A DNA stretch of 64,000 nucleotides from Xanthobacter sp. NM-59 (GTDB lineage: Bacteria; Pseudomonadota; Alphaproteobacteria; Rhizobiales; Xanthobacteraceae). The DNA lies in the NCBI RefSeq assembly GCF_021401125.1, contig NZ_JACBFQ010000003.1, positions 62,001-126,000 on the forward strand. The letters run 5' to 3'. Within the stretch, counting starts at the first letter, position 1. Each line of letters begins with the position of its first letter. The position numbers were made by a program, and so were the translations under genes. Below the pieces are notes generated by a model. It did not search any database, was not told the origin of the DNA, and saw only the letters and a program-made list of their open reading frames with translations. This document shows positions 1 to 64,000 of this stretch, piece by piece.

Positions 1-963
1 GTCGAATACCGGAGCGAAAAACAGGCCGGTATCGAAAAGGCCAGTTTTGCAGTCCGCCGCCGTCACCACCTCCATCGGCGGTTTGGCGCGCAGGCAGGCC
101 AGCTCGTCTTTCGCGTCAGTGCAGCCCAGCCGGGCGCTCAGGGCCTTGCTCATGGCCGCGACCGCAGTCTTGTCGCCGTTGAATGTCGGATTGAGAAATT
201 CCGAGCCGATGATCGGCCCGCCGCTCTCGGCTATGGCGCGCTGGAACAGCCCAGCTGCCGGTCCGCTCAGGGTGAGGAGTGACACCGAGCGCGAGCCAGC
301 GGACTGGCCGAACATGGTGACATTGCCGGGATCACCGCCGAACGCGGCAATGTTGCGGCTCACCCATTGGAGCGCTGCGATCTGGTCGAGCAGCCCGAAG
401 TTTCCGGAGGCCTCGGGGGCAGGTCCATTCGCGCGCGCAGGATGGGGAAAGAAGCCGAGCGGTCCCAGGCGGTAGTTGATTGTCACCACCACCACGCCCC
501 GACGGGCAAGGTTGGCCCCGTGATATTCCGGCTGGAATGACGCGCCGAAATTGAAGCCGCCGCCGTGGATCCACACCATTACGGGCAGTTTCACCGCGCC
601 TGAGGCATCGGGAGTCCAAACATTGAGGGTGAGGCAGTCTTCACTCGCCTGCTTTTCCAGAAGTCCGGTCTGTGGACAGGCCGGGCCGAAAGCGATGGCA
701 GCGCGGGGGTTGGTCCACGCATCCGGCCGCTGCGGCGCACTCCAGCGCCGATCGCCAACCGGGGGAGCGGCATAGGGGATGCCAAGAAAGGTGTTGATCC
801 CATCCTCTGTACGCCCTGACACCACGCCACTGTCGAGGCGGACTGTCGGCGCTCCGTCGTTACCGGCCGGCGCCGGCCCGCCGAGCGCCAGCCATGCGGC
901 GAGGCAAGAGGCAAGGAGCGAACGAGGTCCTGCCGCTGGAACGGACGTTCCCATCGGCGTCAT
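1..963 (-). CDS. Carboxylesterase type B (partial, C-terminus beyond window)
   Basis: Secreted or periplasmic serine esterase of the carboxylesterase/para-nitrobenzyl esterase family; the substrate cannot be told from sequence. The 321 codons present begin with a hydrophobic signal-like stretch (LLASCLAAWLALGG). They continue through the family hallmarks SEDCLTLNVWTP, the oxyanion-hole motif HGGGF and the nucleophile elbow GQSAGS (Ser about residue 221). The frame is open to base 1, so the rest of the alpha/beta-hydrolase fold, including the catalytic His, lies outside. The ATG at 963 overlaps the TGA of the upstream hydrolase pseudogene by 4 bp (ATGA), which suggests translational coupling and decides the start; an in-frame ATG at 954 is the alternative. 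The family call is firm. Confidence 0.85.
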   Translation of the reverse strand, partial: MTPMGTSVPAAGPRSLLASCLAAWLALGGPAPAGNDGAPTVRLDSGVVSGRTEDGINTFLGIPYAAPPVGDRRWSAPQRPDAWTNPRAAIAFGPACPQTGLLEKQASEDCLTLNVWTPDASGAVKLPVMVWIHGGGFNFGASFQPEYHGANLARRGVVVVTINYRLGPLGFFPHPARANGPAPEASGNFGLLDQIAALQWVSRNIAAFGGDPGNVTMFGQSAGSRSVSLLTLSGPAAGLFQRAIAESGGPIIGSEFLNPTFNGDKTAVAAMSKALSARLGCTDAKDELACLRAKPPMEVVTAADCKTGLFDTGLFFAPVFD

Positions 964-2091
964 TTCTTGAAGACGTCGTCGAGCCAGTCGAACACCACTT
1001 GTGCCATCAGCCTGCGGTTCTCCATCAGCACATGGTTGGCGGCGCCTTCATTGAGCGGCGTCACCAACCAGCTCCTTGTTGGGATGGGCCAGCTCTTCCA
1101 TGCAAACCGCCTGCTGGCGCCAGGTTTCCGGGTTCTGGTGTTCGTCTTCGCCGATCACCGACAGAGCCGGCACCTTCACCTTGGCCGGCTCGAAGGTGAA
1201 GCCCTTGTTGGCCGCGGCCAGCCCCGGCACATCGTCCATCGGCACGCCCCACCGCCAGGCGACGAGCTTCACCGTATTGCGGTGGAAGGCGGTAGAGATT
1301 TCGAGCCTCTCGGCAGTGGTGGTGGCCATCGGGGTCATGGCCGCGGACAGCGCTCGACGTCGACCACGCACGAGCTCATCGCCACCGCCTTGATGCGCGG
1401 ATCCTGCTCGGCGGCCTGGTGGGCGAAGCCGCCACCGCCCGAAACGCCGAAGACCGCCAGTTTCGAGGTGTCGATATCCTTGCGGGCGACGAGGATGTCG
1501 TGAGCAGCGTCTTGTGCGGCTGGACATCATTCGCCGCCCTGGGGAAATATCCGGGCAGCCTGGCGCCCTCGAAGGGAATTTCGAAAGACTCATGCGCTGT
1601 ATCGACGATTTCGCCGGCTCGCTTAGCCAAATCGTATAGTTTATCTCCAGTTGCGCGCATCTGCGGATCGTCCGACATCATTCCAAGGATAGCGAAGCGA
1701 TAATAATTGGAAGCGCGCAGGAGCTGCTGGCGGGTGCTGCGCGTGCGGCCCTCGGCTAGCGACTTCAAGCCGCGCGCCTCCACGCGCGCTGCGGTTTTCA
1801 GCCATTCCTCCTGCCAGCTGGCGACGTCACCGTCTTGATATTGCCGGCGGTGTGATGGACCTCTCCGGCCTCAGCACCGCCGTTGCTGATCGCACCCAGC
1901 ACCACCGACCCCGAGGTGCGATCCATATCGGAATCCGCGAACTGGCCGCGCACATAGGGCGCATGCATGTCGAATTCCTTGACGGCATCCCGCGCTTTCG
2001 TGTCCTCCGCAAGGGCATTGATGGAAAAGCACGACGCAAGCAGTCCGGCGGCTAGAAAGACGCTCGCTATCATATGACTACGATCCGTCAT
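960..2091 (-). pseudogene. Alpha/beta-hydrolase pseudogene with several frameshifts
   Basis: Remains of a secreted FrsA-like alpha/beta hydrolase. It starts with a signal peptide (MIASVFLAAGLLASC...), then reads on in three different frames. One frame gives DGDVASWQEEWLKTAARVEARGLKS and a helical cap region. The next gives KLAVFGVSGGGGFAHQ, which carries the nucleophile elbow GVSGG. The last ends in VVFDWLDDVFKK. Frame changes are needed near 1850, 1550, 1350 and 1060, so no intact product is possible. The sequence between the breaks is still well conserved, so decay is recent or the breaks are sequencing errors. It lies directly upstream of the carboxylesterase (4-bp overlap) and may once have formed an operon with it. 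Confidence 0.75.
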
Positions 2092-2234
2092 GCCCCCTTA
2101 TAGATGTCGCCTTCATTCGATTCGATACCCGAGAAGACGTCAAGAGGTGGCTCCGGGATTTTCGACAGTGGCGTCGGTGGGTCTAGCGACTGGGAACGGT
2201 GGCGATTTCGCCGCATTTCAGGAGCGTTTGGACG
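2092..2234. other. Non-coding stretch, nothing recognised
   Basis: This gap lies between the hydrolase pseudogene and the LysR remnant. No gene, repeat or clear promoter is seen. Confidence 0.4.
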
Positions 2235-2389
2235 GGCGACCGCCTGGGTAGCGGCAAGCTCATCACGTTGCTCGATGATCTTCCCCGGAGGAGAGGTTCT
2301 GGCTGGTCTGGCCCCAAAGTGCCCACCACTCACCGAAGCTGCGCGCTTTCATCGATTTTTGTTTCGGGCGGCTCCTGCCCACGCGATAG
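2235..2389 (+). pseudogene. C-terminal remnant of a LysR-type regulator
   Basis: On the plus strand one frame gives SGKLITLLDDL. After a one-base shift near 2285 the next frame gives PEERFWLVWPQSAHHSPKLR followed by AFIDFCFGRL and a TAG at 2387-2389. This matches the usual end of LysR effector domains (G-L-pocket strand, then P..xHxSPKxRAFIDF). No start codon, DNA-binding domain or intact frame remains, so it is a gene relic. It sits between two minus-strand units. Confidence 0.5.
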
Positions 2390-2438
2390 CCGTAGGCGAG
2401 CCCGCAGGAGCGCTAACCTGCAGCGCAGCGTCTTCGTC

Positions 2439-4007
2439 TCAACCGGCATTCACACGCAGCACGGTTTTTAATGTGCGCAAGTCTCGCTCATACGCGGGCA
2501 CGATGCCCGCCAGATGTGCAACGGCGTTCATCAATGCCAAGATCGTTGCCCGGCATTGCTCGATCCGCGCCTCGACCCGTTCCAACACAAGGTGACTGAG
2601 CTGTTTCTCCAGCCCGGCATAAAGGCGCGCATAATCCACGCCCACCACCTGGCGCAGCTCTCCCTCTTCGACCAACAGTTCGTCGAAGCCGAGCCCCTCG
2701 TCGAGAATGATGGGCGCGGGCCCTTGGAACGAGGCCGGCAGGTAATCCGCAAGATGCTCCTTTTCGGCCTGGATACAGGCGAGCCGCAGGGATTGAGACA
2801 GGTCCTCGCACACCCTGTCGACCGCGCGCGTGTCCGCGTGCCGTTCCAGCAGCTGCGCCAGGACCGGAACCACCTCGCGCCACACCGATTCAATTATTCG
2901 CTCCTGCTGCTGGGCGAGCCGCTCGAGAGCCAATCGGGCCTCCGCGTTCAGGGTCTCCAGCAATGGCAGGAGGCGGGCGCGCAGCGTGCCCAGCACATGC
3001 TCTTCCTGGTGGTGCAACAAGGTTTCGGCGGGCTTGCGGCGCTTATAGGCGAGCGCCGGCTCGACAATGGCGAGCAACGCGGCGTAGAGACGCTCGAACC
3101 CGGCCTCTTCCATTCCCATCGAGGTCTGCCCGTGCGACCGCGCCATGTGCACCGAAATGGACACTGGCAGCTTCAGCTGGGCGGCGTCCACCCGCATCGC
3201 GGCAAGCTTGTCCTGCGCCCGCGCCGTGACGTCGGCCTCCTGCTGCGCCCGGTTCTGCGGCGTCTTGTTTCGCAGGCCTTTGACCAATGCGCCGTCGATC
3301 TCGTCTTCCTCATAAAGGTCACTGCGCGTCACGACCGGCAGCAGCGGCTTAGCGCGTGCCAGCTCGCGGCCCAGGTCCTCCAGTTCCTGCACCTGGCCCG
3401 GCGCGGCCGAGCTTGTGAGCCACAGCACACAGTCGGCACTATCCGTGAAGCGCTGGGTCAGCTCCGCCTTGTCCGGCGTCACCGAGTGCAGCCCGGGCGT
3501 GTCCAGCAGCAGCAGCTTTGCCCCCAGGCGCACCCCCTGGAGCCGCGCGGTGGTTTCGGTCGCGCCCTCCCTGAAGGGCTCTTGCGTGTCCACGATGCGC
3601 CCGTCGTCGAGGTGGAAATAGCCCACGGCCTTGCCCTCGGCCGCGAAACGCTCCGCCAGGAAATTGCAGAACGAGCTTTTGCCCGCGTTGAACGTGCCGA
3701 ACACCAGCAGGATGGCATGATCCTCAAAGGCGTGGGCCAGTGCCTGGGCCGGCTGCAGATCCACCCATTGCCCTGCCCAGGCGGCTATGCTGTCCTTCAA
3801 CAGACGATTGACGGCATCCGCCTGCCGGGCGAGCGTGCTGCCGTCCCGCAGGCCATCGCGGTTCAAGGCGGCGGTGTCGAGGTCACGGGTCAAGTGACCA
3901 AATCGATCGGTCAGTTTTCGCAGGATCGCTTCCAGATCCTGCTCGAAGAAGTCGAGGGCGTCGACGTCAGACATGAAGCGGTATTCGTGATTTGTGTCCG
4001 CTTTCAT
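2439..4007 (-). CDS. Dynamin-like GTPase, second of a tandem pair
   Basis: 522-residue GTPase of the bacterial dynamin-like superfamily. G1 is GTFNAGKS (about residues 104-111). A Thr-rich switch (GATETTARL, about 148-156) is followed by G3 DTPG (169-172). G4 reads TRSD (227-230), with Arg where Lys is usual. The rest is long and helical, as in dynamin stalks, with a Leu/Glu-rich coiled-coil-like part around residues 340-400. Its start overlaps the TGA of the upstream GTPase by 4 bp, so the two are translationally coupled. Known bacterial dynamin pairs remodel membranes or act in stress and phage defence, but nothing here fixes the job. Function unknown; the GTPase assignment is secure. Confidence 0.8.
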   Translation of the reverse strand: MKADTNHEYRFMSDVDALDFFEQDLEAILRKLTDRFGHLTRDLDTAALNRDGLRDGSTLARQADAVNRLLKDSIAAWAGQWVDLQPAQALAHAFEDHAILLVFGTFNAGKSSFCNFLAERFAAEGKAVGYFHLDDGRIVDTQEPFREGATETTARLQGVRLGAKLLLLDTPGLHSVTPDKAELTQRFTDSADCVLWLTSSAAPGQVQELEDLGRELARAKPLLPVVTRSDLYEEDEIDGALVKGLRNKTPQNRAQQEADVTARAQDKLAAMRVDAAQLKLPVSISVHMARSHGQTSMGMEEAGFERLYAALLAIVEPALAYKRRKPAETLLHHQEEHVLGTLRARLLPLLETLNAEARLALERLAQQQERIIESVWREVVPVLAQLLERHADTRAVDRVCEDLSQSLRLACIQAEKEHLADYLPASFQGPAPIILDEGLGFDELLVEEGELRQVVGVDYARLYAGLEKQLSHLVLERVEARIEQCRATILALMNAVAHLAGIVPAYERDLRTLKTVLRVNAG

Positions 4008-5260
4008 GCGCCGGCCTCTAGAGTCTCTAAGGCCATGACTGCACGCTCCATCGCCTTCAGCTCGATCTCGCTCGAGGCGATTTTCGCCCTCAGGACGGTG
4101 CTGGCTTCCGACAGCTCGAAATATCGAGTGAATTCTCCCTGCAGCCTCTCCCGGCCGGGGGCTTCGCAGAACATGTGGCGCAGATCGTTGCGGAATTTCA
4201 CTGATACACCCATCACCGCAACCATCACGGTGTTGAGGCTGCCGGCGGCTGTCTGCTGCTCCTTCGGCAGACCGCTCACCCCCTGGCCGATAAGGAAACT
4301 GTCGATCTGGATGCAGGCGCGGGAATAGCCGATCTGAATGCGCGCCCGCTCCAGCTTAGCCTCAGTCGTCTTGTACTTGTCCTGCGCGGTATCGGGGATC
4401 ATGGCATAATCGGGAATGGGTGCATTCACGACCTCCTCAATCTCTCGCCCGACCTTCGCGAACACGGCATCGAGCCCTTCTTTGAAGTTCTGCAGCAGGC
4501 GCCGCTGCTTCTGCCGCAGTGCGGCCAACTCCTGCTCCCGACGCCCGGAAAGCTGCTGTAGCTCTTCGCGAATCTCGGTGAAAAGCAGGCCGGTTTCGTG
4601 GGATCTCGCCGCCGGCACGCGGCCCAGGGCCTCATCCAGCGCCGTGCGAAGGGACGGCATCCCGCTCTTTTCAACCAGCAGCGTCTTGCCGGCCTCGACG
4701 CCATGGCGATGGCGCGTCGCGGAGACGACGTGCGGGGCGATATGCGGCACCTGAATCGTGATGGCCTGAAGCACGCTCGCGAGCTCGCCGTCATCCGCCA
4801 GCTGGTCGATCTGAGAGAGCACGAACAGAACCTGGCGCCGCGTGCGCTGCTCATCCGCACACAGCTCCTCCAGCAAGCGCCGTTCCGTCTCGTCCAGCTC
4901 ACCTTGCTTGGCGGTGTGCACGAACAGGCGAATATCCGATTTCAGCCATGCGGCTTGCAGGGCCTGCCGGTCATCCTCATTGGCCACGTCCGCGTCCAGC
5001 CCCGGGGCGTCGAGCCAGCGCACGCCATGGCTGAGGTGTTGGGACAATGTGGTGGTCTGGCGTTTGTCGGCCACGACAAAGACGTCGCGGCTCACCAGCT
5101 CATTCAACAGGCGGCTTTTGCCATGGTTGTACTTGCCGATGACCGTAACGATAGGCTCGCCGTCCTGTGCCAGCTCTTGCAAACGGGCGAGGTCATGCGC
5201 CCGGCCGGGCAATATGGCCAGGATATCCCGCCGGGCCTCGTCCGCGCTTCGTGCGCTCAT
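4004..5260 (-). CDS. Dynamin-like GTPase, first of a tandem pair
   Basis: 418 residues. G1 is GKYNHGKS (42-49), a Thr run (QTTTL, 68-72) may supply the switch I threonine, G3 is DAPG (84-87), and G4 is SQID (149-152) in place of N/TKxD. A charged helical part follows, then a mildly hydrophobic segment (LNTVMVAVMGVSV) near the end that could touch membrane. The ATG at 5260 follows GGAG at good spacing and lies 10 bp after the pcaD stop, so it could be transcribed with the catechol operon. The gene ends overlapping the second GTPase by 4 bp. Two different GTPases encoded together suggest a hetero-oligomer, as in known bacterial dynamin pairs. The specific role is unknown. Confidence 0.78.
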   Translation of the reverse strand: MSARSADEARRDILAILPGRAHDLARLQELAQDGEPIVTVIGKYNHGKSRLLNELVSRDVFVVADKRQTTTLSQHLSHGVRWLDAPGLDADVANEDDRQALQAAWLKSDIRLFVHTAKQGELDETERRLLEELCADEQRTRRQVLFVLSQIDQLADDGELASVLQAITIQVPHIAPHVVSATRHRHGVEAGKTLLVEKSGMPSLRTALDEALGRVPAARSHETGLLFTEIREELQQLSGRREQELAALRQKQRRLLQNFKEGLDAVFAKVGREIEEVVNAPIPDYAMIPDTAQDKYKTTEAKLERARIQIGYSRACIQIDSFLIGQGVSGLPKEQQTAAGSLNTVMVAVMGVSVKFRNDLRHMFCEAPGRERLQGEFTRYFELSEASTVLRAKIASSEIELKAMERAVMALETLEAGA

Positions 5261-5270
5261 GGCCGGCTCC

Positions 5271-6068
5271 TCAATCCTGCAGGAATTCGAGCAGCGCCTC
5301 GTTGAACGCCTGCGCCGATTCCAAATTGACGATGTGCCGTCCCGGCAGCGAGAGGTGACGGCCGCTCTGGACGTGGTCGGCGATGTCTTGGAGATCTGAT
5401 GGGGGGCACACGGCATCGTCGTCGCCGGAAATGGCGAGGACAGGATTGCAAATCGCGCCGATCTCAGGCCGCAGGTCCGCGTCCGCCAGGGCCGCGCAGC
5501 AGCCGTTATAGCCCTTGGGATCGACTTTCGCGAACGTCGCCAGAATGCCTGCGGTGAGCGCCGCGTGCTCCGCATTGAATCGAGGTGTGAACCATCGCTC
5601 GGCGGTGGCCGGCACCAGGGGCGCGAGGCCGCTCGTCTCCACGGCGGCGATGCGCGCCGCCCAGCCCTCGGCATCGCCGATCTTCGCTGCTGTCGCGCAC
5701 AGCACAATCTTGCCGAGCCGGTCTCCCGCGTGGAGGCCCAGCCATTGGCCGGTGAGGCCACCGATGGACAAGCCGCAGAAATGGGCGCGCTCGATCTTCA
5801 GAGCGTCCAGCAGCGCCAATGCATCTCCGCCCAGATCGCAAATGGAATAGGGGCCGGGTGGGGTGCCCGATTGGCCGTGACCGCGACAGTCATAGCGCAG
5901 CACCCGAAAACGCCCTGTCATCGCCGCCGCCTGCGGGTCCCACATCCGCAGGTCGGTGCCGAGCGAGTTGCAGAACAAGATCCAGGGCAAGGCCCGGTTC
6001 GCCGCGTCGCCATCGATGCGATAGTGCAGCCTGTGGCTCGGCAATGCGAGAAATGCGTCTTCGGACAT
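5271..6068 (-). CDS. pcaD: 3-oxoadipate enol-lactonase
   Basis: Hydrolyses 3-oxoadipate enol-lactone to 3-oxoadipate, the step at which the catechol and protocatechuate branches merge. The 265-residue alpha/beta hydrolase shows the early CNSLGTDLRMWDPQ stretch, RYDCRGHGQSG, the nucleophile elbow GLSIGG (Ser about 101) and a late GRHIVNLE that supplies the catalytic His. Length and motifs fit PcaD/CatD. It is downstream of catA on the same strand and is followed after 10 bp by the GTPase pair. Confidence 0.92.
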   Translation of the reverse strand: MSEDAFLALPSHRLHYRIDGDAANRALPWILFCNSLGTDLRMWDPQAAAMTGRFRVLRYDCRGHGQSGTPPGPYSICDLGGDALALLDALKIERAHFCGLSIGGLTGQWLGLHAGDRLGKIVLCATAAKIGDAEGWAARIAAVETSGLAPLVPATAERWFTPRFNAEHAALTAGILATFAKVDPKGYNGCCAALADADLRPEIGAICNPVLAISGDDDAVCPPSDLQDIADHVQSGRHLSLPGRHIVNLESAQAFNEALLEFLQD

Positions 6069-6204
6069 GCCATGGCTTTCGATTATTGCGGCAACATCGT
6101 TCCGGTCGCTCAGCCGCGCCTGATGACCCAGGCCAGCCGGCGACCGCGTTTGGGTGGCCCTAACGAGATCGGCGGCAGCTAAGAGCGCTGCCGCCGGATC
6201 ACGC

Positions 6205-7134
6205 TCAGGCCGCCGCGCGGGCGCGCTCGACGACTTGGTTGTCCTTGCCGCCGACCAGAGCCGTCAATTCGATGTTGAACTCAATGTCCCGATAGGCGTC
6301 CTCGTCGAAGCCGACCGCACGGCCGTCATTCTTGTCCACCACGTGCGGCACCAGCCCTTCGCGGGTCGCGAAGGCAAAGTCGTCCCAGGTCAACGGATCG
6401 CCCTCGATATTGAACTGCGTCGTCAGCTTGCGGAACTTGTCCGTGGTGACGAAGTAGTGCACATGCGCCGGGCGATTGCCGTGGCGGTTGAGCTGGTTCA
6501 ACAGGGTCTGGGTCGCTCCCGAAGGCGGGCAGCCATAGGACGCCGGCATCCTGGTCAGAACTTCGTACGTGCCATCCGCCGCGGTGCGGATCGCACCGCG
6601 CAGGTTGAACTCGCTCTGCCGGCCGGTGGGATCGAAGTGCGAGTAGAAGCCCTTGGAATCGGAATGCCAGATTTCGACCAGCGCGCCAGCGACCGGAGCA
6701 CCATCCGGCCCGGTGACCCTGCCATGGATGTGCAGCGGCACGGTATCCGGATCAGGGTTTTTGTCGAGGCGGGCCTTGCCTTCCATCACCGGCGCGCCGG
6801 CCACATAGAGCGGGCCTTCGATGGTGCGCGGCGTGCCCCCGGAGATACCGAGAGCCTTGTCCTCGGCATCGAGGCGCATGTCGATATAGTGCTCCAGGCC
6901 GACGCCGGCCGCCAGCAGCGCGGCTTCGCCGTCGGCGCCGAGCTTGTTGATGTAATTAATGCCCGTCCAGATCTCGTCCGGCGTCAGGTCAAGATCTTCG
7001 ATCATCTTGAACAGGTCGGACAGGATGCGGTGCACCACCAGCTTCGCCCGCTCGTTGCCGCCGGCGCCGTCGAGATTGGCCACCACGCGCAGGAAATCCT
7101 GAACCTCTTTGCCACTGAAAATATTAACGCTCAT
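6205..7134 (-). CDS. catA: Catechol 1,2-dioxygenase
   Basis: Intradiol ring cleavage of catechol to cis,cis-muconate using non-haem Fe(III). The 309-residue protein has the N-terminal helical dimerisation region and the beta-sandwich core. The iron ligands are recognisable: Tyr164 (GFYS), Tyr200 (PASYGC), His224 and His226 (RPAHVHYF). The ATG at 7134 is preferred because GGAGG lies about 9 bases upstream; the in-frame ATG at 7155 would lie upstream of that ribosome site. It follows catC after 78 bp in the same transcription unit. Confidence 0.95.
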   Translation of the reverse strand: MSVNIFSGKEVQDFLRVVANLDGAGGNERAKLVVHRILSDLFKMIEDLDLTPDEIWTGINYINKLGADGEAALLAAGVGLEHYIDMRLDAEDKALGISGGTPRTIEGPLYVAGAPVMEGKARLDKNPDPDTVPLHIHGRVTGPDGAPVAGALVEIWHSDSKGFYSHFDPTGRQSEFNLRGAIRTAADGTYEVLTRMPASYGCPPSGATQTLLNQLNRHGNRPAHVHYFVTTDKFRKLTTQFNIEGDPLTWDDFAFATREGLVPHVVDKNDGRAVGFDEDAYRDIEFNIELTALVGGKDNQVVERARAAA

Positions 7135-7212
7135 CTGTTGTTTCCTCCACTTCATTTTGACGCTACGGCTTGAGAAAAGCCACGCATGGCCCTGGGTGTG
7201 TCTTTGGCTTTT

Positions 7213-7503
7213 TCAGGTGTCGTCTTCGCGGACCGACGAGGCGTGGCGACAGAGCGGCGTCACCAGAATCTTCATGTAGGGAAACAGCGGCAGACCCGTG
7301 AGGATCTCATGCAGCGCTGAATTGCTTTCTACATCGAATATACTGTAGTTCGCGTATTCGCCCGCGATGCGCCAGATATGACGCCATGCGCCGCTGCGCT
7401 GAAGCTCTTGCGAATAGGCCTTTTCACGCTGCTTCAGCTGCGCTGCCACCTCCTCCGGCATGTCGAGCGGGATGTTCACGTCCATTCTCACATGGAAAAG
7501 CAT
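7213..7503 (-). CDS. catC: Muconolactone delta-isomerase
   Basis: Converts (+)-muconolactone to 3-oxoadipate enol-lactone. The 96-residue protein has the family's typical size and start (MLFHVRMDVNIPLDMP) and the conserved middle region (WRHIWRIAGEYANYSIFDV) ending in LPLFPYMKI. Family members form decamers in the cytoplasm. It stands between benK and catA; a strong hairpin separates it from benK. Confidence 0.95.
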   Translation of the reverse strand: MLFHVRMDVNIPLDMPEEVAAQLKQREKAYSQELQRSGAWRHIWRIAGEYANYSIFDVESNSALHEILTGLPLFPYMKILVTPLCRHASSVREDDT

Positions 7504-7650
7504 TTCTGCTATTTCTCCTGTTGATCTATACGAATTCGATCCTCTGATCGTGGCTGCTCGCCCCGCTCTCGCCCCTTCCGGCTCGCCGCCCTTGAGCGTC
7601 GCCGCGCTCCGGCGCGACGGACCTGTGATTTCGGCGCTTCGTTCAGGATT

Positions 7651-7683
7651 AGCAGGGGCGCGGAGGACCTCCGCGCCCCTGCT
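7651..7683 (-). terminator. Perfect 16-bp hairpin between benK and catC
   Basis: 7651-7666 and 7668-7683 are perfect inverted complements (AGCAGGGGCGCGGAGG) with almost no loop, starting 6 bp after the benK stop. The minus-strand RNA has no U-run after the stem (it continues UAAUCC), so it is more likely a 3'-end stabiliser or partial terminator that tunes catC, catA and pcaD relative to ben genes than a full stop. The structure is seen directly; the role is inferred. Confidence 0.65.
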
Positions 7684-7689
7684 ACGGCG

Positions 7690-9021
7690 CTATGCCGGGA
7701 CCGCCTGCAAGGCGGCGGCACGGCGGGCATTGCTGGCGGCGAACACCAGCATGGCGAGCGTCGAGAGCACCGCGGGAATGGCAAAGATCAAGAAATTCTG
7801 CTGCAGCGGCAGCTCCTGCGCCAGAAGCACCCCGCCCAGCGTCGGCCCCACGATGGCACCGATGCGCCCGACGCCCGACGCCCAGCCGAGGCCCGTGGAC
7901 CGCACTGATAGATTGTAGAGCTGCGCCACGCTGGCATAGAGCAGGATCTGCGTGCCGATGGTCGTCGCGCCGGCGATGAAGACCATGAAGAACAGCAGTG
8001 CCGGCGGCAGCCCGAACCCGATGAGCGCGATGGAGACCGAGGCAGCGGCGAAGAAGCCCACCACCACCTTCGGCAGGCCGAACTGATCCCCGAGCCGACC
8101 GCCGAGGATGGCACCGAGCATGCCGCCGAAATTGAGGGAGAACAGGCTCAAAAGGCTCGCCTTCTCGGCATATCCCACTTCCTGCAATACCTTGGGCAGC
8201 CAGGACGAGAGCAGGTAGACCAGCAGCAGGCAGCAGAAGAACGACGCCCACAACATCAGGGTGCTCACCGCCCGATGATGGCGGAAGAGTTCCACCACCG
8301 AGGCCGAGACGCCCTTGGTTTCAGTGAAAACCAGCTCGTCATCGGCGTCGAGGCCCTGGGACGGTGCGATGCGGGCATAGATCCGGCGAGCCTCGTCCTG
8401 CTTGCCCTGGCGGATCAGGAAGCCCAGAGATTCAGGCAGCTTCCACAAGATGAGGGGAATCATCGCAAGCGGAAATGCCGCAATGAAGAACATCGACTTC
8501 CAGCCAAATTGCGGGATCAGGCTGATGCCGAGGCCCGCCGCAACCATGCCACCCACTGAATAGCCCGAGAACATCACGGCCACCATGGTGCTGCGTAGAC
8601 GCTTGGGCGCGTATTCGTTCATCAGCGCCACGGCATTCGGCATCAGGCCGCCGCAGCCGAGGCCGGCCACGAACCGGAACATCGCAAATTCAGTCGGAGA
8701 ATTGGCGAAGCCGGCCAAGAGCGTCGACAAAGTGAACAGCAGGAAGCTGATGGCAATGCCCTTCTTGCGCCCGATCTTGTCCGCTAGCGGACCGAAGATG
8801 AGGGCACCGAACATCATCCCGAACAGGGCCCAGGCCTGAAGGGCGCCAGCCTCTGGCTTGCTGAGACCCCATTCCTTCATGAGCGCCGGCAAGACCGTGC
8901 CTGCGACGAAAACGTCATAGCCATCGACGACCAGCAGCGCGCCGCAGACGATGGCCACCATCCACTGGAATCCCCCAAAGGGGACGGAATCGACCACCTC
9001 GGTCACATCGATTTTTTTCAT
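7690..9021 (-). CDS. benK: AAHS-family benzoate/aromatic acid:H+ symporter
   Basis: 443-residue inner-membrane MFS transporter with 12 predicted helices. The AAHS signature DGYDVFVAG is in helix 1, and the loop 2-3 motif GPLADKIGRKKG follows. The position inside a ben operon, directly after benC, indicates benzoate uptake. The ATG at 9021 is chosen because GGGGAGGAAACC precedes it; a longer form from 9048 starts before that site. Another AAHS gene lies at 15441-16793, so substrate assignment between the two is inferred from position. Confidence 0.85.
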   Translation of the reverse strand: MKKIDVTEVVDSVPFGGFQWMVAIVCGALLVVDGYDVFVAGTVLPALMKEWGLSKPEAGALQAWALFGMMFGALIFGPLADKIGRKKGIAISFLLFTLSTLLAGFANSPTEFAMFRFVAGLGCGGLMPNAVALMNEYAPKRLRSTMVAVMFSGYSVGGMVAAGLGISLIPQFGWKSMFFIAAFPLAMIPLILWKLPESLGFLIRQGKQDEARRIYARIAPSQGLDADDELVFTETKGVSASVVELFRHHRAVSTLMLWASFFCCLLLVYLLSSWLPKVLQEVGYAEKASLLSLFSLNFGGMLGAILGGRLGDQFGLPKVVVGFFAAASVSIALIGFGLPPALLFFMVFIAGATTIGTQILLYASVAQLYNLSVRSTGLGWASGVGRIGAIVGPTLGGVLLAQELPLQQNFLIFAIPAVLSTLAMLVFAASNARRAAALQAVPA

Positions 9022-9088
9022 GGTTTCCTCCCCGGAGGGTTTTTGCATTTTTGTATTTTGAGGTTCTTACCGCCGTAGATCTTGCGCG

Positions 9089-10120
9089 CTATGCACTTTC
9101 CTTCAACGGCACATTCGGCGTGAATTTTTCATAGTAAAAGCTGTTCGGCTCGACGCCGTTGGCATCGAAATATTGCCGCACCGCATCCACCATGGGCGGG
9201 GGGCCGCACAGATAGACGTCGGGGTGGGCCGTGCGGAGCATGTCTTCCGGCATGTATTGCGTCACCCAGCCCTTGCGCGGATGTTGCGAGGCCTCGTCCG
9301 CCACCACCGTAGTGAAGCTGAAGTTCGCCAGCCGCGCGGTATAAGCCTCCACGGCGTCCACGAGGACGAGATCAATATCACGCGTCACGCCGTAGATGAG
9401 GTGGATCTTCTGCTGAGAGCCGCCGCGGGCGAGCACCTCGAGCATCGACAAAAAAGGCGCAAGACCGGTACCGCCGGCGAGCATGAGAAGCGGCCGCTGC
9501 ACCTCTCGCAGATAAAAGCTCCCGAACGGTCCGGTCAGGTTCAGCTTGTCGCCGGGCTTTGCTTCGGCCAGCCAGCCGCTCATCACCCCGCCTGGGATCA
9601 TTCTGATCAGAAAGGAGATCTGCTGGTCGCCGGGGGCCGAGGAGAAGGAATAGGAGCGGCTGCGGCCCGTACCAGGAACGTCGATATTGACATATTGGCC
9701 CGGCAGAAAGGCCAGCGCAGGCGCGCCGGGGGCAAGGTCCAGATCGAGCACGATGGCGGAGTCATTATGACGGGTCACCTGGGCGACCGTGGTTGAGAAG
9801 GTCTCCTGCCCGGTCTTGCAGACGAGCGAGCTCACGGGGACGTTGATGACGCAGTCGCTCGAGGGGGTCATCTGGCAGGTCAGCACCAGCCCCTCTGCGG
9901 CCTCGTCCTCGGTCAGCGCGTCCTCGATATAATCGGTGCCGAGATCGTAAGTGCCGCTTTCCGCGCGGCACTTGCAGGTGCCGCAGACGCCGTCGGAGCA
10001 GTCCATCGGCAGATTGATCTTGGCACGGAAGGCCGCGTCGAGCACCTTTTCACCGGCTTTACAGTCGATAAAACGGGTCACCCCGTCTTCGAAATTCAGT
10101 GCGATCCTGTAGCTGGACAT
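9089..10120 (-). CDS. benC: Benzoate 1,2-dioxygenase electron-transfer component (reductase)
   Basis: Passes electrons from NADH through FAD and a [2Fe-2S] centre to the BenAB oxygenase. The 343 residues begin with a plant-type ferredoxin domain (Cys41, Cys46, Cys49 in CSDGVCGTCKC, the fourth Cys in LTCQM). The FAD-binding RSYSFSS motif and the NAD domain with GGTGLAPFLS follow, and it ends near CGPPPMVDAV. The ATG at 10120 follows GGAGTG. It lies 31 bp after benB, in ben order. Confidence 0.95.
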   Translation of the reverse strand: MSSYRIALNFEDGVTRFIDCKAGEKVLDAAFRAKINLPMDCSDGVCGTCKCRAESGTYDLGTDYIEDALTEDEAAEGLVLTCQMTPSSDCVINVPVSSLVCKTGQETFSTTVAQVTRHNDSAIVLDLDLAPGAPALAFLPGQYVNIDVPGTGRSRSYSFSSAPGDQQISFLIRMIPGGVMSGWLAEAKPGDKLNLTGPFGSFYLREVQRPLLMLAGGTGLAPFLSMLEVLARGGSQQKIHLIYGVTRDIDLVLVDAVEAYTARLANFSFTTVVADEASQHPRKGWVTQYMPEDMLRTAHPDVYLCGPPPMVDAVRQYFDANGVEPNSFYYEKFTPNVPLKESA

Positions 10121-10151
10121 GGAACACTCCCTAGCTCCGCAGCGACACCCA

Positions 10152-10640
10152 TCACACGTGATAGATGTCGATAACCTGACGGATGTAGTCGTTCTTGAGG
10201 ACGATCTTTTTGTTTGAAATGAGCAGTTGGCCGGCGACGTCACGCAAGGTCACGAATGCAGTACCGAAGAACTGGTCAGTGACCTTGTACCGGTGGCTCA
10301 GGGTGAGGAAATTGTAGCGAAAATCCGCCTCCTCGCTCCGCGTCGCGAGCAGTTCGACGTTACTGACGTAATGACTCGTGCGCGGCTCCGGCATGGAGGC
10401 GCTGGAGCGCTCGGTCTTGATGCGGAAGACCCGATCCTCAAGGCCGTCGCGGTTGGGATAGTAGATCAGGGAGATCTGCGATTGCGGATCTTCCGTGAGC
10501 TTGTCATCGTCGTCCCACGCCGGCATCCAATAGGTGACGTCCGGCGCATAGCAGGCGAGCCATTCATCCCAGGCGCGATCATCCAGCAGCCGGGCTTCGC
10601 GATAGAAAAGGGCCTGAGCGGCTTCGGAGGAGATGCTCAT
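10152..10640 (-). CDS. benB: Benzoate 1,2-dioxygenase beta (small) subunit
   Basis: 162-residue structural subunit of the alpha3-beta3 ring-hydroxylating oxygenase. It is recognisable from FYREARLLDDRAWDEWLACY and the PRTSHYVSNVELL region of the family's NTF2-like fold. The start at 10640 lies 8 bp after the benA stop, and upstream in-frame codons fall inside benA. It has no catalytic metal of its own and supports BenA. Confidence 0.94.
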   Translation of the reverse strand: MSISSEAAQALFYREARLLDDRAWDEWLACYAPDVTYWMPAWDDDDKLTEDPQSQISLIYYPNRDGLEDRVFRIKTERSSASMPEPRTSHYVSNVELLATRSEEADFRYNFLTLSHRYKVTDQFFGTAFVTLRDVAGQLLISNKKIVLKNDYIRQVIDIYHV

Positions 10641-10648
10641 CGGTCTGC

Positions 10649-11995
10649 TCAGTTCTTCTCTGCGGAGAGCGCGTCGCGCATCACCTTGGCCCAGTATTCG
10701 TGCTGACGAACGAACAGTCCTTCGTCCTCGCTGCGCTCGCCGGACAGCAGCGGATGAAGGCCCATGCGCTTGGCATTGTCGTCGGGCCCCTCGATCCACA
10801 AAGGCGCGCCACGGGACAGATCGTTCCAGGGGGCGGCGATGCCGGCATAGCCTGCCTGGCAGGCGCGGAATTCTTCAAGGTCATCGGCCGTGCCCATGCC
10901 GGACACATTGAAGAAATCCTCGTATTGGCGAATGCGGGTGGCCCGGTCCTGCGCGCTTTCGCCCTTGGGAGCGAAGCAGAAAATGCTGATCTCGGTCTTG
11001 TCGACGCTGATGGGGCGGGTCACGCGGATCTGCGTGCTGAACTGGTCCATCAGGAAGACATTGGGATAGATGCACAGATTGCGGGTCTGGTTGACGATGA
11101 AGTCCGCTTTGTCCGCGCCGACGCGGGCGGCGATCTCGTCGCGATGTCCATAAACAGGGCGGACCTCGGGATTCATGGTGTTGGTCCACAAAAGGATGTG
11201 GCCATTCTCGAACCCGTAGACGCCGGCGACGGAACGGCTCCAGCCATTGGCGTCGACCGCCTTGGTACCCTCTTCCTTGCGGCGTCCCATGGTGGCCGCA
11301 TAGTTCCAGTGAACGGAGCTGACGTGATAACCGTCGCAGCCGTTCTCCATCTGCAGCTTCCAATTGCCGTCATAGATGTAGGACGAGTTGCCGCGCACCA
11401 CTTCGAGCCCATTCGGAGCCTGGCTGACGATGTGGTCGATGATGGTCTTCGTCTCGCCGAGATGATCCTCAATCGAGGAGACATCCTCCTTCAGGCTGGC
11501 GAACAGGAAGCCACGATAGTTCACAAAGCGTGGCACGCGCTTGAGATCGTGAGATCCGTTCTGACCGAACTGGGGCGGATATTGGGTGGTCTTCTCGTCC
11601 TTCACCTTGAGCAGCTTGCCGGTGTTGGAGAAGCTCCAGCCGTGGAAGGGGCAGGTGAACGTGCTCTTGCTGCCGTGCTTGCGCCGGCACAGCATGGCGC
11701 CGCGATGGGAACAGGCATTGATGAGCGCGTGGAGCTCTCCGGTCTTGTCACGGGTGACGACCACCGGCTGGCGGCCGATATAGGTGGTGTAATAATCGCC
11801 CTTCTCGGGGATCTGGCTTTCGTGAGCAACGTAGACCCAATTGCTCTCGAAGATGTGCTTCATCTCCAGCTCGAAGAGTTCTTCGTTGGTGAAGATGTCG
11901 CGGCGGCAGCGGAAGACACCGGCCTCCTTGTCGTCCTGCACGGCGTTTGCCAGCAGATCGTCGAGATCGGCGGGTTTTTCAGCAATGGCGGACAT
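10649..11995 (-). CDS. benA: Benzoate 1,2-dioxygenase alpha (large) subunit
   Basis: Catalytic oxygenase subunit that adds O2 to benzoate to give the 1,2-cis-dihydrodiol carboxylate. 448 residues. The Rieske [2Fe-2S] ligands are Cys95, His97, Cys115 and His118 (CSH...CPFH). The mononuclear iron site is seen in [13 protein letters not shown]. The start at 11995 gives [15 protein letters not shown], the usual family length. It follows catB after a 122-bp gap with no recognisable gene. Confidence 0.96.
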
Positions 11996-12117
11996 GGCTT
12001 TCCCTCCCTAGATGGAGCGCTTCAACCGGTGGCGGGATGGGGGACCTGCAGCGCAAGCCCCTCAGAGTTTCGCCCGCATCTGGTGTGCGCGGCTCGTTGG
12101 CCTTCTTGTTCTGATCG

Positions 12118-13302
12118 TCAAAGAGCAACGCTGGTGGCGTTGCGGATCTTGTCGCGGCTAAAGAATGCCACGCGGTCGTCATCAAGCTCGATGCCGAGCC
12201 CCGGCCCACGCGGAACCGTCAGCTCGAAGTCGCTATAGTCGAGCGGCTGGGCGAGGATTTCCTCGGTCAGGAGCAGGGGGCCGAACAGTTCGGTGCCCCA
12301 TTGCAGATTGGCGAAAGTGGAGAAGAGCTGGGCCGAAGCGATGGTGCCCACCGCGCCTTCCAGCATCGTTCCGCCATAAAGGCCGATGCCCGCTGCATCG
12401 GCGATGGCCGCCACACGCTGCGCATTGAACAACCCGCCGCTCTGCTCGATCTTGACGGCAAATACATCCGCGCCGGCGGTCTTGGCGATTTCGAATGCCG
12501 TCTCCGGCCCGTGCAGGGACTCGTCCGCCATCAGCGCCACCGGAAAGCGCCGCACCAGCCGCCCCAGGGCCGAGGCGGAGGCGACCGGCTGTTCAACCAG
12601 CTCGCAACCGGCATCAGCCAACGCCGCCATGCCGTAAGCCGCCTGGGCTTCGCTCCAGGCCATGTTGACGTCGACGCGCACCGCACCGCGGCTGCCCAAA
12701 GCGCGCTTGATGGCCGCTACATGGGCCACGTCGGCGCTGGGCGTGCGCGCACCGATCTTTAGTTTGAAGATCTTGTGCCGGCGGAGCCCCAGCATCTTTT
12801 CCGCCTCCGCGATATCCTTGCCGGTATCGCCGGATGCAAGGGTCCAGGCCACGGGGAGGCGATTGCGGAGCCGACCGCCCAGCAGCTCGCTGATCGGCAG
12901 GCCGAGCCGCTTGCCGTGGGCGTCGAGCAGGGCGGTTTCCACCGCGCATTTCGCGAAGCGGTTTTCCTTGATCATCTTTCCGATGCGCGCCGTGAGCGCG
13001 CGCACCGCGGTGGCATCCTGCCCCACCATCAGGGGTGCGAAATAGGTGTCGATGGCAAGCTTCATGCCTTCGGGGCTCTCGCCGCCATAGGCCAGCCCGC
13101 CGATCGTGGTCCCCTCGCCGATGCCGACGATCCCGTCGCTGCAGTGAATCTTCACCAGCATCAGGGTCTGGCCGTTCATGGTCGCGACCGACAACTTGTG
13201 CGGCCGGATGGTCGGCAGGTCGACGAGCATGGTCTCCACCCGCTCAACCACGGGGCCGAGGGGAGAAGCTGTGGAGATGACGTGTGCAAAGGTGGCGCTC
13301 AT
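12118..13302 (-). CDS. catB: Muconate cycloisomerase
   Basis: Cycloisomerises cis,cis-muconate to (+)-muconolactone. The 394-residue enolase-superfamily protein shows the catalytic Lys region FKLKIG, metal ligands in DVNMAW, EQPV and MADES, and the second Lys in AVKIEQSGG. The ATG at 13302 follows AAGGTG. The gene opens the minus-strand ben-cat series and is divergent from the LysR gene at 13467, the classic catB/catR layout. Chloromuconate cycloisomerase is an alternative, but the ben neighbours favour catB. Confidence 0.93.
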   Translation of the reverse strand: MSATFAHVISTASPLGPVVERVETMLVDLPTIRPHKLSVATMNGQTLMLVKIHCSDGIVGIGEGTTIGGLAYGGESPEGMKLAIDTYFAPLMVGQDATAVRALTARIGKMIKENRFAKCAVETALLDAHGKRLGLPISELLGGRLRNRLPVAWTLASGDTGKDIAEAEKMLGLRRHKIFKLKIGARTPSADVAHVAAIKRALGSRGAVRVDVNMAWSEAQAAYGMAALADAGCELVEQPVASASALGRLVRRFPVALMADESLHGPETAFEIAKTAGADVFAVKIEQSGGLFNAQRVAAIADAAGIGLYGGTMLEGAVGTIASAQLFSTFANLQWGTELFGPLLLTEEILAQPLDYSDFELTVPRGPGLGIELDDDRVAFFSRDKIRNATSVAL

Positions 13303-13359
13303 GGGAACACCTTGCGACGGGGACCGGCCGGACGTCCAAAACCTTTTACGTTTCCAATT

Positions 13360-13374
13360 ATGCGTATAAGGTAT
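13360..13374 (+). promoter_or_regulatory. Putative LysR (BenM/CatM-type) operator in the catB-regulator gap
   Basis: ATGC-N7-GTAT (on the other strand ATAC-N7-GCAT), one mismatch from the ATAC-N7-GTAT pattern known for BenM/CatM sites and with T-N11-A spacing. It lies in the 164-bp divergent region between catB (start 13302) and the LysR gene (start 13467), where muconate-responsive regulators bind. The motif is seen; binding is inferred. Confidence 0.55.
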
Positions 13375-13466
13375 GAAAGACGAAAAAATAGCGATATTCT
13401 GTGCCTTGCCGCGACGCAACATACCAAAATCGATGGAAACTTTTATACCACGGGAGGGCTGCGGCC

Positions 13467-14405
13467 ATGGATCTTCGCCAGCTTCGCTACTTCACTGCCG
13501 TCGCTCGCGAGCGCAGCTTCACGCGCGCGGCTCAGCTGCTGAACATCGCCCAACCGCCTTTGAGCCGACAGATCCAGTCGTTGGAGGAAGAGCTGGGCGT
13601 GGCCCTTCTCATCCGCAACAGCCGGCCCGTACGCCTGACAGAAGCCGGCCGCTTGTTCTACGAGCAGTCGCTGCAGGTTCTCGGGCGCGTCGAGCAAATG
13701 CGAGCGGCGACGCGACGCGTGGGGCTAAACCAGAACAGTGTGCTGTCCATCGGCTTCGTGGCCTCCACCCTTTACGGCGGACTGCCGTCGCTGGTGCGCA
13801 AGCTGCGCCAGCGGGCGCCGGAGACTGAGATCCAGGTGCTGGAAATGGCCTCCGTGCAGCAGATTCCGGCGCTGAAGGAAGGGCGCATCGACATCGGCTT
13901 CGGCCGCATGCATCACGCTGACGCGAGTGTCGTGGGTATTGTTCTGCGGGAAGAGCGCCTGGTGGTGGCGATCCCCAAGGGCACCCCCCTCGCGCAGGAA
14001 CACGGCCCCCTGCCGGTCGGCGCCCTGACGGGTGAGCGGGTCATCGTTTATCCCAAGGAGCCGCGGCCGGGATACGCGGACCATGTGCTCAACCTGCTGC
14101 ATGGCCATGGCGCCCGGCCGGCGGAGGTGCAGGAGGTTCGTGAACTCCAGACCGCTTTGGGGCTGGTCGCCGCGGAGGCGGGCCTGTGCATCATTCCCTC
14201 ATCCGCACAACAGATGCGGTCGGATGTGCATTACCGGCTGCTGGAAGGCGAGCGGACGAACTCGCCGGTGATCCTGTATCACAGGGTCGGTGACAACTCG
14301 GTCCAGATCAATCTCGTCAAGGATCTGATCCAGGAGATGTATGCGGAGAACCCGCCGTGGCTCAGTGGCGAGCACAATCTCGCCACGCGCCCGTCTTTCA
14401 CCTGA
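13467..14405 (+). CDS. LysR-type regulator of catechol/benzoate degradation (CatR/BenM-like)
   Basis: 312 residues. The N-terminal winged helix-turn-helix (MDLRQLRYFTAVARERSFTR then AAQLLNIAQPPLSRQIQSLE) is typical of the CatR/CatM/BenM/ClcR branch. The effector domain ends about residue 300. The ATG at 13467 follows GGGAGGG. It is transcribed away from catB, as expected for a muconate-sensing activator. Matches to its likely site occur here (13360) and before the transporter-benD unit (17154). Naming it catR, catM or benM would need phylogeny. Confidence 0.88.
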   Translation: MDLRQLRYFTAVARERSFTRAAQLLNIAQPPLSRQIQSLEEELGVALLIRNSRPVRLTEAGRLFYEQSLQVLGRVEQMRAATRRVGLNQNSVLSIGFVASTLYGGLPSLVRKLRQRAPETEIQVLEMASVQQIPALKEGRIDIGFGRMHHADASVVGIVLREERLVVAIPKGTPLAQEHGPLPVGALTGERVIVYPKEPRPGYADHVLNLLHGHGARPAEVQEVRELQTALGLVAAEAGLCIIPSSAQQMRSDVHYRLLEGERTNSPVILYHRVGDNSVQINLVKDLIQEMYAENPPWLSGEHNLATRPSFT

Positions 14406-14546
14406 GCCACTCTTTCTAGGCTCGCGCTCGCGCTCGCGCCCCCTGCCCTCCCGCGCAAGCGAGAGAGGAAGCTGCTGGGGAAGAGGGCTGAGGTCGCGGC
14501 CGATGTGACGGGCTTGGCCTCGCCCCTTCATTGAGATCGACCAGAT

Positions 14547-15350
14547 CTAGCCCTGATCGCCGCCGCCGACCGGCAGGACGGTTCCGGTGATGTAGGACGC
14601 CTCCTCGGAGGCGAGGAACAGGATTGCCGCAGCGATCTCGCGCAATTCGCCGTATCGCTTGAGATGGGTGGAGTCGAGGGTCTGGTCGACAACTTCTTGC
14701 ATCCAGCTCTTGTCCTGTTCGGACAAGGGATCGGTTCCACGGGGAACACGGCGCGGCGGGGCGCTGACGCCGCCGGGAGCAACCGCGTTCACGCGGATGC
14801 CCGTGCCCGCAAGCTCGAAGGCGAGGGAAACCGTGAGCGCGTTCACGCCCCCCTTGGCGGCGGAATAAGGCAGCCGGTTGATGCCCCTGGTGGCGACCGA
14901 CGACACGTTCACGATGGTGCCGTGGCCCTGTTCCAGCATATGGGGCAAAGCGGTGCGGCAGCCCCACAGGGTGGGGAACAAGGAGCGGCTGATTTCCGCG
15001 GTGATCTGGCGCTCGTCAAACTCCTGGAACGGCTTCATCCAGATCGCGCCGCCCACATTCGTCACCAGAACATCGATCTTGCCGAACGCCGCCTTGGCGC
15101 GCGCCATGACGGACGCGTTGCCGGCATAGGTTTCGAGATCCTCCACCATGGCGACGGCGCGGCCGGCCCCATGGGCGGCGTTAATGGCGCTCGCCACCTC
15201 GTCGACGATGGGCGAGCGGTCGACCAGCAGCAGGCTGGCGCCGTCCTCCGCGGCGTCGAGCGCCACCTGCTTGCCCACGCCCTGTGCCGCGCCGGTGACG
15301 ACCAAGCTCTTGCCCTCGAAGCGCCGGGGGCGGCTGCTCTGATCTGACAC
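14547..15350 (-). CDS. benD: Benzoate diol dehydrogenase (1,6-dihydroxycyclohexa-2,4-diene-1-carboxylate dehydrogenase)
   Basis: Oxidises and decarboxylates the BenABC dihydrodiol to catechol with NAD+. 267-residue short-chain dehydrogenase with the cofactor motif TGAAQGVG, the NVGGAIW strand, Ser in NVSSVATRG and the catalytic YSAAK. The insertion PPRRVPRGTDPLSEQD and the end TGTVLPVGGGDQG are BenD-like. It is not next to benABC, where it usually sits, but follows the AAHS gene at 15441 on the same strand, convergent with the LysR gene. Confidence 0.92.
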   Translation of the reverse strand: MSDQSSRPRRFEGKSLVVTGAAQGVGKQVALDAAEDGASLLLVDRSPIVDEVASAINAAHGAGRAVAMVEDLETYAGNASVMARAKAAFGKIDVLVTNVGGAIWMKPFQEFDERQITAEISRSLFPTLWGCRTALPHMLEQGHGTIVNVSSVATRGINRLPYSAAKGGVNALTVSLAFELAGTGIRVNAVAPGGVSAPPRRVPRGTDPLSEQDKSWMQEVVDQTLDSTHLKRYGELREIAAAILFLASEEASYITGTVLPVGGGDQG

Positions 15351-15440
15351 GCGTATCTCCCTTCCTGTGCTGTCTCGTTGAGTTCGTCGCCGACGGATCG
15401 GGCGCGTTTTCCGGCCCGATCCGCTTCGCTCGACAAGCCG

Positions 15441-16793
15441 CTAGTGGGTGACCACGGGCACGGCGGCTTCGTCGCTGTCGGAGCGGCGCACCTTCAAGGT
15501 GGCGAGCGCGGCCACGGCGAGGGGGATAGCCAGGGCGATGAAGTATCCCGACGGCCCGGCACCGGACAGCAGCTGCCCGCCAATGGCCGACCCCACAATG
15601 GCGCCCGAACGGCCGATGCCGATGCCCCAGCCCGTGGCGGTGGCGCGCAGCTGGGTGGGATATGCGTTGGCAATCAGATAGTTGAGCACCAGCTGCTGGC
15701 CGCCGATGCCAAATCCGGCCACGGCGATCAGGGTGAACACCACCGGCCAGCGATCTCCCGCCAGCCCGAGGCCGATGGCCACGGCGATGCCGACCATGAA
15801 CATGACCATGAGCAGCTTGCGCGGATCAACCTTGGGCAGCAGCGAGGACAGGGGCAGGGCCATGAGGATGAAGGCGGCGTTGACCACCACCGTGCCATAG
15901 GCGGCGTGGGCCTTTTCCAGGCCCAGGGTCGTCAGCGCCGTGGGCAGCCACTGGAGCAGGAGGAACCAGGCGATCCAATTGAAGAGATAGATGGCCGAGA
16001 TCGCCAGGGTAACGCCACGATAGCGCGCCTCGAACAGGCCGGCGATGGAGCCGCCGTGCTCCACATCAGCGGGGCTCACCAGCTGCACGTCGCGGGCAAT
16101 GGCCTGGCCGGTCATCTGCTCCAGCAGGCGCCGGGCCTGGTCCTGTCCGCGCATGTCCTTGCGGGAAACGAGGTAAGCGGGAGATTCCGGCAGGAGGAAA
16201 TAGATGACCACCATGAGTGCGAGGGGCACGGCGCCGCCGAGCAGGAAGATGCCGCGCCAGCCCAGGAGCGGCAGCCAGCTCGCCGCGATCAGCCCGCCCA
16301 GCATGGCGCCCGCGGGCAGGCCCAACAGCACGCCGGTGAGCATGAGGCCCCGCTTCGAAGCGGTGCTGTACTCACCCGCCAATGCCAGCACCGAGGGCGT
16401 CGCGCCGCCCATGCCGAGGCCGATGAGGAAGCGCAGCACGATGATCTGCGTGGGTGAGGTGGCATACGCGCCGGCAAGCGAGAACAGGCCGAACAGGAAC
16501 ACCGCGATCAGGATCGCCTTGCGGCGGCCGAACCGGTCGCCGAAGCTTCCCAGCCCCATGGCGCCGATGGCCATGCCGATGATGCTGGCGGTGATGACCC
16601 AAGTCATGTCCGCCGGGGTCATGTGAAAGTCCTGGGCGATCGCCGGGCCGATGAAGGCGATGGACTGGGTATCGAAGCCGTCGAGCAGGGCGATGACGAA
16701 GCACAGGCCGACGACTGCCCACCGGCGGCCTGTCATGGATCCCGCATCGATGATCTGCTTCACATCCCGCGTCAGCGGAAGACTGTTTGGCAT
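15441..16793 (-). CDS. AAHS-family aromatic acid transporter (MFS), BenK/PcaK-like
   Basis: 450-residue MFS permease with 12 membrane segments, the AAHS signature LLDGFDTQSIAF in helix 1 and GSFGDRFGRRK between helices 2 and 3. It is followed on the same strand by benD after 90 bp, so benzoate or a related hydroxybenzoate is the likely substrate. It is a distinct paralogue of the transporter at 7690 rather than a recent duplicate. A perfect ATAC-N7-GTAT lies upstream at 17154. Confidence 0.85.
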   Translation of the reverse strand: MPNSLPLTRDVKQIIDAGSMTGRRWAVVGLCFVIALLDGFDTQSIAFIGPAIAQDFHMTPADMTWVITASIIGMAIGAMGLGSFGDRFGRRKAILIAVFLFGLFSLAGAYATSPTQIIVLRFLIGLGMGGATPSVLALAGEYSTASKRGLMLTGVLLGLPAGAMLGGLIAASWLPLLGWRGIFLLGGAVPLALMVVIYFLLPESPAYLVSRKDMRGQDQARRLLEQMTGQAIARDVQLVSPADVEHGGSIAGLFEARYRGVTLAISAIYLFNWIAWFLLLQWLPTALTTLGLEKAHAAYGTVVVNAAFILMALPLSSLLPKVDPRKLLMVMFMVGIAVAIGLGLAGDRWPVVFTLIAVAGFGIGGQQLVLNYLIANAYPTQLRATATGWGIGIGRSGAIVGSAIGGQLLSGAGPSGYFIALAIPLAVAALATLKVRRSDSDEAAVPVVTH

Positions 16794-17153
16794 CGGGGCA
16801 TTTCCTCAGAGGTTTCTTGGTTCTTGAAAGCTATTGGCGGCGCTTCACCACGCGCGCCGGGGGGCTGCTTAAGTCTCTGCGTCGCCCCCTCGCGGCTGCT
16901 GCGGGAGGGGCGGGCACGGAACATGCCCGCTTGCCATGCCCTTCGCGGAAGAGGCGCGGGGGCGGTGGCGCGCGGGATCGGCCATGGAACTGGCCGTGGA
17001 ATTGGCCCGACAAAAGACCGGCATGACCCTTTCCGACGCTGGCTGAAGTGATCCAGGAAGGAGCGCTTGTGATGCCGGTGAAAAGGCAACAGCTCCCAGC
17101 TTCAGGCTATACCGGCCCTCTCGCCTGATCTAAGATCAACTCGGTATAATTTG
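16794..17153. other. Long upstream region of the transporter-benD unit
   Basis: No gene is recognised in this GC-rich stretch. With the operator at 17154-17168 it makes an unusually long leader before the AAHS start at 16793. It holds short imperfect repeats around 16976-17011 (GGCCATGGAACTGGCC and its neighbour). Confidence 0.4.
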
Positions 17154-17168
17154 ATACCGGACGAGTAT
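17142..17168. promoter_or_regulatory. Perfect ATAC-N7-GTAT LysR operator with overlapping palindrome
   Basis: 17154-17168 reads ATAC-CGGACGA-GTAT, an exact match to the BenM/CatM site pattern. The same ATAC forms an inverted repeat CGGTAT-N6-ATACCG (17142-17159). A tandem arrangement like this is typical of LysR recognition and activation sites. It lies upstream of the AAHS-benD genes, suggesting that the regulator at 13467 also controls them. Binding is inferred. Confidence 0.6.
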
Positions 17169-17260
17169 ATTGCGCTGAAGTCTCGTCTTGTCGCACTCGT
17201 CTTAGCGCACACGCAGCGGTGGAAATTGTGCATCGCAATAGAAATATTGCATAGCGGCGA

Positions 17261-18022
17261 CTAGCGCAGGATTTTCCTGATCTCTCCCTGAACGCAGCGC
17301 AAGGCGGGGAGATATTTCGTGACCAGGGTTTCGGCCTCCCCGCCGACTACCGGCAGCCCCAGATTGAGCGCCGCGACCGTGACGCCCCGCGCATTGAGCA
17401 GGGGCACAGCGATGGAGCGCAGCCCCAATTCCACCTCCTGGTCGATCACCACATAGCCCTCCTCGCGGGCCAGCCGGAGCCGGGCCATGATGGTCTGCGG
17501 ATCGGTCAGAGTGTGGGGGGTGCGAGCCACCAGCGGGCGCAGGGACAGGCGCCGCAGCGCTTCGGCTTCCGGCAGCGCCGCCAGCAGCACCCGGCCCATG
17601 GACGTGCAATAGGCCGGCAGGCGCGAGCCCGGCATGAGGGCGATGGACATCACCTTGCGCTGGGCCGCCCGCGCCACATAGACGATCTCGTCCTCGTCCA
17701 GGATGGAGACGGAGGTGCTCTCCTCCAGCTCAGCGGAGAGTAGATCGAGCCAGGGCTGCACCACCTGCGGCAGGGGCATGGCGGCAAGGCAGGCGGTGCC
17801 CAGCCGCAGCACGCGGGGGGTGAGGGTGAAGAATTTGCCGTCATAGTCCGCATAGCCCAGATGGGCGAGGGTCAGCAGGCAGCGCCGCGCCGTCGCCCGG
17901 TCGAGCCCGCTCGCCTCCGCCACCTCGGTGATGGACTGGCGCGGGCGCTCGGCCGTGAAGGTCTCGATCACCGCCAGCCCCTTGGCGAGGCCGCCCATGG
18001 TGTCCCGTTGGCTGATGCTCAT
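17261..18022 (-). CDS. IclR-family regulator, PcaR/PcaU-like
   Basis: 253 residues. An N-terminal helix-turn-helix (ITEVAEASGLDRATARRCLL) is followed by the IclR effector domain (PAYCTSMGRVLLA, LNARGVTVAALNLGLP). The length and the position divergent from pcaIJ-pcaF point to the PcaR/PcaU/PobR group, which controls the 3-oxoadipate branch in response to 3-oxoadipate or protocatechuate. The ATG at 18022 follows GAAGGGC; an upstream in-frame start (18082) would run into the operator. Named by context, not by effector evidence. Confidence 0.85.
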   Translation of the reverse strand: MSISQRDTMGGLAKGLAVIETFTAERPRQSITEVAEASGLDRATARRCLLTLAHLGYADYDGKFFTLTPRVLRLGTACLAAMPLPQVVQPWLDLLSAELEESTSVSILDEDEIVYVARAAQRKVMSIALMPGSRLPAYCTSMGRVLLAALPEAEALRRLSLRPLVARTPHTLTDPQTIMARLRLAREEGYVVIDQEVELGLRSIAVPLLNARGVTVAALNLGLPVVGGEAETLVTKYLPALRCVQGEIRKILR

Positions 18023-18048
18023 TGCGCTGCCCTTCGGCCTGTCTGTTA

Positions 18049-18083
18049 TGTGCGATATGTCAACAAATAATCTATATCGCACA
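18049..18083. promoter_or_regulatory. 10-bp perfect inverted repeat, putative PcaR-type operator
   Basis: TGTGCGATAT (18049-18058) and ATATCGCACA (18074-18083) are perfect complements with a 15-bp spacer. They lie in the divergent gap between the IclR gene and pcaI. The arms resemble the CGATA/TCGCAC core of published PcaR/PcaU sites, and PcaU is known to use 10-bp palindromic repeats. The third direct repeat of the PcaU site is not seen here. Confidence 0.65.
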
Positions 18084-18165
18084 AATCCCGTTGCCGTCGA
18101 GCGGGGCGGTTCCTATTCATCGGGGCATCCGAAACGAACGCCGAAATGGCGCAACAGGGACACCC

Positions 18166-18888
18166 ATGGACAAGACGATCGCCACACTCGCCGAGGCGGT
18201 GGCCGGTATCGGGGACGGTGCCACGGTCATGATCGGCGGCTTCGGCGGCTCCGGCGCGCCGATCGAGCTCATCCACGCCCTGATCGACCGCTTCGTGAAG
18301 ACGGGCAGCCCGCGCGGCCTCACGGTGGTCAACAACAATGCCGGCAATGGTCATGTGGGGCTCGCCGCCATGATCGAAGTGGGCATGGTGACGAAGCTCA
18401 TCTGCTCGTTTCCGCGCTCGGCGGACCCGAGGGTCTTCACCGAGAAGTATCTGGCGGGCGAGATCGAGCTGGAGCTGGTGCCCCAGGGCACGCTGGCTGA
18501 GCGCATCCGCGCCGGCGGCGCCGGCATCCCGGCCTTCTATACCCCCACCTCCTACGGCACCGAGCTCGCGCGGGGAAAGCCGGTGGAGGAGTTCGAGGGG
18601 CGGCCTTATGTGCAGGAACGCTGGCTGAAGGCGGATTTCGCCTTGGTGAAAGGCCAGCTCGGCGATCCCCGCGGCAACCTCACCTACAGCAAGGCCGCGC
18701 GCAACTTTAACCCGCTGATGTGCATGGCGGCGCGCCAGACCATCGCCCAGGTCTCGCGCATCGTGCCCGCCGGCGACATCGACCCCGAAAACGTGGTCAC
18801 GCCGGGCATCTTCGTCGACCAGTTGGTCGAGGTGCCGAACCCGCAGCAGGAGGAACTGCTGAACCGCGCCGGAGCAACCTATCCATGA
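18166..18888 (+). CDS. pcaI: 3-oxoadipate CoA-transferase subunit A
   Basis: Alpha subunit of the enzyme that moves CoA from succinyl-CoA to 3-oxoadipate. 240 residues with the glycine-rich CoA-binding start (MIGGFGGSGAPIELIHAL) and the FYTPTSYGTELARGK region of the family. The ATG at 18166 gives the usual length. It overlaps pcaJ by 4 bp (ATGA), fitting a fixed-ratio heterodimer. Confidence 0.95.
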   Translation: MDKTIATLAEAVAGIGDGATVMIGGFGGSGAPIELIHALIDRFVKTGSPRGLTVVNNNAGNGHVGLAAMIEVGMVTKLICSFPRSADPRVFTEKYLAGEIELELVPQGTLAERIRAGGAGIPAFYTPTSYGTELARGKPVEEFEGRPYVQERWLKADFALVKGQLGDPRGNLTYSKAARNFNPLMCMAARQTIAQVSRIVPAGDIDPENVVTPGIFVDQLVEVPNPQQEELLNRAGATYP

Positions 18889-19568
18889 CCGCCAGCGACG
18901 ACATCAAGCTTTCCAACGCGCAGATCGCCTGGCGCGCGGCACAGGACATCACCGACGGCGCCTATGTCAATCTGGGCATCGGCTTTCCCGAGATGGTGGC
19001 GCGCTATCAGCCGGCAGGCCGCGAGGTGATCTACCATACCGAAAACGGCATTCTCGATTTCGGCCAGGCTCCGCCCGCGGGGCAGGAGGACTGGGACCTT
19101 ATCAATGCCGGCAAGAAGGCGGTGACGCTGAAGCCGGGGGCCTCCTTCTTCCACCATGCCGACAGCTTCGCCATGGTGCGCGGCGGCCATCTCGACGTGG
19201 CCATTCTCGGCGCCTATCAGGTGGCGCAGAATGGCGATCTCGCCAATTGGAGCGTGGGCGCCAAGGGCGTGCCGGCCGTGGGCGGTGCCATGGATCTGGT
19301 CCATGGGGCGAAACGGGTGGCTGTCATCACCGAGCACGTCACCAAGAGCGGCGAGCCGAAGCTCGTGGAGCGCTGCACCCTGCCGCTCACGGGCGTCGGC
19401 TGCGTGACGCGGGTCTATTCCAGCCTCGCCGTCATCGACATCGAGAACGGGCGTTTCGTGCTGCGCGAGAAGCTGCCTTCCCTCACGCTGGAGAAGCTGC
19501 AGTCCCTCACCGGTGCCCAGCTCGTCACCACCGGCCCGGTGGGCGACCTGATCGTGCCTGAACTCTAG
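18885..19568 (+). CDS. pcaJ: 3-oxoadipate CoA-transferase subunit B
   Basis: Beta subunit, 227 residues, carrying the catalytic glutamate in TENGILDFG (usually SENGxxG; the Glu is present). The motif GGHLDVAILGAYQV and the end GPVGDLIVPEL are as in the family. It is coupled to pcaI by a 4-bp overlap and followed after 87 bp by pcaF. That gap holds two small hairpins, one of them GCATTTC/GAAATGC at 19621-19641. Confidence 0.95.
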   Translation: MTASDDIKLSNAQIAWRAAQDITDGAYVNLGIGFPEMVARYQPAGREVIYHTENGILDFGQAPPAGQEDWDLINAGKKAVTLKPGASFFHHADSFAMVRGGHLDVAILGAYQVAQNGDLANWSVGAKGVPAVGGAMDLVHGAKRVAVITEHVTKSGEPKLVERCTLPLTGVGCVTRVYSSLAVIDIENGRFVLREKLPSLTLEKLQSLTGAQLVTTGPVGDLIVPEL

Positions 19569-19655
19569 GGCGGGCCTCGTTTCATCGAAACGGCACACGG
19601 CCCGCGATCCTTGCTTTAACGCATTTCTCTTGCGGAAATGCTTTGGGAGTCCGCA

Positions 19656-20858
19656 ATGAACGACGTCTTCATCTGCGATTACATCCGCACGCCCATCGGC
19701 CGCTTTGGCGGCGCCCTTGCGTCCGTCCGCGCCGACGATCTCGGCGCCGTTCCGCTGAAGGCCCTCATGGCCCGCAATCCGGGAATGGATTTCGGCGCGG
19801 TGGATGATGTGATCTTCGGCTGCGCTAACCAGGCGGGCGAGGACAATCGCAACGTGGCCCGTATGTCGCTGCTTCTGGCCGGCCTGCCCCTGGGCGTGTC
19901 GGGCACCACCATTAACCGACTGTGCGGCTCTGGCATGGATGCCATCATCACCGCCGCCCGCGCCATCAAGGCGGGCGAGGCAAAGCTGATGATCGCCGGC
20001 GGCGTGGAATCCATGTCGCGCGCACCGTTCGTCCTGCCCAAGGCCGAAACCGGCTTTTCCCGCCACGCCGAGATTCACGACACCACCATTGGCTGGCGCT
20101 TCGTCAATCCGCTGATGAAGGCGCAATACGGCGTGGATTCCATGCCCGAGACCGGAGAGAACGTGGCTGAGGATTTCGCCATCAGCCGCGCCGACCAGGA
20201 TGCCTTCGCCCTGCGCTCGCAGGCCAAAGCATCCGCCGCGCAGCAGGATGGCCGCCTTGCCCGGGAGATCGTCCCCGTCACCATTCCGCAGCGCAAGGGA
20301 GAGCCCGTGGTGGTGGACCGCGACGAGCATCCCCGCGCCACCACACTGGAGGCCTTGGCAAAGCTGCCCACCCCCTTCCGCAAGGGCGGATCGGTGACGG
20401 CGGGCAATGCCTCTGGCGTGAATGACGGGGCGGCCGCGCTCATCCTCGCAGATGAAGCCACGGCGGCGCGGCATGGCCTCACGCCCATCGCCCGCGTGCT
20501 AGGCGGGGCGGCGGCCGGCGTGCCGCCGCGCATTATGGGCATCGGTCCGGCGCCAGCCTCGAAGAAGCTGATGGCGCGCCTGGGCCTCACGGCGGCGGAT
20601 TTCGACGTGATCGAGCTGAACGAGGCCTTCGCCTCGCAGGGGCTCGCCACCCTGCGCGATCTCGGGATCGCGGACGATGATCCGCGCGTCAACCCGAACG
20701 GCGGCGCCATTGCCCTGGGTCATCCCCTGGGCATGTCGGGCGCCCGCATCACCGGCACGGCGGCGTTGCAGCTCGCCCTCACCGGCGGCAAGCGCTCCTT
20801 GAGCACCATGTGCATCGGCGTGGGCCAGGGCATCGCGGTGGCCCTGGAGCGGGTCTGA
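19656..20858 (+). CDS. pcaF: 3-oxoadipyl-CoA thiolase
   Basis: Cleaves 3-oxoadipyl-CoA to succinyl-CoA and acetyl-CoA, the end of the pathway. 400-residue thiolase with the nucleophilic Cys in NRLCGSGMDA, the catalytic His in GGAIALGHPLG and the second Cys in MCIGVGQG. NHA-type residues appear as LNEAFASQ. The ATG at 19656 follows GGGAG. It completes the pcaIJF operon. Confidence 0.95.
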   Translation: MNDVFICDYIRTPIGRFGGALASVRADDLGAVPLKALMARNPGMDFGAVDDVIFGCANQAGEDNRNVARMSLLLAGLPLGVSGTTINRLCGSGMDAIITAARAIKAGEAKLMIAGGVESMSRAPFVLPKAETGFSRHAEIHDTTIGWRFVNPLMKAQYGVDSMPETGENVAEDFAISRADQDAFALRSQAKASAAQQDGRLAREIVPVTIPQRKGEPVVVDRDEHPRATTLEALAKLPTPFRKGGSVTAGNASGVNDGAAALILADEATAARHGLTPIARVLGGAAAGVPPRIMGIGPAPASKKLMARLGLTAADFDVIELNEAFASQGLATLRDLGIADDDPRVNPNGGAIALGHPLGMSGARITGTAALQLALTGGKRSLSTMCIGVGQGIAVALERV

Positions 20859-21010
20859 GGCGTCTCCTCGCGCCCTTGGGTGAAACACCTCCGGTGTACC
20901 AGAGGCCACGTTGTGTGAGCTCTGCGGCTCTCTTCCGCTGGTCGAGCCGAGCGTGTTCTTCGGCTTCGGCCGGCGGGATGTTCTCGCCAGGCCTGCGGCC
21001 CATGGATGCG
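20859..21010 (-). mobile_element. Possible IS3-family transposase C-terminal remnant
   Basis: On the minus strand a short frame gives GENIPPAEAEEHARL, which resembles the G(N/D)IPPAEAE box at the end of IS3-family OrfB transposases. No start, DDE core or terminal repeat is found. The identification rests on one short motif. Confidence 0.35.
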
Positions 21011-21090
21011 CTCGGCCTTGTCGAGCTCATCGATCCCCCAGGAGGGCGTTGTCGTCGCTGCCGCCGATGGCGGCGCTCAGGATTCATCGA

Positions 21091-21470
21091 TCAGAGTCGG
21101 AATGCGATGGCTGCGGCGATGCAGATGGCCGACAAGACGGTGTGGGCGCATCGGTTATAGCGTGTAGCGATACGGCCCCAGTCTTTCAGCTCAGCGACCA
21201 GGTTCTCGATCCCGTGGCGTTGGTGACAGAAACTGCGGTCATTGCGATAGGGACGCCTGCGGCTTCCCGATGGGGGAATGCGCGTCGTGAGGGCCTTGTC
21301 GGCGATGAGAACCTTGGCCGGTGGCAGGGCTTTGAACAGGATGCGCGCGCCCTTGCGGTCGCTCATCAGGCGTTCGGTTAAAAAGCGCGACGACGGGCTG
21401 GCCCTTCTCCGCGCAGACCATGTGCAGCCCGGAGTTCAGTCCACCCATTGTGGGCCCGCTGCCCCGGCTT
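21091..21470 (-). pseudogene. IS5-family transposase remnant
   Basis: The minus strand reads GGLNSGLHMVCAEKGQPVVA, then after a frame change SDRKGARILFKALPPAKVLI and ADK. A deletion then joins directly to IPPSGSRRRPYR and RHGIENLVAELKDWGRIATR (YNRCAHTVLSAICIAAA at the end). This is the IS5/IS427-type DDE domain with its final Glu in the IEN motif. About 20 residues between ADK and IPPSGSR and the whole N-terminus are missing, so it is dead. It marks the edge of a decayed accessory zone. Confidence 0.75.
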
Positions 21471-21694
21471 CAGGCCGACGCCGATGGAACGCAATTAACA
21501 GTTTCTGCTATATTTCAAATGGCCTCCCGGACGCCCCTGAACGCCCGCGGGATACAGTTCCAGGTTGCTCGCCGCCACCGATGCCACATTTGCCGATTTG
21601 GCGAATGATTTGCCGCCAATGGCCGCCGTTCGCCCGCTAAGGTCCCCTTTCCGATGCGCGCTGAACTGTCTTTGTTCGCGAATGCTGAGGGCGG
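21471..21694. other. Non-coding stretch, nothing recognised
   Basis: This stretch lies between the IS5 remnant and the TauE/SafE gene. No gene, inverted repeat or attachment site could be supported. Confidence 0.35.
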
Positions 21695-22444
21695 TCATAG
21701 CAGCGACCTCGCTGCCATTTCGCATCCGAGCAGCAGCAGGCAGGCCAGAAACCCACGACGAAAGGCCAAGGGGCTGATCCGGTTGCGAGCGCGCTGCCCC
21801 ACCCACATGCCTGCCAGCGCAGGGACCACGGATAGGGCTGACAGCGCGAGATGCTCGCTCTGAAAGGCTCGATGCGCGCCAAGACCAACCGCCATCGCAA
21901 TCGTCGACACCGTGAAAGACAGGCCAAGCGCCTGCACCAGATCATCCTTCGCGAGCCCAAGCGCCTGCAGATAGGGCACGGCCGGAATGACGAATACGCC
22001 CGTTCCTCCCGTCACTGCGCCAGTAACCCCGCCGATGAGCGGCGACAGCCAGATTTCAGCGTGGCGGGAAACACTGAACTGTCCAGCGAATAGCGTATAG
22101 GCGGCATAGACAATGAGGGCGACGCCGAGCAACGTCGTCGTCACTTCAGCATCGCCGCTGGCGATCCAACTCGATCCGAGCAGGGTTCCCGCGACGATCG
22201 CCAGCATCATCGGCCACAGTCGCCGCAATTGCGAGGCGAAGCTCGGTCCGGCCGCGAGTTGCCACACATTGGTGACGAAGGACGGGACGATCAGCAGGGT
22301 TGCGGCCGCCAATGGGGAGATGAAGGCGCCGAGCACGCCCATCGCGACGGTCGGAAGGCCCATTCCGGTGACGCCCTTGACGAGCCCTGCGGCGAAGAAG
22401 GTCGCCAGGACGGCGGCGAGTGTTGCTATCGGAAGATCAAACAT
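21695..22444 (-). CDS. TauE/SafE-family membrane transporter (sulfite/organic anion exporter)
   Basis: 249-residue integral membrane protein with about eight hydrophobic segments. The two family repeats are visible: ATFFAAGLVKGVTGMGLPTV near the start and LIGGVTGAVTGGTGVFVIPA in the middle. Family members export sulfite, sulfoacetate or related anions; the substrate here is unknown. It is divergent from a LysR gene with a 97-bp gap, which suggests substrate-controlled expression by that regulator. It is intact although it lies within decayed sequence. Confidence 0.85.
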   Translation of the reverse strand: MFDLPIATLAAVLATFFAAGLVKGVTGMGLPTVAMGVLGAFISPLAAATLLIVPSFVTNVWQLAAGPSFASQLRRLWPMMLAIVAGTLLGSSWIASGDAEVTTTLLGVALIVYAAYTLFAGQFSVSRHAEIWLSPLIGGVTGAVTGGTGVFVIPAVPYLQALGLAKDDLVQALGLSFTVSTIAMAVGLGAHRAFQSEHLALSALSVVPALAGMWVGQRARNRISPLAFRRGFLACLLLLGCEMAARSLL

Positions 22445-22541
22445 TCCAGAGGGCTACCGCATCGGGCGCTATCGACAATGCGGATCTCGCGATAGCAGAC
22501 TTCGGATATGCCGAAGGCTGAAGATCGACTATTCTGCCCTC

Positions 22542-23432
22542 ATGCGCTTCGACCTCACCGATCTTCGCCTGTTTCTTGCCGTTGCGGATGCTGGCAGCAT
22601 CACGCGCGGCGCGGTCGATGCCGGGATGTCGTTGCCAGCTGCCAGCGAGAGGCTTCGGGATATGGAAGCGGTGGGCGAAGTGCTGCTGCTCCATCGAGGC
22701 CGCCGTGGCGTCGAGCTGACTGAGGCCGGTGAGGCCCTCGCTCATCATGCGCGCACGATCTTGCGCCAAATGGCGCAGATGCGCGGCGAACTCGGACGTT
22801 ACGCCAAGGGGCTGCGCGCCAATATCAGCATCCTCGCCAATACGGCGGCCGTCTCCGAGTTCCTGCCGGAGCGGCTTGCTCCATGGATGATGGTCAATCC
22901 CCAGATCGACATCGAACTGAAGGAGCGGCAGAGTTTCGAGATTGCGCGAAGTATTGCCTCAGGCTTTGCTGAGATCGGCATTCTGTCGAATGCAGCTGGG
23001 ACCGAGGGGCTGATCTTGCGCCCGTTTGCCATCGACCGGCTCGGCGTCGTGTTTACGGCCAATCACGTTCTCGCGGGAAAGCGACGGCTTCGCTTTGCCG
23101 ATGTGCTTGATTATCATTTCATCGGCCTGATGGATGGTGCCCTGCAGAAACATATCGAGATGCAGGCGGCGAGGCTGGGCGCCAGGATCAAGCTGCGTGT
23201 GGCGCTCCGCAGTTTCGAAGGCATTTGCCGTATGGCCGGCGAGGGCGTCGGTATCGGCATCGTGCCGGAAAAGGCGGCGCGGCATTGGAAGCGATCGGCG
23301 CGGATAGGTTTCGCGCGGCTTTCTGACGACTGGGCAACCCGCCAGCTTTCGGCCTGTGTGCGCAACGAGGCGGACTTGACCCCCGCGGCGCTCAGCCTGT
23401 TCGACCACCTGACCTCGAGCCCTTACCTCTGA
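22542..23432 (+). CDS. LysR-type transcriptional regulator
   Basis: 296 residues. It has an N-terminal winged helix (LTDLRLFLAVADAGSITRGA, LPAASERLRDMEA) and a LysR effector domain; the start ATG at 22542 gives MRFDLTDLRLF. It is divergent from the TauE/SafE gene and probably controls it. Members of this branch are often beside TauE/SafE exporters. No effector can be inferred. Confidence 0.85.
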   Translation: MRFDLTDLRLFLAVADAGSITRGAVDAGMSLPAASERLRDMEAVGEVLLLHRGRRGVELTEAGEALAHHARTILRQMAQMRGELGRYAKGLRANISILANTAAVSEFLPERLAPWMMVNPQIDIELKERQSFEIARSIASGFAEIGILSNAAGTEGLILRPFAIDRLGVVFTANHVLAGKRRLRFADVLDYHFIGLMDGALQKHIEMQAARLGARIKLRVALRSFEGICRMAGEGVGIGIVPEKAARHWKRSARIGFARLSDDWATRQLSACVRNEADLTPAALSLFDHLTSSPYL

Positions 23433-23817
23433 GGCGACCTGACACGCTCCCCGTCAGGCAATCCCGTCCTGGTCCATTGCGTGCCAAGCGGCGACGCGCG
23501 CCATGACCCTACTCATCAGCTGCGCCCAGCTCGCCCCGTTCGCCGCCCTATGGAAACCGATGCGCCGGCCCATAGATCAGGCATGGCAGGAAAGGCTCCG
23601 ACTGCCGATTATACTGAGATATTGTGGCGCTTGTTCTCGTCAGGCGGCGCATCGCCACGCGCGAGGACCGAGGTGGCCACTCATTATTCCCCGCCGTCTG
23701 CCCCGAGACCGCCGTCGCTTTCCGGCTCTGACGCATGAACCTTGAGCCTAGGGTGTGGGCTGCGCGGTGGCGAAGAGGAACTTGGGAATGCCTGCTGTAA
23801 GCCTTTCACGGCATTGG
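23433..23817. other. Non-coding stretch, nothing recognised
   Basis: This is the gap between the LysR stop and the end of the cas3 relic. Short open frames exist on both strands but none has a recognisable family, a ribosome site or convincing codon use. Confidence 0.35.
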
Positions 23818-25882
23818 TCATACGGGCTTGGAACGCAGACCGAAACGATCATACAGAAAGGCTCTGCTGGCGAATTGGAACTCGAGGCCGCGATCGGCCT
23901 GCTGAATGCTCGTGGGCTCCGTTTCCGGCTCCGCCGCGCCAGCGACGTGGCTCGGGAGCACCAGCCGGTGGACAACCGGCGCGCTCGGGAAAGGACCCGT
24001 AGCAGAGGGATAAAGTGAATCTCCCGGTCGCTCACGCCCAGCCGCGTTCCGATGATCTCATCCTTCTCCACCCTGAAGTCGGGCAGGACCTGCGCCAGTC
24101 CACCACGGCCAGGGCGGCCGTGCTCCTGCGGGCGAAAAGGCGTCCGATGCTGTCGGCCTCAACGGAGCTCCACTGCGGATCGCCATCGCCCAATTCCCAT
24201 GCGAGCGATGCCATCGACGCAGAACAGGATTGGATCGCCACCGGCCTGGTCTTCGAGGGCCGCGAGGGTCACCACCGCATCGCGCACCAGATTGCGGATC
24301 ACCAGCACTTTCGCGCCGTCGCGGGCGGTCGCGAGGGCCCTTTCGGCGATCTCCCCGGGCTGTCCGATGGTGCTGGATGGCACGACCTCCACCCGCTTCG
24401 ATCGGCTTTGCCCGATGGCCAGCCGCATCACCGGGTCGCCCGCGCCACCCTGCGACAGGGCTGGGTGAGGCATGGCGATCACGTCGTTGAGCGCAGGAAG
24501 CGGAGTGTGGCGCGTTCCCGGCGCGAGCAGGCGGGCGCGCGCCACCGTGCCGAGGGTTGCCGACAAAAGCAGCGCCTGACCGCCAGCGGCAACATGCTGC
24601 TCCAGCAGCCGTTCGAGCAGTGCGCTCATATAAGCGTCGGAAGTATGGACTTCGTCCACCGCCAGCAGCGAGCGGGAGAGGCAGAAGCTGCGCATCTGGG
24701 CGTGCTTCACCCGCACGATGCCCAGCAGGGCCGGGTCAATGGTGCCCAACGCCACTGGCGCGGTGAGAAAGCGCTTCGGCCTCTCGGCGGCCCAGCGGGG
24801 GCGCTTTGTGTCCTCGTCGGGGTCGTCCGTCCATTGGGCGCCGAAGTCCGGCGGCGGGCGCAGCGGGTCTCACCGGCAGCGACATCACCGGGCAGAGCGC
24901 GCACCACGTCCAGCTGCCCTTCCCCAGCAGGCGGTCGCATGCGGCTTGAATGCGGGCATGCTTGGCACTCGCAGCGCCGCGCGTCGGCAGGGCGAAATAA
25001 AGCCCGTCCACCATGCTGTCGGCAAACAGGTGGGCGAAGCGCCGGAACGCCGCCTCGATCTTGCCGGAGCCGGTTTCGGCCTCCAGGCCCACGATCGGCC
25101 CCGCCAGCTCTGCGACCGCCAGTTGGAGGGGCGAGGGTGGATAGGGGCCGATGGCGGAAAAATCGAATACAGCAGGCAGAAGATGCCGCATTTTCCTGGG
25201 GTCGAGGCCGAGCCGCTCCACCAGATCACGGGCGCGCACCCGCGACAGGTCGAGACGCGACGGTGCTCCCGCCTCGGAAAAAGGGAAGGCATCCGGGGCG
25301 CTATCGGAGCCCAGCCGGTCAGCGAGCTGCAGCAGCCCCAGGAAAGCGTGCCAGAACGGCGCCGGTTTCAGGAGGTTGGGAAGCAGGGGGGCCTCCCGGC
25401 TCAAACGCCGCGGGCCATCCGTGCCGCGCGGTATCGATCAGCGTTCACACGGCCGTGATTGGATCGCGCTCCAGCGTCGGAGCCCAAAACGGCCCGAATG
25501 GCGCGCGGGCCTGGAAATCAGGGGGGCTCGCCATGGTGGCCGAGGATGATCGCCAGCAAATGCACGCCATTGGCAGCCCGGGGCTCGGCGGCATCCAGGC
25601 CGGTTTGCTGGCGGCGGGAGCGATCGGCCGCCACGTAGATGGCCTCGGTCACATGGCCCCGTCACCGCGCTGAAGGCGGTGGTTGGCCTTGCCGAAATCA
25701 TGAAGGAAAGCGAGGGCGCAAAGCCGCGCGGTCCGGACCGGCAGCACGTCCGCCACGCCGGCAAGAGCAGCCAGCCGGCGCTGGATCAGGCGCAGCATCA
25801 AAAGCGCCACCGCCGCCACGTCGGCGCAATGATCCGCCAGCGGGTCCCATGCCTGGAACGGCGCGCGAAGGGGGAGATCCAT
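23818..25882 (-). pseudogene. cas3: cas3 pseudogene (type I CRISPR helicase-nuclease), frameshifted
   Basis: Pieces of Cas3 occur in order on the minus strand but in different frames. The HD nuclease start has DPLADHCADVAAV and FLHDFGKANHR (near 25700-25860). Next come a helicase part with GLEAETGSGKIEAAF and GLYFALPTRGA (about 24990-25100), then motif II LAVDEVHTSDAYM and motif III LLSATLG (about 24530-24680). The Cas3 end SRAFLYDRFGLRSKPV stops at 23818. Frame breaks lie near 25650, 25430, 24740 and 24050. The helicase P-loop has SGKIE where SGKTE is expected. It cannot give a functional product. The neighbouring casA relic and I-E repeats indicate subtype I-E. Confidence 0.75.
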
Positions 25883-25968
25883 GGTCCGTCACGGGGTCCA
25901 AGTTGACGCATGGGGACGAGCCAAGATCGATTGCAACCAGAGTGAGAAGGCAACTGGAATGCTCGTAC

Positions 25969-26449
25969 ATGCCGAATGCGCTGGACCTTGCCTGTATTCG
26001 CATCCTTGATCGCAAGGCTAACGAGCAGCCCTTCACCCTTCCCGATCCCTATGCCGCTTTGCTGCGGGACGAGGTGGCGAGCCTTCCGTGCGCTGCGTCC
26101 GCGCCAACGCCATGCGTGGCACGCTTTTCTGTGCCAGCTTGGTGCGCTGGCCTGCCTCAAGGCGGATTTGGAAGAGCCCCCGCCGGACGCCGAAAGCTGG
26201 CGCGCTTTGCTGCGCGGCCTGACGCCGGACTTTCCGGGTGATGAGCCCTGGCATCTCGTCGGTCCGCCGGACCAGCCGGCGCTGCTCCAGGCCCCGGTCC
26301 CCTCGGGCCGGCACGACGACAAGCAAGCCGGCGGCCTTGGTCTCGAAGCCCTCGGCACCCCACCGCGACGACTGGCGGACCTTGACGGGGCTCTGGCTTC
26401 TGTGTGGCAGGGCAGTCCGCCACATTTCATCTTCTTGATAGTGCTTTAA
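25969..26449 (+). pseudogene. casA: casA/cse1 N-terminal remnant (type I-E Cascade large subunit)
   Basis: The plus strand begins MPNALDLACIRIL and continues TLPDPYAALLRDEVASL. A one-base shift near 26090 leads into ALRPRQRHAWHAFLCQLGAL and then LLRGLTPDFPGDEPWHLV and QPALLQAPVP. These match the N-terminal third of a clade of Cse1/CasA proteins. Downstream homology stops about 26330 and the frame ends at 26449, just before the CRISPR leader. The rest of casA and the casBCDE12 genes are gone. It is divergent from the cas3 relic. Confidence 0.65.
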
Positions 26450-26470
26450 AATCAATATGTTATATCCAAA
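26440..26470 (+). promoter_or_regulatory. AT-rich CRISPR leader end
   Basis: This AT-rich tract, unusual in this GC-rich window, directly abuts the first repeat on its plus-strand upstream side. It resembles the leader end of type I-E arrays (TTAAAATCAATATGTTATA). Confidence 0.55.
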
Positions 26471-26560
26471 GAACTCCCCCGCCCATGCGGGGATGGACCG
26501 TGCATGATACAGCCGAAGGACACCACCGACGCGGCTCCCCCGCCTGCGCGGGGATGGAGC
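26471..26560 (+). CRISPR. Vestigial type I-E CRISPR array: two repeats, one spacer
   Basis: Repeat 1 occupies 26471-26499 and repeat 2 26532-26560. Both are 29 nt and share a core (CTCCCCCGC...GCGGGGATGGA) with the I-E hairpin. The single spacer (26500-26531) is 32 nt, giving the 61-nt period typical of subtype I-E. The repeats differ at several bases, so one or both have drifted. With cas3 and casA broken the array is almost certainly inactive unless Cas proteins act from elsewhere. Confidence 0.8.
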
Positions 26561-26573
26561 GTTCCGCGTTCGC

Positions 26574-26769
26574 TACGCTGACTTTCCGGACACCGCTCAT
26601 CCCGACAAGGCGCCGAAGACCACCTTGAAGGCGGAGGTCGACCAGGAGGCCTGGGAAAGCCTGCGCCGCACCCGCTCGCGCCCCTTCCCGCAGCACGGGA
26701 GCGGCCGGGGGGCGCTGAAGGTTATTCAACCCTCTCAGTGATCAGGTGATGAAGGTGCGCGCGGTCTAA
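26574..26769 (+). pseudogene. C-terminal remnant, possibly of a site-specific DNA methyltransferase
   Basis: The plus strand reads RYADFPDTAHPDKAPKTTLK then AEVDQEAWESLRRTRSRPFP. After a one-base shift near 26735 it gives FNPLSDQVMKVRAV and TAA (26767-26769). The pattern K.TLKAEVD.EAW..L....SRPF followed by (I)NHLGDEVMKV resembles the end of some adenine-specific DNA methyltransferases of alphaproteobacteria. I recall this from memory of the family, so the name is tentative. It begins immediately after the second CRISPR repeat and has no start. Confidence 0.35.
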
Positions 26770-27014
26770 CGCCCTTTCGAGCAACGTGGGTACCGGCGCG
26801 GGTCGGGAAAGCGCGCTCGCTTCATGCCAGCGGCGCCGGCCCCTGCCCTGCCACACAAGCCTTTGGCCGGCTTTCGGCGGCCGGGGAAAACGGGCGGCCG
26901 CGGCGCCGGAGGACCGGCCCCGCTTCGAAGGCGCCCGCGCGTGGCGGGCATGCCCCTGGCGGCACGGGACGGAGGCGCACGGCCCCGCCCCACCCGGCGT
27001 GCAGACGCAGCGGC

Positions 27015-28646
27015 TCAGGCCACCCGCACCATCGTCATCATGCCACCGGCCATATGGTAGAGGTGGTGGCAATGCAGGAACCATTCGCCCTTCGGGCCAG
27101 CATCGAAGGCGATGGTCACCGGCACACGTGGCGGCACGATCACCGTGTCGCGCACAGGCCCGGAAAAGCGCCGGCCACCAAGGCCCACCACCTGGAAATG
27201 ATGGCCGTGAATGTGCATGGGGTGGCTCATCATGGTCGGATTCATGAAGGTCATCTCCACCCGCTCGCCCTGGCGGACATCAAACGGCACATCCTCGCCA
27301 TGGACGCGGCCATTGATGGTCCAGCGATAGCCCGGCTCCTCGCCCAGCATCACGGGAAAGGCGCGGTCCGCCGGCCGGACGGCCAGGGGCCGGGCCGCGG
27401 CCAGGGTGCTCTCGAAGGAGAGATCGAGCAGGCCCTGGGCCTGCTCTGCCGCTTCCGCCACACGCGGGATGGTGGCGCCGGCAGTGGCCAGGATGAGGCC
27501 GGTGCGCGCGGTGGCGCCCTCCACCTGGGCCAGCACCGGAAAGGCGCCTCCTTCCTTGGGAATGTCCACCACCAAGTCTATGCGCTGGCCCTGCGCCAGG
27601 GGGAAGGCCGGCGCCCGCACCGGCACGCAAGGGGAACCATCCACCGCCACGCAGCGGGGCTCTAGCCCCGGCACGGTGATGAAGAAGGCGGTGGCGGTGC
27701 CGCCATTGATGATGCGCAAGCGCACCGCGGCGCCCTTCTCAACCCGGACGACTTCCGGATCGGCCAAAGTGCGCCGGTTGGCGAGGTAGGCGTCGTAGGC
27801 GACATCATTGGCATGCGCCATTCCGGCCATTCCCGCGCCGCCCATCGCGGTTCCGCCCATCATGCCGGCGCCCATCCCGTGGCCGGCGCCCATTCCGTAA
27901 CCGGCGCCAATGGGCGGAGTGGGCATGCTCGCGGGGCCCATCCCCGCCTGACCCATGCCCCCGTGACCCATGCCTCCGTGACCCATGGCCCCGTGACCCA
28001 CGCCGTCATGGCCCATGCCTTGCTGCCCCATGCCTTGCTGCCCCATGCCGGGGGCGCCCATTGCCTGCGACGGCATAACGCCGGCGCCATGGGCGCCGTG
28101 GCCGCCCGCCGCACCGAGCTCGGCCAAAATCTCCTGCGGGCTGCGGAAGGCGAAGTCGTGGAGCATCACCACCACGTCCTGCGCCTCGCCCGCATCCGCC
28201 TCGCGGGTGATGAGGGGGGCGGCGAGCAGCTGCTGCTCGGTCATGGAATGGGAGTGCATCCAGTGGGTGCCGGGGGTGAGCGGATAGTCCACCGCATCGG
28301 TGCCACCGGGGGCGAGGGGCGTGCCATCCGGCCGGGCTCGGTCCTGCTCCGGCGGCGCGAAGATCTGCCCGTGCCAATGCATCTGCAGGGGCGTGCCCGA
28401 GGCGTTGACGAGTGATCCGGAGAGGCGGTCGCCCTCCTTCGCGAAGATGCCCTCGCCGGAGGGGCCGCGCACCACGAACACCTTGGCCGCCTTGCCCTGC
28501 ACCTCGATGGTCGTGCTCTCGGCGGTGAGCAGCGGGGGCACCTGGGCGCGCAGCGGCCCGGCCAGCGCCAGGGCGCCAAGGGCGCCGCCGCCGATGAGAA
28601 GCTGGCGGCGGTTCAGAGCGAGGGGGGCACGCGGATCGATGGACAT
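27015..28646 (-). CDS. Tat-exported multicopper oxidase with Met/Gly/His-rich insert
   Basis: 543-residue periplasmic laccase-like oxidase, probably oxidising Cu(I) or detoxifying metal. The Tat signal is NRRQLLIGGGALGALALAG. Copper ligands are seen in MHWHGQ and HWMHSHSM early, and HPMHIHGHHFQVV and HCHHLYHM at the end, giving type 1, 2 and 3 centres. A low-complexity insert (about residues 190-290) repeats GMGQQ/GMGH units rich in Met and His, like the metal-binding loops of CopA and CueO. It follows the RND pump genes on the same strand, supporting copper or silver resistance. Confidence 0.88.
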   Translation of the reverse strand: MSIDPRAPLALNRRQLLIGGGALGALALAGPLRAQVPPLLTAESTTIEVQGKAAKVFVVRGPSGEGIFAKEGDRLSGSLVNASGTPLQMHWHGQIFAPPEQDRARPDGTPLAPGGTDAVDYPLTPGTHWMHSHSMTEQQLLAAPLITREADAGEAQDVVVMLHDFAFRSPQEILAELGAAGGHGAHGAGVMPSQAMGAPGMGQQGMGQQGMGHDGVGHGAMGHGGMGHGGMGQAGMGPASMPTPPIGAGYGMGAGHGMGAGMMGGTAMGGAGMAGMAHANDVAYDAYLANRRTLADPEVVRVEKGAAVRLRIINGGTATAFFITVPGLEPRCVAVDGSPCVPVRAPAFPLAQGQRIDLVVDIPKEGGAFPVLAQVEGATARTGLILATAGATIPRVAEAAEQAQGLLDLSFESTLAAARPLAVRPADRAFPVMLGEEPGYRWTINGRVHGEDVPFDVRQGERVEMTFMNPTMMSHPMHIHGHHFQVVGLGGRRFSGPVRDTVIVPPRVPVTIAFDAGPKGEWFLHCHHLYHMAGGMMTMVRVA

Positions 28647-28724
28647 GGAAGCGGTCTCCGGCAGGGCCCTGAAGGCGCCCGCAAAGGGAGGGATGGGCTT
28701 AGAAGCTGGCCTCGATACTTGGCC

Positions 28725-29111
28725 TCAGTACTTGGCTTGGGCCGTGGAGCCGTCGGGCGCGGTGATCTGCACCACCCCCTTCACCCCATGGGGCACGGGC
28801 TCGGCCGCCGTGCCCGACAGGCGGCCGTCACCGGCGGGGGTGAGGGCAAAGCGCTGCGTCTTGCCGTTCACCAGCAGGATGGCGTTGGCCTTGTAGCCCT
28901 CGGCGGAAATGGGCTTGTCCGCCCCATTGGAGAGGAAGACCGAGACGGCGGGGCTGCCGTCGGCCACCAGCTCGGCATGGAGATGGCCCGCATCCACCCG
29001 CACGCCGCCATGGGCGCCCGCGCCCGGCTCATGGGCAAAGGCCGGAGGAGCGACAAGCGGAGCGGCGAAAAGCGCGACGGCGACGAAAACGGGGAGGATG
29101 TGGCGGGTCAT
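28725..29111 (-). CDS. Small periplasmic protein of the metal-resistance operon
   Basis: 128 residues with a clear signal peptide (ILPVFVAVALFAAPLVAPPAFA) and a mature start rich in His and Gly (HEPGAGAHGG, AGHLHAEL). The remainder looks like a small beta-sandwich. It lies 12 bp after the RND pump gene and before the multicopper oxidase, so a role in periplasmic metal binding or delivery is plausible. No named family is recognised. Confidence 0.7.
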   Translation of the reverse strand: MTRHILPVFVAVALFAAPLVAPPAFAHEPGAGAHGGVRVDAGHLHAELVADGSPAVSVFLSNGADKPISAEGYKANAILLVNGKTQRFALTPAGDGRLSGTAAEPVPHGVKGVVQITAPDGSTAQAKY

Positions 29112-29123
29112 GGAAGGCTCCGG

Positions 29124-32100
29124 TCAGAAGGCGTCGGCGGGCGTCGCCGGCGCGGCGGAAGGAGAGGCCGGCGGCGCCGCCGCCACGAGCCGCTCCAGGG
29201 AGGCGCGGCCGTAGCGCAGGACGAGGACGGGGGTGAGCACGGCGTCGAGCAGCGTGGCGCTGACGAGGCCGCCGAAGATGGTGATGGCCACCGGGTGGAG
29301 GATCTCCTTGCCGGGCACGTCCGCCCCGCTCATGAGCGGTACCAGGGCGATGCCGGCCGAAGTGGCGGTCATCAGCACCGGCGTGAGGCGCTCCAGGCTG
29401 CCGCGCCGGACGAGCTCGGGGCCGAAGGTCATGCCGTGTTCGATGGCGAGATTGATGATGTGGCTGATCTTGAGGATGCCGTTGCGCGCTGCGATGCCCG
29501 TCAGCGTCACGAAGCCGATCATGCTCGCGACCGAGAGCGGTTGGCCGGCGAGCCACAGGGCCACCACCGCGCCGATGAGCGCCAGCGGCACGCTGCCCAT
29601 GATGACCAAAGCGAACAGCGCCGAGCGATAGCGGCTATAGAGCACCGCGAACACCAGCAGCAGCGACACCACCGATAGCGCGCCGATGGTGCGCATGGAC
29701 TCTTCCTGCGCCGCGAAGGTGCCCTCCAGGCTGGCGGACACGCCCGGCGGCAGGGGCGCCGCCGCCAGCACCCGGCGCATGTCCGCGACGATTGCGGCCA
29801 TGTCGCGGGCGCCATTCGTGTTGGCGAGCACCACGATGCGCCGGCGCCCACCCTCGCGCAGGATCTGGTTTGGCCCGTCCGTCTCCTTCACCTCCGCCAT
29901 ATCGGAAAGGGGTACCCAGCCCGAGGGGGTTTCGATGAGAAGGCCGGAAAGGCCCGCCGTGGTGCGTTCCCCGTCATGGAGGCGCAACACCAGGTCGAAG
30001 CTGCGGGTGCCGTCCACGAGGCGGGAGACCACGCGGCCATTGGAAAGCCGCTCCAGCGCGCCCGTCACCTGGGCCGGCTGGAGGCCCTGGAGGGCGGCGC
30101 GCTCATAATCCACGCGCACCGCCAGCTCGGGCACCCGCGTCTGGCGTTCCACCTGCAGGTCCACGAGGCCGGGAATGGCGGCGAGGCGGGTGCGCAGCTC
30201 CTCGGCGCTGGCCCGCAGGGTGTCGAGATCATCGCCGAACAGCTTGAGCGCGATCTCGGCGCGCACGCCCGACAGCATGTGGTCGAGCCGGTGGGAAATG
30301 GGCTGGCCCACATTGAAGGCGGCGGGCAGCACCGCGAGCCGGTCGCGGATGTCGGCGGTGATCTGGGCGCGGCTGCGTCCGGAGGGGGCGAGATCCACCT
30401 CGATCTCCGAGGCGTGGACACCCTCCGCGTGCTCGTCCAGCTCCGCCCGGCCGGTGCGGCGGCCCACGGCCTTCACCTCCGGCACCTCCAGGATGAGCTG
30501 TTCCGCCACCAGCCCCATGCGGTTGCTTTCGGCCAGGGACAGCCCCGGCCGGAACGACATGGAGATGGTCAGCGAGCCCTCGTTGAAGGGGGGCAGGAAG
30601 GCTCGCGGCAGGCTGACCGCCGCCCCCAGCGCGGCGATGAAGAGCACGGCCGTGGCCCCCATCACGAGGCGCGGGCGCCGGAAAGCCCGGGACAGAACCG
30701 CGCCATAGCCCCACTTCAGGCCGCGCACCAGCGCGCCTTCCCGCTGCTCACGGGCGCCGCGGCGGGCCAGGGCCGGCAGCAGGTAGAAGGCCAGCACCGG
30801 CGTGAGGGTGATGGAGACGATGAGGCTCGCCAGGATGGAGACGATATAGGCCTGCCCGAGCGGGGCGAAGAGCCGCCCCTCGATACCCGGCAAGGCGAAC
30901 AGGGGCACGAACACCAGGACGATGATGAGGGTGGCATAGACGATGCCCGACCGCACCTCGCGGCTCGCCGCCACCACCACATCGAACACCGGGCGCGGCA
31001 CGGCCGCCGCCGCATTCTCCCTGAGGCGGCGGAAGATGTTCTCCACGTCCACCACCGCATCGTCCACCAGCTCGCCAATGGCGATGGCGAGCCCGCCCAG
31101 GGTCATCGTGTTGATGGTGAGCCCGAAGGCGTGGAACACGATGGCTGTGGTGAGGATCGAGACCGGGATGGCGGTGAGCGAGATGAAGGTGGTGCGCCAG
31201 TTGAGCAGAAAGGCGAACAGCACCACGGCCACCACCGCCATGGCCTCCACCAGCACTTTCTCCACATTGCCGATGGAGGCGGAGATGAAGTCCGCTTGCC
31301 GGAACACGGGCGCGGAAATGCGGATGCCGTCCGGCAGGGTGCGGTTGAGGTCCGCGACCGCATCTTCCACGGCGCGGGTCAGCGCCAGGGTGTCCACCTC
31401 CGGTTGCTTCTCCACGGAGAGGATGACCGCCGGCTGGCCCATATAGCCCGCATCCCCCCGCTTCAGCCGGGCCCCATAATCCACCTCCGCGATCTGGTGG
31501 AGATAAACGGTGCCGCCGCCGGGTCGGGGCAGCGCCAGGCCCTTGAGATCGTCGAGGCTCAGGGTGCGGGCGAGGTTGCGGATCAGGAACTCCCGCCCGC
31601 TCTGGTCGGCGAAACCACCGCCGGAATTGGTGCCGAACCGGCTGAGCGCCGCCTCCAGCGCGTCGAGCGAGATGCCATAGGCGCGCAGGGCCGCGAGGTC
31701 CGGAGACACGCGGAACTGGCGCACCTCTCCCCCCATGGGGATCACCTGGGCGATGCCGGGAATGGAGAGCAGGCGCGGGCGGATCACGAAATCCGCCACC
31801 TCCCGCACCGCCATGGGCGACGCGCTCTTGCTGGTCACCGCGAACATGAGGATCTGCCCCATGATGGAGCTGATGGGCCCCATCTGCGGCGCCACGTTCG
31901 CCGGCAGCCGGTCGCGCACCAGGGCGAGGCGCTCGGCGATCTGCTGGCGGTTGCGATAGATGTCGGTGCCGTAGTCGAACTCCACATAGAGCACGGACAG
32001 GCCGACCCCGGAGATGGAGCGCAGGCGCATGAGCCCCGGCAGGCCGGCCAGTGCCGTTTCCAGCGGCACGCTGACGAGTTGTTCCACCTCCGCGGGCGCA

Positions 32101-32267
32101 AGGCCTTCCGCCTCCGTCATGATGGTGACGGTGGGGCGGTTGAGGTCGGGCAGCACGTCCACCGGCAGGCGGGTCGCCGCGAAGGCGCCGTAGAGCACGA
32201 GGACGGCGGCGAGCACCAGCACCAGCAGCCGGTTGCGCAAGGAGTGGGAGACCAGGAAGGTGAACAC
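29124..32267 (-). CDS. RND metal efflux pump (CusA/CzcA family)
   Basis: 1047-residue inner-membrane pump of the heavy-metal efflux RND family, driven by protons. The start ([20 protein letters not shown]) is helix 1. [17 protein letters not shown] begins the first periplasmic domain, and the helix 4 region [20 protein letters not shown] carries the acidic relay residues expected for HME pumps. The Met residues and the neighbouring multicopper oxidase favour Cu/Ag over Co/Zn/Cd, but this is inference. It starts 9 bp after the adaptor gene. Confidence 0.9.
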
Positions 32268-32276
32268 GGCGGCGCC

Positions 32277-33938
32277 TCAGCGGACCTGGCCGATGAGCTC
32301 GGCGCCGGCGGTCACCACGCGGCGGCCGGGCTCCAGCCCGGCGACCACCAGCATGCGGGTGGCATCCAGCGGCTCCACCCGCACCTCGCGGGGCACGAAC
32401 AGCTCGGCGCGCGTGTGCTCGTAGACGACGGCCTCGCCGTTGGCCCCACGCACCACCGCCTCGCGCGGGAGGGCGATGCCCGTGCGCGGCGCGCCGGACG
32501 CCGCCAGCACCGTGAGGCGCTGGCCAACCCGCAGCCCCTGGCTGTCATGGGTGATGGCGAACTGGATCGGCATCGCCTGATTGCGGTCCGACAGCCCGGC
32601 GCCAAGGAAAGCCAGCGCCACCGGGCGGCCATCGGCAAGTCGGCCCTGCGCGCCGTCGCGGCCCGCATCGGGCTCGAAGCTCAGGGCCTCCACCCACAGC
32701 CGCTCGGGATCGATGATGCGGAACACCACCGTGTTGGGATCGGCCATCTGGCCGGCCACCGCATCGGCGCTCGCGATGACGCCGGCCACCGGCGCGCGCA
32801 ACGCCTCGGGCTCGCGCTGCACCCGCTCCAGATTGGCGCGGCGGGTTTTCAGACCCTTCAGCTCCAGTTCCGTCTCCTCCACCTCCCGGGCGGTGACCGC
32901 GTCCTTAATGGCGGAGAGCCGGTCATAGCGGCGCTGCACGATGGCAAGCTGCTGGTCCAGCTCATAGCCCTGCTGCTGCAGGTCCTTCAGATCGGATGCG
33001 GCGATGGGCGGATGCACATAGGCCAGCACGTCGCCCGTCTTTACCCGCGTGCCCAGGGGCTTGAAGCCGCCTTCCGGCGGCGCGAGGCGCCCGCCCACGG
33101 CGGTCTGCACTAGGCCGCTGGCATTGGCATCGGGGATCACCCGGCCCGGCAGCTCCACCACGCGGGGGAAGTCGCCGGCGGAGGCGACGAGGGTGCGCAC
33201 GCCGAGAATGCGCTGGCTCGGCTTCGGCAGCAGCACCGAGCCATCGGCAAGCCTCTGGGCGGCATCGCGGGGCACCGCCTTCGGCACGCTGTCGGCGGCG
33301 CGGGCCAAGGGGGACAAGAGGCTGAGTGGGGTGATGAGGCCCGCGAGGAGCAGGAGCGCCGCCGTCCGCCGCCGCAGCGCCATCAGCAGCACACCGGCAA
33401 CAAAGCCGATCCCTACCCCCGCGAGGAGGCTGAGGCCCTGCCCGCCCATCTGCGCCAGTGCGGCCCGTTCCGGCGGTGACGGGGGCGATGTCGTGCTCTC
33501 CTTGGCGGCGGGAACCGTGAGCGTGGCGGCCAGAAGGTCCACCGCCTCGCCCGCGGTGACCGTGAAGGCGAGATCGTGCGCGCCGGGCGCTGCGAGGGCG
33601 CCCGCGGGCAGCACAAAAGTGCCCGGCGCGGCGGGCCGCGCCGTCGTGGTGCCGGCGGGGGTATCCACCTCTATGGTGGCGCCCTCCACCGGGGCGTTGT
33701 CCGCGAAGCGATCGAGGAAGATGCGCAGCTCCTCGCCCCGCAGCACGGCCACCAGCTCAAAGGCGGCGGAGGCCGCTTCAGCGCGCGGCGCGAGGCTTTG
33801 GGAGGCGGCGGGCGGCGGCGCGCCGTGGTCGTGCCCTTCATGGGCGTGGGCGCTTCCCGCCAGGCTCGCCGCCACGAGCAGGGCGCAAATCACGCCACCC
33901 CAGGCTTGCGCCGACCACCGCGCCAACTGTCGCACCAT
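32277..33938 (-). CDS. RND periplasmic adaptor (CusB/CzcB-like) with extra N-terminal membrane-anchored module
   Basis: 553 residues, longer than the usual 380-420. After a signal peptide the mature N-terminus has the metal-binding run HAHEGHDHG. A beta-sandwich-like segment, a hydrophobic helix (GLSLLAGVGIGFVAGVLLMA) and a second one (TAALLLLAGLITPLSLL) follow. The classic membrane-fusion part comes next, with VELPGRVIPDANASGLVQT, a coiled coil near 320-385 and the lipoyl half motif LRAPVAGVI. It links the pump to an outer-membrane channel, which is not encoded here. It precedes the pump by 9 bp. Confidence 0.85.
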   Translation of the reverse strand: MVRQLARWSAQAWGGVICALLVAASLAGSAHAHEGHDHGAPPPAASQSLAPRAEAASAAFELVAVLRGEELRIFLDRFADNAPVEGATIEVDTPAGTTTARPAAPGTFVLPAGALAAPGAHDLAFTVTAGEAVDLLAATLTVPAAKESTTSPPSPPERAALAQMGGQGLSLLAGVGIGFVAGVLLMALRRRTAALLLLAGLITPLSLLSPLARAADSVPKAVPRDAAQRLADGSVLLPKPSQRILGVRTLVASAGDFPRVVELPGRVIPDANASGLVQTAVGGRLAPPEGGFKPLGTRVKTGDVLAYVHPPIAASDLKDLQQQGYELDQQLAIVQRRYDRLSAIKDAVTAREVEETELELKGLKTRRANLERVQREPEALRAPVAGVIASADAVAGQMADPNTVVFRIIDPERLWVEALSFEPDAGRDGAQGRLADGRPVALAFLGAGLSDRNQAMPIQFAITHDSQGLRVGQRLTVLAASGAPRTGIALPREAVVRGANGEAVVYEHTRAELFVPREVRVEPLDATRMLVVAGLEPGRRVVTAGAELIGQVR

Positions 33939-34015
33939 GCCTTGATCCGTCCGTTTGCTGGTCCGTCCGGAAGGCTGATAGCGCGCGGCCTGTCACGCCG
34001 CGTATCGCTTCTGTA

Positions 34016-35338
34016 TCAGTTTGTTTCAACGCACCCCTTGGGCAGCACGACCCTTACCTCGAGCCCGCCCCGGGGGCGATTGGCGAGGGTGAGGGTGCCC
34101 CCATGGCTGCGCACCGCCGCCTGGGCGATGGTGAGGCCGAGGCCGACGCCGCCGGTGGCGCGGCTGCGCGAGCTTTCGAGGCGCACGAACGGCTCCATGA
34201 CCGCCGCGAGCTGGTCTTCGGGAATGCCGGGCCCCTCATCGCGGATGGTGAGCACCGCATCCGCACCCTCTTGCCTCAGCTCGAGACGGGCGCAGCCGCC
34301 ATAGGCAAGGGCATTTTGCACAAGGTTCGTCAGCGCCCGCTTCAAGGCGATGAAACGGCCGGCGACCACCAGCGTTGCCGGCGCGTCGAGGGTGACGTCC
34401 CGCCCTTGGTCATGGGCGTCGTTGACGATGGTGTCCAGCAGGGCGACGAGATCGATGGGGCGCGCGGGCTCGTCGGCGCTCTCCCCGCGCAGATAAGAGA
34501 GCGTCGCCTCGACCATCTGCTCCATCTCGGAAATATCGGCCACCAGCGCATCCCTCAGGGCCGGGTCCGCCACCTCTTCCGCATGGAAGCGCAGGCGGGT
34601 CATGGGCGTGCGCAGGTCATGGGACACCGCTGCCAGGGCCTGGGTGCGCCGGCGGATCAGGTCGGCAATGCGGGCCTGCATTCCGTTGAAGGCGTGGGCC
34701 AGCTCGCGCACCTCCCGCGGGCCGGTCTCCGGCAGCGGCGCGAGCGGGCGATCGGCGTGCGCCCGCGCCACCGCGCCCGCCATGGCCCGGAGCGGGCGGG
34801 TGAGCCAGGCCGAGATGGCGAGCGAGATGAGCAGGACGCCCAGCGCCATGAGACTCGTGGACAGCACCGAGCCATGGCCGGCATCCACCTGTGGCGGCGA
34901 GGCGAACAGGCGCACATTGGCCCAGCTTCCGTCCGGCAGGCGCAGGGAGGCCACCGCCAGATGCGGGTCCGCCCCGGCCCCGATCAGCACATCATCCGGC
35001 GCCAGCTCGGGCACCAGAGCGTGCACCTCGTCCAACAGGCTCTGTTCGCCAGGCCGCAGCGGGCGGCCCGGCGCGGCGATGGGGTCACGGCTCCAATGGG
35101 CATCGATGGCGCCGCCGGAGAGGTCATGGGCCACATTCTCCCGCTCGGCGGAGGGCACGAGGGCCAGCGCCCGCTTCACCGAGGCCAGCTGCTCCGCCAG
35201 CCGCGCTGTGTGGGCGACGTGGCGCTCGCGCTCCATGGCGTGCTGGTAGGTCCACAGGCTGGCCAGATGGACCGCGACGATGCCCACCACCGCCACCACC
35301 GCGGTGCGCGTCGCAAGACTGTCGAAACGACGGATCAC
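34016..35338 (-). CDS. Sensor histidine kinase (EnvZ/CpxA-like), orphan
   Basis: 440 residues. TM1 (AVVAVVGIVAVHLASLW) is near the start, followed by a periplasmic sensor region of about 140 residues and TM2 (SLMALGVLLISLAISAWL). A HAMP domain, the H-box AAVSHDLRTPMTRLRF and an ATPase domain with DEGPGIP and GGVGLGLTI follow. The GTG at 35338 is chosen because GGAGTGGGC precedes it and upstream frame is not protein-like. It reads into the RND operon after 77 bp, so metal sensing is likely. No response regulator gene adjoins it. Confidence 0.85.
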   Translation of the reverse strand: MIRRFDSLATRTAVVAVVGIVAVHLASLWTYQHAMERERHVAHTARLAEQLASVKRALALVPSAERENVAHDLSGGAIDAHWSRDPIAAPGRPLRPGEQSLLDEVHALVPELAPDDVLIGAGADPHLAVASLRLPDGSWANVRLFASPPQVDAGHGSVLSTSLMALGVLLISLAISAWLTRPLRAMAGAVARAHADRPLAPLPETGPREVRELAHAFNGMQARIADLIRRRTQALAAVSHDLRTPMTRLRFHAEEVADPALRDALVADISEMEQMVEATLSYLRGESADEPARPIDLVALLDTIVNDAHDQGRDVTLDAPATLVVAGRFIALKRALTNLVQNALAYGGCARLELRQEGADAVLTIRDEGPGIPEDQLAAVMEPFVRLESSRSRATGGVGLGLTIAQAAVRSHGGTLTLANRPRGGLEVRVVLPKGCVETN

Positions 35339-35614
35339 GCCCACTCCACTTCCGCGGAAGAAAGGTCTCCCGCGCGCCGCAAGGCCCGCGCGCTCTCCGC
35401 GCCTCCCTTTTCGCCTCTCCTGAAGCGGAAAGCCGATCATATTCGCCGGCCGCCCGATACGCCACGGCGCCGCCCGCCGAGGACCGGCCCCCGTGACCGC
35501 TACCGCCACCCGCAATTTGACTTTGCCGCCCGCGTCGGGAGGAGGATAGTGCTTCCCGCCGCATCTGCCTCGGGCCGGCTCGCAAGCGCAGCCGGCGGAC
35601 AAAGGGAGGGTGGA

Positions 35615-35980
35615 ATGATCGAGCTGCTCGAAGGCTTCCCCTTGAACGTCGTGGCCATCCGCGCGTCCGGCGAAGTCACCAAACACGATTACGATTCCGT
35701 GCTGACGCCAAGGATCGAGGCCGCCTTCGCGGGCCAGTCCAAGGTCCGCGTCTATTATGAGGTGGGTGGCGACTTCTCCGGTTTCGAACCCGGCGCCATG
35801 TGGGCCGACTTCAGGATGGGGATGGCCCATCTCACCGGCTGGGACAAGGTCGCCGTGGTTACCGACGTCGCGTGGCTGCGGCAGGCGACCGAGTTTTTCC
35901 GCTTCATGATGCCGGCCGAGGTCAAGGTGTTCGCCCTTGCCGATGCGGAAGCCGCCAAGGACTGGATCCGCGCGGCCTGA
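35615..35980 (+). CDS. SpoIIAA-like (STAS/SEC14-type) domain protein
   Basis: 121-residue cytoplasmic protein. The pattern ([20 protein letters not shown], then [20 protein letters not shown] and [13 protein letters not shown]) matches the SpoIIAA-like family. Members are often stress-associated and bind small or lipid ligands; the role here is unknown. The ATG at 35615 follows GGGAGGG. It stands alone between the orphan kinase and a chemoreceptor gene. Confidence 0.8.
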
Positions 35981-36084
35981 CGGCATGCCCCATGGCCCGC
36001 CCTCACGCGGGCCGCGAGGCCGGGGTGAACGCAAGCCTCAGGACAGCCCTGCCCCCTACCTGCTTAAGTAGGGGGAGACAGGGC

Positions 36085-38178
36085 ATGAATTTTTCGATCA
36101 AGACTACGCTGATCGTCCTTTTCTCGGCGATCGCGGCGATTCTGGCTGCCATCAGCGTCAGTTCGCTCATCTCCGCATATGGCCGCAACCAGAGCGCCGA
36201 TGCCGCCGCCACCTATGTGCGCGCGGACCAGGGCCTGTTCAGCGCCTATTCGGCCTATCGGGTGGAGCGCGCGGATGTGGGCTCGGTCCTGCCGCTGTCG
36301 GCGGACAAGGCACAGCCCGTCATCAGCAAGATGATGGAGCGCCGCGCCACCGCGGATAAGGGCCTCAGCGAAGCCCTCGCCCAGCTCAACGAGATCGATC
36401 AGCCCGCCGCGCAGGCCGTGGCGGAACGCCTGAATTCCATCGTTGCGGCCATCGGCCGGCAGCGCTCGGAAGTGGATGCCGCCCTGCGGCTGCCGGTCGA
36501 GGCCCGGGACACCAAGCTCGCCGGCCGCGTGATGACCGAAGCCCATGCCATTCTGGGCCAGCTGGAGCAGGCCACCGTGGCCGTGGAGCGCGAAATTCGC
36601 GGGCTGGAGCCCAGCCTGCTGCGCTTCATCGTGCTGCGCTCCGCCGCCGGCACCGCGCGCGTGGCCGCAGGTGACGCCTCCCTTCTCATCAGCGCCGCGC
36701 TGCGCACCAAGACCCCGTTCACCACCGCCAAGAGCCTCGCCTTGGCCGAGCAGAACGCGAAGGTGCAGACCGCGTGGAGCGAAGTGCAGTCCATGGCCGA
36801 GGGATCGGACATGCCGGCGACGCTGAAGACCGCCATCGGCGCCGCCGACGAGGTCTATTTCTCCGGCGAGACGGCGGCCCTGCGGCAGAAGCTGACCGAG
36901 GAGCTTTCCGCCGGCACGCTGCCCAACATCGACACCGAGGTGTGGCGCTCCAAGTCCATCGCCTCGCTGGAGAACCTGGCCGCCGTGGGCCTGGCGGCCA
37001 TGGACAGCCTCGCCGACGAGGCCGGCGCCATCGCCGCGCACTCCTGGTCCACCCTGCTGTCCTATGCCGGTCTTCTGGTGCTGGCGCTGGGCGTGGGACT
37101 GGTGGGGCTGTTCGTGGTCGTCGAGCGGGTAACGCGCCCCATCTCCCATCTCACCGCCGCCATGGAGGCGCTTGCGGGGGGCCAGCTCTCGATCGCCATT
37201 CCCAACACCCATCGCCGCGACGAGATTGGCGGCATGGCGAAGGCCATGCTCGTCTTCAAGGAGGAAATGGCCCGCAACGCCGCACTTGAGGCCGAGGCCG
37301 GCGCGGCCCGCGAGCGGGCCGAACTGGAGCGCCGCGAGAGCATGATGAAGCTCGCCGGAGAGTTTGAAAGCGCGGTCGGCGCCATCATCGGCGGCGTCGC
37401 CTCCGCGTCCGGCCAGCTGCACGGCACCGCCCGCGCCATGGCCGAGGCCGCGCGCCGCACGTCGGAGCAGTCCACCGCCGTCGCCGCCGCCGCCGAGCAG
37501 GCCTCCACCAATGTGGTGATGGTCGCCTCCTCGGCCGAGGAGCTCGGTTCCTCCGTGGACGAGATCGGCCGCCAGGTGCAGCAGTCCGCCCAGATGTCCG
37601 ACGTGGCCGTCGCCGAGGCGGAGAAGACCGGACAGGCGATGCAGGACCTCGCCCAGGCCGCCTCGCGGATCGGCGACGTTGTCGGCCTCATCTCCAGCAT
37701 CGCCGGGCAGACCAACCTGCTCGCCCTCAACGCCACCATCGAGGCGGCCCGCGCCGGAGATGCCGGCAAGGGCTTCGCCGTGGTCGCCTCCGAGGTAAAG
37801 GCGCTCGCCACCCAGACCGCGAAGGCGACGGAGGATATCGAAAGCCAGATCGGCGCCATCCAGGCCAGCACCAAGCACGCCGTGCAGGTCATCGAGACCG
37901 TCGGCAGCCAGATCCGCAAGATGAACGATGTCGCCTCCAGCATCTCCGCCGCGGTGGAGGAGCAAGGCGTCGCGACGCGCGAGATCGCCCGCAACGTGGA
38001 CCAGGCCGCCACCGGCACCAATACCGTGAGCGCCCACATCTCCAAGGTGGCCCAGACCGCCGACGAGACGGGCGAATCCGCCGGCCACGTGCTCACCGCC
38101 GCGGCCGCCCTCTCCGACCAGGCCACCCAGCTCGAGGCGCAGATGCGACGCTTCCTGCAGACCATCCGCACCGCGTGA
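36085..38178 (+). CDS. Methyl-accepting chemotaxis protein
   Basis: 697-residue transmembrane chemoreceptor. TM1 is near the start ([19 protein letters not shown]), followed by a helical periplasmic sensor of about 270 residues, TM2 near 325-345, HAMP and the signalling domain. The CheA/CheW-binding hairpin tip is [20 protein letters not shown]. The ATG at 36085 follows GGGGGAGA. It lacks a C-terminal CheR-binding pentapeptide. The ligand is unknown. Confidence 0.92.
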
Positions 38179-38183
38179 ACCGG

Positions 38184-38218
38184 ACCGGGTGGGCGGGGCC
38201 AGTCCTCGCTCACCCGGT
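38184..38218. terminator. Possible shared terminator between convergent genes
   Basis: ACCGGGTG (38184-38191) and CACCCGGT (38211-38218) are 8-bp inverted complements in the gap between the convergent chemoreceptor and amidase genes. There is no T-run, so the termination role is uncertain. Confidence 0.35.
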
Positions 38219-39427
38219 GGCGACCATCTCCCGCACCGCGCGCAGCAGGAATTCATCCTGGTAATGGCCCGCGGCGAAGGACAAGCCGACCGGGCAATTC
38301 TCGACGCTCAGCAGCGGCGCGGAGATCTCCGGCAGACGGCCGACACCGGCAAAGGCCGTGATGGCCATGGTTCGCCCATAGAAATCGCCGACCGCCTCCA
38401 GGGTGCGAAGCGAGCCCTTCAGCGGCGCGATCACCGGCGTGGTGGGGAAGCAGATGACGGTGCCCGCGGCCAGAAAGGCGTTGATGGCCGCGAACAGCTG
38501 CTCGCACCGCGCCAGGCTGTCGAGCGCGGCGATGCGATCGAACTTCAGCACGTTCTGATAGGCCATGGAGAAGGTGAAGCCGAGCTCCGGTCGCGCATTC
38601 TCGATCCAGTTGCTGACCGTGCACTGAAATTCCGCCGTCTGCAGATCCCTGAGGGCCTTTTCGTTGCAGTCGGAAAGGCTCATGCTGAGATCGGTGATTT
38701 GCGCGAACGGCAACCGTTCGAGCCGGATTCCGGTCCGCGCCGCGCAGCCCGCCAGCAGCCGCTCGGCGGCCTCGCGCACGGCCGCGTCGGCGATGTCGAG
38801 GGCATCCTGCAACACCACGATGCGCCGCAGGGGCGCCAGTGAGCCCGCGCAGCTGCGCAGCAGCACCCGCATCGCCCGCTCAAGAATATCGAAGCGCGAC
38901 GCCAGCGCCCCGACAGTGCTCACGCTGGGCATGAAGGGCAGGACCCCGGCTTCCGAGATCCGGTGCAGGGAAGGCCGCATGCCCCAAAGGCCGCAGAGGC
39001 TGGCCGGCACGCGGATGGAGCCGCCGGAATCGGTGCCAATGGAAAAATCCGCGATCCCGTTCGCCACCGATGCCGCCGACCCGCTGGAGGAGCCGCCGGG
39101 AATGCGTTCCGGGGCCCTGGCGTTTCGCGGCGTTCCGAAAAACGCGCTCTCGCCGTCCAGGCTGTAGGTGAACTCGTCGGCCACCACCTTGCCCACGCAT
39201 CGCGCGCCCGCCGCCAGCAGCTGGTCCACGCATAGCGCATGGTGGCGCGGTGCCGGATGCGCGCCGCGCCACGCCGGACTGCCAAATGAGGTTCGATGGC
39301 CGGCAATGTCGATATTGTCCTTCACCGTGAAGGCGAGCCCGTCGAGGGCCCCCGCGCGATAGGGCGGGAGGGACAGGCGCTCGACAAGGGATCCGGACGG
39401 ATCGGGGGCGGAAGGCAGCTGGGGCAT
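38210..39427 (-). CDS. Amidase (amidase-signature family)
   Basis: 405-residue amidase. The Ser-cisSer-Lys triad is visible: Lys in FTVKDNIDIAG, then PGGSSSGSAASVANG and SIGTDSGGSIRVPASLCG with the nucleophile. The length and the SPAWRGAHPAP start region resemble small-substrate amidases found next to transport or signalling genes; the substrate is unknown. It is convergent with the chemoreceptor gene and nothing nearby points to a pathway. Confidence 0.85.
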   Translation of the reverse strand: MPQLPSAPDPSGSLVERLSLPPYRAGALDGLAFTVKDNIDIAGHRTSFGSPAWRGAHPAPRHHALCVDQLLAAGARCVGKVVADEFTYSLDGESAFFGTPRNARAPERIPGGSSSGSAASVANGIADFSIGTDSGGSIRVPASLCGLWGMRPSLHRISEAGVLPFMPSVSTVGALASRFDILERAMRVLLRSCAGSLAPLRRIVVLQDALDIADAAVREAAERLLAGCAARTGIRLERLPFAQITDLSMSLSDCNEKALRDLQTAEFQCTVSNWIENARPELGFTFSMAYQNVLKFDRIAALDSLARCEQLFAAINAFLAAGTVICFPTTPVIAPLKGSLRTLEAVGDFYGRTMAITAFAGVGRLPEISAPLLSVENCPVGLSFAAGHYQDEFLLRAVREMVATG

Positions 39428-39688
39428 CTCGGCCTTGGGCTTTGGGCAGGCGGCGCATGGCCCCGCGCCGACCGACAGGGCGGCCGACGGGGAGAATGCC
39501 CACCACGGTCAGGGCATGGAGCTATAGCGCAGCACAGGGGCTCCGCTCCATCCCGCATGGCGGCAACGGGCCCCGCTGTTCCCGCCCCTGCCGGCCGCTT
39601 CCCGGCGCCTCCCCCGGCCTCTTGCCTCGGCCTCTTGCCGGGGCCTCTTGCGCGGCGGCCGCGAACGGCATATGAATTCAATAATTCA
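39428..39688. other. Upstream region of the ars operon
   Basis: No gene is recognised. Three tandem copies of a GGCCTCTTGC-like unit lie at about 39617-39650. Confidence 0.4.
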
Positions 39689-39702
39689 ATCTCAATTGAG
39701 AT
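39689..39702. promoter_or_regulatory. Putative ArsR operator
   Basis: A 14-bp perfect palindrome (ATCTCAATTGAGAT) ends 8 bp before the arsR ATG, flanked by further TCAAT/ATTGA half matches. ArsR/SmtB proteins bind AT-rich palindromes of this kind over their own promoter. AT-rich sequence stands out here in GC-rich DNA. Confidence 0.65.
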
Positions 39703-39710
39703 ATTGAGAA

Positions 39711-40073
39711 ATGGACGAAGCTCAAGCCCTTGCCGCCTTCGCCGCGCTGTCGCAGGAGACGCGGCTGCGGATCGTGCGCCTTCTGGTGCAAGCCGGGCCG
39801 GAGGGTCTGGCGGCCGGCGCCATTGGCGAGGCCATCGGCGGTGCCTCCTCCTCGCGCCTGTCGTTCCATCTTGCCCATCTGGAGCAGGCGGGTCTGGCGC
39901 GCTCGCGCCGGGAGGGCCGCTCCATCATCTACAGCGCGGTCTATCCGGCGCTGTCGGACCTCGTCGCCTTCCTGATGAAGGATTGCTGCAACGGCCATCC
40001 GGATGTCTGCACCCCCGCTGTCGCCGCCCTTTCGTGCTCCTGTGAACCCGAGGCCGAGGAAACCCATGCCTGA
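39711..40073 (+). CDS. arsR: ArsR-family arsenic-responsive repressor
   Basis: 120 residues with a winged helix (LSQETRLRIVRLLVQAG, SSSRLSFHLAHLEQAGL). A Cys-rich tail (KDCCNGHPDVC, LSCSCE) could bind As(III). The Cys positions are C-terminal rather than the CVCDLC of classical ArsR, as in Acidithiobacillus/CgArsR-like branches. It overlaps the next gene by 8 bp and heads the operon. Confidence 0.88.
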   Translation: MDEAQALAAFAALSQETRLRIVRLLVQAGPEGLAAGAIGEAIGGASSSRLSFHLAHLEQAGLARSRREGRSIIYSAVYPALSDLVAFLMKDCCNGHPDVCTPAVAALSCSCEPEAEETHA

Positions 40074-40605
40074 CGCCGCCCCCCCGCACATCTACAATGT
40101 GCTGTTCCTGTGCACCGGCAATTCCGCGCGCTCCATCCTTGCCGAGAGCATCCTGGCCCATGATGGCGCGGACCACTTCCGCGCCTTTTCCGCGGGCAGC
40201 GCCCCCAAGGGCGAGGTAAACCCGTTCGCGCTGCGAGCGCTGCGGGCGGCCGGCTACCCGTCCGAGGGCTTTCGCTCCAAGAGCTGGCTGGAGTTCGCTG
40301 AGCCGGGCGCGCCGGTGATGGATTTCGTCTTCACCGTCTGCGACAACGCCGCCGGCGAGGCCTGCCCCATCTGGCCCGGCCAGCCCATGACGGCCCATTG
40401 GGGCATCGAGGACCCCGCCGCGGTGGAGGGCACCGACATTCAGAAGGAGGCGGCCTTCAACGCCGCCTTCCGCTATCTGAAGAACCGCATTTCGGCGTTT
40501 ACCGCACTGCCCATTGCCAAGCTGGACCGGCTCGCTCTCGGCAGCCGCCTGCGCGAGATCGGCCAGCTGGACGGCGCCACCGCGCCCCGCCCCCATGTCG
40601 CGTGA
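40066..40605 (+). CDS. arsC: Arsenate reductase, low-molecular-weight phosphatase (thioredoxin-linked) type
   Basis: 179 residues. The active-site loop LCTGNSARS gives Cys16 in the CX5R motif, and later Cys residues (VCDNAAGEAC) are placed to form the redox relay. It reduces As(V) to As(III) for export. The start at 40066 overlaps the arsR end by 8 bp. Relatives in this subgroup are often fused to or beside ArsR. It is one of two unrelated arsenate reductases in the operon. Confidence 0.85.
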   Translation: MPDAAPPHIYNVLFLCTGNSARSILAESILAHDGADHFRAFSAGSAPKGEVNPFALRALRAAGYPSEGFRSKSWLEFAEPGAPVMDFVFTVCDNAAGEACPIWPGQPMTAHWGIEDPAAVEGTDIQKEAAFNAAFRYLKNRISAFTALPIAKLDRLALGSRLREIGQLDGATAPRPHVA

Positions 40606-40612
40606 GGCCGCC

Positions 40613-41035
40613 ATGGATGTGGTCATCTATCACAACCCGGCCTGCGGCACCTCGCGCAACACCTTGGCGATGATCCGCAATTCCGGCATTGAGCCGCACG
40701 TGGTGGAATATCTGAAGACGCCGCCCGCGCGTGAGCTGCTGCGGCAGCTCATCGCCCGCGCCGGCCTTCGGGTGCGCGATGTGCTGCGCGAGAAGGGCAC
40801 GCCCTATGCCGAGCTCGGCCTCGGCGACCCGGCCCTGTCCGACGAGGCGCTGCTGGATGCCATGATGGCCCATCCCATCCTCATCAACCGTCCCCTCGTG
40901 GTGTCCCCCAAGGGCGTGCGCCTGTGCCGGCCGTCCGAGCTGGTGCTGGAGCTGCTGCCGCCGCAGCAGGGCGCCTTCACCAAGGAAGACGGCGAGCAGG
41001 TGGTGGACGCGGCCGGCCACCGCATCGCTGGCTGA
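40613..41035 (+). CDS. arsC: Arsenate reductase, glutaredoxin-linked type
   Basis: 140 residues, the usual length. The catalytic Cys11 is in HNPACGTSRNTL, followed by a thioredoxin-like fold with MMAHPILINRPLVV and the C-terminal LCRPSE region. It uses glutathione and glutaredoxin. The ATG at 40613 is 7 bp after the first arsC. An ATG at 40595 inside that gene is the alternative start. Confidence 0.9.
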   Translation: MDVVIYHNPACGTSRNTLAMIRNSGIEPHVVEYLKTPPARELLRQLIARAGLRVRDVLREKGTPYAELGLGDPALSDEALLDAMMAHPILINRPLVVSPKGVRLCRPSELVLELLPPQQGAFTKEDGEQVVDAAGHRIAG

Positions 41036-41051
41036 TCCCAAGGAGACACGC

Positions 41052-42107
41052 ATGTCCCTGTTTGAACGGTATCTCACCGTGTGGGTGGGCCTGTGCATCG
41101 TCGCCGGCGTCATCCTCGGCCATCTCGCCCCGGCGGTGTTCCAGGCCATCGGCGCTGTCGAGGTGGCGCAGGTGAACCTGCCGGTGGCGGTGCTCATCTG
41201 GCTGATGATCGTGCCCATGCTGCTGCGCATCGATTTCGCCGCCCTCGGGCAGGTGGGCAAGCACTGGCGCGGCATTGGCGTGACGCTGCTGGTCAACTGG
41301 GCGGTGAAGCCCTTCTCCATGGCGTTCCTGGGCTGGCTGTTCATCGGCTGGCTGTTTCGCCCGCTGCTGCCGGCGGACCAGATCGACAGCTATATCGCCG
41401 GCCTCATCCTGCTGGCGGCGGCGCCCTGTACCGCCATGGTGTTCGTGTGGTCGAACCTGACCCGGGGCGAGCCGCACTTCACCCTGTCGCAGGTGGCCCT
41501 CAACGATGCCATCATGGTGGTGGCGTTCGCGCCCATCGTGGGCCTGCTGCTGGGCCTTTCCGCCATCACCGTGCCGTGGGGCACGCTGGTGCTTTCCGTG
41601 GTGCTCTACATCGTCGTGCCGGTATTCGTGGCGCAGCTGCTGCGAGGCCGGGTGCTGGCGCATGGGGGCCCGCAGGCCCTGGAACGGCTCCTGTCGCGGC
41701 TCGGCCCGCTGTCGCTGGTGGCGCTGCTCGCCACCCTGGTGCTGCTGTTCGGCTTCCAGGGCGAGGCCATCATCGCCCAGCCCTTGGTCATCGCACTGCT
41801 GGCGGTGCCGATCCTGATCCAGGTCTATTTCAATGCCGGCCTCGCTTATGTGCTGAACCGCATGGCCGGCGAGGCGCACTGCGTGGCGGGCCCCTCCGCC
41901 CTCATCGGCGCCTCGAACTTCTTCGAGCTGGCGGTGGCGGCGGCCATCTCGCTGTTCGGCTTCACATCGGGCGCGGCGCTCGCCACGGTGGTGGGCGTGC
42001 TGATCGAGGTGCCGGTGATGCTGTCCGTGGTGTGGATCGTGAACCGCTCCAAGCGTTGGTATGAAGGCGAGGCCGCAACCCGCGCGCCCGCGAGGAGCAC
42101 GCAGTGA
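41052..42107 (+). CDS. acr3: ACR3-family arsenite efflux permease
   Basis: 351-residue inner-membrane As(III) exporter with 10 predicted helices. The family stretch [20 protein letters not shown] carries the essential Cys. The start has [18 protein letters not shown], as in ACR3. GGAGACACGC precedes the ATG. It overlaps arsH by 4 bp. Confidence 0.93.
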
Positions 42108-42826
42108 CCCACGACACCCTGCCCAATGTGGATGCCGCCCTGCTCGACATCCCCACCCTCGACCGGCTGATCCCCGCGGCGCCCTCGCGCCATCCCCCGC
42201 GCATCCTGCTGCTCTACGGCTCGCTGCGAGAGCGCTCGTATTCGCGCCTCCTGACGTTGGAGGCGGAGCGCCTGCTGCGCCGCCTCGGCGCCGAGACGCG
42301 GGTATTCCACGCCGATGGCCTGCCCCTGCCGGACGCAGAGCCGGTGGAGCACCCGAAGGTGCAGGAGCTGCGTGAACTGGTGCTCTGGTCCGAGGGCCAG
42401 GTGTGGTGCAGCCCGGAGCGGCATGGCGCCATGAGCGCGGTGATGAAGGCGCAGATCGACTGGATCCCCCTGTCCCTCGGCGCCATCCGCCCCACCCAGG
42501 GCCGTACCCTGGCCGTGATGCAGGTGTGCGGCGGCTCGCAATCCTTCAACGCGGTCAACCAGATGCGCATTCTCGGCCGGTGGATGCGCATGCTCACCAT
42601 CCCCAACCAGTCCTCGGTGGCGAAGGCCTATGCCGAGTTCGACGACGAGGGGCGGATGAAGCCCTCCGCTTATTACGACCGGGTGGTGGACGTGATGGAA
42701 GAGCTGATGAAGTTCACCCTCCTCACCCGCGACATCTCCCCCTACCTGACCCACCGCTACAGCGAGCGCAAGGAAGAGGCCGCGAAGCTGGAAGAGAGGC
42801 TGGCCCTCGGCGCGGCCGTGCGGTGA
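42104..42826 (+). CDS. arsH: ArsH NADPH-dependent FMN reductase / organoarsenical oxidase
   Basis: 240 residues. The flavodoxin-like FMN site is [15 protein letters not shown], with [20 protein letters not shown] as the conserved mid-region. ArsH oxidises trivalent methyl or aromatic arsenicals to less toxic forms. The GTG start at 42104 overlaps the acr3 stop (GTGA), and the gene ends in a similar GTGA overlap with the MFS gene. Confidence 0.93.
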
Positions 42827-44022
42827 GCACAGCCGCCCCCGTCGCGTCCCCCGGCCCGGAGCCGACCGCCGGGCGGCGGCTCATCGCCGCCCTCGGCATC
42901 GTCCAGATCTTCGCCTGGGGCTCCTCCTTCTACCTGCTGGCGGTACTCGCGGCGCCCATCGCCCGCGACACCGGCTGGCCGGCGCAATGGGTGATGGGCA
43001 GCCTCTCCCTGGGGCTCCTGGTGGCGGGGCTCGTCTCGCCGCGCATCGGCGCCTTGATCGAGGCCCATGGCGGCCGGCCGGTGCTGGGCGCAGGGTGCGC
43101 GCTGCTGGCAGCGGGGCTCGTCATTCTCGCCCTTGCGCCAAACCCGGCGATCTTCGCCCTCGGCTGGTGCGTGATGGGCGCCGGCATGGCGGCAAGCCTC
43201 TATGACGCCGCCTTCGCCACCCTGGGCCGGCTGCACGGCGCGGCGGCCCGGCGCCCCATCACCCTGCTCACCCTCTGGGGCGGTTTTGCCAGCACCGTAT
43301 GCTGGCCGCTCTCCGCCTTTCTGGAAACGAAGATCGGCTGGCGCGGCACCTGCCTCGCTTATGCGGGGCTGCACGTGGTCCTGTGCCTGCCGTTGGTGGC
43401 CACGTACATCCCCGCCATCGCCCCGCGCGGCGCGGTGGCCGGCACCGCCGCACCGCGGCCGGCGGGAGCGCTGCGGGGGAGAGATCTGAAGGCGTTCCTG
43501 CTGCTGGCTGGCATCATCACGCTGGCCGGCGCCATTGCCTCCGCCATGTCGGTGCAGGTGCTCGCGCTGCTGCAATCCCGTGGCTTCAGCCTCGCGGAGG
43601 CGGTGGCGGCGGGTGCGGCCATCGGGCCCGCGCAGGTGTTCGCACGCATCATCGAGCAGCTCAGCGGCGGGCGGCACCACCCGCTGTGGACCATGGTGTG
43701 GGCCGTGGCGCTGATCGGCCTCGGGCTTGTGCTGCTGGCACTGGGGCTGCCCATCATCGCCATCGCGCTCGCCGCCTATGGCGCGGGAAACGGCATTTTC
43801 TCGATCGCGAAGGGCACGGTGCCGCTGGCGGTTCTGGGAGCCGAGCGCTACCCGGTGCTCGCCGGCCGGCTTGCGCGCCCGGCCCTGCTGGCCCAGGCCC
43901 TCGCGCCCCTGGTTGCGGCCCAGCTCATGGCCACGGGCGGCGCCGGCGCGGTGCTGGCTGCGCTGCTTGCGCTCTGGCTGGTCGCGGCCGCCTTGCTCGC
44001 CCTGCTGTGGCGCGCGCATTGA
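42823..44022 (+). CDS. MFS transporter of the ars operon (possible arsenical efflux)
   Basis: 399-residue MFS permease with about 12 helices. After a short hydrophilic start it reads [20 protein letters not shown], with [20 protein letters not shown] as the loop 2-3 motif. The GTG start is coupled to arsH by a 4-bp overlap. MFS genes at the end of alphaproteobacterial ars operons include ArsK-type As(III)/organoarsenical exporters. The assignment is by context only. Confidence 0.78.
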
Positions 44023-44034
44023 GCAGCGGCCCGC

Positions 44035-44757
44035 TCATGTCCCCTGCAGCCGATAACCCACGCCGGGCTCGGTGATGATGAAGCGCGGATTGGTGGCGTC
44101 ATCCCCCAGCTTGTCACGGATATGGCCGACGGCGATGCGCAGATAGTGGGTGTCGTCCGCGTGGGCGGGACCCCACACCGTGGACAGGAACTGGCGGTGG
44201 GCGATGAGCCGCCCGGGATGGCGCGCCAGCAGCGCCAGCACGTCGAATTCCTTGCGGGTCAGCCTCACCTCGCGCCCCTCCAGCCGCACCGTCCGGCTGG
44301 CGAAGTTGACGCTCAAGGGCCCGATCACCTGCTCGGGCGGCTCGCTGGGCCGATCGAGGCGGTTGCGCAGAAGCGCGCGCAGGCGCGCCAGAAGCTCACC
44401 GGTGGAAAAGGGCTTGGTGACGTAGTCATCAGCCCCGGCGTCGAGGGCAGCGATCTTCTCGGCCTCGCCGTCGCGCACGGACAGGACCAGGATCGGCACC
44501 CGTGACCAGCCGCGAATGGCCGCGATCACCTCCTTGCCGTCCATGTCCGGCAAGCCGAGGTCGAGCACCACGCAATCGGGCGCGGAGGTGGCCGCAAGCT
44601 CGATCCCCTGGCGCCCACGCTCAGCCTCCAGCATGTCGTGGCCACCGCTCGCCAGCGCGATCCGCAGGAAGCGGCGGATGGGTGCGTCGTCCTCGATCAC
44701 CAGAATGCGGGTGGCTGGGCTCGTGGCTGGGCTCGTGGCTGGGCTCGCTTGGGTCAT
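44035..44757 (-). CDS. kdpE: Response regulator KdpE
   Basis: 240-residue OmpR-type regulator. The receiver has Asp in VLDLGLPDMDG, Thr/Lys positions in VLSVRDGE and YVTKPFSTGEL, and the winged helix contains LTRKEFDVLALLARHPGRLI. It activates kdpFABC under K+ limitation. The N-terminus has a repeated ATSPATSPAT stretch made by a 12-bp tandem repeat (about 44711-44746), which may vary in length. It overlaps kdpD by 4 bp. Confidence 0.93.
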   Translation of the reverse strand: MTQASPATSPATSPATRILVIEDDAPIRRFLRIALASGGHDMLEAERGRQGIELAATSAPDCVVLDLGLPDMDGKEVIAAIRGWSRVPILVLSVRDGEAEKIAALDAGADDYVTKPFSTGELLARLRALLRNRLDRPSEPPEQVIGPLSVNFASRTVRLEGREVRLTRKEFDVLALLARHPGRLIAHRQFLSTVWGPAHADDTHYLRIAVGHIRDKLGDDATNPRFIITEPGVGYRLQGT

Positions 44758-47483
44758 GCGCCGTCATCCAAGGGGGACTGCGGGGCGAGCGGCAGCCGGA
44801 GCGTGATGGCCGCCCCGCGCCCGCCCGGTCCCGCCTCCGCCTTCACCTGTCCGCCGTGAGCTTCCACAAGCCCCCGCACGATGGCAAGGCCCAGCCCCGT
44901 GCCCGCCGGCCGCGCATCGCCCTGGGTAACGCGGTGGAAGAGATCAAAGACCTTCTCCCGCTCGCCCTCTGGAATGCCGGGCCCCTCATCGGCCACGGTG
45001 ACGACCGCATCGCGGCCCTCGGCGCGTGCAGAGAGAAGGATGGAGGTGCCCGGCGCGGCATATTTCGCAGCGTTTTCGAGCACATTGGTGAGCGCCTGGC
45101 CGATCAGCACCGGATCCACATCCAGCATCGGCAGATCACGCGGGATACTGACCACGACCGTGTGGGCCGCGAGCACCCGCGCCAGATCCGTGCGCACGCG
45201 CCCCACGATCTCCCCGAGCTCCACCGGTGCGCGCTTGGGGCTGAGGGCGCCGTGGCCGAGGCGGGTCATGTCGAGAAGGTTCTGCACATAGCGGTCGAGC
45301 CGCCGCGCCTCGTCCAAGGCGGTGAGGATGAGCTCCCGCCGGTCGGCCGGGCCGATGCTGCCATCGTCATTCTCCGCCAGGGTGGAGACGGTGCCGATAA
45401 CGGTGGCCAGCGGCGTGCGCAGGTCGTGGCTCACCGAATTGAGCAGCGCCCCGCGCAGCCGCTCGCTCTCGGCCGAAACCCGCGCATCCGCCAGCTCCCC
45501 GGCGAGGCGGACCCGCTCGATGGCCACCGCCACTTGGTCTTCCACCGCCAGCAGCAGGCGCCGGGTTTCCGGATCCAGGCCGCGTCCACGGTCGCGGAAC
45601 CGCACCCCGATCGCACCCAGGGGCCGCTCACCCGCCGCCAGCGGCACGAACAGCCACGCGCTCATGGGCAGGGTGGCGGTGCCCGAGCCCGCCGGCTGGT
45701 TCTTCTCGAACGCCCAGCGCGCCGCCGCCTCCGCGCCCGCGTCGAGATCCTCGATGGTGGGATGGCCCTGCACCTGCTGCAGGGTCCCCTCCGCATCGGG
45801 CATCAGGATGAGGGACTGACAGTCCAGCGTCGCGGCGATGTGGTAGGCGCCGGCCCAGAGCACGTCGTCGGCATTGCCGGCGGAGGCGATCTTGCGGGCG
45901 AAATCGTAGAGGGTCTGCGTGCGCCGCTGGGTGGCGCGCATGGTTTCCACCTGCGCCTTCAGCCGGCCGGCGAGGCTGCCCGTGAACACCGCCCCCACCA
46001 GGAACACCAGAATCGAGACCACGTCCTCCGGATTGCTCACTGAAAGGGTGTAATAGGGCTCGGTATAAAAGAAATTGTAGGCCACGGAGCCGAGGACCGT
46101 GGCCACCAGCGAGGCGCCCAGCCCGTGCCGGGCCCCCACCACCAGCACGGCGGTGAGATAGATCGCCGAGATCGCCCCGCCCGGCAGCGCATCCCACAGG
46201 CCAATGGGCCACGCGATGAGACTGGCGAGGGCGATGGCCGCCACCGCGGCCACATAGCCCCGCCATTCCGGCTTGAGATGGCGGGCGTGGGCCAGGGGCC
46301 GCCGCCCCGGTCGCCCGTGGGCCGTGACCAGGGTGACCTCGAAATCGGTCGCCGCATCCAGCAGGCGGTCGGCCACCCGCTCACGGAACAGGCCCGCCAG
46401 CCCTTGCCGCCAGAAGCCGCGCGAACGCGCGCGCCCCATGACGACGCGGGAAACGTTGCGCCCCCGGGCGTAGCGCAGCAGCTCGGCAACCACGTCGGAT
46501 TCCGCGTGGAGCGTCACCGTCTCCGCGCCCAGGGTTTCGGCCAGATGCAGCGCCTCGCGGGTGGCGGCGCGCGCCTCGGGCGGCATGGCCTCGTGGCGCG
46601 GGGTGACCACGGTGGCGACGATCCAGGGGATCCTCGCGCGCTCGGCCATGCGCTTTCCGGCCCGAACCAGGGCCTTGGCCACCGGCGCCTCGTTGACGCA
46701 AACCAGCAGGCGCTCCTGGGTCGGCCAGGGCCCCTTCACCGCATTGGCCTGCATGTAGGCCAGCATGTCGGCATCCACCCGGCTCGCCGCCGTGCGCAAT
46801 GCGAGCTCGCGCAGCGCCGTCAGGTTGCCCTTGGAGAAGAAGTTCTCCAGCGCCCGCCCCACCTGCTGCGGCACATAGACCTTGCCCGCCTTGAGCCGCT
46901 TGATGAGCTCCTCCGGCGGCAGGTCAATGAGCTCGATCACGTCCGCCCGCTGGAGCACATGATCAGGCACCGTCTCCGCCACCTTCACGCCGGTGATGCG
47001 GGCGACGATGTCGTTGAGGCTCTCGATATGCTGGATGTTCAGGGTCGTCGTCACGTCGATGCCCGCGTCGAGCACCTCCAGCACATCCTGCCAGCGTTTG
47101 AGATGGCGCGATCCCGGCGCGTTGGTGTGGGCGAACTCGTCGATGAGGGCGAGCTGCGGGTGGCGGGCGAGCAGGGCGTCAAGATCAAGCTCGCTCAAGC
47201 TTTGCCCGCGATACGCCACCGGCCGCCGCGGCAATTGCTCCAGGGTGCCGAGAAGACCGGCGGTGTCGGCGCGGCCGTGGGTTTCCACCAGGGCCGCGAC
47301 CACGTCTTCCCCCGCCTGCTGGCGCGCGCGGGCCTCCTCGATCATGGCGAAGGTCTTGCCCACGCCCGGCGCGGCCCCAAGGAAGATCTTCAGCCGCCCG
47401 GGCGCACCCCGGCCGCGGGCCTCGGTGCGGGCCTCCTCCAGAAAGGCCTCGGGTGCCGGGCGCTCATCGGCTGTGCTCACCAT
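44754..47483 (-). CDS. kdpD: Sensor histidine kinase KdpD
   Basis: 909 residues. The N-terminal KdpD domain has a P-loop (GAAPGVGKTFAM, about residues 37-48) and DEFAHTNAPGSRH. A Usp-like part, four membrane helices near 410-510, a GAF domain, the H-box SVSHDLRTPLATVIG and an ATPase domain with DEGPGIP and GTGLGLAIV follow. It senses K+ limitation and ionic conditions and phosphorylates KdpE. It follows kdpC after 118 bp containing a dispersed repeat. Confidence 0.95.
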   Translation of the reverse strand: MVSTADERPAPEAFLEEARTEARGRGAPGRLKIFLGAAPGVGKTFAMIEEARARQQAGEDVVAALVETHGRADTAGLLGTLEQLPRRPVAYRGQSLSELDLDALLARHPQLALIDEFAHTNAPGSRHLKRWQDVLEVLDAGIDVTTTLNIQHIESLNDIVARITGVKVAETVPDHVLQRADVIELIDLPPEELIKRLKAGKVYVPQQVGRALENFFSKGNLTALRELALRTAASRVDADMLAYMQANAVKGPWPTQERLLVCVNEAPVAKALVRAGKRMAERARIPWIVATVVTPRHEAMPPEARAATREALHLAETLGAETVTLHAESDVVAELLRYARGRNVSRVVMGRARSRGFWRQGLAGLFRERVADRLLDAATDFEVTLVTAHGRPGRRPLAHARHLKPEWRGYVAAVAAIALASLIAWPIGLWDALPGGAISAIYLTAVLVVGARHGLGASLVATVLGSVAYNFFYTEPYYTLSVSNPEDVVSILVFLVGAVFTGSLAGRLKAQVETMRATQRRTQTLYDFARKIASAGNADDVLWAGAYHIAATLDCQSLILMPDAEGTLQQVQGHPTIEDLDAGAEAAARWAFEKNQPAGSGTATLPMSAWLFVPLAAGERPLGAIGVRFRDRGRGLDPETRRLLLAVEDQVAVAIERVRLAGELADARVSAESERLRGALLNSVSHDLRTPLATVIGTVSTLAENDDGSIGPADRRELILTALDEARRLDRYVQNLLDMTRLGHGALSPKRAPVELGEIVGRVRTDLARVLAAHTVVVSIPRDLPMLDVDPVLIGQALTNVLENAAKYAAPGTSILLSARAEGRDAVVTVADEGPGIPEGEREKVFDLFHRVTQGDARPAGTGLGLAIVRGLVEAHGGQVKAEAGPGGRGAAITLRLPLAPQSPLDDGA

Positions 47484-47554
47484 GAAACCGTGGCCCCGTG
47501 TGCTGCACCACCTCCGTGTGCCCCAGCGACACGGAAGTGGATTATCATTTTGTT

Positions 47555-47580
47555 TATACGCGTGTTTTTCACGTGAACCT
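47555..47580 (+). repeat. Dispersed intergenic repeat, divergent copy
   Basis: TATACGCGTGTTTTTCACGT plus GAACC in the kdpC-kdpD gap. It aligns with the repeat at 55441 (ACGCGTTTCCTTCACGCGAA). ACGCGTG/CACGTG(A) makes a short imperfect hairpin. Confidence 0.4.
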
Positions 47581-47601
47581 GCTCCCCCCCCCGGAAGCGC
47601 C

Positions 47602-48192
47602 CTATGGCTTCAGCGCGTCGAGAGCAAGGTTGAGCGCCAGGACATTGACCCGCGGCTCACCCAGCAAGCCGAGAGCCCGCCCCATGGTATTGCGGCGGAC
47701 GAGCGTGCGCACCTGGGCTTCATCGATCCCCCGGGCCCGAGCGACCCGCATCACCTGGAACGCGGCCGCCGCCGGCGTGATGTCGGGATCGAGCCCGGAG
47801 GCCGAGCCGGTCACCAGATCGGCGGGAACGGGGCCCCCGCCCAGCGCCGCCACCCGCGCCTTCACCGCCTCCGCGAGCGCGGCCGAGCTGGGACCGAGGT
47901 TGGAGCCCGAGGAGCTCGCGGCATTGTACGGGCTCTCCAGGCTCTTCGCGGGGTCCAGCGGATCGGGAGCGGTGGTGGCTGAGGGGCGGCCATGGAAATA
48001 GCGCTCCGACGTGAACGACTGGCCCACGAGGCGCGACCCCACTATCCGGCCGCCGGCTTCCACCACCGAGCCATTGGCGGCGCGCGGAAACGCCGCCTGC
48101 GCGAGGCCCGTGACAGCGAGCGGATAGGCCAGGCCGGTGAGTGCCGTGAACAGCAGCAGCAGGACCAAAGCGGGGCGAGCATAAGTGTTCAT
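47602..48192 (-). CDS. kdpC: K+-transporting ATPase subunit C
   Basis: 196 residues. A single N-terminal membrane helix ([22 protein letters not shown]) is followed by a periplasmic domain with [33 protein letters not shown] and the ending [11 protein letters not shown], all typical of KdpC. It stabilises the KdpAB complex. The ATG at 48192 lies 13 bp after the kdpB stop. Confidence 0.95.
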
Positions 48193-48205
48193 GTCTGTTC
48201 TCCGC

Positions 48206-50248
48206 TCACGCGAGATGCAGCAGGTCGACGAGAAGGTCGATCGCCTTGATGCCGAGGAAGGGCACAGCAAGCCCTCCGATGCCATAGACGAGCAGGTTGC
48301 GCCCCAGCAGCGTGGCGGCGGGCGCCGGCCGGTAGCGCACGCCCTTCAGCGCGATGGGGATGAGCGCGACGATGACGAGCGCATTGAAGATGATGGCGGA
48401 CAGGATGGCGGACTGGGGCGAGCCGAGCCCCATCACGTCCAGCGCCGCAAGGCCCGGATAGGCAGCCACGAACAGCGCCGGCAGGATGGCGAAATACTTC
48501 GCCACGTCGTTCGCCACCGAAAAGGTGGTGAGCGCCCCGCGCGAGATGAGCATCTGCTTGCCCACCATCACGATCTCGATGAGCTTGGTGGGATCGCTGT
48601 CGAGGTCGATGAGGTTGCCGGCCTCCTTGGCGGCAGGCGTGCCGGAGTTCATGGCCACCCCCACGTCGGCCTGGGCGAGGGCGGGCGCGTCATTGGAGCC
48701 GTCGCCGCACATGGCGACGAGGCGGCCTTCCGCCTGCTCGCGGCGGATCAGCTCCAGCTTCTTTTCCGGCGTCGCCTCCGCCAGGAAGTCGTCCACGCCG
48801 GCCTCGGCGGCGATGGCGGCGGCGGTCAGCGGGTTGTCGCCGGTGATCATCACCGTGCGGATGCCCATGCGCCGCAGCTCGGCGAAGCGCGCGCGGATGC
48901 CCGGCTTCACCACGTCCTTGAGGTGGATGACACCCAGCACCCGCGTGTCGCGGGCCACCACCAGCGGCGTGCCGCCCGAAGAGCCGATGCGCTTCACGAT
49001 CTGGTCCACCGCCGGATGCAAGGCGGCGCCCGTGAAGGCGGCCATGGCGTCCGAGGCGCCCTTGCGGATCACCGCGCCGCCCTTCAGGTCCACCCCCGAC
49101 ATGCGGGTGTGGGCGCTGAAGGGCACGAACTCCGCCGCCTCCGCCCCGCCGGCATCGAGGCTGAAGCGCCGGCCGGCGAGATCGACGATGGACTTGCCCT
49201 CGGGCGTCTCATCGGCGAGCGAGGCGAGGAGCGCGGCCTCCGCCAACTCCCGCTCGCTGACGCCGGGGGCCGGCTCGAAGGCGTCCGCCATGCGGTTGCC
49301 GAAAGTGATGGTGCCGGTCTTGTCCAGCAGCAGCACATCAATGTCTCCCGCCGCTTCCACGGCGCGGCCGGACTTGGCGATGACATTGGCCTTCACCAGC
49401 CGGTCCATGCCGGCAATGCCGATGGCCGAGATGAGCCCGCCAATGGTGGTGGGGATGAGGGTGACGAACAGCGCCACCAGATAGACCAGCGGAATCTGCG
49501 TGCCCGACCACGATGCGAAGGCCGGCAGCGTCACCACCACCAGCAGGAACACCAGGGTGAGCCCCGCCAGCAAAATGTCGAGGGCGATCTCGTTGGGCGT
49601 CTTCTGCCGCTTTGCCCCTTCCACCAGGGCGATCATGCGATCGAGGAACGTCTCGCCGGGCCGGGCGGTGACGCGCACCACCAGCCAGTCGGACACAAGC
49701 CGCGTGCCGCCCGTGAGCGAGCAGCGGTCGCCGCCGGATTCGCGGATCACCGGCGCGCTCTCGCCGGTGATGGCGCTTTCGTCCACGCTGGCGACACCCT
49801 CCACCACCTCGCCATCGGTGGGGACGATGTCGCCCGCCTCCACCAGGATGAAGGCACCCGCCTCCACCCTCTCAATGTCCTTTTCAGTGATGGCGGAGCG
49901 GTCCGCCGGATCGGCGAGCACCTTGGCCCGCGCCGCGGATCTGGTGGCGCGGAAGGCGTCGGCCCGGGCCTTGCCCCGCCCCTCCGCGACCGCCTCGGCG
50001 AAGTTGGCGAACAGCACCGTGAACCACAGCCCAACCGTGATCTGGAGGCCAATGGCGAAGGCCGGCCCGCCGCGCAGCCCCTCGCGCGCCACCAGGATGG
50101 TCGCGACGAGGCTGACAAGCGCGGTGGAGAAGATGACCGGATTGCGCGCCAGCGCGCGCGGATCCAGCTTGCGAAAGGCGTGGCCCATGGCCGGCAGGAT
50201 GATGCGCGGCGCGAACAGGCCGAGCTCGGCGGGAGAATGCTTGCTCAT
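48206..50248 (-). CDS. kdpB: K+-transporting P-type ATPase subunit B
   Basis: 680-residue catalytic subunit. The phosphorylation motif [10 protein letters not shown], the TGES loop ([10 protein letters not shown]) and the hinge [19 protein letters not shown] are present. It hydrolyses ATP to drive K+ through KdpA. The ATG at 50248 follows GAGG at 7 bp and lies 8 bp after the kdpA stop; an in-frame TTG at 50260 overlaps kdpA and is less likely. Confidence 0.96.
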
Positions 50249-50256
50249 GTGGGGCC

Positions 50257-51948
50257 TCAAAAGGTTCTGCCCGCCAGCAGCGACACCTGCTCGGCGATGG
50301 GGCCGAGGGCGAGGACTGGCAGGAAGGTGAGCGCGCCGATGATGAGGATGGTGGCGAGGAGAAGCGCCACGAACAGCGCGCCATGGGTCGGGAAGGTGCC
50401 TGCCGTGGCCGCCGCCGTCTTCTTGGCGGCGAGGCTGCCGGCGATGGCGAGGATGGGAATGATGTATCCGAACCGCCCCAGCATCATGGCGATGCCGAGG
50501 AAGGTGTCATGCCAGGCGGTGTTCGCGGAGAAGCCCGCGAATGCCGAGCCGTTGTTGCCTGTGGCCGAGGAATAGGCATAGAGCAGCTCGGAAAGGCCGT
50601 GGGGGCCGGCATCCTGCACGCTGGCCGCGGCGGTGCCCGCGGCGATGGAGAGCGCCGCCAGCACCAGCACGCCAAGGGGCATGACGAGGAGCGTCAGGGC
50701 CGCGAGCTTGATCTCGCGGGCCTCGATCTTCTTGCCCAGATATTCCGGCGTGCGCCCCACCATCAGGCCGGCCAGGAACACGGTGAGGATGACGAACAGC
50801 AGCATGCCCGTGAGCCCCACGCCCGCCCCGCCGAACACCACCTCGCCCAGCTGCATGTTGAGCATGGCCACCAGCCCGCCCAGCGAGGTGAAGCTGTCAT
50901 GCATCGCGTTCACCGAGCCATTGGACGCGGCGGTGGTGGCCGCCGCCCACAGGGACGAGCCGAGCACGCCGAAGCGCACCTCCTTGCCCTCCATGTTGCC
51001 CGCGCCGGCGATGACGAGCCCCGCCTGTTGCGGATTGCCGGCCGCCTCGGCCGCGTAGATGGCGGCGAAGCCGGCCACGAACAGCAGCGCCATGGCGGCA
51101 AACAGCGCGCGCCCCTGCCTGCGATCGCCCACCATGCGGCCATAGGTGAAGCAGAACGCCGCCGGCAGCGCCAGGATGGCGAGGGTGGAGAGGAAGTTGG
51201 TGATGGCGTCGGGGTTCTCCAGCGGGTGGGCGGAATTCACATTGAAGAAGCCGCCGCCATTGGTGCCGAGCTGCTTGATGGCCACCTGGCTCGCCACCGG
51301 ACCAAGGGCGATGGTCTGCCGTGCCCCTTCCAGCGTGGTGGCATCGAACGCGGCGGCAAGGGTCTGCGGCATGCCGAACGCCACGAAGACCAGGGCGAGC
51401 AGAACGGCCCCCGGCATCAGCACATAGAGGGTCGCGCGCACCAGATCGGCCCAGAAGTTGCCGATCGTCCGCGCCTGGCGCGCCGCGAACCCGCGCGCCA
51501 CCGCCGCCGCCACCGCCATGCCAGTGGCCGCGGACAGGAAGTTTTGGGTGGTGAGGCCCGCCATCTGGCTGAAATTGGAGAGCGTGGTTTCGCCCCCATA
51601 GGCTTGCCAGTTGGTGTTGGTCACGAACGAGATGGCCGTGTTGAAGGCGAGCGGCGCGGCCAGCCCCTCGAAGCCCTGCGGATTGAGGGGCAGGTAGCCC
51701 TGCAGCACCAGGATGGTGAACAGGAGCGCGAAGCCGGCTCCATTGAAGGCCAGAAGCGCGAGCGCATAACCGGTCCAGCGCTGGCTCTCCACGGTTCCGG
51801 CGCCCGCCGCGCCGAGCAGCGCCCGCTCCACCGGCGCCAGGAATCGGACCTTGTCCGTAAACACTGCCGCCATGTAGGCGCCGAGCGGAAGGGCGATGGC
51901 CGTCAGCACCGCCAGGTAAAGGGCGAATTGGATGAGATCGCTGGTCAT
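50257..51948 (-). CDS. kdpA: K+-transporting ATPase subunit A
   Basis: Potassium-binding channel-like subunit, about 563 residues with 10 membrane helices and the four P-loop repeats. Family marks include [17 protein letters not shown] and [19 protein letters not shown]. The ATG at 51948 follows GGGGATGGGC. The in-frame ATG at 51960, which overlaps the kdpF stop by 1 bp, is an equally possible start and adds four residues. Confidence 0.95.
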
Positions 51949-51959
51949 GCCCATCCCCA

Positions 51960-52049
51960 TCAGAACAGTTCCGGGCGCAGCAGCGCCACGAGCAGGTAGA
52001 CGAACAGCGCGGCGGCAGCGCCCAGGCCGAGCACGAGATCAAAAGGCAT
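51960..52049 (-). CDS. kdpF: K+-transporting ATPase subunit F
   Basis: 29-residue single-helix membrane peptide ([20 protein letters not shown] then VALLRPELF). The LVALLRPE end is the KdpF signature. It stabilises the KdpFABC complex. The start is 10 bp after the stop of a second small peptide gene. Confidence 0.85.
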
Positions 52050-52059
52050 CGCCGCCGCC

Positions 52060-52143
52060 TTACAACCGGTCCGCAGCCAGGACAGCGGCGGAGCAGAGCG
52101 CGAAGAGGGCCAGCCCGCCGGTGAAATAAATGAATGCTTCCAT
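52060..52143 (-). CDS. 27-residue membrane peptide upstream of kdpF
   Basis: A very short frame (MEAFIYFTGGLALFALCSAA then VLAADRL) with one hydrophobic helix and a charged end. GGAG lies 8 bases before its ATG and kdpF begins 10 bp after its stop, the same tight spacing as in the rest of the operon. It may be an extra Kdp accessory peptide. Similar tiny frames before kdpF occur in other proteobacteria, to my knowledge without an assigned function. Confidence 0.6.
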   Translation of the reverse strand: MEAFIYFTGGLALFALCSAAVLAADRL

Positions 52144-52496
52144 GATGATGGCTCCATTGCCGATGCTGCTGGAGCTACCCCCCGCCCGCATAAAGGCGAT
52201 AGGTGGAAACGCGCCGGATGCGTAACGCGGGCGTAAAGCGGCCGCCCGGGGCGCCGCCCGGACCTGGAGAGGCGCCCCGACATGCGCGCGCCGGCCGGCG
52301 ATGGGGTATTTCACGGACTTCCTGCGACCCCGCCGTTCCGTTAGGCTCCGCGCCCGCGCAGCTTGTGGACGACGGGTGTTGCCGGGGTGGATTCGGTTTC
52401 CCGCCGCCAAGGGGCGCTGCATGGTGTTGCGGCGAGGGGCCGTGACACCATCATGGGGCGGTTCACGGCCGGCTTCGGCGGGCCTGGGGGGATGGA
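52144..52496. other. Divergent promoter region between kdp and a chemoreceptor gene
   Basis: About 350 bp without a recognisable gene. It must hold the kdp promoter (minus) and that of the chemoreceptor at 52497 (plus). No clear KdpE site was found by eye. Confidence 0.45.
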
Positions 52497-54194
52497 ATGT
52501 CTTTCAAGAACTTGTCGCTGACGGGCAAGGTCGTCAGCCTTCTCTTGCTGCTGGCCGTGCTGTCGTTCGGCGCGATCCTCTACGCATCGTCCCAGATGAC
52601 GGCCATCAACGCCGTCGGCACGAACATCATTGAGGGACCGGCACCCGCCATCGCCAATCTCGCGCGCTCCAACCGGCTGCTGCGACAGGTGGAAATCGGC
52701 ATCTACCGCCTGCTCGTGGGCCAGACGCCGGAGGAGGACGCCGCCGCCAACCGGCTCATCGAGCAGGTGCTGAAGGACTACAAGACCCGCACCGACCTCA
52801 TCAAAGCGGAAGCTCCCGCCTTCGCACCGGACATGGAGCGGGTGGTCGAGCGCGTGAAGCAGACCATGGACGGGGACTGCGGCGAGGTCATGCGCGCCGC
52901 CGCCGCCGCCCGCTCCGCCGAGGACATCGCCCGTGTCGGCCAGGTGATGCGCACCACCTGCTCGCCCAAGATCGACGACCTCGCCAATTCCACCACCGGC
53001 ATCAACAAGCGCCTCACCGCCGCGATGGAAGCGGAGAACGCGGCTGCCACCGCCCTCGCCAACCGCACCGCCTGGATGGTGACGGTGGGCATGGGCCTCG
53101 GCACCCTGCTGGTGGTGCTGCTGGCGGTGCTCATCACCCGGCGCTTCATCGTCGCGCCCGTCACCGATTCCATGAATGTCATGTCCGCGCTGGGCCACGG
53201 GAACCTGGACGTGGAGGTGCCCCACGCCGATCGCCACGACGAGGTCGGCGCCATCGCCAAGTCCCTCGTCGGCCTGCGCGGCCAGCTGCAGGAGGCGGCC
53301 CGCATGCGCGCCGCCCAGGCCGAGGCGGAGGAGAAGTCCAAGGCGCAGATCCTTCGCCGCAGCAAGCTGGCCGAGGAATTCGTCACCCACATGCAGCAAC
53401 TGGTGGCCGGCTTCGTGCACTCCTCCGGCGACGTGGCGACGGCGGCGCGGAACCTGTCCGCCACTGCCGAGGAAACCTCGCGCCAGGCCCAGGCCGTGGC
53501 GGCGGCCTCCGAGGAGGCGTCCACCAATGTGCAGACGGTGGCTTCCGCCTCGGAAGAGATGGCGGCCTCGGTGCGCGAGATCAACGGGCAGGTGGCCCAC
53601 TCCGCCAGCGTCGCCGACATGGCGTTCACCGAGGCGGAGACCTCCAACGCCCATATCGGCAATCTGGCCAAGGCCGCCGTCGACATTGGCGAGGTGCTGG
53701 ACCTCATCCGGGAAATCGCCGCCCAGACCAACCTGCTGGCCCTGAACGCCACCATCGAGGCCGCGCGCGCCGGGGATGCCGGCAAGGGCTTCGCGGTGGT
53801 GGCCACCGAGGTGAAGCAACTGGCCGACCAGACCGCCAAGGCCACCGACGAGATCGCCTCCAAGATCCGCGAGATCCGCGAAGCGACCGACAGCACGGTG
53901 ACGTCCATGGCCGAGATCATGCGCGTCATCACCACCATCAAGGAAACCGCCACCGCCATCGCCGGCGCGATGGAGCAGCAGGGGGTGGCAACCTCGGAGA
54001 TCGCCCAGAACTGCCAGCAGGCAGCCGCCGGCACCAGCGAGGTGGCGCAGAACATCACCGGCGTCGGTCAGGCGGCGGAAACCACCGGCTCCTCCTCCGC
54101 CGAACTGCTGGGCCTGTCCAACGGACTGTCCACTCAGGCCAGCGACCTGCGCAATGTGGTCGACGCCTTCGTGAAGGATCTCGCCGCCGCCTGA
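52497..54194 (+). CDS. Methyl-accepting chemotaxis protein
   Basis: 565 residues. TM1 is near residues 12-30, followed by a four-helix-type periplasmic sensor (Tar-like, about 160 residues), TM2 ([20 protein letters not shown]), HAMP and the signalling domain with [20 protein letters not shown] at the tip. The ATG at 52497 follows a G-rich ribosome site. The signalling domain resembles that of the receptor at 36085, but the sensor differs. Confidence 0.92.
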
Positions 54195-54334
54195 GAAGGC
54201 CCGCGCCCGCGGGAAGGCCACCCAGGCGAGACGGGCCAGGGCAACACGATATCGGCATCGCTTGCCGCCCGCGGGTGCATTTTCCCGCGGGCCGGCGTAG
54301 CCTGCGCGCCCCTCCCCCTTCGCGCGGACGCATC

Positions 54335-55357
54335 GTGAAGAAGATCGGCTTCCTCTCATTCGGGCACTGGACGCCCTCCCCCCACTCGCAGACGCGCTCG
54401 GCCTCGGATGCGCTGCTGCAATCCATCGAGCTGGCGGTGGCGGCGGAGGAGCTGGGGGCGGACGGCGCCTATTTCCGCGTCCACCACTTCGCCCGGCAGC
54501 TGGCCTCCCCGTTCCCGCTCCTGGCGGCGGTGGGCGCGCGCACCCGGCGCATCGAGATCGGCACCGCCGTCATCGACATGCGCTATGAAAACCCGCTCTA
54601 CATGGCCGAGGACGCGGGCGCGGCCGACCTCATCGCCGGCGGCCGACTCCAGCTCGGCATCAGCCGCGGCTCGCCGGAGCAGGTGATCGACGGCTGGCGC
54701 TATTTCGGCTACGCGCCGGCGGAGGGCGAGAACGCCTCCGACATGGCCCGGCGCCACACCCAGGTGTTCCTCGAAATGCTGCGCGGCAAGGGCTTCGCCG
54801 AGCCCAACCCGCGCCCCATGTTCCCCAACCCGCCGGGCCTGCTGGGCCTGGAACCCCATTCGGAAGGGCTGCTGGAACGCATCTGGTGGGGCGCCGGCTC
54901 CAACGCCACGGCCGAATGGGCCGCCCGCATCGGGATGAACCTGCAGAGCTCCACCCTCAAGGACGACGAAGGCGGCCTGCCCTTCCATGTGCAGCAGGCC
55001 AGCCAGATCCGCGCCTATCGCGCCGCCTGGAAGGAGGCCGGCCACAGCCGCGAGCCCCGCGTCTCCGTCAGCCGCAGCATCTTTGCTCTGGTGGACGACC
55101 GCGACCGCGCCTATTTCGGCGGCGGCGGCCAGGAGCAGGACCAGGTGGGCTTCATCGACGAGCGGACCCGCGCCATCTTCGGCCGCGGCTATGCCGCCGC
55201 GCCCGACGTGCTGGTGAAGCAACTGGCGGAGGATGAGGCCATCGCCGAGGCGGATACCCTGCTGCTGACGGTGCCCAACCAGCTCGGCGTCGACTACAAC
55301 GCCCATGTCATCGAGATGATCCTGAAGCACGTGGCGCCGGCCCTCGGCTGGCGCTGA
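54335..55357 (+). CDS. LLM-class flavin-dependent monooxygenase
   Basis: 340-residue luciferase-like oxidoreductase (TIM barrel, FMN or F420 type). Family features are KIGFLSFGHW at strand 1, GADGAYFRVHHFARQLASPF, RIEIGTAVIDMRYENP and the GGRLQLGISRGSPEQV phosphate-binding region. The GTG at 54335 is chosen because it leads straight into strand 1; an upstream ATG (54275) adds a basic tail unlike the family. The substrate is unknown and no operon partner is evident. Confidence 0.8.
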   Translation: MKKIGFLSFGHWTPSPHSQTRSASDALLQSIELAVAAEELGADGAYFRVHHFARQLASPFPLLAAVGARTRRIEIGTAVIDMRYENPLYMAEDAGAADLIAGGRLQLGISRGSPEQVIDGWRYFGYAPAEGENASDMARRHTQVFLEMLRGKGFAEPNPRPMFPNPPGLLGLEPHSEGLLERIWWGAGSNATAEWAARIGMNLQSSTLKDDEGGLPFHVQQASQIRAYRAAWKEAGHSREPRVSVSRSIFALVDDRDRAYFGGGGQEQDQVGFIDERTRAIFGRGYAAAPDVLVKQLAEDEAIAEADTLLLTVPNQLGVDYNAHVIEMILKHVAPALGWR

Positions 55358-55440
55358 ACCGCTTGCGCGGGCGCGCCTGCGGGCAATAGATTGTTCCGGT
55401 GTCTCACGGACACGCCGAAACAGTCCGTCCTCTTGCTTTT

Positions 55441-55471
55441 ACGCGTTTCCTTCACGCGAACCGGTTCCCGC
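55441..55471 (+). repeat. Dispersed intergenic palindromic repeat
   Basis: ACGCGTTTCCTTCACGCGAA followed by CCGGTTCCCGC. The final 16 bp (GCGAACCGGTTCCCGC) are identical to a copy on the minus strand at 59971-59986. ACGCG/CGCGAA and AACCGGTT form small palindromes. This type is common between genes in Hyphomicrobiales. Confidence 0.6.
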
Positions 55472-55499
55472 TTCGCTCGGCAACGCTCTCGACAAGGCC

Positions 55500-55973
55500 A
55501 TGTCCAAGGCGACCCGCGCAACCAAGATGCTGGAACAGGCGAAAGTCGCCTTCACCCTGCACACCTATGATTACGATCCCGATGCCGAGCGCATCGGGCT
55601 GCAGGCGGCCGAGGCCATCGGCGAGGCGCCCGAGCGGGTTTTGAAAACCCTGATGGCCCTGGTGGATGGCCGCCCCGCCTGCGTGATCGTGCCTTCCGAC
55701 CGCGAAGTCTCCATGAAGAAGCTGGCGGCGGCCTTCGGCGGCAAGTCGGCGCAGATGATGAAGCCGGCCGAGGCCGAGCGGATCGCCGGCTACAAGGTGG
55801 GTGGCATCAGCCCCTTCGGCCAGATGCGCCCGCCGCGGGTGGTGATGGAGGAACAGGCCCTGGCCCACCCCCATGTCTTCATCAATGGCGGGCAGCGCGG
55901 GCTCCAGGTGCGCCTAGACCCCCGCGATGCGGTGCGGGTCCTCAACGCCACCGTCGCCACCGTGGTGGCCTGA
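55500..55973 (+). CDS. ybaK: Cys-tRNA(Pro)/Cys-tRNA(Cys) deacylase
   Basis: 157-residue YbaK/EbsC editing protein that hydrolyses mischarged Cys-tRNA(Pro). It shows KVAFTLHTYDYDP near the start, RVLKTLMALVDGRPACVIVP and the GYKVGGISPFGQ region with the key Lys and GxxxP motif. The ATG at 55500 gives a normal length. It stands alone. Confidence 0.92.
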   Translation: MSKATRATKMLEQAKVAFTLHTYDYDPDAERIGLQAAEAIGEAPERVLKTLMALVDGRPACVIVPSDREVSMKKLAAAFGGKSAQMMKPAEAERIAGYKVGGISPFGQMRPPRVVMEEQALAHPHVFINGGQRGLQVRLDPRDAVRVLNATVATVVA

Positions 55974-56159
55974 TCCGGGCGCGGAACCGCCCAGGCTCCG
56001 TTACGTGATATTGCGCGCCCGCCCGCCGGGCGCCACAGTCGGGCCTCGACACTGCGCCGCAAGGGCCAGCGCTCCCCGTGGGACAGCCTCATGGGCCGAC
56101 AGCCCTGGCGACGCTCAAGCGAACCCACCCGTCGCCGGGCGAAAGCCGGAGCCGGTGGC

Positions 56160-58040
56160 ATGACACTGAAAGCCGCGCGCTCAAGACGCGGCAATCGGGA
56201 GGATGAGGCCATTTTCCGGAGACTGCGTTCTCAGCGCCGGCTGGCGCTGGCAGCCATTGCCATCGCCATGCCGCTCGCCGGCGGCGCCCACGCCAATGAC
56301 GACGTGCTGGAGCGGACCGCCGAAGGGCGGGAGCAGGTGCTGCAAACCCTTGATTACGCCAACACGCGCTATTCGCCGCTGGCGCAGATCGATGCCGGCA
56401 ATGTCGGCCGGCTGAAGGTGGCCTGGACCTTTTCCACCGGCGTGCTGCGCGGCCATGAGGGCGCGCCCCTCATCGTCGACGGCGTCATGTATGTGCACAC
56501 GCCCTTCCCCAACGTGGTCTATGCCCTCGATCTGGACCATGACGGCCGCATCCTGTGGAAATACGAGCCGCGGCAATCCCGCGAGGTGGCCGGCGTCATG
56601 TGCTGCGACCTCGTCTATCGCGGCCTGGCCTATGCCCAGGGCATGGTGTTCCTGCATCAGGCCGACACGACCATCGTCGCCCTCGACGCCCGCACCGGCG
56701 CAAAAAGGTGGTCGGCCGTGAATGGCGACCCGAAGATGGGCGAATCCAACACCGCCACCGTCATGCCGGTGAAAGACAAGCTGATTGTCGGCATCGCCGG
56801 AGCGGAGTTCGGCGCGCGCGGCCACCTCACCGCCTACAGCCTGAAGGATGGCAAGCGCCTGTGGCGCGCCTATTCCACCGGGCCCGACCAAGACATGCTG
56901 GTGGACCCGGAAAAAACCACGGAGCTGGGCCGCCCCATCGGCAAGGATTCTTCCCTCAAGACCTGGGAGAGCGACCAGTGGAAGACCGGAGGCGGCGCCA
57001 CCTGGGGCTGGTTCGCCTACGACCCGAAGCTGAACCTCATCTATTACGGCACCGCGAACCCTTCCACTTGGAACCCCACCCAGCGGCCGGGCGACAATAA
57101 ATGGAGCCAGTCCATCTTCGCCCGCGACGCGGATACGGGCATGGCGCGATGGGTCTACCAGATGACGCCCCACGACCAGTGGGACTATGACGGCGTCAAC
57201 GAGATGATCCTCACCGACCAGCCGGTGGATGGAAAGCCCACGCCCCTCCTCACCCATTTCGACCGCAACGGCTTCGCCTACACCCTGAACCGCGAGACCG
57301 GCGCCCTGCTGCGGGCGGAGAAGTACGACACCGCGGTGAACTGGGCCTCGCGCATCGACCTGGACAAAGCGAGCCCCACCTATGGCCGCCCGCAGGTGAA
57401 CGAGGCCTATTCCACCCAGGCGCGGGGCGAGGACGAGACCTATTCCGGCATCTGCCCCGCCGCCCTCGGCACCAAGAACCAGCAGCCCGCGGCCTATTCC
57501 CCGAAAACCCGGCTCTTCTACGTGCCGACCAGCCATATGTGCATGGATTACGAGCCGTTCCACGTGGACTACACCGCCGGCCAGCCTTATGTCGGCGCCA
57601 CCCTCTCAATGTATCCCGCGCCCGGCGGCGATGGACGCACCGGCGCCTTCATCGCCTGGGACGATGCGAAAGGGGCGCCCGCATGGTCCAATCCGGAGCT
57701 GTTCTCGGTCTGGTCGGGTGCGCTCGCCACCGCCGGCGACGTGGTCTTCTACGGCACGCTGGAAGGCTATCTGAAGGCCGTGGATGCGCGCACGGGCAAG
57801 GAGCTCTACCGCTTCAAGACCCCTTCCGGCATCGTCGGCAACGTCACCACTTACATGTATAAGGGCCGGCAATATATCGCGGTGCTGTCCGGTGTGGGCG
57901 GCTGGGCCGGCATCGGCCTTGCCGCCGGGCTGACCGATCCGGATGACGGCTCGGGCGCCAACGAGGCCTATGCGGCGCTCAACAGCTACACCGCGCTGGG
58001 CGGCCAGCTCACGGTGTTCGCCCTGCCCGATGGCGAGTGA
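56160..58040 (+). CDS. xoxF: XoxF-type (lanthanide-dependent) PQQ methanol dehydrogenase
   Basis: 626-residue periplasmic quinoprotein with a signal-like helix ([20 protein letters not shown]) and an eight-bladed propeller. The vicinal disulfide is Cys148-Cys149 (GVMCCDLV). The active site WDYDGVNE has Asp342 plus the extra Asp344 that coordinates a lanthanide; calcium-type MxaF enzymes have Ala there. It oxidises methanol and possibly other alcohols. The usual partner genes xoxG (cytochrome c) and xoxJ are absent nearby. The ATG at 56160 is preferred over 56091. Confidence 0.87.
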
Positions 58041-58164
58041 GCCGCCCTGCGGGCTGGACACTCCAGACACCTTGGCAGACCCGCCAGCCATGCACTAACA
58101 CAGGGGAGCAGGCACACAGGCCGGGCGCACAAGGGCGCGCCCGGGGCGCGGGGCGGAATTGCCG

Positions 58165-59268
58165 ATGACGGTCGCGGGCGGGTGGCCAGACAGACAGCAG
58201 GCGGGCGTGCCCATCCCGGGGACGGGGGCCTTGTCCACGCCCTTCTGGAAGGCCAATCTCGCCGCCTGGCTCTTCATCTCCATGCTCGGCATCGCCACGC
58301 GAACGCTGTTCTTCGGCAGCTTCGCGGACGCCGTGATCCTCACCTTGCTGCTGGATTCCATCGGCTTCGTGCTCACCAGCCTCGCCCACGAATTCCTCAG
58401 CCGCCGGCCGCGGCCGCAATTTCCCGCGTTTCGGCTCATTCCTCTGGTCATCGTCGCCGCCATCGCGGGCGGGGCAGTGGAGATGGCGGCGGCGGAAGGG
58501 CTGCGGGCCCTGTCCTTCTCCCAAGGGGAGTTCCAGCGGGCCTTCGGCGGCCGCATCGTGCCGATGCTGTATTACACCAGCATCTTCCTGGGCTGGGCGC
58601 TGGGCTATTTCTGGTTGACCGCAGATGTGGCCGCGCGCACCGAGCATCTTCGGCGCAGCGAGGCGCAATCGGCGGCCGCGCGGGCGGAGCTGCAGCAGCT
58701 CAAGGTGCAGCTCGATCCGCACTTCCTGTTCAACGCCCTGAACACGTTGACCGCCGAAATCCCCGAGCGGCCCGAAATCGCGCTGGAAATGGTGCGGCGG
58801 ATCGCCGGCTACATGCGCTATTGCCTCGACCACAAGGAGCGCTCCGTCTGCCCCCTCGCCGACGAGATCGAGGCGGCGCGCTCGTATCTGCGCATCCAGG
58901 AGCTGCGCTTCGACGATTGCCTGACCTGCACCGTCGATCTCGACCCGCAGGCCGGAGACTTCCCGGTGCCGCACCTCATCCTCCAGGGGCTGCTGGAAAA
59001 CGCGGTGAAGCATGGGCTTAGGCCCACCACCGGCGCGCCCCTGCGGATCGATGTCGCCGTGCGGCGGCATGAGGATGTTCTGTCGGTGGTCATCACCAAT
59101 CCGGGCACCTATGCGCCGCGCAGCGGCCCCGGCTCGGGGCTCGGCCTCGTCAACATCCGCCGCCGGCTGGAGCTGCATTATCCGGGCGGGCACCACCTCG
59201 CCATTGGCCAGGAAGGGCCGCTGGTGGTGGCCCGCATGAGCCTCAAGGGACCCATATGCTTCGCGTGA
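58165..59268 (+). CDS. LytS/YehU-type sensor histidine kinase
   Basis: About 367 residues. An N-terminal membrane part of four helices is followed by a His_kinase-type dimerisation domain with the H-box QLDPHFLFNALN. An ATPase domain with LLENAVKHG and GSGLGLVNI completes it. It probably phosphorylates the LytTR regulator whose start overlaps its end by 13 bp. The start is taken at the ATG at 58165; TTG at 58159 is also in frame. The signal is unknown. Confidence 0.85.
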   Translation: MTVAGGWPDRQQAGVPIPGTGALSTPFWKANLAAWLFISMLGIATRTLFFGSFADAVILTLLLDSIGFVLTSLAHEFLSRRPRPQFPAFRLIPLVIVAAIAGGAVEMAAAEGLRALSFSQGEFQRAFGGRIVPMLYYTSIFLGWALGYFWLTADVAARTEHLRRSEAQSAAARAELQQLKVQLDPHFLFNALNTLTAEIPERPEIALEMVRRIAGYMRYCLDHKERSVCPLADEIEAARSYLRIQELRFDDCLTCTVDLDPQAGDFPVPHLILQGLLENAVKHGLRPTTGAPLRIDVAVRRHEDVLSVVITNPGTYAPRSGPGSGLGLVNIRRRLELHYPGGHHLAIGQEGPLVVARMSLKGPICFA

Positions 59269-59954
59269 TGGTGGTGGACGACGAGCCGCCGGCCCGCCGC
59301 AGCCTCAAGCGGCTCCTTTCGGCCCATCCGGACCTGATGGTGGCGCGCGAGGCCGGCAGCCTCGCGGAAGCGCGCGACAGCCTTGCCAGCGTGCGCCCGG
59401 ACATCCTGTTCCTCGATGTGGAGCTGGGGGACGGCAAGGGCTTCGAGGTTCTCACCCAGGGCGAGGTGAGGCCGGATATCGTGTTCGTCACCGCCTATAG
59501 CAGCTATGCGGTGGAAGCCTTCGCGGTGGAGGCGGCGGACTATCTGCTGAAGCCGGTGGAGCCGGAACGCCTCGCCCTCACCCTCCAGCGCCTGCGCGAG
59601 CGGCGCGCCCACCGGGCCGACCAGGAGCGCAAGCTGCGCATCCAGATGCCAGGCCGGCACGTGATGGTGGCGCAGAGCCGCATTCTCTCCCTCACGGCGG
59701 AAGGGGATTTCACCCGCATCCTCGTGAGCGACGAGAAGGAATTGCTGGTCTGCCGCCTGCTCGGCCAGTTCGAGGCCGAGCTGCCCGACCCGCCCTTTCG
59801 CCGCCTCAGCCGCTCGCTCATCGTCAATATGGGGCAGGTGCAGCGGGTGGAGAACATGGAAGGCGGCCGCGCGCGGCTGGTGCTCGGGCCGCAGGCCCAT
59901 TGCCTCTCCCTCGGCCGGGCCGCCGCGCGCCGGCTGAAGGACGCCGGCGCCTAG
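59256..59954 (+). CDS. LytTR-family response regulator
   Basis: 232 residues. The receiver has DDEPPARRSLKRLL, the phosphorylated Asp in ILFLDVELGDG and Lys in LLKPVEPERL. The LytTR DNA-binding domain (about 130-232) contains TAEGDFTRILV and RRLSRSLIVNMGQV. It is translationally coupled to the kinase. Targets are unknown; xoxF just upstream is one possible candidate. Confidence 0.87.
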   Translation: MLRVMVVDDEPPARRSLKRLLSAHPDLMVAREAGSLAEARDSLASVRPDILFLDVELGDGKGFEVLTQGEVRPDIVFVTAYSSYAVEAFAVEAADYLLKPVEPERLALTLQRLRERRAHRADQERKLRIQMPGRHVMVAQSRILSLTAEGDFTRILVSDEKELLVCRLLGQFEAELPDPPFRRLSRSLIVNMGQVQRVENMEGGRARLVLGPQAHCLSLGRAAARRLKDAGA

Positions 59955-59970
59955 AGCCCTTCCGCGCGCC

Positions 59971-60000
59971 GCGGGAACCGGTTCGCATAAAGGATACGCA
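59971..60000 (-). repeat. Dispersed intergenic palindromic repeat, minus-strand copy
   Basis: Read on the minus strand it gives TGCGTATCCTTTATGCGAAC and then CGGTTCCCGC, with 16 bp identical to the copy at 55441. It lies between the two convergent LytTR genes. Confidence 0.55.
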
Positions 60001-60242
60001 CGAAAACAGAAGGATAGGTGGCTTCGACGTCTCCATGAAAAGCTGAAGCAGCCTGAGCACCGCATCCCGGCCCAAGCGGGCGTGCTCCGGCACGGGCGCC
60101 GCGCGGCTGGAGTGCGACCGGAATAGTGTCCCGCAACGGCTCAAGCGCGCCTGAGAGGCGGAACCGCTGCATTCAGGCACCCTTGGCGCGGGTGATGAGA
60201 GGGATCCAAACGGGGGGCGTCCCCTGCCCCGACAGCGTGGCC
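60001..60242. other. Gap between convergent LytTR regulator genes
   Basis: No gene recognised. With the repeat at 59971 it separates the two tail-to-tail two-component pairs. Confidence 0.4.
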
Positions 60243-60971
60243 TCAGCCCTCCGGGCCCGCGCCGGTCGCCCCGTCCATGGCCTCGCGCAGGCGTGCCGCG
60301 GCGGCCCGGCCGATAATAAGGGGTTCCACCAATCCCAGCAGGGTCACGCGCACCGCATCGCGGCTGCGGGCATCGACGCTGCGCACGCGGTCCCGATTGA
60401 CGATGAGCGAACGCCCCAACCGGAAGAAGGGGGGCGACGGCAGCAGCGTCTCGAACTGGCCTAGGCTGCGCAGCATCATGACCGCCGGCCGCGCGGACAG
60501 GAGGACATGGCTGAAATCCCCCTCCGCGCGCACCGCCACGATGTCCGCCACCGCCGAGAACACCACGCGGTTGGCGGATCGCAGCTCGATCAACTCGCCG
60601 GTCTCCCTGCGCTCGCCGGAGAGCTGGCGTTGCACGCGGTCGAGGGCAGCATGGAAGCGCTCGGGCGCGACCGGCTTCAGCAGATAGTCCACCGCATCCA
60701 CGGCGAACGCCTCCACCGCATATTCGGCATGGGCGGTGACGAAGATCACCTTCGGCGGCTCGTCCACCGCCGCCAGCAGGTCGAAGCCATCCCCGCCATT
60801 CAGGCGAATGTCCAGGAAGACAAGGTGGGGCCGGGTGGCGGCGATCAGCTCCAGCGTCTGCGCCACGCTCTCCGCCTCGCCGACGATTTCCACATCGTCC
60901 CGCCCGGCCGCCAGGCGGCGCATGGCGCGCCGCGCCAGCGGCTCGTCATCGGCAATCAGAACGCGGAGCAC
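60243..60971 (-). CDS. LytTR-family response regulator (second pair)
   Basis: 242 residues. The receiver has DDEPLARRAMRRL, phospho-Asp in LVFLDIRLNGGDG and Lys in LLKPVAPERF. The C-terminal LytTR domain contains RAEGDFSHVLL and FRLGRSLIVNRDRVRSV. It is a paralogue of the regulator at 59256 with the same architecture. Its start overlaps the kinase end by 16 bp. Confidence 0.87.
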   Translation of the reverse strand: MLRVLIADDEPLARRAMRRLAAGRDDVEIVGEAESVAQTLELIAATRPHLVFLDIRLNGGDGFDLLAAVDEPPKVIFVTAHAEYAVEAFAVDAVDYLLKPVAPERFHAALDRVQRQLSGERRETGELIELRSANRVVFSAVADIVAVRAEGDFSHVLLSARPAVMMLRSLGQFETLLPSPPFFRLGRSLIVNRDRVRSVDARSRDAVRVTLLGLVEPLIIGRAAAARLREAMDGATGAGPEG

Positions 60972-62068
60972 GGCTCCCCCTCCAGTCGCAGCACGGCGAC
61001 GACGCGCCCTCCGCCGGGCGCGCCATCATCACCGGGGGCCTGCTGCAGCGCAAAAGTGTGGCGGCCGGGATAATGGACGTCAAGCCGCCGCCACACATTC
61101 GCAAGGCCGATGCCATGATGGCGCGCGGCACCCCCCGCGGCAGCGAGGCGGCCGGTGTTCGACACCTCCACCCGCAGCGCCTGCCCCTCCGCCGCCACCG
61201 CCACGCGCACGTCCAGCCGCCGCGAGCGGTCGCCGTGCTCGAAGGCGTTTTCCACCAAAGGCTGCAGCAGCAGGTTGGCGATCGGCCAGGAGGCGACCGC
61301 TGGATCCGTCTCTACCACCGCCTGCACCCGCTCGCCGAAGCGCGCCTTCTGGATGCGCAGATAGGCGGAAAGTCCCTCCACCTCCGCCGCGACCGACACC
61401 ACCGGGTGGCGAATGCCCGCCAGCAGGTGGCGCAGATATTGGGTGAGGTCGCGGATCATGGCCAAGGCGGCATCGGGATGTTCCGGCACCTCCTCCGCCA
61501 GTCCATTGAGGGCGTTGAACAGGAAGTGCGGATCGAGCTGAAGCTGAAGGGAGCGGATCTCGGCCTTCAGCGCGTCCATCCGCGCCGCCACCGCCCGCTC
61601 ACGCGCGCGCTGCCTGGCCTGCTCCGCCCGCACCCAGAAATAGCAGATGCTCCAGGCCAGGAAGGCCAGGCTATAGTGCGCGAGGGGCAGGATCACCTGC
61701 TCCAGGGGATCCCAATCGGGAACGCGCCACCCCAAGGCGCTCCGCACCACGCCGATACCCGCGAGCCCAAGCCCCGCCGCAAGCGGCGAGAACAGCGTCA
61801 CAAGGCCCACCGTGCGCAGGTTCAGCTGGCCCTCGGCGCACAACCGCCCGTAGAGCCAGCGCAGGCCCGCGGACAGGAGCACCCACGCGGCATAGGCAAT
61901 AAGGGTGAGCACCACCGCTTCCGGCAGCGCACCATAGAGCAGCTGGCGGTTCACCAGGTCCACCACGGCGAACAGGCCCCAGCCGACCAGTTGCGCGGTC
62001 CAGAATGAGGCTCGCGGCTCTCGCGTCGGCGCGATGGCCGCCCCTGCCGTTACTCCGCCAGCGTCCAC
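60956..62068 (-). CDS. LytS/YehU-type sensor histidine kinase (second pair)
   Basis: 370 residues from a GTG at 62068 preceded by GAGGGGC. Four membrane helices (WTAQLVGWGLFAVVDLV, VVLTLIAYAAWVLLSAG and others) are followed by a coiled coil, the H-box QLDPHFLFNALN and an ATPase domain with LVENAFEHG and GIGLANV. It partners the LytTR regulator at 60243. Its sensory part differs from that of the other kinase, so it likely senses a different cue. Confidence 0.86.
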   Translation of the reverse strand: MDAGGVTAGAAIAPTREPRASFWTAQLVGWGLFAVVDLVNRQLLYGALPEAVVLTLIAYAAWVLLSAGLRWLYGRLCAEGQLNLRTVGLVTLFSPLAAGLGLAGIGVVRSALGWRVPDWDPLEQVILPLAHYSLAFLAWSICYFWVRAEQARQRARERAVAARMDALKAEIRSLQLQLDPHFLFNALNGLAEEVPEHPDAALAMIRDLTQYLRHLLAGIRHPVVSVAAEVEGLSAYLRIQKARFGERVQAVVETDPAVASWPIANLLLQPLVENAFEHGDRSRRLDVRVAVAAEGQALRVEVSNTGRLAAAGGAARHHGIGLANVWRRLDVHYPGRHTFALQQAPGDDGAPGGGRVVAVLRLEGEPCSAF

Positions 62069-62340
62069 CGCAGCCCCTCCGGGCCGCCCAGCATGCGGAC
62101 GACCTCCCCCATCGATCAGTATTCACCAGCGCCACCAGCGTCAATTGCTCGAATCCCGCCACAAAAAGGCCGCGCCGGCGCCATCGCCGCCTTTGGTGCG
62201 CGGGGCCAGCCCATGGGGCCACCTGCCACGATCATCGACTTTTCTGCCGCGCTCATCGACTAGCGCGGCCCGGCGCGATGATCATCTGGGGAAGACATGC
62301 CATCTGCTCGCTTCGAGACAGGAAACGGAGCACCACAGCG
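62069..62340. other. Upstream region, nothing recognised
   Basis: This stretch lies between the divergent kinase gene and the repeat-protein fragment. No gene, repeat or operator is recognised. Confidence 0.35.
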
Positions 62341-63096
62341 ATGGACATGGCGAACACTTCTGCGCGCGGTCCTGAAGGTCTGCCGGGCGCGAGCGCGGCG
62401 GGCCAGCCGGGTCGCATCGGTTCCGTGACACTGCCCACCAATGGCCCGCTCAGCACCATCACCGGGTTCGACCCCACGGCGGACCAGCTGGATCTCGGCT
62501 CCTCTTCCGTTCACGACCTGATCGTCGAGGACCGGGCCGAGGGCCTCGCCTTCACCGATCCCGGGAGCGGACGGGCGGTGCCGATCGAGGGCGTGTCGCT
62601 CGGCCGGCTCACCGTGGACAGCTTCGTGCCGGTGAAAAACCACCATCTGCGCATGGGCCTCAGCGGCACCCTGGCGTCGAAACAGGGCCAGGAGGCGGCC
62701 CCGCACACGGTCTATGCCCGCTCCCGTAAGGCGGGGCAGCTGGACCGCGTCACCTTCGATCCCGCCACCGACGTGGGGGACTGCCGCACTTACGGCAGCC
62801 GCGAGCAGTTGTTCACGATGGACAGAACCGGGGGTTCCGTCATCGGCGACCCGGCCACCGGCCAGCCCCCTGTCCCGCGCCACATGAAGATGGCGGAGCT
62901 GTCCGCCGGCACCTTCCTCTTCACCGGCTCCCAGGCGCGGGAAGACCATGTCTGGTCGCAGCTCGGCCTCACTGCGCTGCCGGAGACGCTGGTCATCGCG
63001 CACCGCACCATCGCCACCGGGCGCTGGCCCACCGCGGCCGGCACCGGCGCGCCGCCATCCGGCGACGCCGCGCACGCCACCGCCGGCAGCGGCTAG
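62341..63096 (+). CDS. Fragment of a large modular repeat protein (two tandem modules)
   Basis: 251 residues with no signal peptide. Two related modules are seen. One contains ITGFDPTADQLDLGSS, VPIEGVSLGRLTVDSFV and HTVYARSRKAGQLDRV; the next has FDPATDVGDCRTYGSREQLF and AELSAGTFLFTGSQAREDH. This is the style of secreted RTX/chitinase-like giant proteins that place such modules before Calx-beta repeats. It ends early in a Pro/Gly/Ala linker. The following sequence carries Calx-beta modules in another frame, so this is probably the front piece of a broken gene. Confidence 0.5.
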   Translation: MDMANTSARGPEGLPGASAAGQPGRIGSVTLPTNGPLSTITGFDPTADQLDLGSSSVHDLIVEDRAEGLAFTDPGSGRAVPIEGVSLGRLTVDSFVPVKNHHLRMGLSGTLASKQGQEAAPHTVYARSRKAGQLDRVTFDPATDVGDCRTYGSREQLFTMDRTGGSVIGDPATGQPPVPRHMKMAELSAGTFLFTGSQAREDHVWSQLGLTALPETLVIAHRTIATGRWPTAAGTGAPPSGDAAHATAGSG

Positions 63097-63110
63097 GTCG
63101 CCCAATCCGG

Positions 63111-64000
63111 CCCCTCACCTTCGCGCCGGGCGAAATCCGGGCGGAGGTCCCCATCCCCGTCATCGGCGCCACGACGGCACAAGCCGACGAGCGCCTTACG
63201 CTGACGCTCTCCGACGCGAGCGGCGCCAGCCTCGCCACCACTACCGGAACCATCATGAACGACGACACCAACAGCACCGACACCATCAGCTTCAGCGTCC
63301 GCGACAACTGGACCGCCGGCTTCGTGGGCGACATGACGCTGACCGCCCAGGCCGCCCTCGATGGCTGGACCGTGGCGTTCGACGCCCCATTCGAGATCTC
63401 CAACATCTGGAATGCGGAGATCGTCAGCCATGTGGGCGATCATTATGTGATCCGCAACGCCGCCTGGAACGGCACCGTGGCCGCTGCTGGCGAGGTGAGC
63501 TTCGGCTTCCAGGCCTCCCCGGGCGGCGCCACCGCCACCGTGAGCGATTTCGTCCTCAACGGCACGGCCGTGGACGGCGGCGGTGATCCCACGCCGGAGC
63601 TGCCCGCCCTCGCCATCACCGACGCCCAGGTGACCGAAGGCGATGACGGCACCTCCTATCTCACCTTCACGGTGAGCCTGTCGGCGGCCTCCGCGTCCGA
63701 TGTCAGCGTGCATTTCGCCACCGCCGACGGCAGCGCCACTGCGGGCGAGGACTATGTCGCGAAGAGCGGCAGCCTCACCTTCGCCGCCGGCGAGACGGAA
63801 AAGACCATCCGCGTGGCCGTGCACGGCGACACCGCGGTGGAAGGCAATGAGACGCTCACGCTCAGCCTCTCCTCCCCTTCCGGCGCGACTTTGGCCGATG
63901 CCAGCGCCACCGGCACTATCACCAATGACGATGTCGCCCCGCCCGCCGTGCTGCCCACCGTCTCGGTGTCCGGCACCACGGTGGTGGAGGGCAATCCCGG
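63111..64000 (+). pseudogene. Calx-beta / CBM2-like module protein, no start, open at the window end
   Basis: A frame shifted from the preceding fragment begins inside a Calx-beta module (LTFAPGEIRAEVPIPVIGAT ... TGTIMNDDT). It passes through a CBM2-like cellulose- or chitin-binding module (VRDNWTAGFVGDMTLTA ... GWTVAFDAPFEISNIWNAEI) and a second Calx-beta module (VTEGDDGTSYLTFTVSLS ... YVAKSGSLTFAAGE). It then enters a third at the window edge. These domains are typical of secreted adhesins or polysaccharide enzymes. No signal peptide or start is visible, and the first module lacks its N-terminal half. It is called broken rather than complete, but the 3' part lies outside. Confidence 0.55.

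Follow-up and report, generated by a model that had tools for sequence, protein, structure and literature searches.

In the 64,000-nt stretch of DNA from Xanthobacter sp. NM-59 that was analysed (hereafter, the window), two adjacent genes encode unlike, predicted dynamin-like GTPases, Dyn1 and Dyn2, which sit at the end of a ben/cat operon, after pcaD. The same pair is linked to ben/cat operons across Alpha-, Beta- and Gammaproteobacteria, and catA, not pcaD, is its most constant neighbour. That an unlike pair of this kind travels with catA suggests that a membrane-reshaping family was put to work in aromatic breakdown, and the best reading is that a Leo-like GTPase pair was turned into an optional helper at the CatA step, where it would act on CatA.

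The gene pair and its operon

The features discussed below are collected in Table 1. The coordinates, the lengths of 418 and 522 residues and the 4-bp overlap given in the original prediction were exact, and the spacer sequence agrees with its placing of the Dyn1 start 10 bp past pcaD (stop codon at 5273-5271) behind a GGAG of its own. Through the overlap, translation of the two genes would be coupled. A start codon at the overlap position was present in 71/80 intact pairs, a count favoured by the choice of the Dyn2 start nearest to the Dyn1 stop; this start was the nearest one upstream of the aligned part in 54 pairs and the sole in-frame start in 39, and the overlap is more than chance. Counts of promoters and terminators in the 64,000-nt window were at chance level, and the operon position predicts that the pair is likely induced by aromatic acids.

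Table 1. Features of the window discussed in the text
Feature	Coordinates	Strand	Remarks
Dyn2, dynamin-like GTPase, 522 aa from ATG	2439..4007	-	with long helical stalk
Dyn2 stalk tip, residues 419-459	2631..2753	-	short, poorly conserved, without glycine-rich paddle
Dyn2 G1 motif GTFNAGKS	3675..3698	-	
Dyn1 stop/Dyn2 start overlap	4004..4007	-	4 bp
Dyn1, dynamin-like GTPase, 418 aa from ATG	4004..5260	-	G domain, long stalk helix, family-specific C-terminal tail
Dyn1 tail domain, residues 279-384	4109..4426	-	well conserved, family-specific
Dyn1 G1 motif GKYNHGKS	5114..5137	-	
pcaD-Dyn1 spacer	5261..5270	-	10 bp, GGAG-CCGGCC, ribosome-binding-like GGAG
PcaD, 3-oxoadipate enol-lactonase	5271..6068	-	TIGR02427, 308.8 bits, NCBIfam cut-off 255.85
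CatA, catechol 1,2-dioxygenase	6205..7155	-	TIGR02439, 419.1 bits, cut-off 392
MFS transporter	7690..9048	-	labelled benK by position and similarity
BenC	9089..10243	-	
BenB	10152..10640	-	start inferred; mechanical ORF extends to 10799
BenA-like dioxygenase large subunit	10649..11995	-	728.4 bits, under benA cut-off 780.95
CatB, muconate cycloisomerase	12118..13422	-	
LysR regulator, BenM/CatM-like	13401..14405	+	divergent; under both cut-offs
BenD	14547..15350	-	

Association of the pair with catA

A genome scan with two short Dyn1 peptides, VTVIGKYN and WLDAPGLD, whose counts are lower bounds that leave out distant members, found at least 80 loci, and Dyn2 was matched in 79/80 of them, as expected from the proposed co-occurrence of the unlike pair across genomes. 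Although the loci were found by Dyn1 sequence alone, benA, catA, catB or catC stood in the examined flanks of 75/80, which counts for an accessory of CatA and turns the original picture of genes riding on a catechol operon into a lasting tie; among the remaining five, two loci begin at contig ends and three represent a different four-gene module. This recurrence across the scanned loci ruled out a chance or local oddity. While catA was found in 68/80 loci, pcaD was found in 19/80, and 14 changes of the pair's upstream neighbour, within one operon type, were needed on a tree of 81 rows (77 different ones). At L043, L069, L070, L072 and L076, catA was the sole ben/cat enzyme gene seen in the examined flanks, and, because it is alone beside the pair in these five loci, it is the likeliest common factor. 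At L072, the neighbours on the opposite strand include an aldehyde dehydrogenase with StyD as its nearest relative as well as a regulator of the FeaR type, and therefore this site may still be aromatic. Additionally, catA lay at most 7 kb from 20/20 full-length Dyn1 copies in the genus of genome G379, a set that overlaps the 80 loci; counts over related species are not independent. A benA-like gene was missing at E≤1e-100 in 10/32 genomes, and benzoate is therefore not the common factor.

CatA was unmatched in 5/22 genomes with the pair or its module (L039, L082, L087, L088, L094), in all of which the contig begins before catA could show, which is no proof of its presence. A phylum sample of 398 genomes held catA in 28 and Dyn1 in 2, and the 144 genomes of the genus of G379 held them in 124 and 23, respectively, with few candidates scored per genome (4-5 in the phylum sample); most catA-bearing genomes are thus without the pair, and CatA therefore works without it. 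A CatA type peculiar to the pair was also considered. In a first CatA tree (127 rows), whose unlinked rows were mostly 30 top-scoring CatA of one genus, the dyn-linked CatA formed nearly one cluster, with 3 changes; wider sampling, with 38 further CatA regions lacking an intact pair (166 rows), raised this to 15 changes, and the idea was dropped. Co-divergence with Dyn1 was computed for catA, catB, catC, benA, benC, benD, benE and lysR, and r reached 0.828 for benC, 0.825 for benE, 0.763 for benA and 0.762 for lysR, all on smaller sets than the 0.731 of catA; since these values exceed that of catA, co-divergence gives CatA no special place, though catA held up against catB, with a partial r of 0.593 versus 0.331 on a shared set of 60.

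In patents, the gene following catA is reportedly named 'catX' and credited with raising CatA activity; literature searches on catX, and on a dynamin or GTPase with cat or ben genes, found nothing relevant. Dyn1 lies directly after catA in Acinetobacter baylyi (L075), and, from gene order and locus numbers, we take ACIAD1443 to be this Dyn1. Muconate plasmids of E. coli carry 'the catA and auxiliary ACIAD1443 genes' (PMC4570557), and the available part of that source states neither the function nor a GTPase nature of ACIAD1443 and leaves Dyn2 unnamed in the plasmid descriptions.

Fold, tail domain and known relatives

The sequences that we take to be the G1, G3 and G4 motifs include, besides the G1 motifs of Table 1, DAPG (G3) and the non-canonical SQID (G4) in Dyn1, and DTPG and the equally non-canonical TRSD in Dyn2. 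G1, G3 and the odd G4 had been read correctly. In alignments that each joined the sequence from the window to those of 62 chosen loci, Q150, D152 and Q153 of Dyn1 and T227-R228-S229-D230 of Dyn2 were invariant in 63/63, and the G4 oddities are thus conserved. Invariant too were T69 of Dyn1 and T153 of Dyn2, taken as the switch-I threonine by position only. Both proteins scored above the Pfam gathering score for MMR_HSR1 and Dynamin_N, and both have the GTPase domain with G1, G3, G4 and switch-I threonine that is looked for in the DLP superfamily, together with, in the structure models (pLDDT 89.8 for Dyn1 and 89.7 for Dyn2), the helical neck/trunk, or stalk, fused to the G domain. The long helical C-termini noticed from the sequence correspond to predicted helices at residues 201-278 and 385-417 of Dyn1 and 304-389 and 460-519 of Dyn2. 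The best PDB fold matches for both models were IniA, BDLP, LeoA (4aur) and the Cj-DLP1/Cj-DLP2 chains (5owv, 5oxf), with E-values of 6e-10 to 7e-7 and a probability of 1.00, but whole-chain TM did not exceed 0.21-0.36; isolated G domains (for example EngB) gave higher target-normalised TM (0.5-0.69) but weaker E-values. An Era/Der ribosome-type GTPase was rejected, since the Era score of Dyn1, 45.2 bits, lies below the cut-off of 237 and reflects similarity of the G domain only. The models thus support a dynamin-like fold for both proteins, as had been proposed over an ordinary Era/HflX type, with bacterial dynamin-like proteins ranking best in the fold searches.

At the far end of the stalk, a glycine-rich paddle was absent from 81/81 Dyn2 and present in 5/5 four-gene relatives, and the Dyn2 profile had a single match among PDB sequences, confined to the last helix. 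Whereas the Dyn2 tip is poorly conserved, the Dyn1 tail shows strong conservation and is modelled with a confident fold; it matched nothing in Pfam or NCBIfam and no PDB sequence convincingly, and was unmatched in the four-gene relatives. A conserved hydrophobic stretch at about residues 343-357 could touch the membrane, and the tail might serve as the membrane-binding tip of the pair although Dyn2 has no paddle; across 63 sequences, the peak hydrophobicity of Dyn1 over 19 residues is modest, at 0.91-1.77 with a median of 1.36.

LeoABC of enterotoxigenic E. coli resembles the pair in that unlike dynamin-like GTPases share a single operon, and the available part of PMC4159319 describes LeoA with a glycine-rich paddle and leoBC as split. 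In contrast, the pair consists of two intact genes without a third GTPase, lies in a catabolic operon, and combines a paddle-less Dyn2 with a Dyn1 that has its own tail. The PADLOC LeoA profile covers residues 24-264 of Dyn1 and 95-410 of Dyn2, a LeoA/LeoBC similarity that is partial only, and an assignment to LeoABC was rejected because neither split leoB/leoC with leoA nor the paddle was found. Cj-DLP1/Cj-DLP2 of Campylobacter jejuni are likewise an unlike pair, needed together; according to the available part of PMC6104087, their chains, which are longer than those of Dyn1/Dyn2, bind and tether lipid, and no link to metabolic enzymes is mentioned there. Paraburkholderia (L096, L097, L100) and Photobacterium (L006) carry the four-gene module, as do Klebsiella plasmids (L005). 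The first protein of the module aligns with no more than residues 12-277 of Dyn1, and the third matches Dyn2, but the module has the paddle, a separate small protein and a third GTPase that is LeoA-like, all lacking in the pair; catA was not seen in its examined flanks. The small protein s2 was considered as the missing Dyn1 tail, s1 and s2 together being about as long as Dyn1, and was rejected for unconvincing similarity (best E 0.0049, 5.4 bits).

A possible role at the CatA step and its alternatives

Dyn1-Dyn2 is a serious, if still tentative, candidate for an accessory dedicated to the ortho-cleavage of catechol, and its likely target would be CatA or the chemistry directly linked to it; because most catA genomes are without the pair, it would be an optional booster. 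Dyn1 and Dyn2 would form a heteromer whose unlike G domains pair to drive the GTP cycle, as in Cj-DLP1/2, and the Dyn1 tail at the stalk tip, instead of a lipid paddle, would grip the client. This client would be CatA, helped in folding or assembly, reactivated, or loaded with its dimer-interface phospholipid. The source of 2AZQ is presumably without Dyn. That CatA dimers embed a pair of phospholipids (PMC12052123, available part, with 2AZQ in its list) favours the accessory reading, whereas lipid is held by CatA structures in general, which counts against it. That a dynamin-family machine was exapted from membrane work in this way, as a paddle-less pair that spends GTP on activating, assembling or lipid-loading CatA, is possible but doubtful.

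The pair may instead be a surveillance or repair dynamin, co-induced with CatA as catechol, quinones or aromatic acids harm the inner membrane, with the hydrophobic part of the Dyn1 tail as a new lipid-binding tip. The dynamin-like fold, the usual occurrence of bacterial dynamins in pairs (PMC6104087, available part), the conserved hydrophobic stretch and a co-expression with the catechol step that would fit stress all favour this reading, but the missing paddle, a Dyn1 tail conserved and folded unlike the Dyn2 tip, the modest hydrophobicity and a tie that is to catA tell against it and leave it a live rival, if rather unlikely. The absence of the paddle from every Dyn2, against its presence in every four-gene relative, also tells against the 'membrane machine' of the original prediction as a default. 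A helper in transport or localisation, which would arrange the enzymes of the catechol pathway at the inner membrane, close to benzoate/muconate transporters, is less probable still: the pair often follows transporter genes (the nearest labelled upstream gene, beyond which unlabelled ORFs may intervene, is benE in 16 and MFS in 1 of the 73 loci having one), yet no ben transporter was seen beside catA-dyn1-dyn2 in the five loci where catA stands alone.

Passenger genes, spreading along with the operon but of no help to it, would fit the patchy distribution and the remnants of these genes that lie next to catA or benD in the three genomes of L194, L210 and L223; however, the invariant G motifs, the common overlap and the relocation within the operon speak for selection on the combination, and mere passengers are very improbable. 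No more credible is an anti-phage pair of the Leo kind that the operon took in and that kept its defence role, as the original prediction had also envisaged. PADLOC LeoA/LeoBC profiles match parts of both proteins, and the four-gene relatives adjoin defence-like genes (NERD/UvrD helicases, an S-4TM effector with TrlF, type III CRISPR genes), but the pair lacks the third GTPase, small fourth protein and paddle of those relatives, and its setting is no defence island, since it stays among ben/cat genes in 75/80 loci despite the 14 neighbour changes.

To our knowledge, a client or stimulus is established for few bacterial dynamins, and a pair genetically bound to one well-studied enzyme offers a sharp assay for function in A. 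baylyi ADP1, a genetically tractable laboratory strain. If the accessory reading is true, CatA would be an intradiol dioxygenase served by a GTP-driven helper of its own, and in Acinetobacter the two genes that separate catA from the catM-like gene would gain a role. A pair that serves CatA would also widen the range of roles of the dynamin fold, and it could be relevant to the making of muconate, a process in which one gene of the pair seems to be in use already.

Coupled genes at the end of a ben/cat operon

Dyn1 and Dyn2, the two unlike dynamin-like GTPases that end a ben/cat operon in the window, proved to be real and coupled open reading frames, as the original prediction had claimed. The claim that Dyn1 starts after pcaD with its own GGAG was likewise borne out, the pcaD stop being followed by GGAG and, after a further six bases, by the ATG of Dyn1. 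The genes ahead of Dyn1 run in the order MFS, BenD, CatB, BenA, BenB, BenC, MFS, CatA and PcaD, and a divergent BenM/CatM-like LysR gene sits between BenD and CatB. Beyond the end of Dyn2, the minus strand of window positions 1-2090 contains short overlapping frames that look by eye like decayed hydrolase genes, with no Pfam match in the three tested.

Coordinates of the GTPase pair in the window and of the related four-gene module in other loci
Feature	Location	Coordinates	Strand	Description
Dyn1	window	5260-4004	minus	418 aa ORF
Dyn2	window	4007-2439	minus	522 aa ORF
Four-gene module	L096, L097, L100 (Paraburkholderia)	~9980-14650		
Four-gene module	L005 (Klebsiella plasmid)	6453-11232		
Four-gene module	L006 (Photobacterium)	6534-11229		

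Pfam MMR_HSR1 and Dynamin_N scored above their gathering scores in both proteins, neither of which reached any NCBIfam cut-off; judged only by sequence, the G domain of Dyn1 comes closest to Era, Der and MnmE. AlphaFold2 models built from 63-sequence alignments were confident (mean pLDDT 89.8 for Dyn1 and 89.7 for Dyn2), and Foldseek comparison with the PDB placed IniA, BDLP, LeoA and Cj-DLP on top, followed by mitofusins and, for Dyn1, also IRG proteins. E-values went down to 6e-10 with low whole-chain TM-scores (0.21-0.36), for which hinges may be the cause. Such matches of predicted models support kinship in fold, not in function.

Conservation of the pair and its neighbourhood

A genome-collection scan with the Dyn1 alignment matched 117 stretches; 83 of them encode a relative, and the 80 best of these make up the set of loci. 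All named organisms are Pseudomonadota, judging from record titles. Dyn2 was matched in 79 of these 80 loci, L077 being the exception. At 45% identity and half coverage, at least one of benA, catA, catB and catC was found in the available flanks of 75 (catA in 68, catB in 61, catC in 50 and benA in 38). Among the other five, the contig ends 334 and 166 bp before Dyn1 in L039 and L074, and L096, L097 and L100 all carry the four-gene module. In L086, L089 and L090, catA lies ~10.3 kb upstream, just beyond the locus edge, as established by matching contig numbers by hand. The full-length pair is also present in six plasmid records (Caballeronia, Diaphorobacter and four Acinetobacter), and the three gene tables examined place it after benBCD, transporters and benE, or between catA and catM.

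The coupling was evaluated in the 80 intact pairs usable from 88 loci (the best 80 plus L001-L004 and L009-L012), eight being left out by rule (L077, L085, L088, L093, L094, L096, L097 and L100). Taking the start closest to the Dyn1 stop, a start codon at the 4-bp Dyn1/Dyn2 overlap was found in 71/80; in 54 pairs no other start separated the overlap from the aligned part, and in 39 the overlap start was the sole one in frame. As for catA-dyn1 gaps of 40-250 bp, perfect stem-loops of at least 8 pairs (for example, L070 9945-9974) occur in 10 of 31, a count that includes several close relatives, versus 0.44 expected from mononucleotide shuffles. Since most of them have no T-run, they may keep the GTPases at a lower level than CatA.

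Dyn1 and Dyn2 were joined for a quick tree of 81 rows, 77 of them different. The closest labelled upstream gene, assigned in 74 rows, was catA (36), benE (15), benD (14), catC (4), pcaD (4) or MFS (1), and this label required 14 changes on the tree versus 34.6 in shuffles. Therefore, the pair shifted position inside one operon kind, with the label still tracking descent. Five loci (L043, L069, L070, L072 and L076) have no labelled ben/cat enzyme gene other than catA, with a right flank of only 2.7 kb in L069 and an additional CatM-like gene in L076; L041 and L063 have the same appearance and were left out of the count because they start within 1 kb of Dyn1. A scan of 18 neighbouring proteins of the five revealed no other catechol-pathway gene; these neighbours were of TauD, OmpA, OprB, MltF-like, urea ABC transporter and BsrA types, several being matchless. 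The L072 site may serve aromatic compounds even so, because a FeaR-type regulator and a GMC dehydrogenase are encoded on its other strand, together with an aldehyde dehydrogenase that resembles StyD but scored below cut-off. Additionally, a benA-like gene at E<=1e-100 was absent from 10 of the 32 genomes searched (33 loci given), and benA is present elsewhere in the L069, L070 and L072 genomes. The catA-only loci and the genomes devoid of a benA-like gene thus make CatA the likeliest common factor of the pair loci.

Rarity, decay and four-gene relatives

In a phylum sample of 398 genomes, Dyn1 occurred in 2, both with catA less than 5 kb away, and CatA (TIGR02439) in 28. In the genus of genome G379 (144 genomes), Dyn1 was matched in 23 and CatA in 124. 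Twenty of the 23 Dyn1 were full length, with catA within 7 kb in 20/20 (cut by the contig end in L230 and L231, and with G481 scored under that genome's other handle); two of the other three were of the four-gene kind only and one was a fragment. For Acinetobacter, Dyn1 was matched in 12 of 119 genomes, with one broken copy among these. Three of 38 CatA regions without an intact pair, picked by hand from the CatA matches in the genus of G379, retain remnants: dyn1 1-44 (L210), dyn2 417-480 (L194) and dyn1 11-83 (L223, picked because its fragment was already known from the Dyn1 genus scan). These remnants directly adjoin catA or benD, as also seen in L226-L228, and are signs of repeated loss. 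Thus, being rarer than CatA and leaving remnants beside catA or benD, the pair is an optional element that decayed on more than one occasion.

The nearest relative seen is the four-gene module of Paraburkholderia, Klebsiella plasmids and Photobacterium, whose first protein resembles at most Dyn1 residues 12-277, the third Dyn2, and the fourth is LeoA-like. In all, its four genes encode a paddle-bearing dynamin, a small Ser-rich protein and a further two GTPases. It looks Leo-like and is possibly a defensive system. Its neighbours include NERD/UvrD helicases (L096, L097), S-4TM/TrlF (L005) and type III CRISPR genes (L006), and in another Klebsiella plasmid (L007 3428-10248) the module is broken up and rearranged around IS26 copies.

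The stalk tip, with its glycine-rich paddle, measures 123-136 aa with 9-13 glycines in 25 residues in five four-gene Dyn2-like proteins (three from Paraburkholderia), and the corresponding tips of all 81 catechol-type Dyn2 have 47-82 aa with at most 6 glycines in 25 residues. A few of the latter may still be sticky, since the 25-residue hydrophobic mean reaches 1.1-1.5 in the top three. The catechol Dyn2 proteins group together with modest support (87; 63 in the Dyn1 tree) against a distant outgroup of Klebsiella and Photobacterium proteins, so paddle loss in their lineage would be the simpler reading of the sequences. In the Dyn1 tail (residues 279-384), 24 of 106 positions show at least 95% conservation, as do 58 of 156 in the G domain, and the mean consensus share is 0.70 and 0.72, respectively, and 0.33 for the Dyn2 tip. 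This tail had no family match beyond chance in Pfam or NCBIfam and none better than E 0.048 among PDB sequences; in a tail helix, the cysteine at residue 316 (in YSRACI) is nearly invariant (at least 90% of 63).

CatA as the proposed target

The view of the pair as an optional accessory of the CatA step has results against it, since most CatA-bearing genomes do without the pair and five of the 22 genomes searched gave no CatA match. In three of these five (L039, L082 and L094) the contig begins 70-334 bp before Dyn1, and L087 and L088 are metagenome bins with contigs beginning 6.7 and 9.2 kb before it. Additionally, co-divergence did not single out catA, and no CatA type special to the pair was found. 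Membrane protection may instead be the role of the pair, because the Dyn1 tail could touch lipid. A literature search covering few subscription papers and no patents found no link of dynamin-like GTPases to catechol/benzoate operons.

Under the CatA reading, Dyn1 and Dyn2 would join in an unlike complex, GTP turnover would shift its stalks and the Dyn1 tail would be its working end. CatA, or the catechol/muconate chemistry at CatA, is proposed as the target because catA is the most constant gene. In A. baylyi (L075), the order is catA, dyn1, dyn2 and a catM-like gene, and we take catA and catM to be numbers 1442 and 1445 in this species. Because dyn1 comes right after catA, ACIAD1443 should be the Dyn1 of A. 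baylyi. E. coli plasmids bearing 'the catA and auxiliary ACIAD1443 genes' have been described in a source whose available passages give no effect size (PMC4570557). According to the available part of another report, a phospholipid pair is embedded in CatA dimers (PMC12052123), and these phospholipids would represent a concrete, if unproven, possible job for Dyn1-Dyn2.
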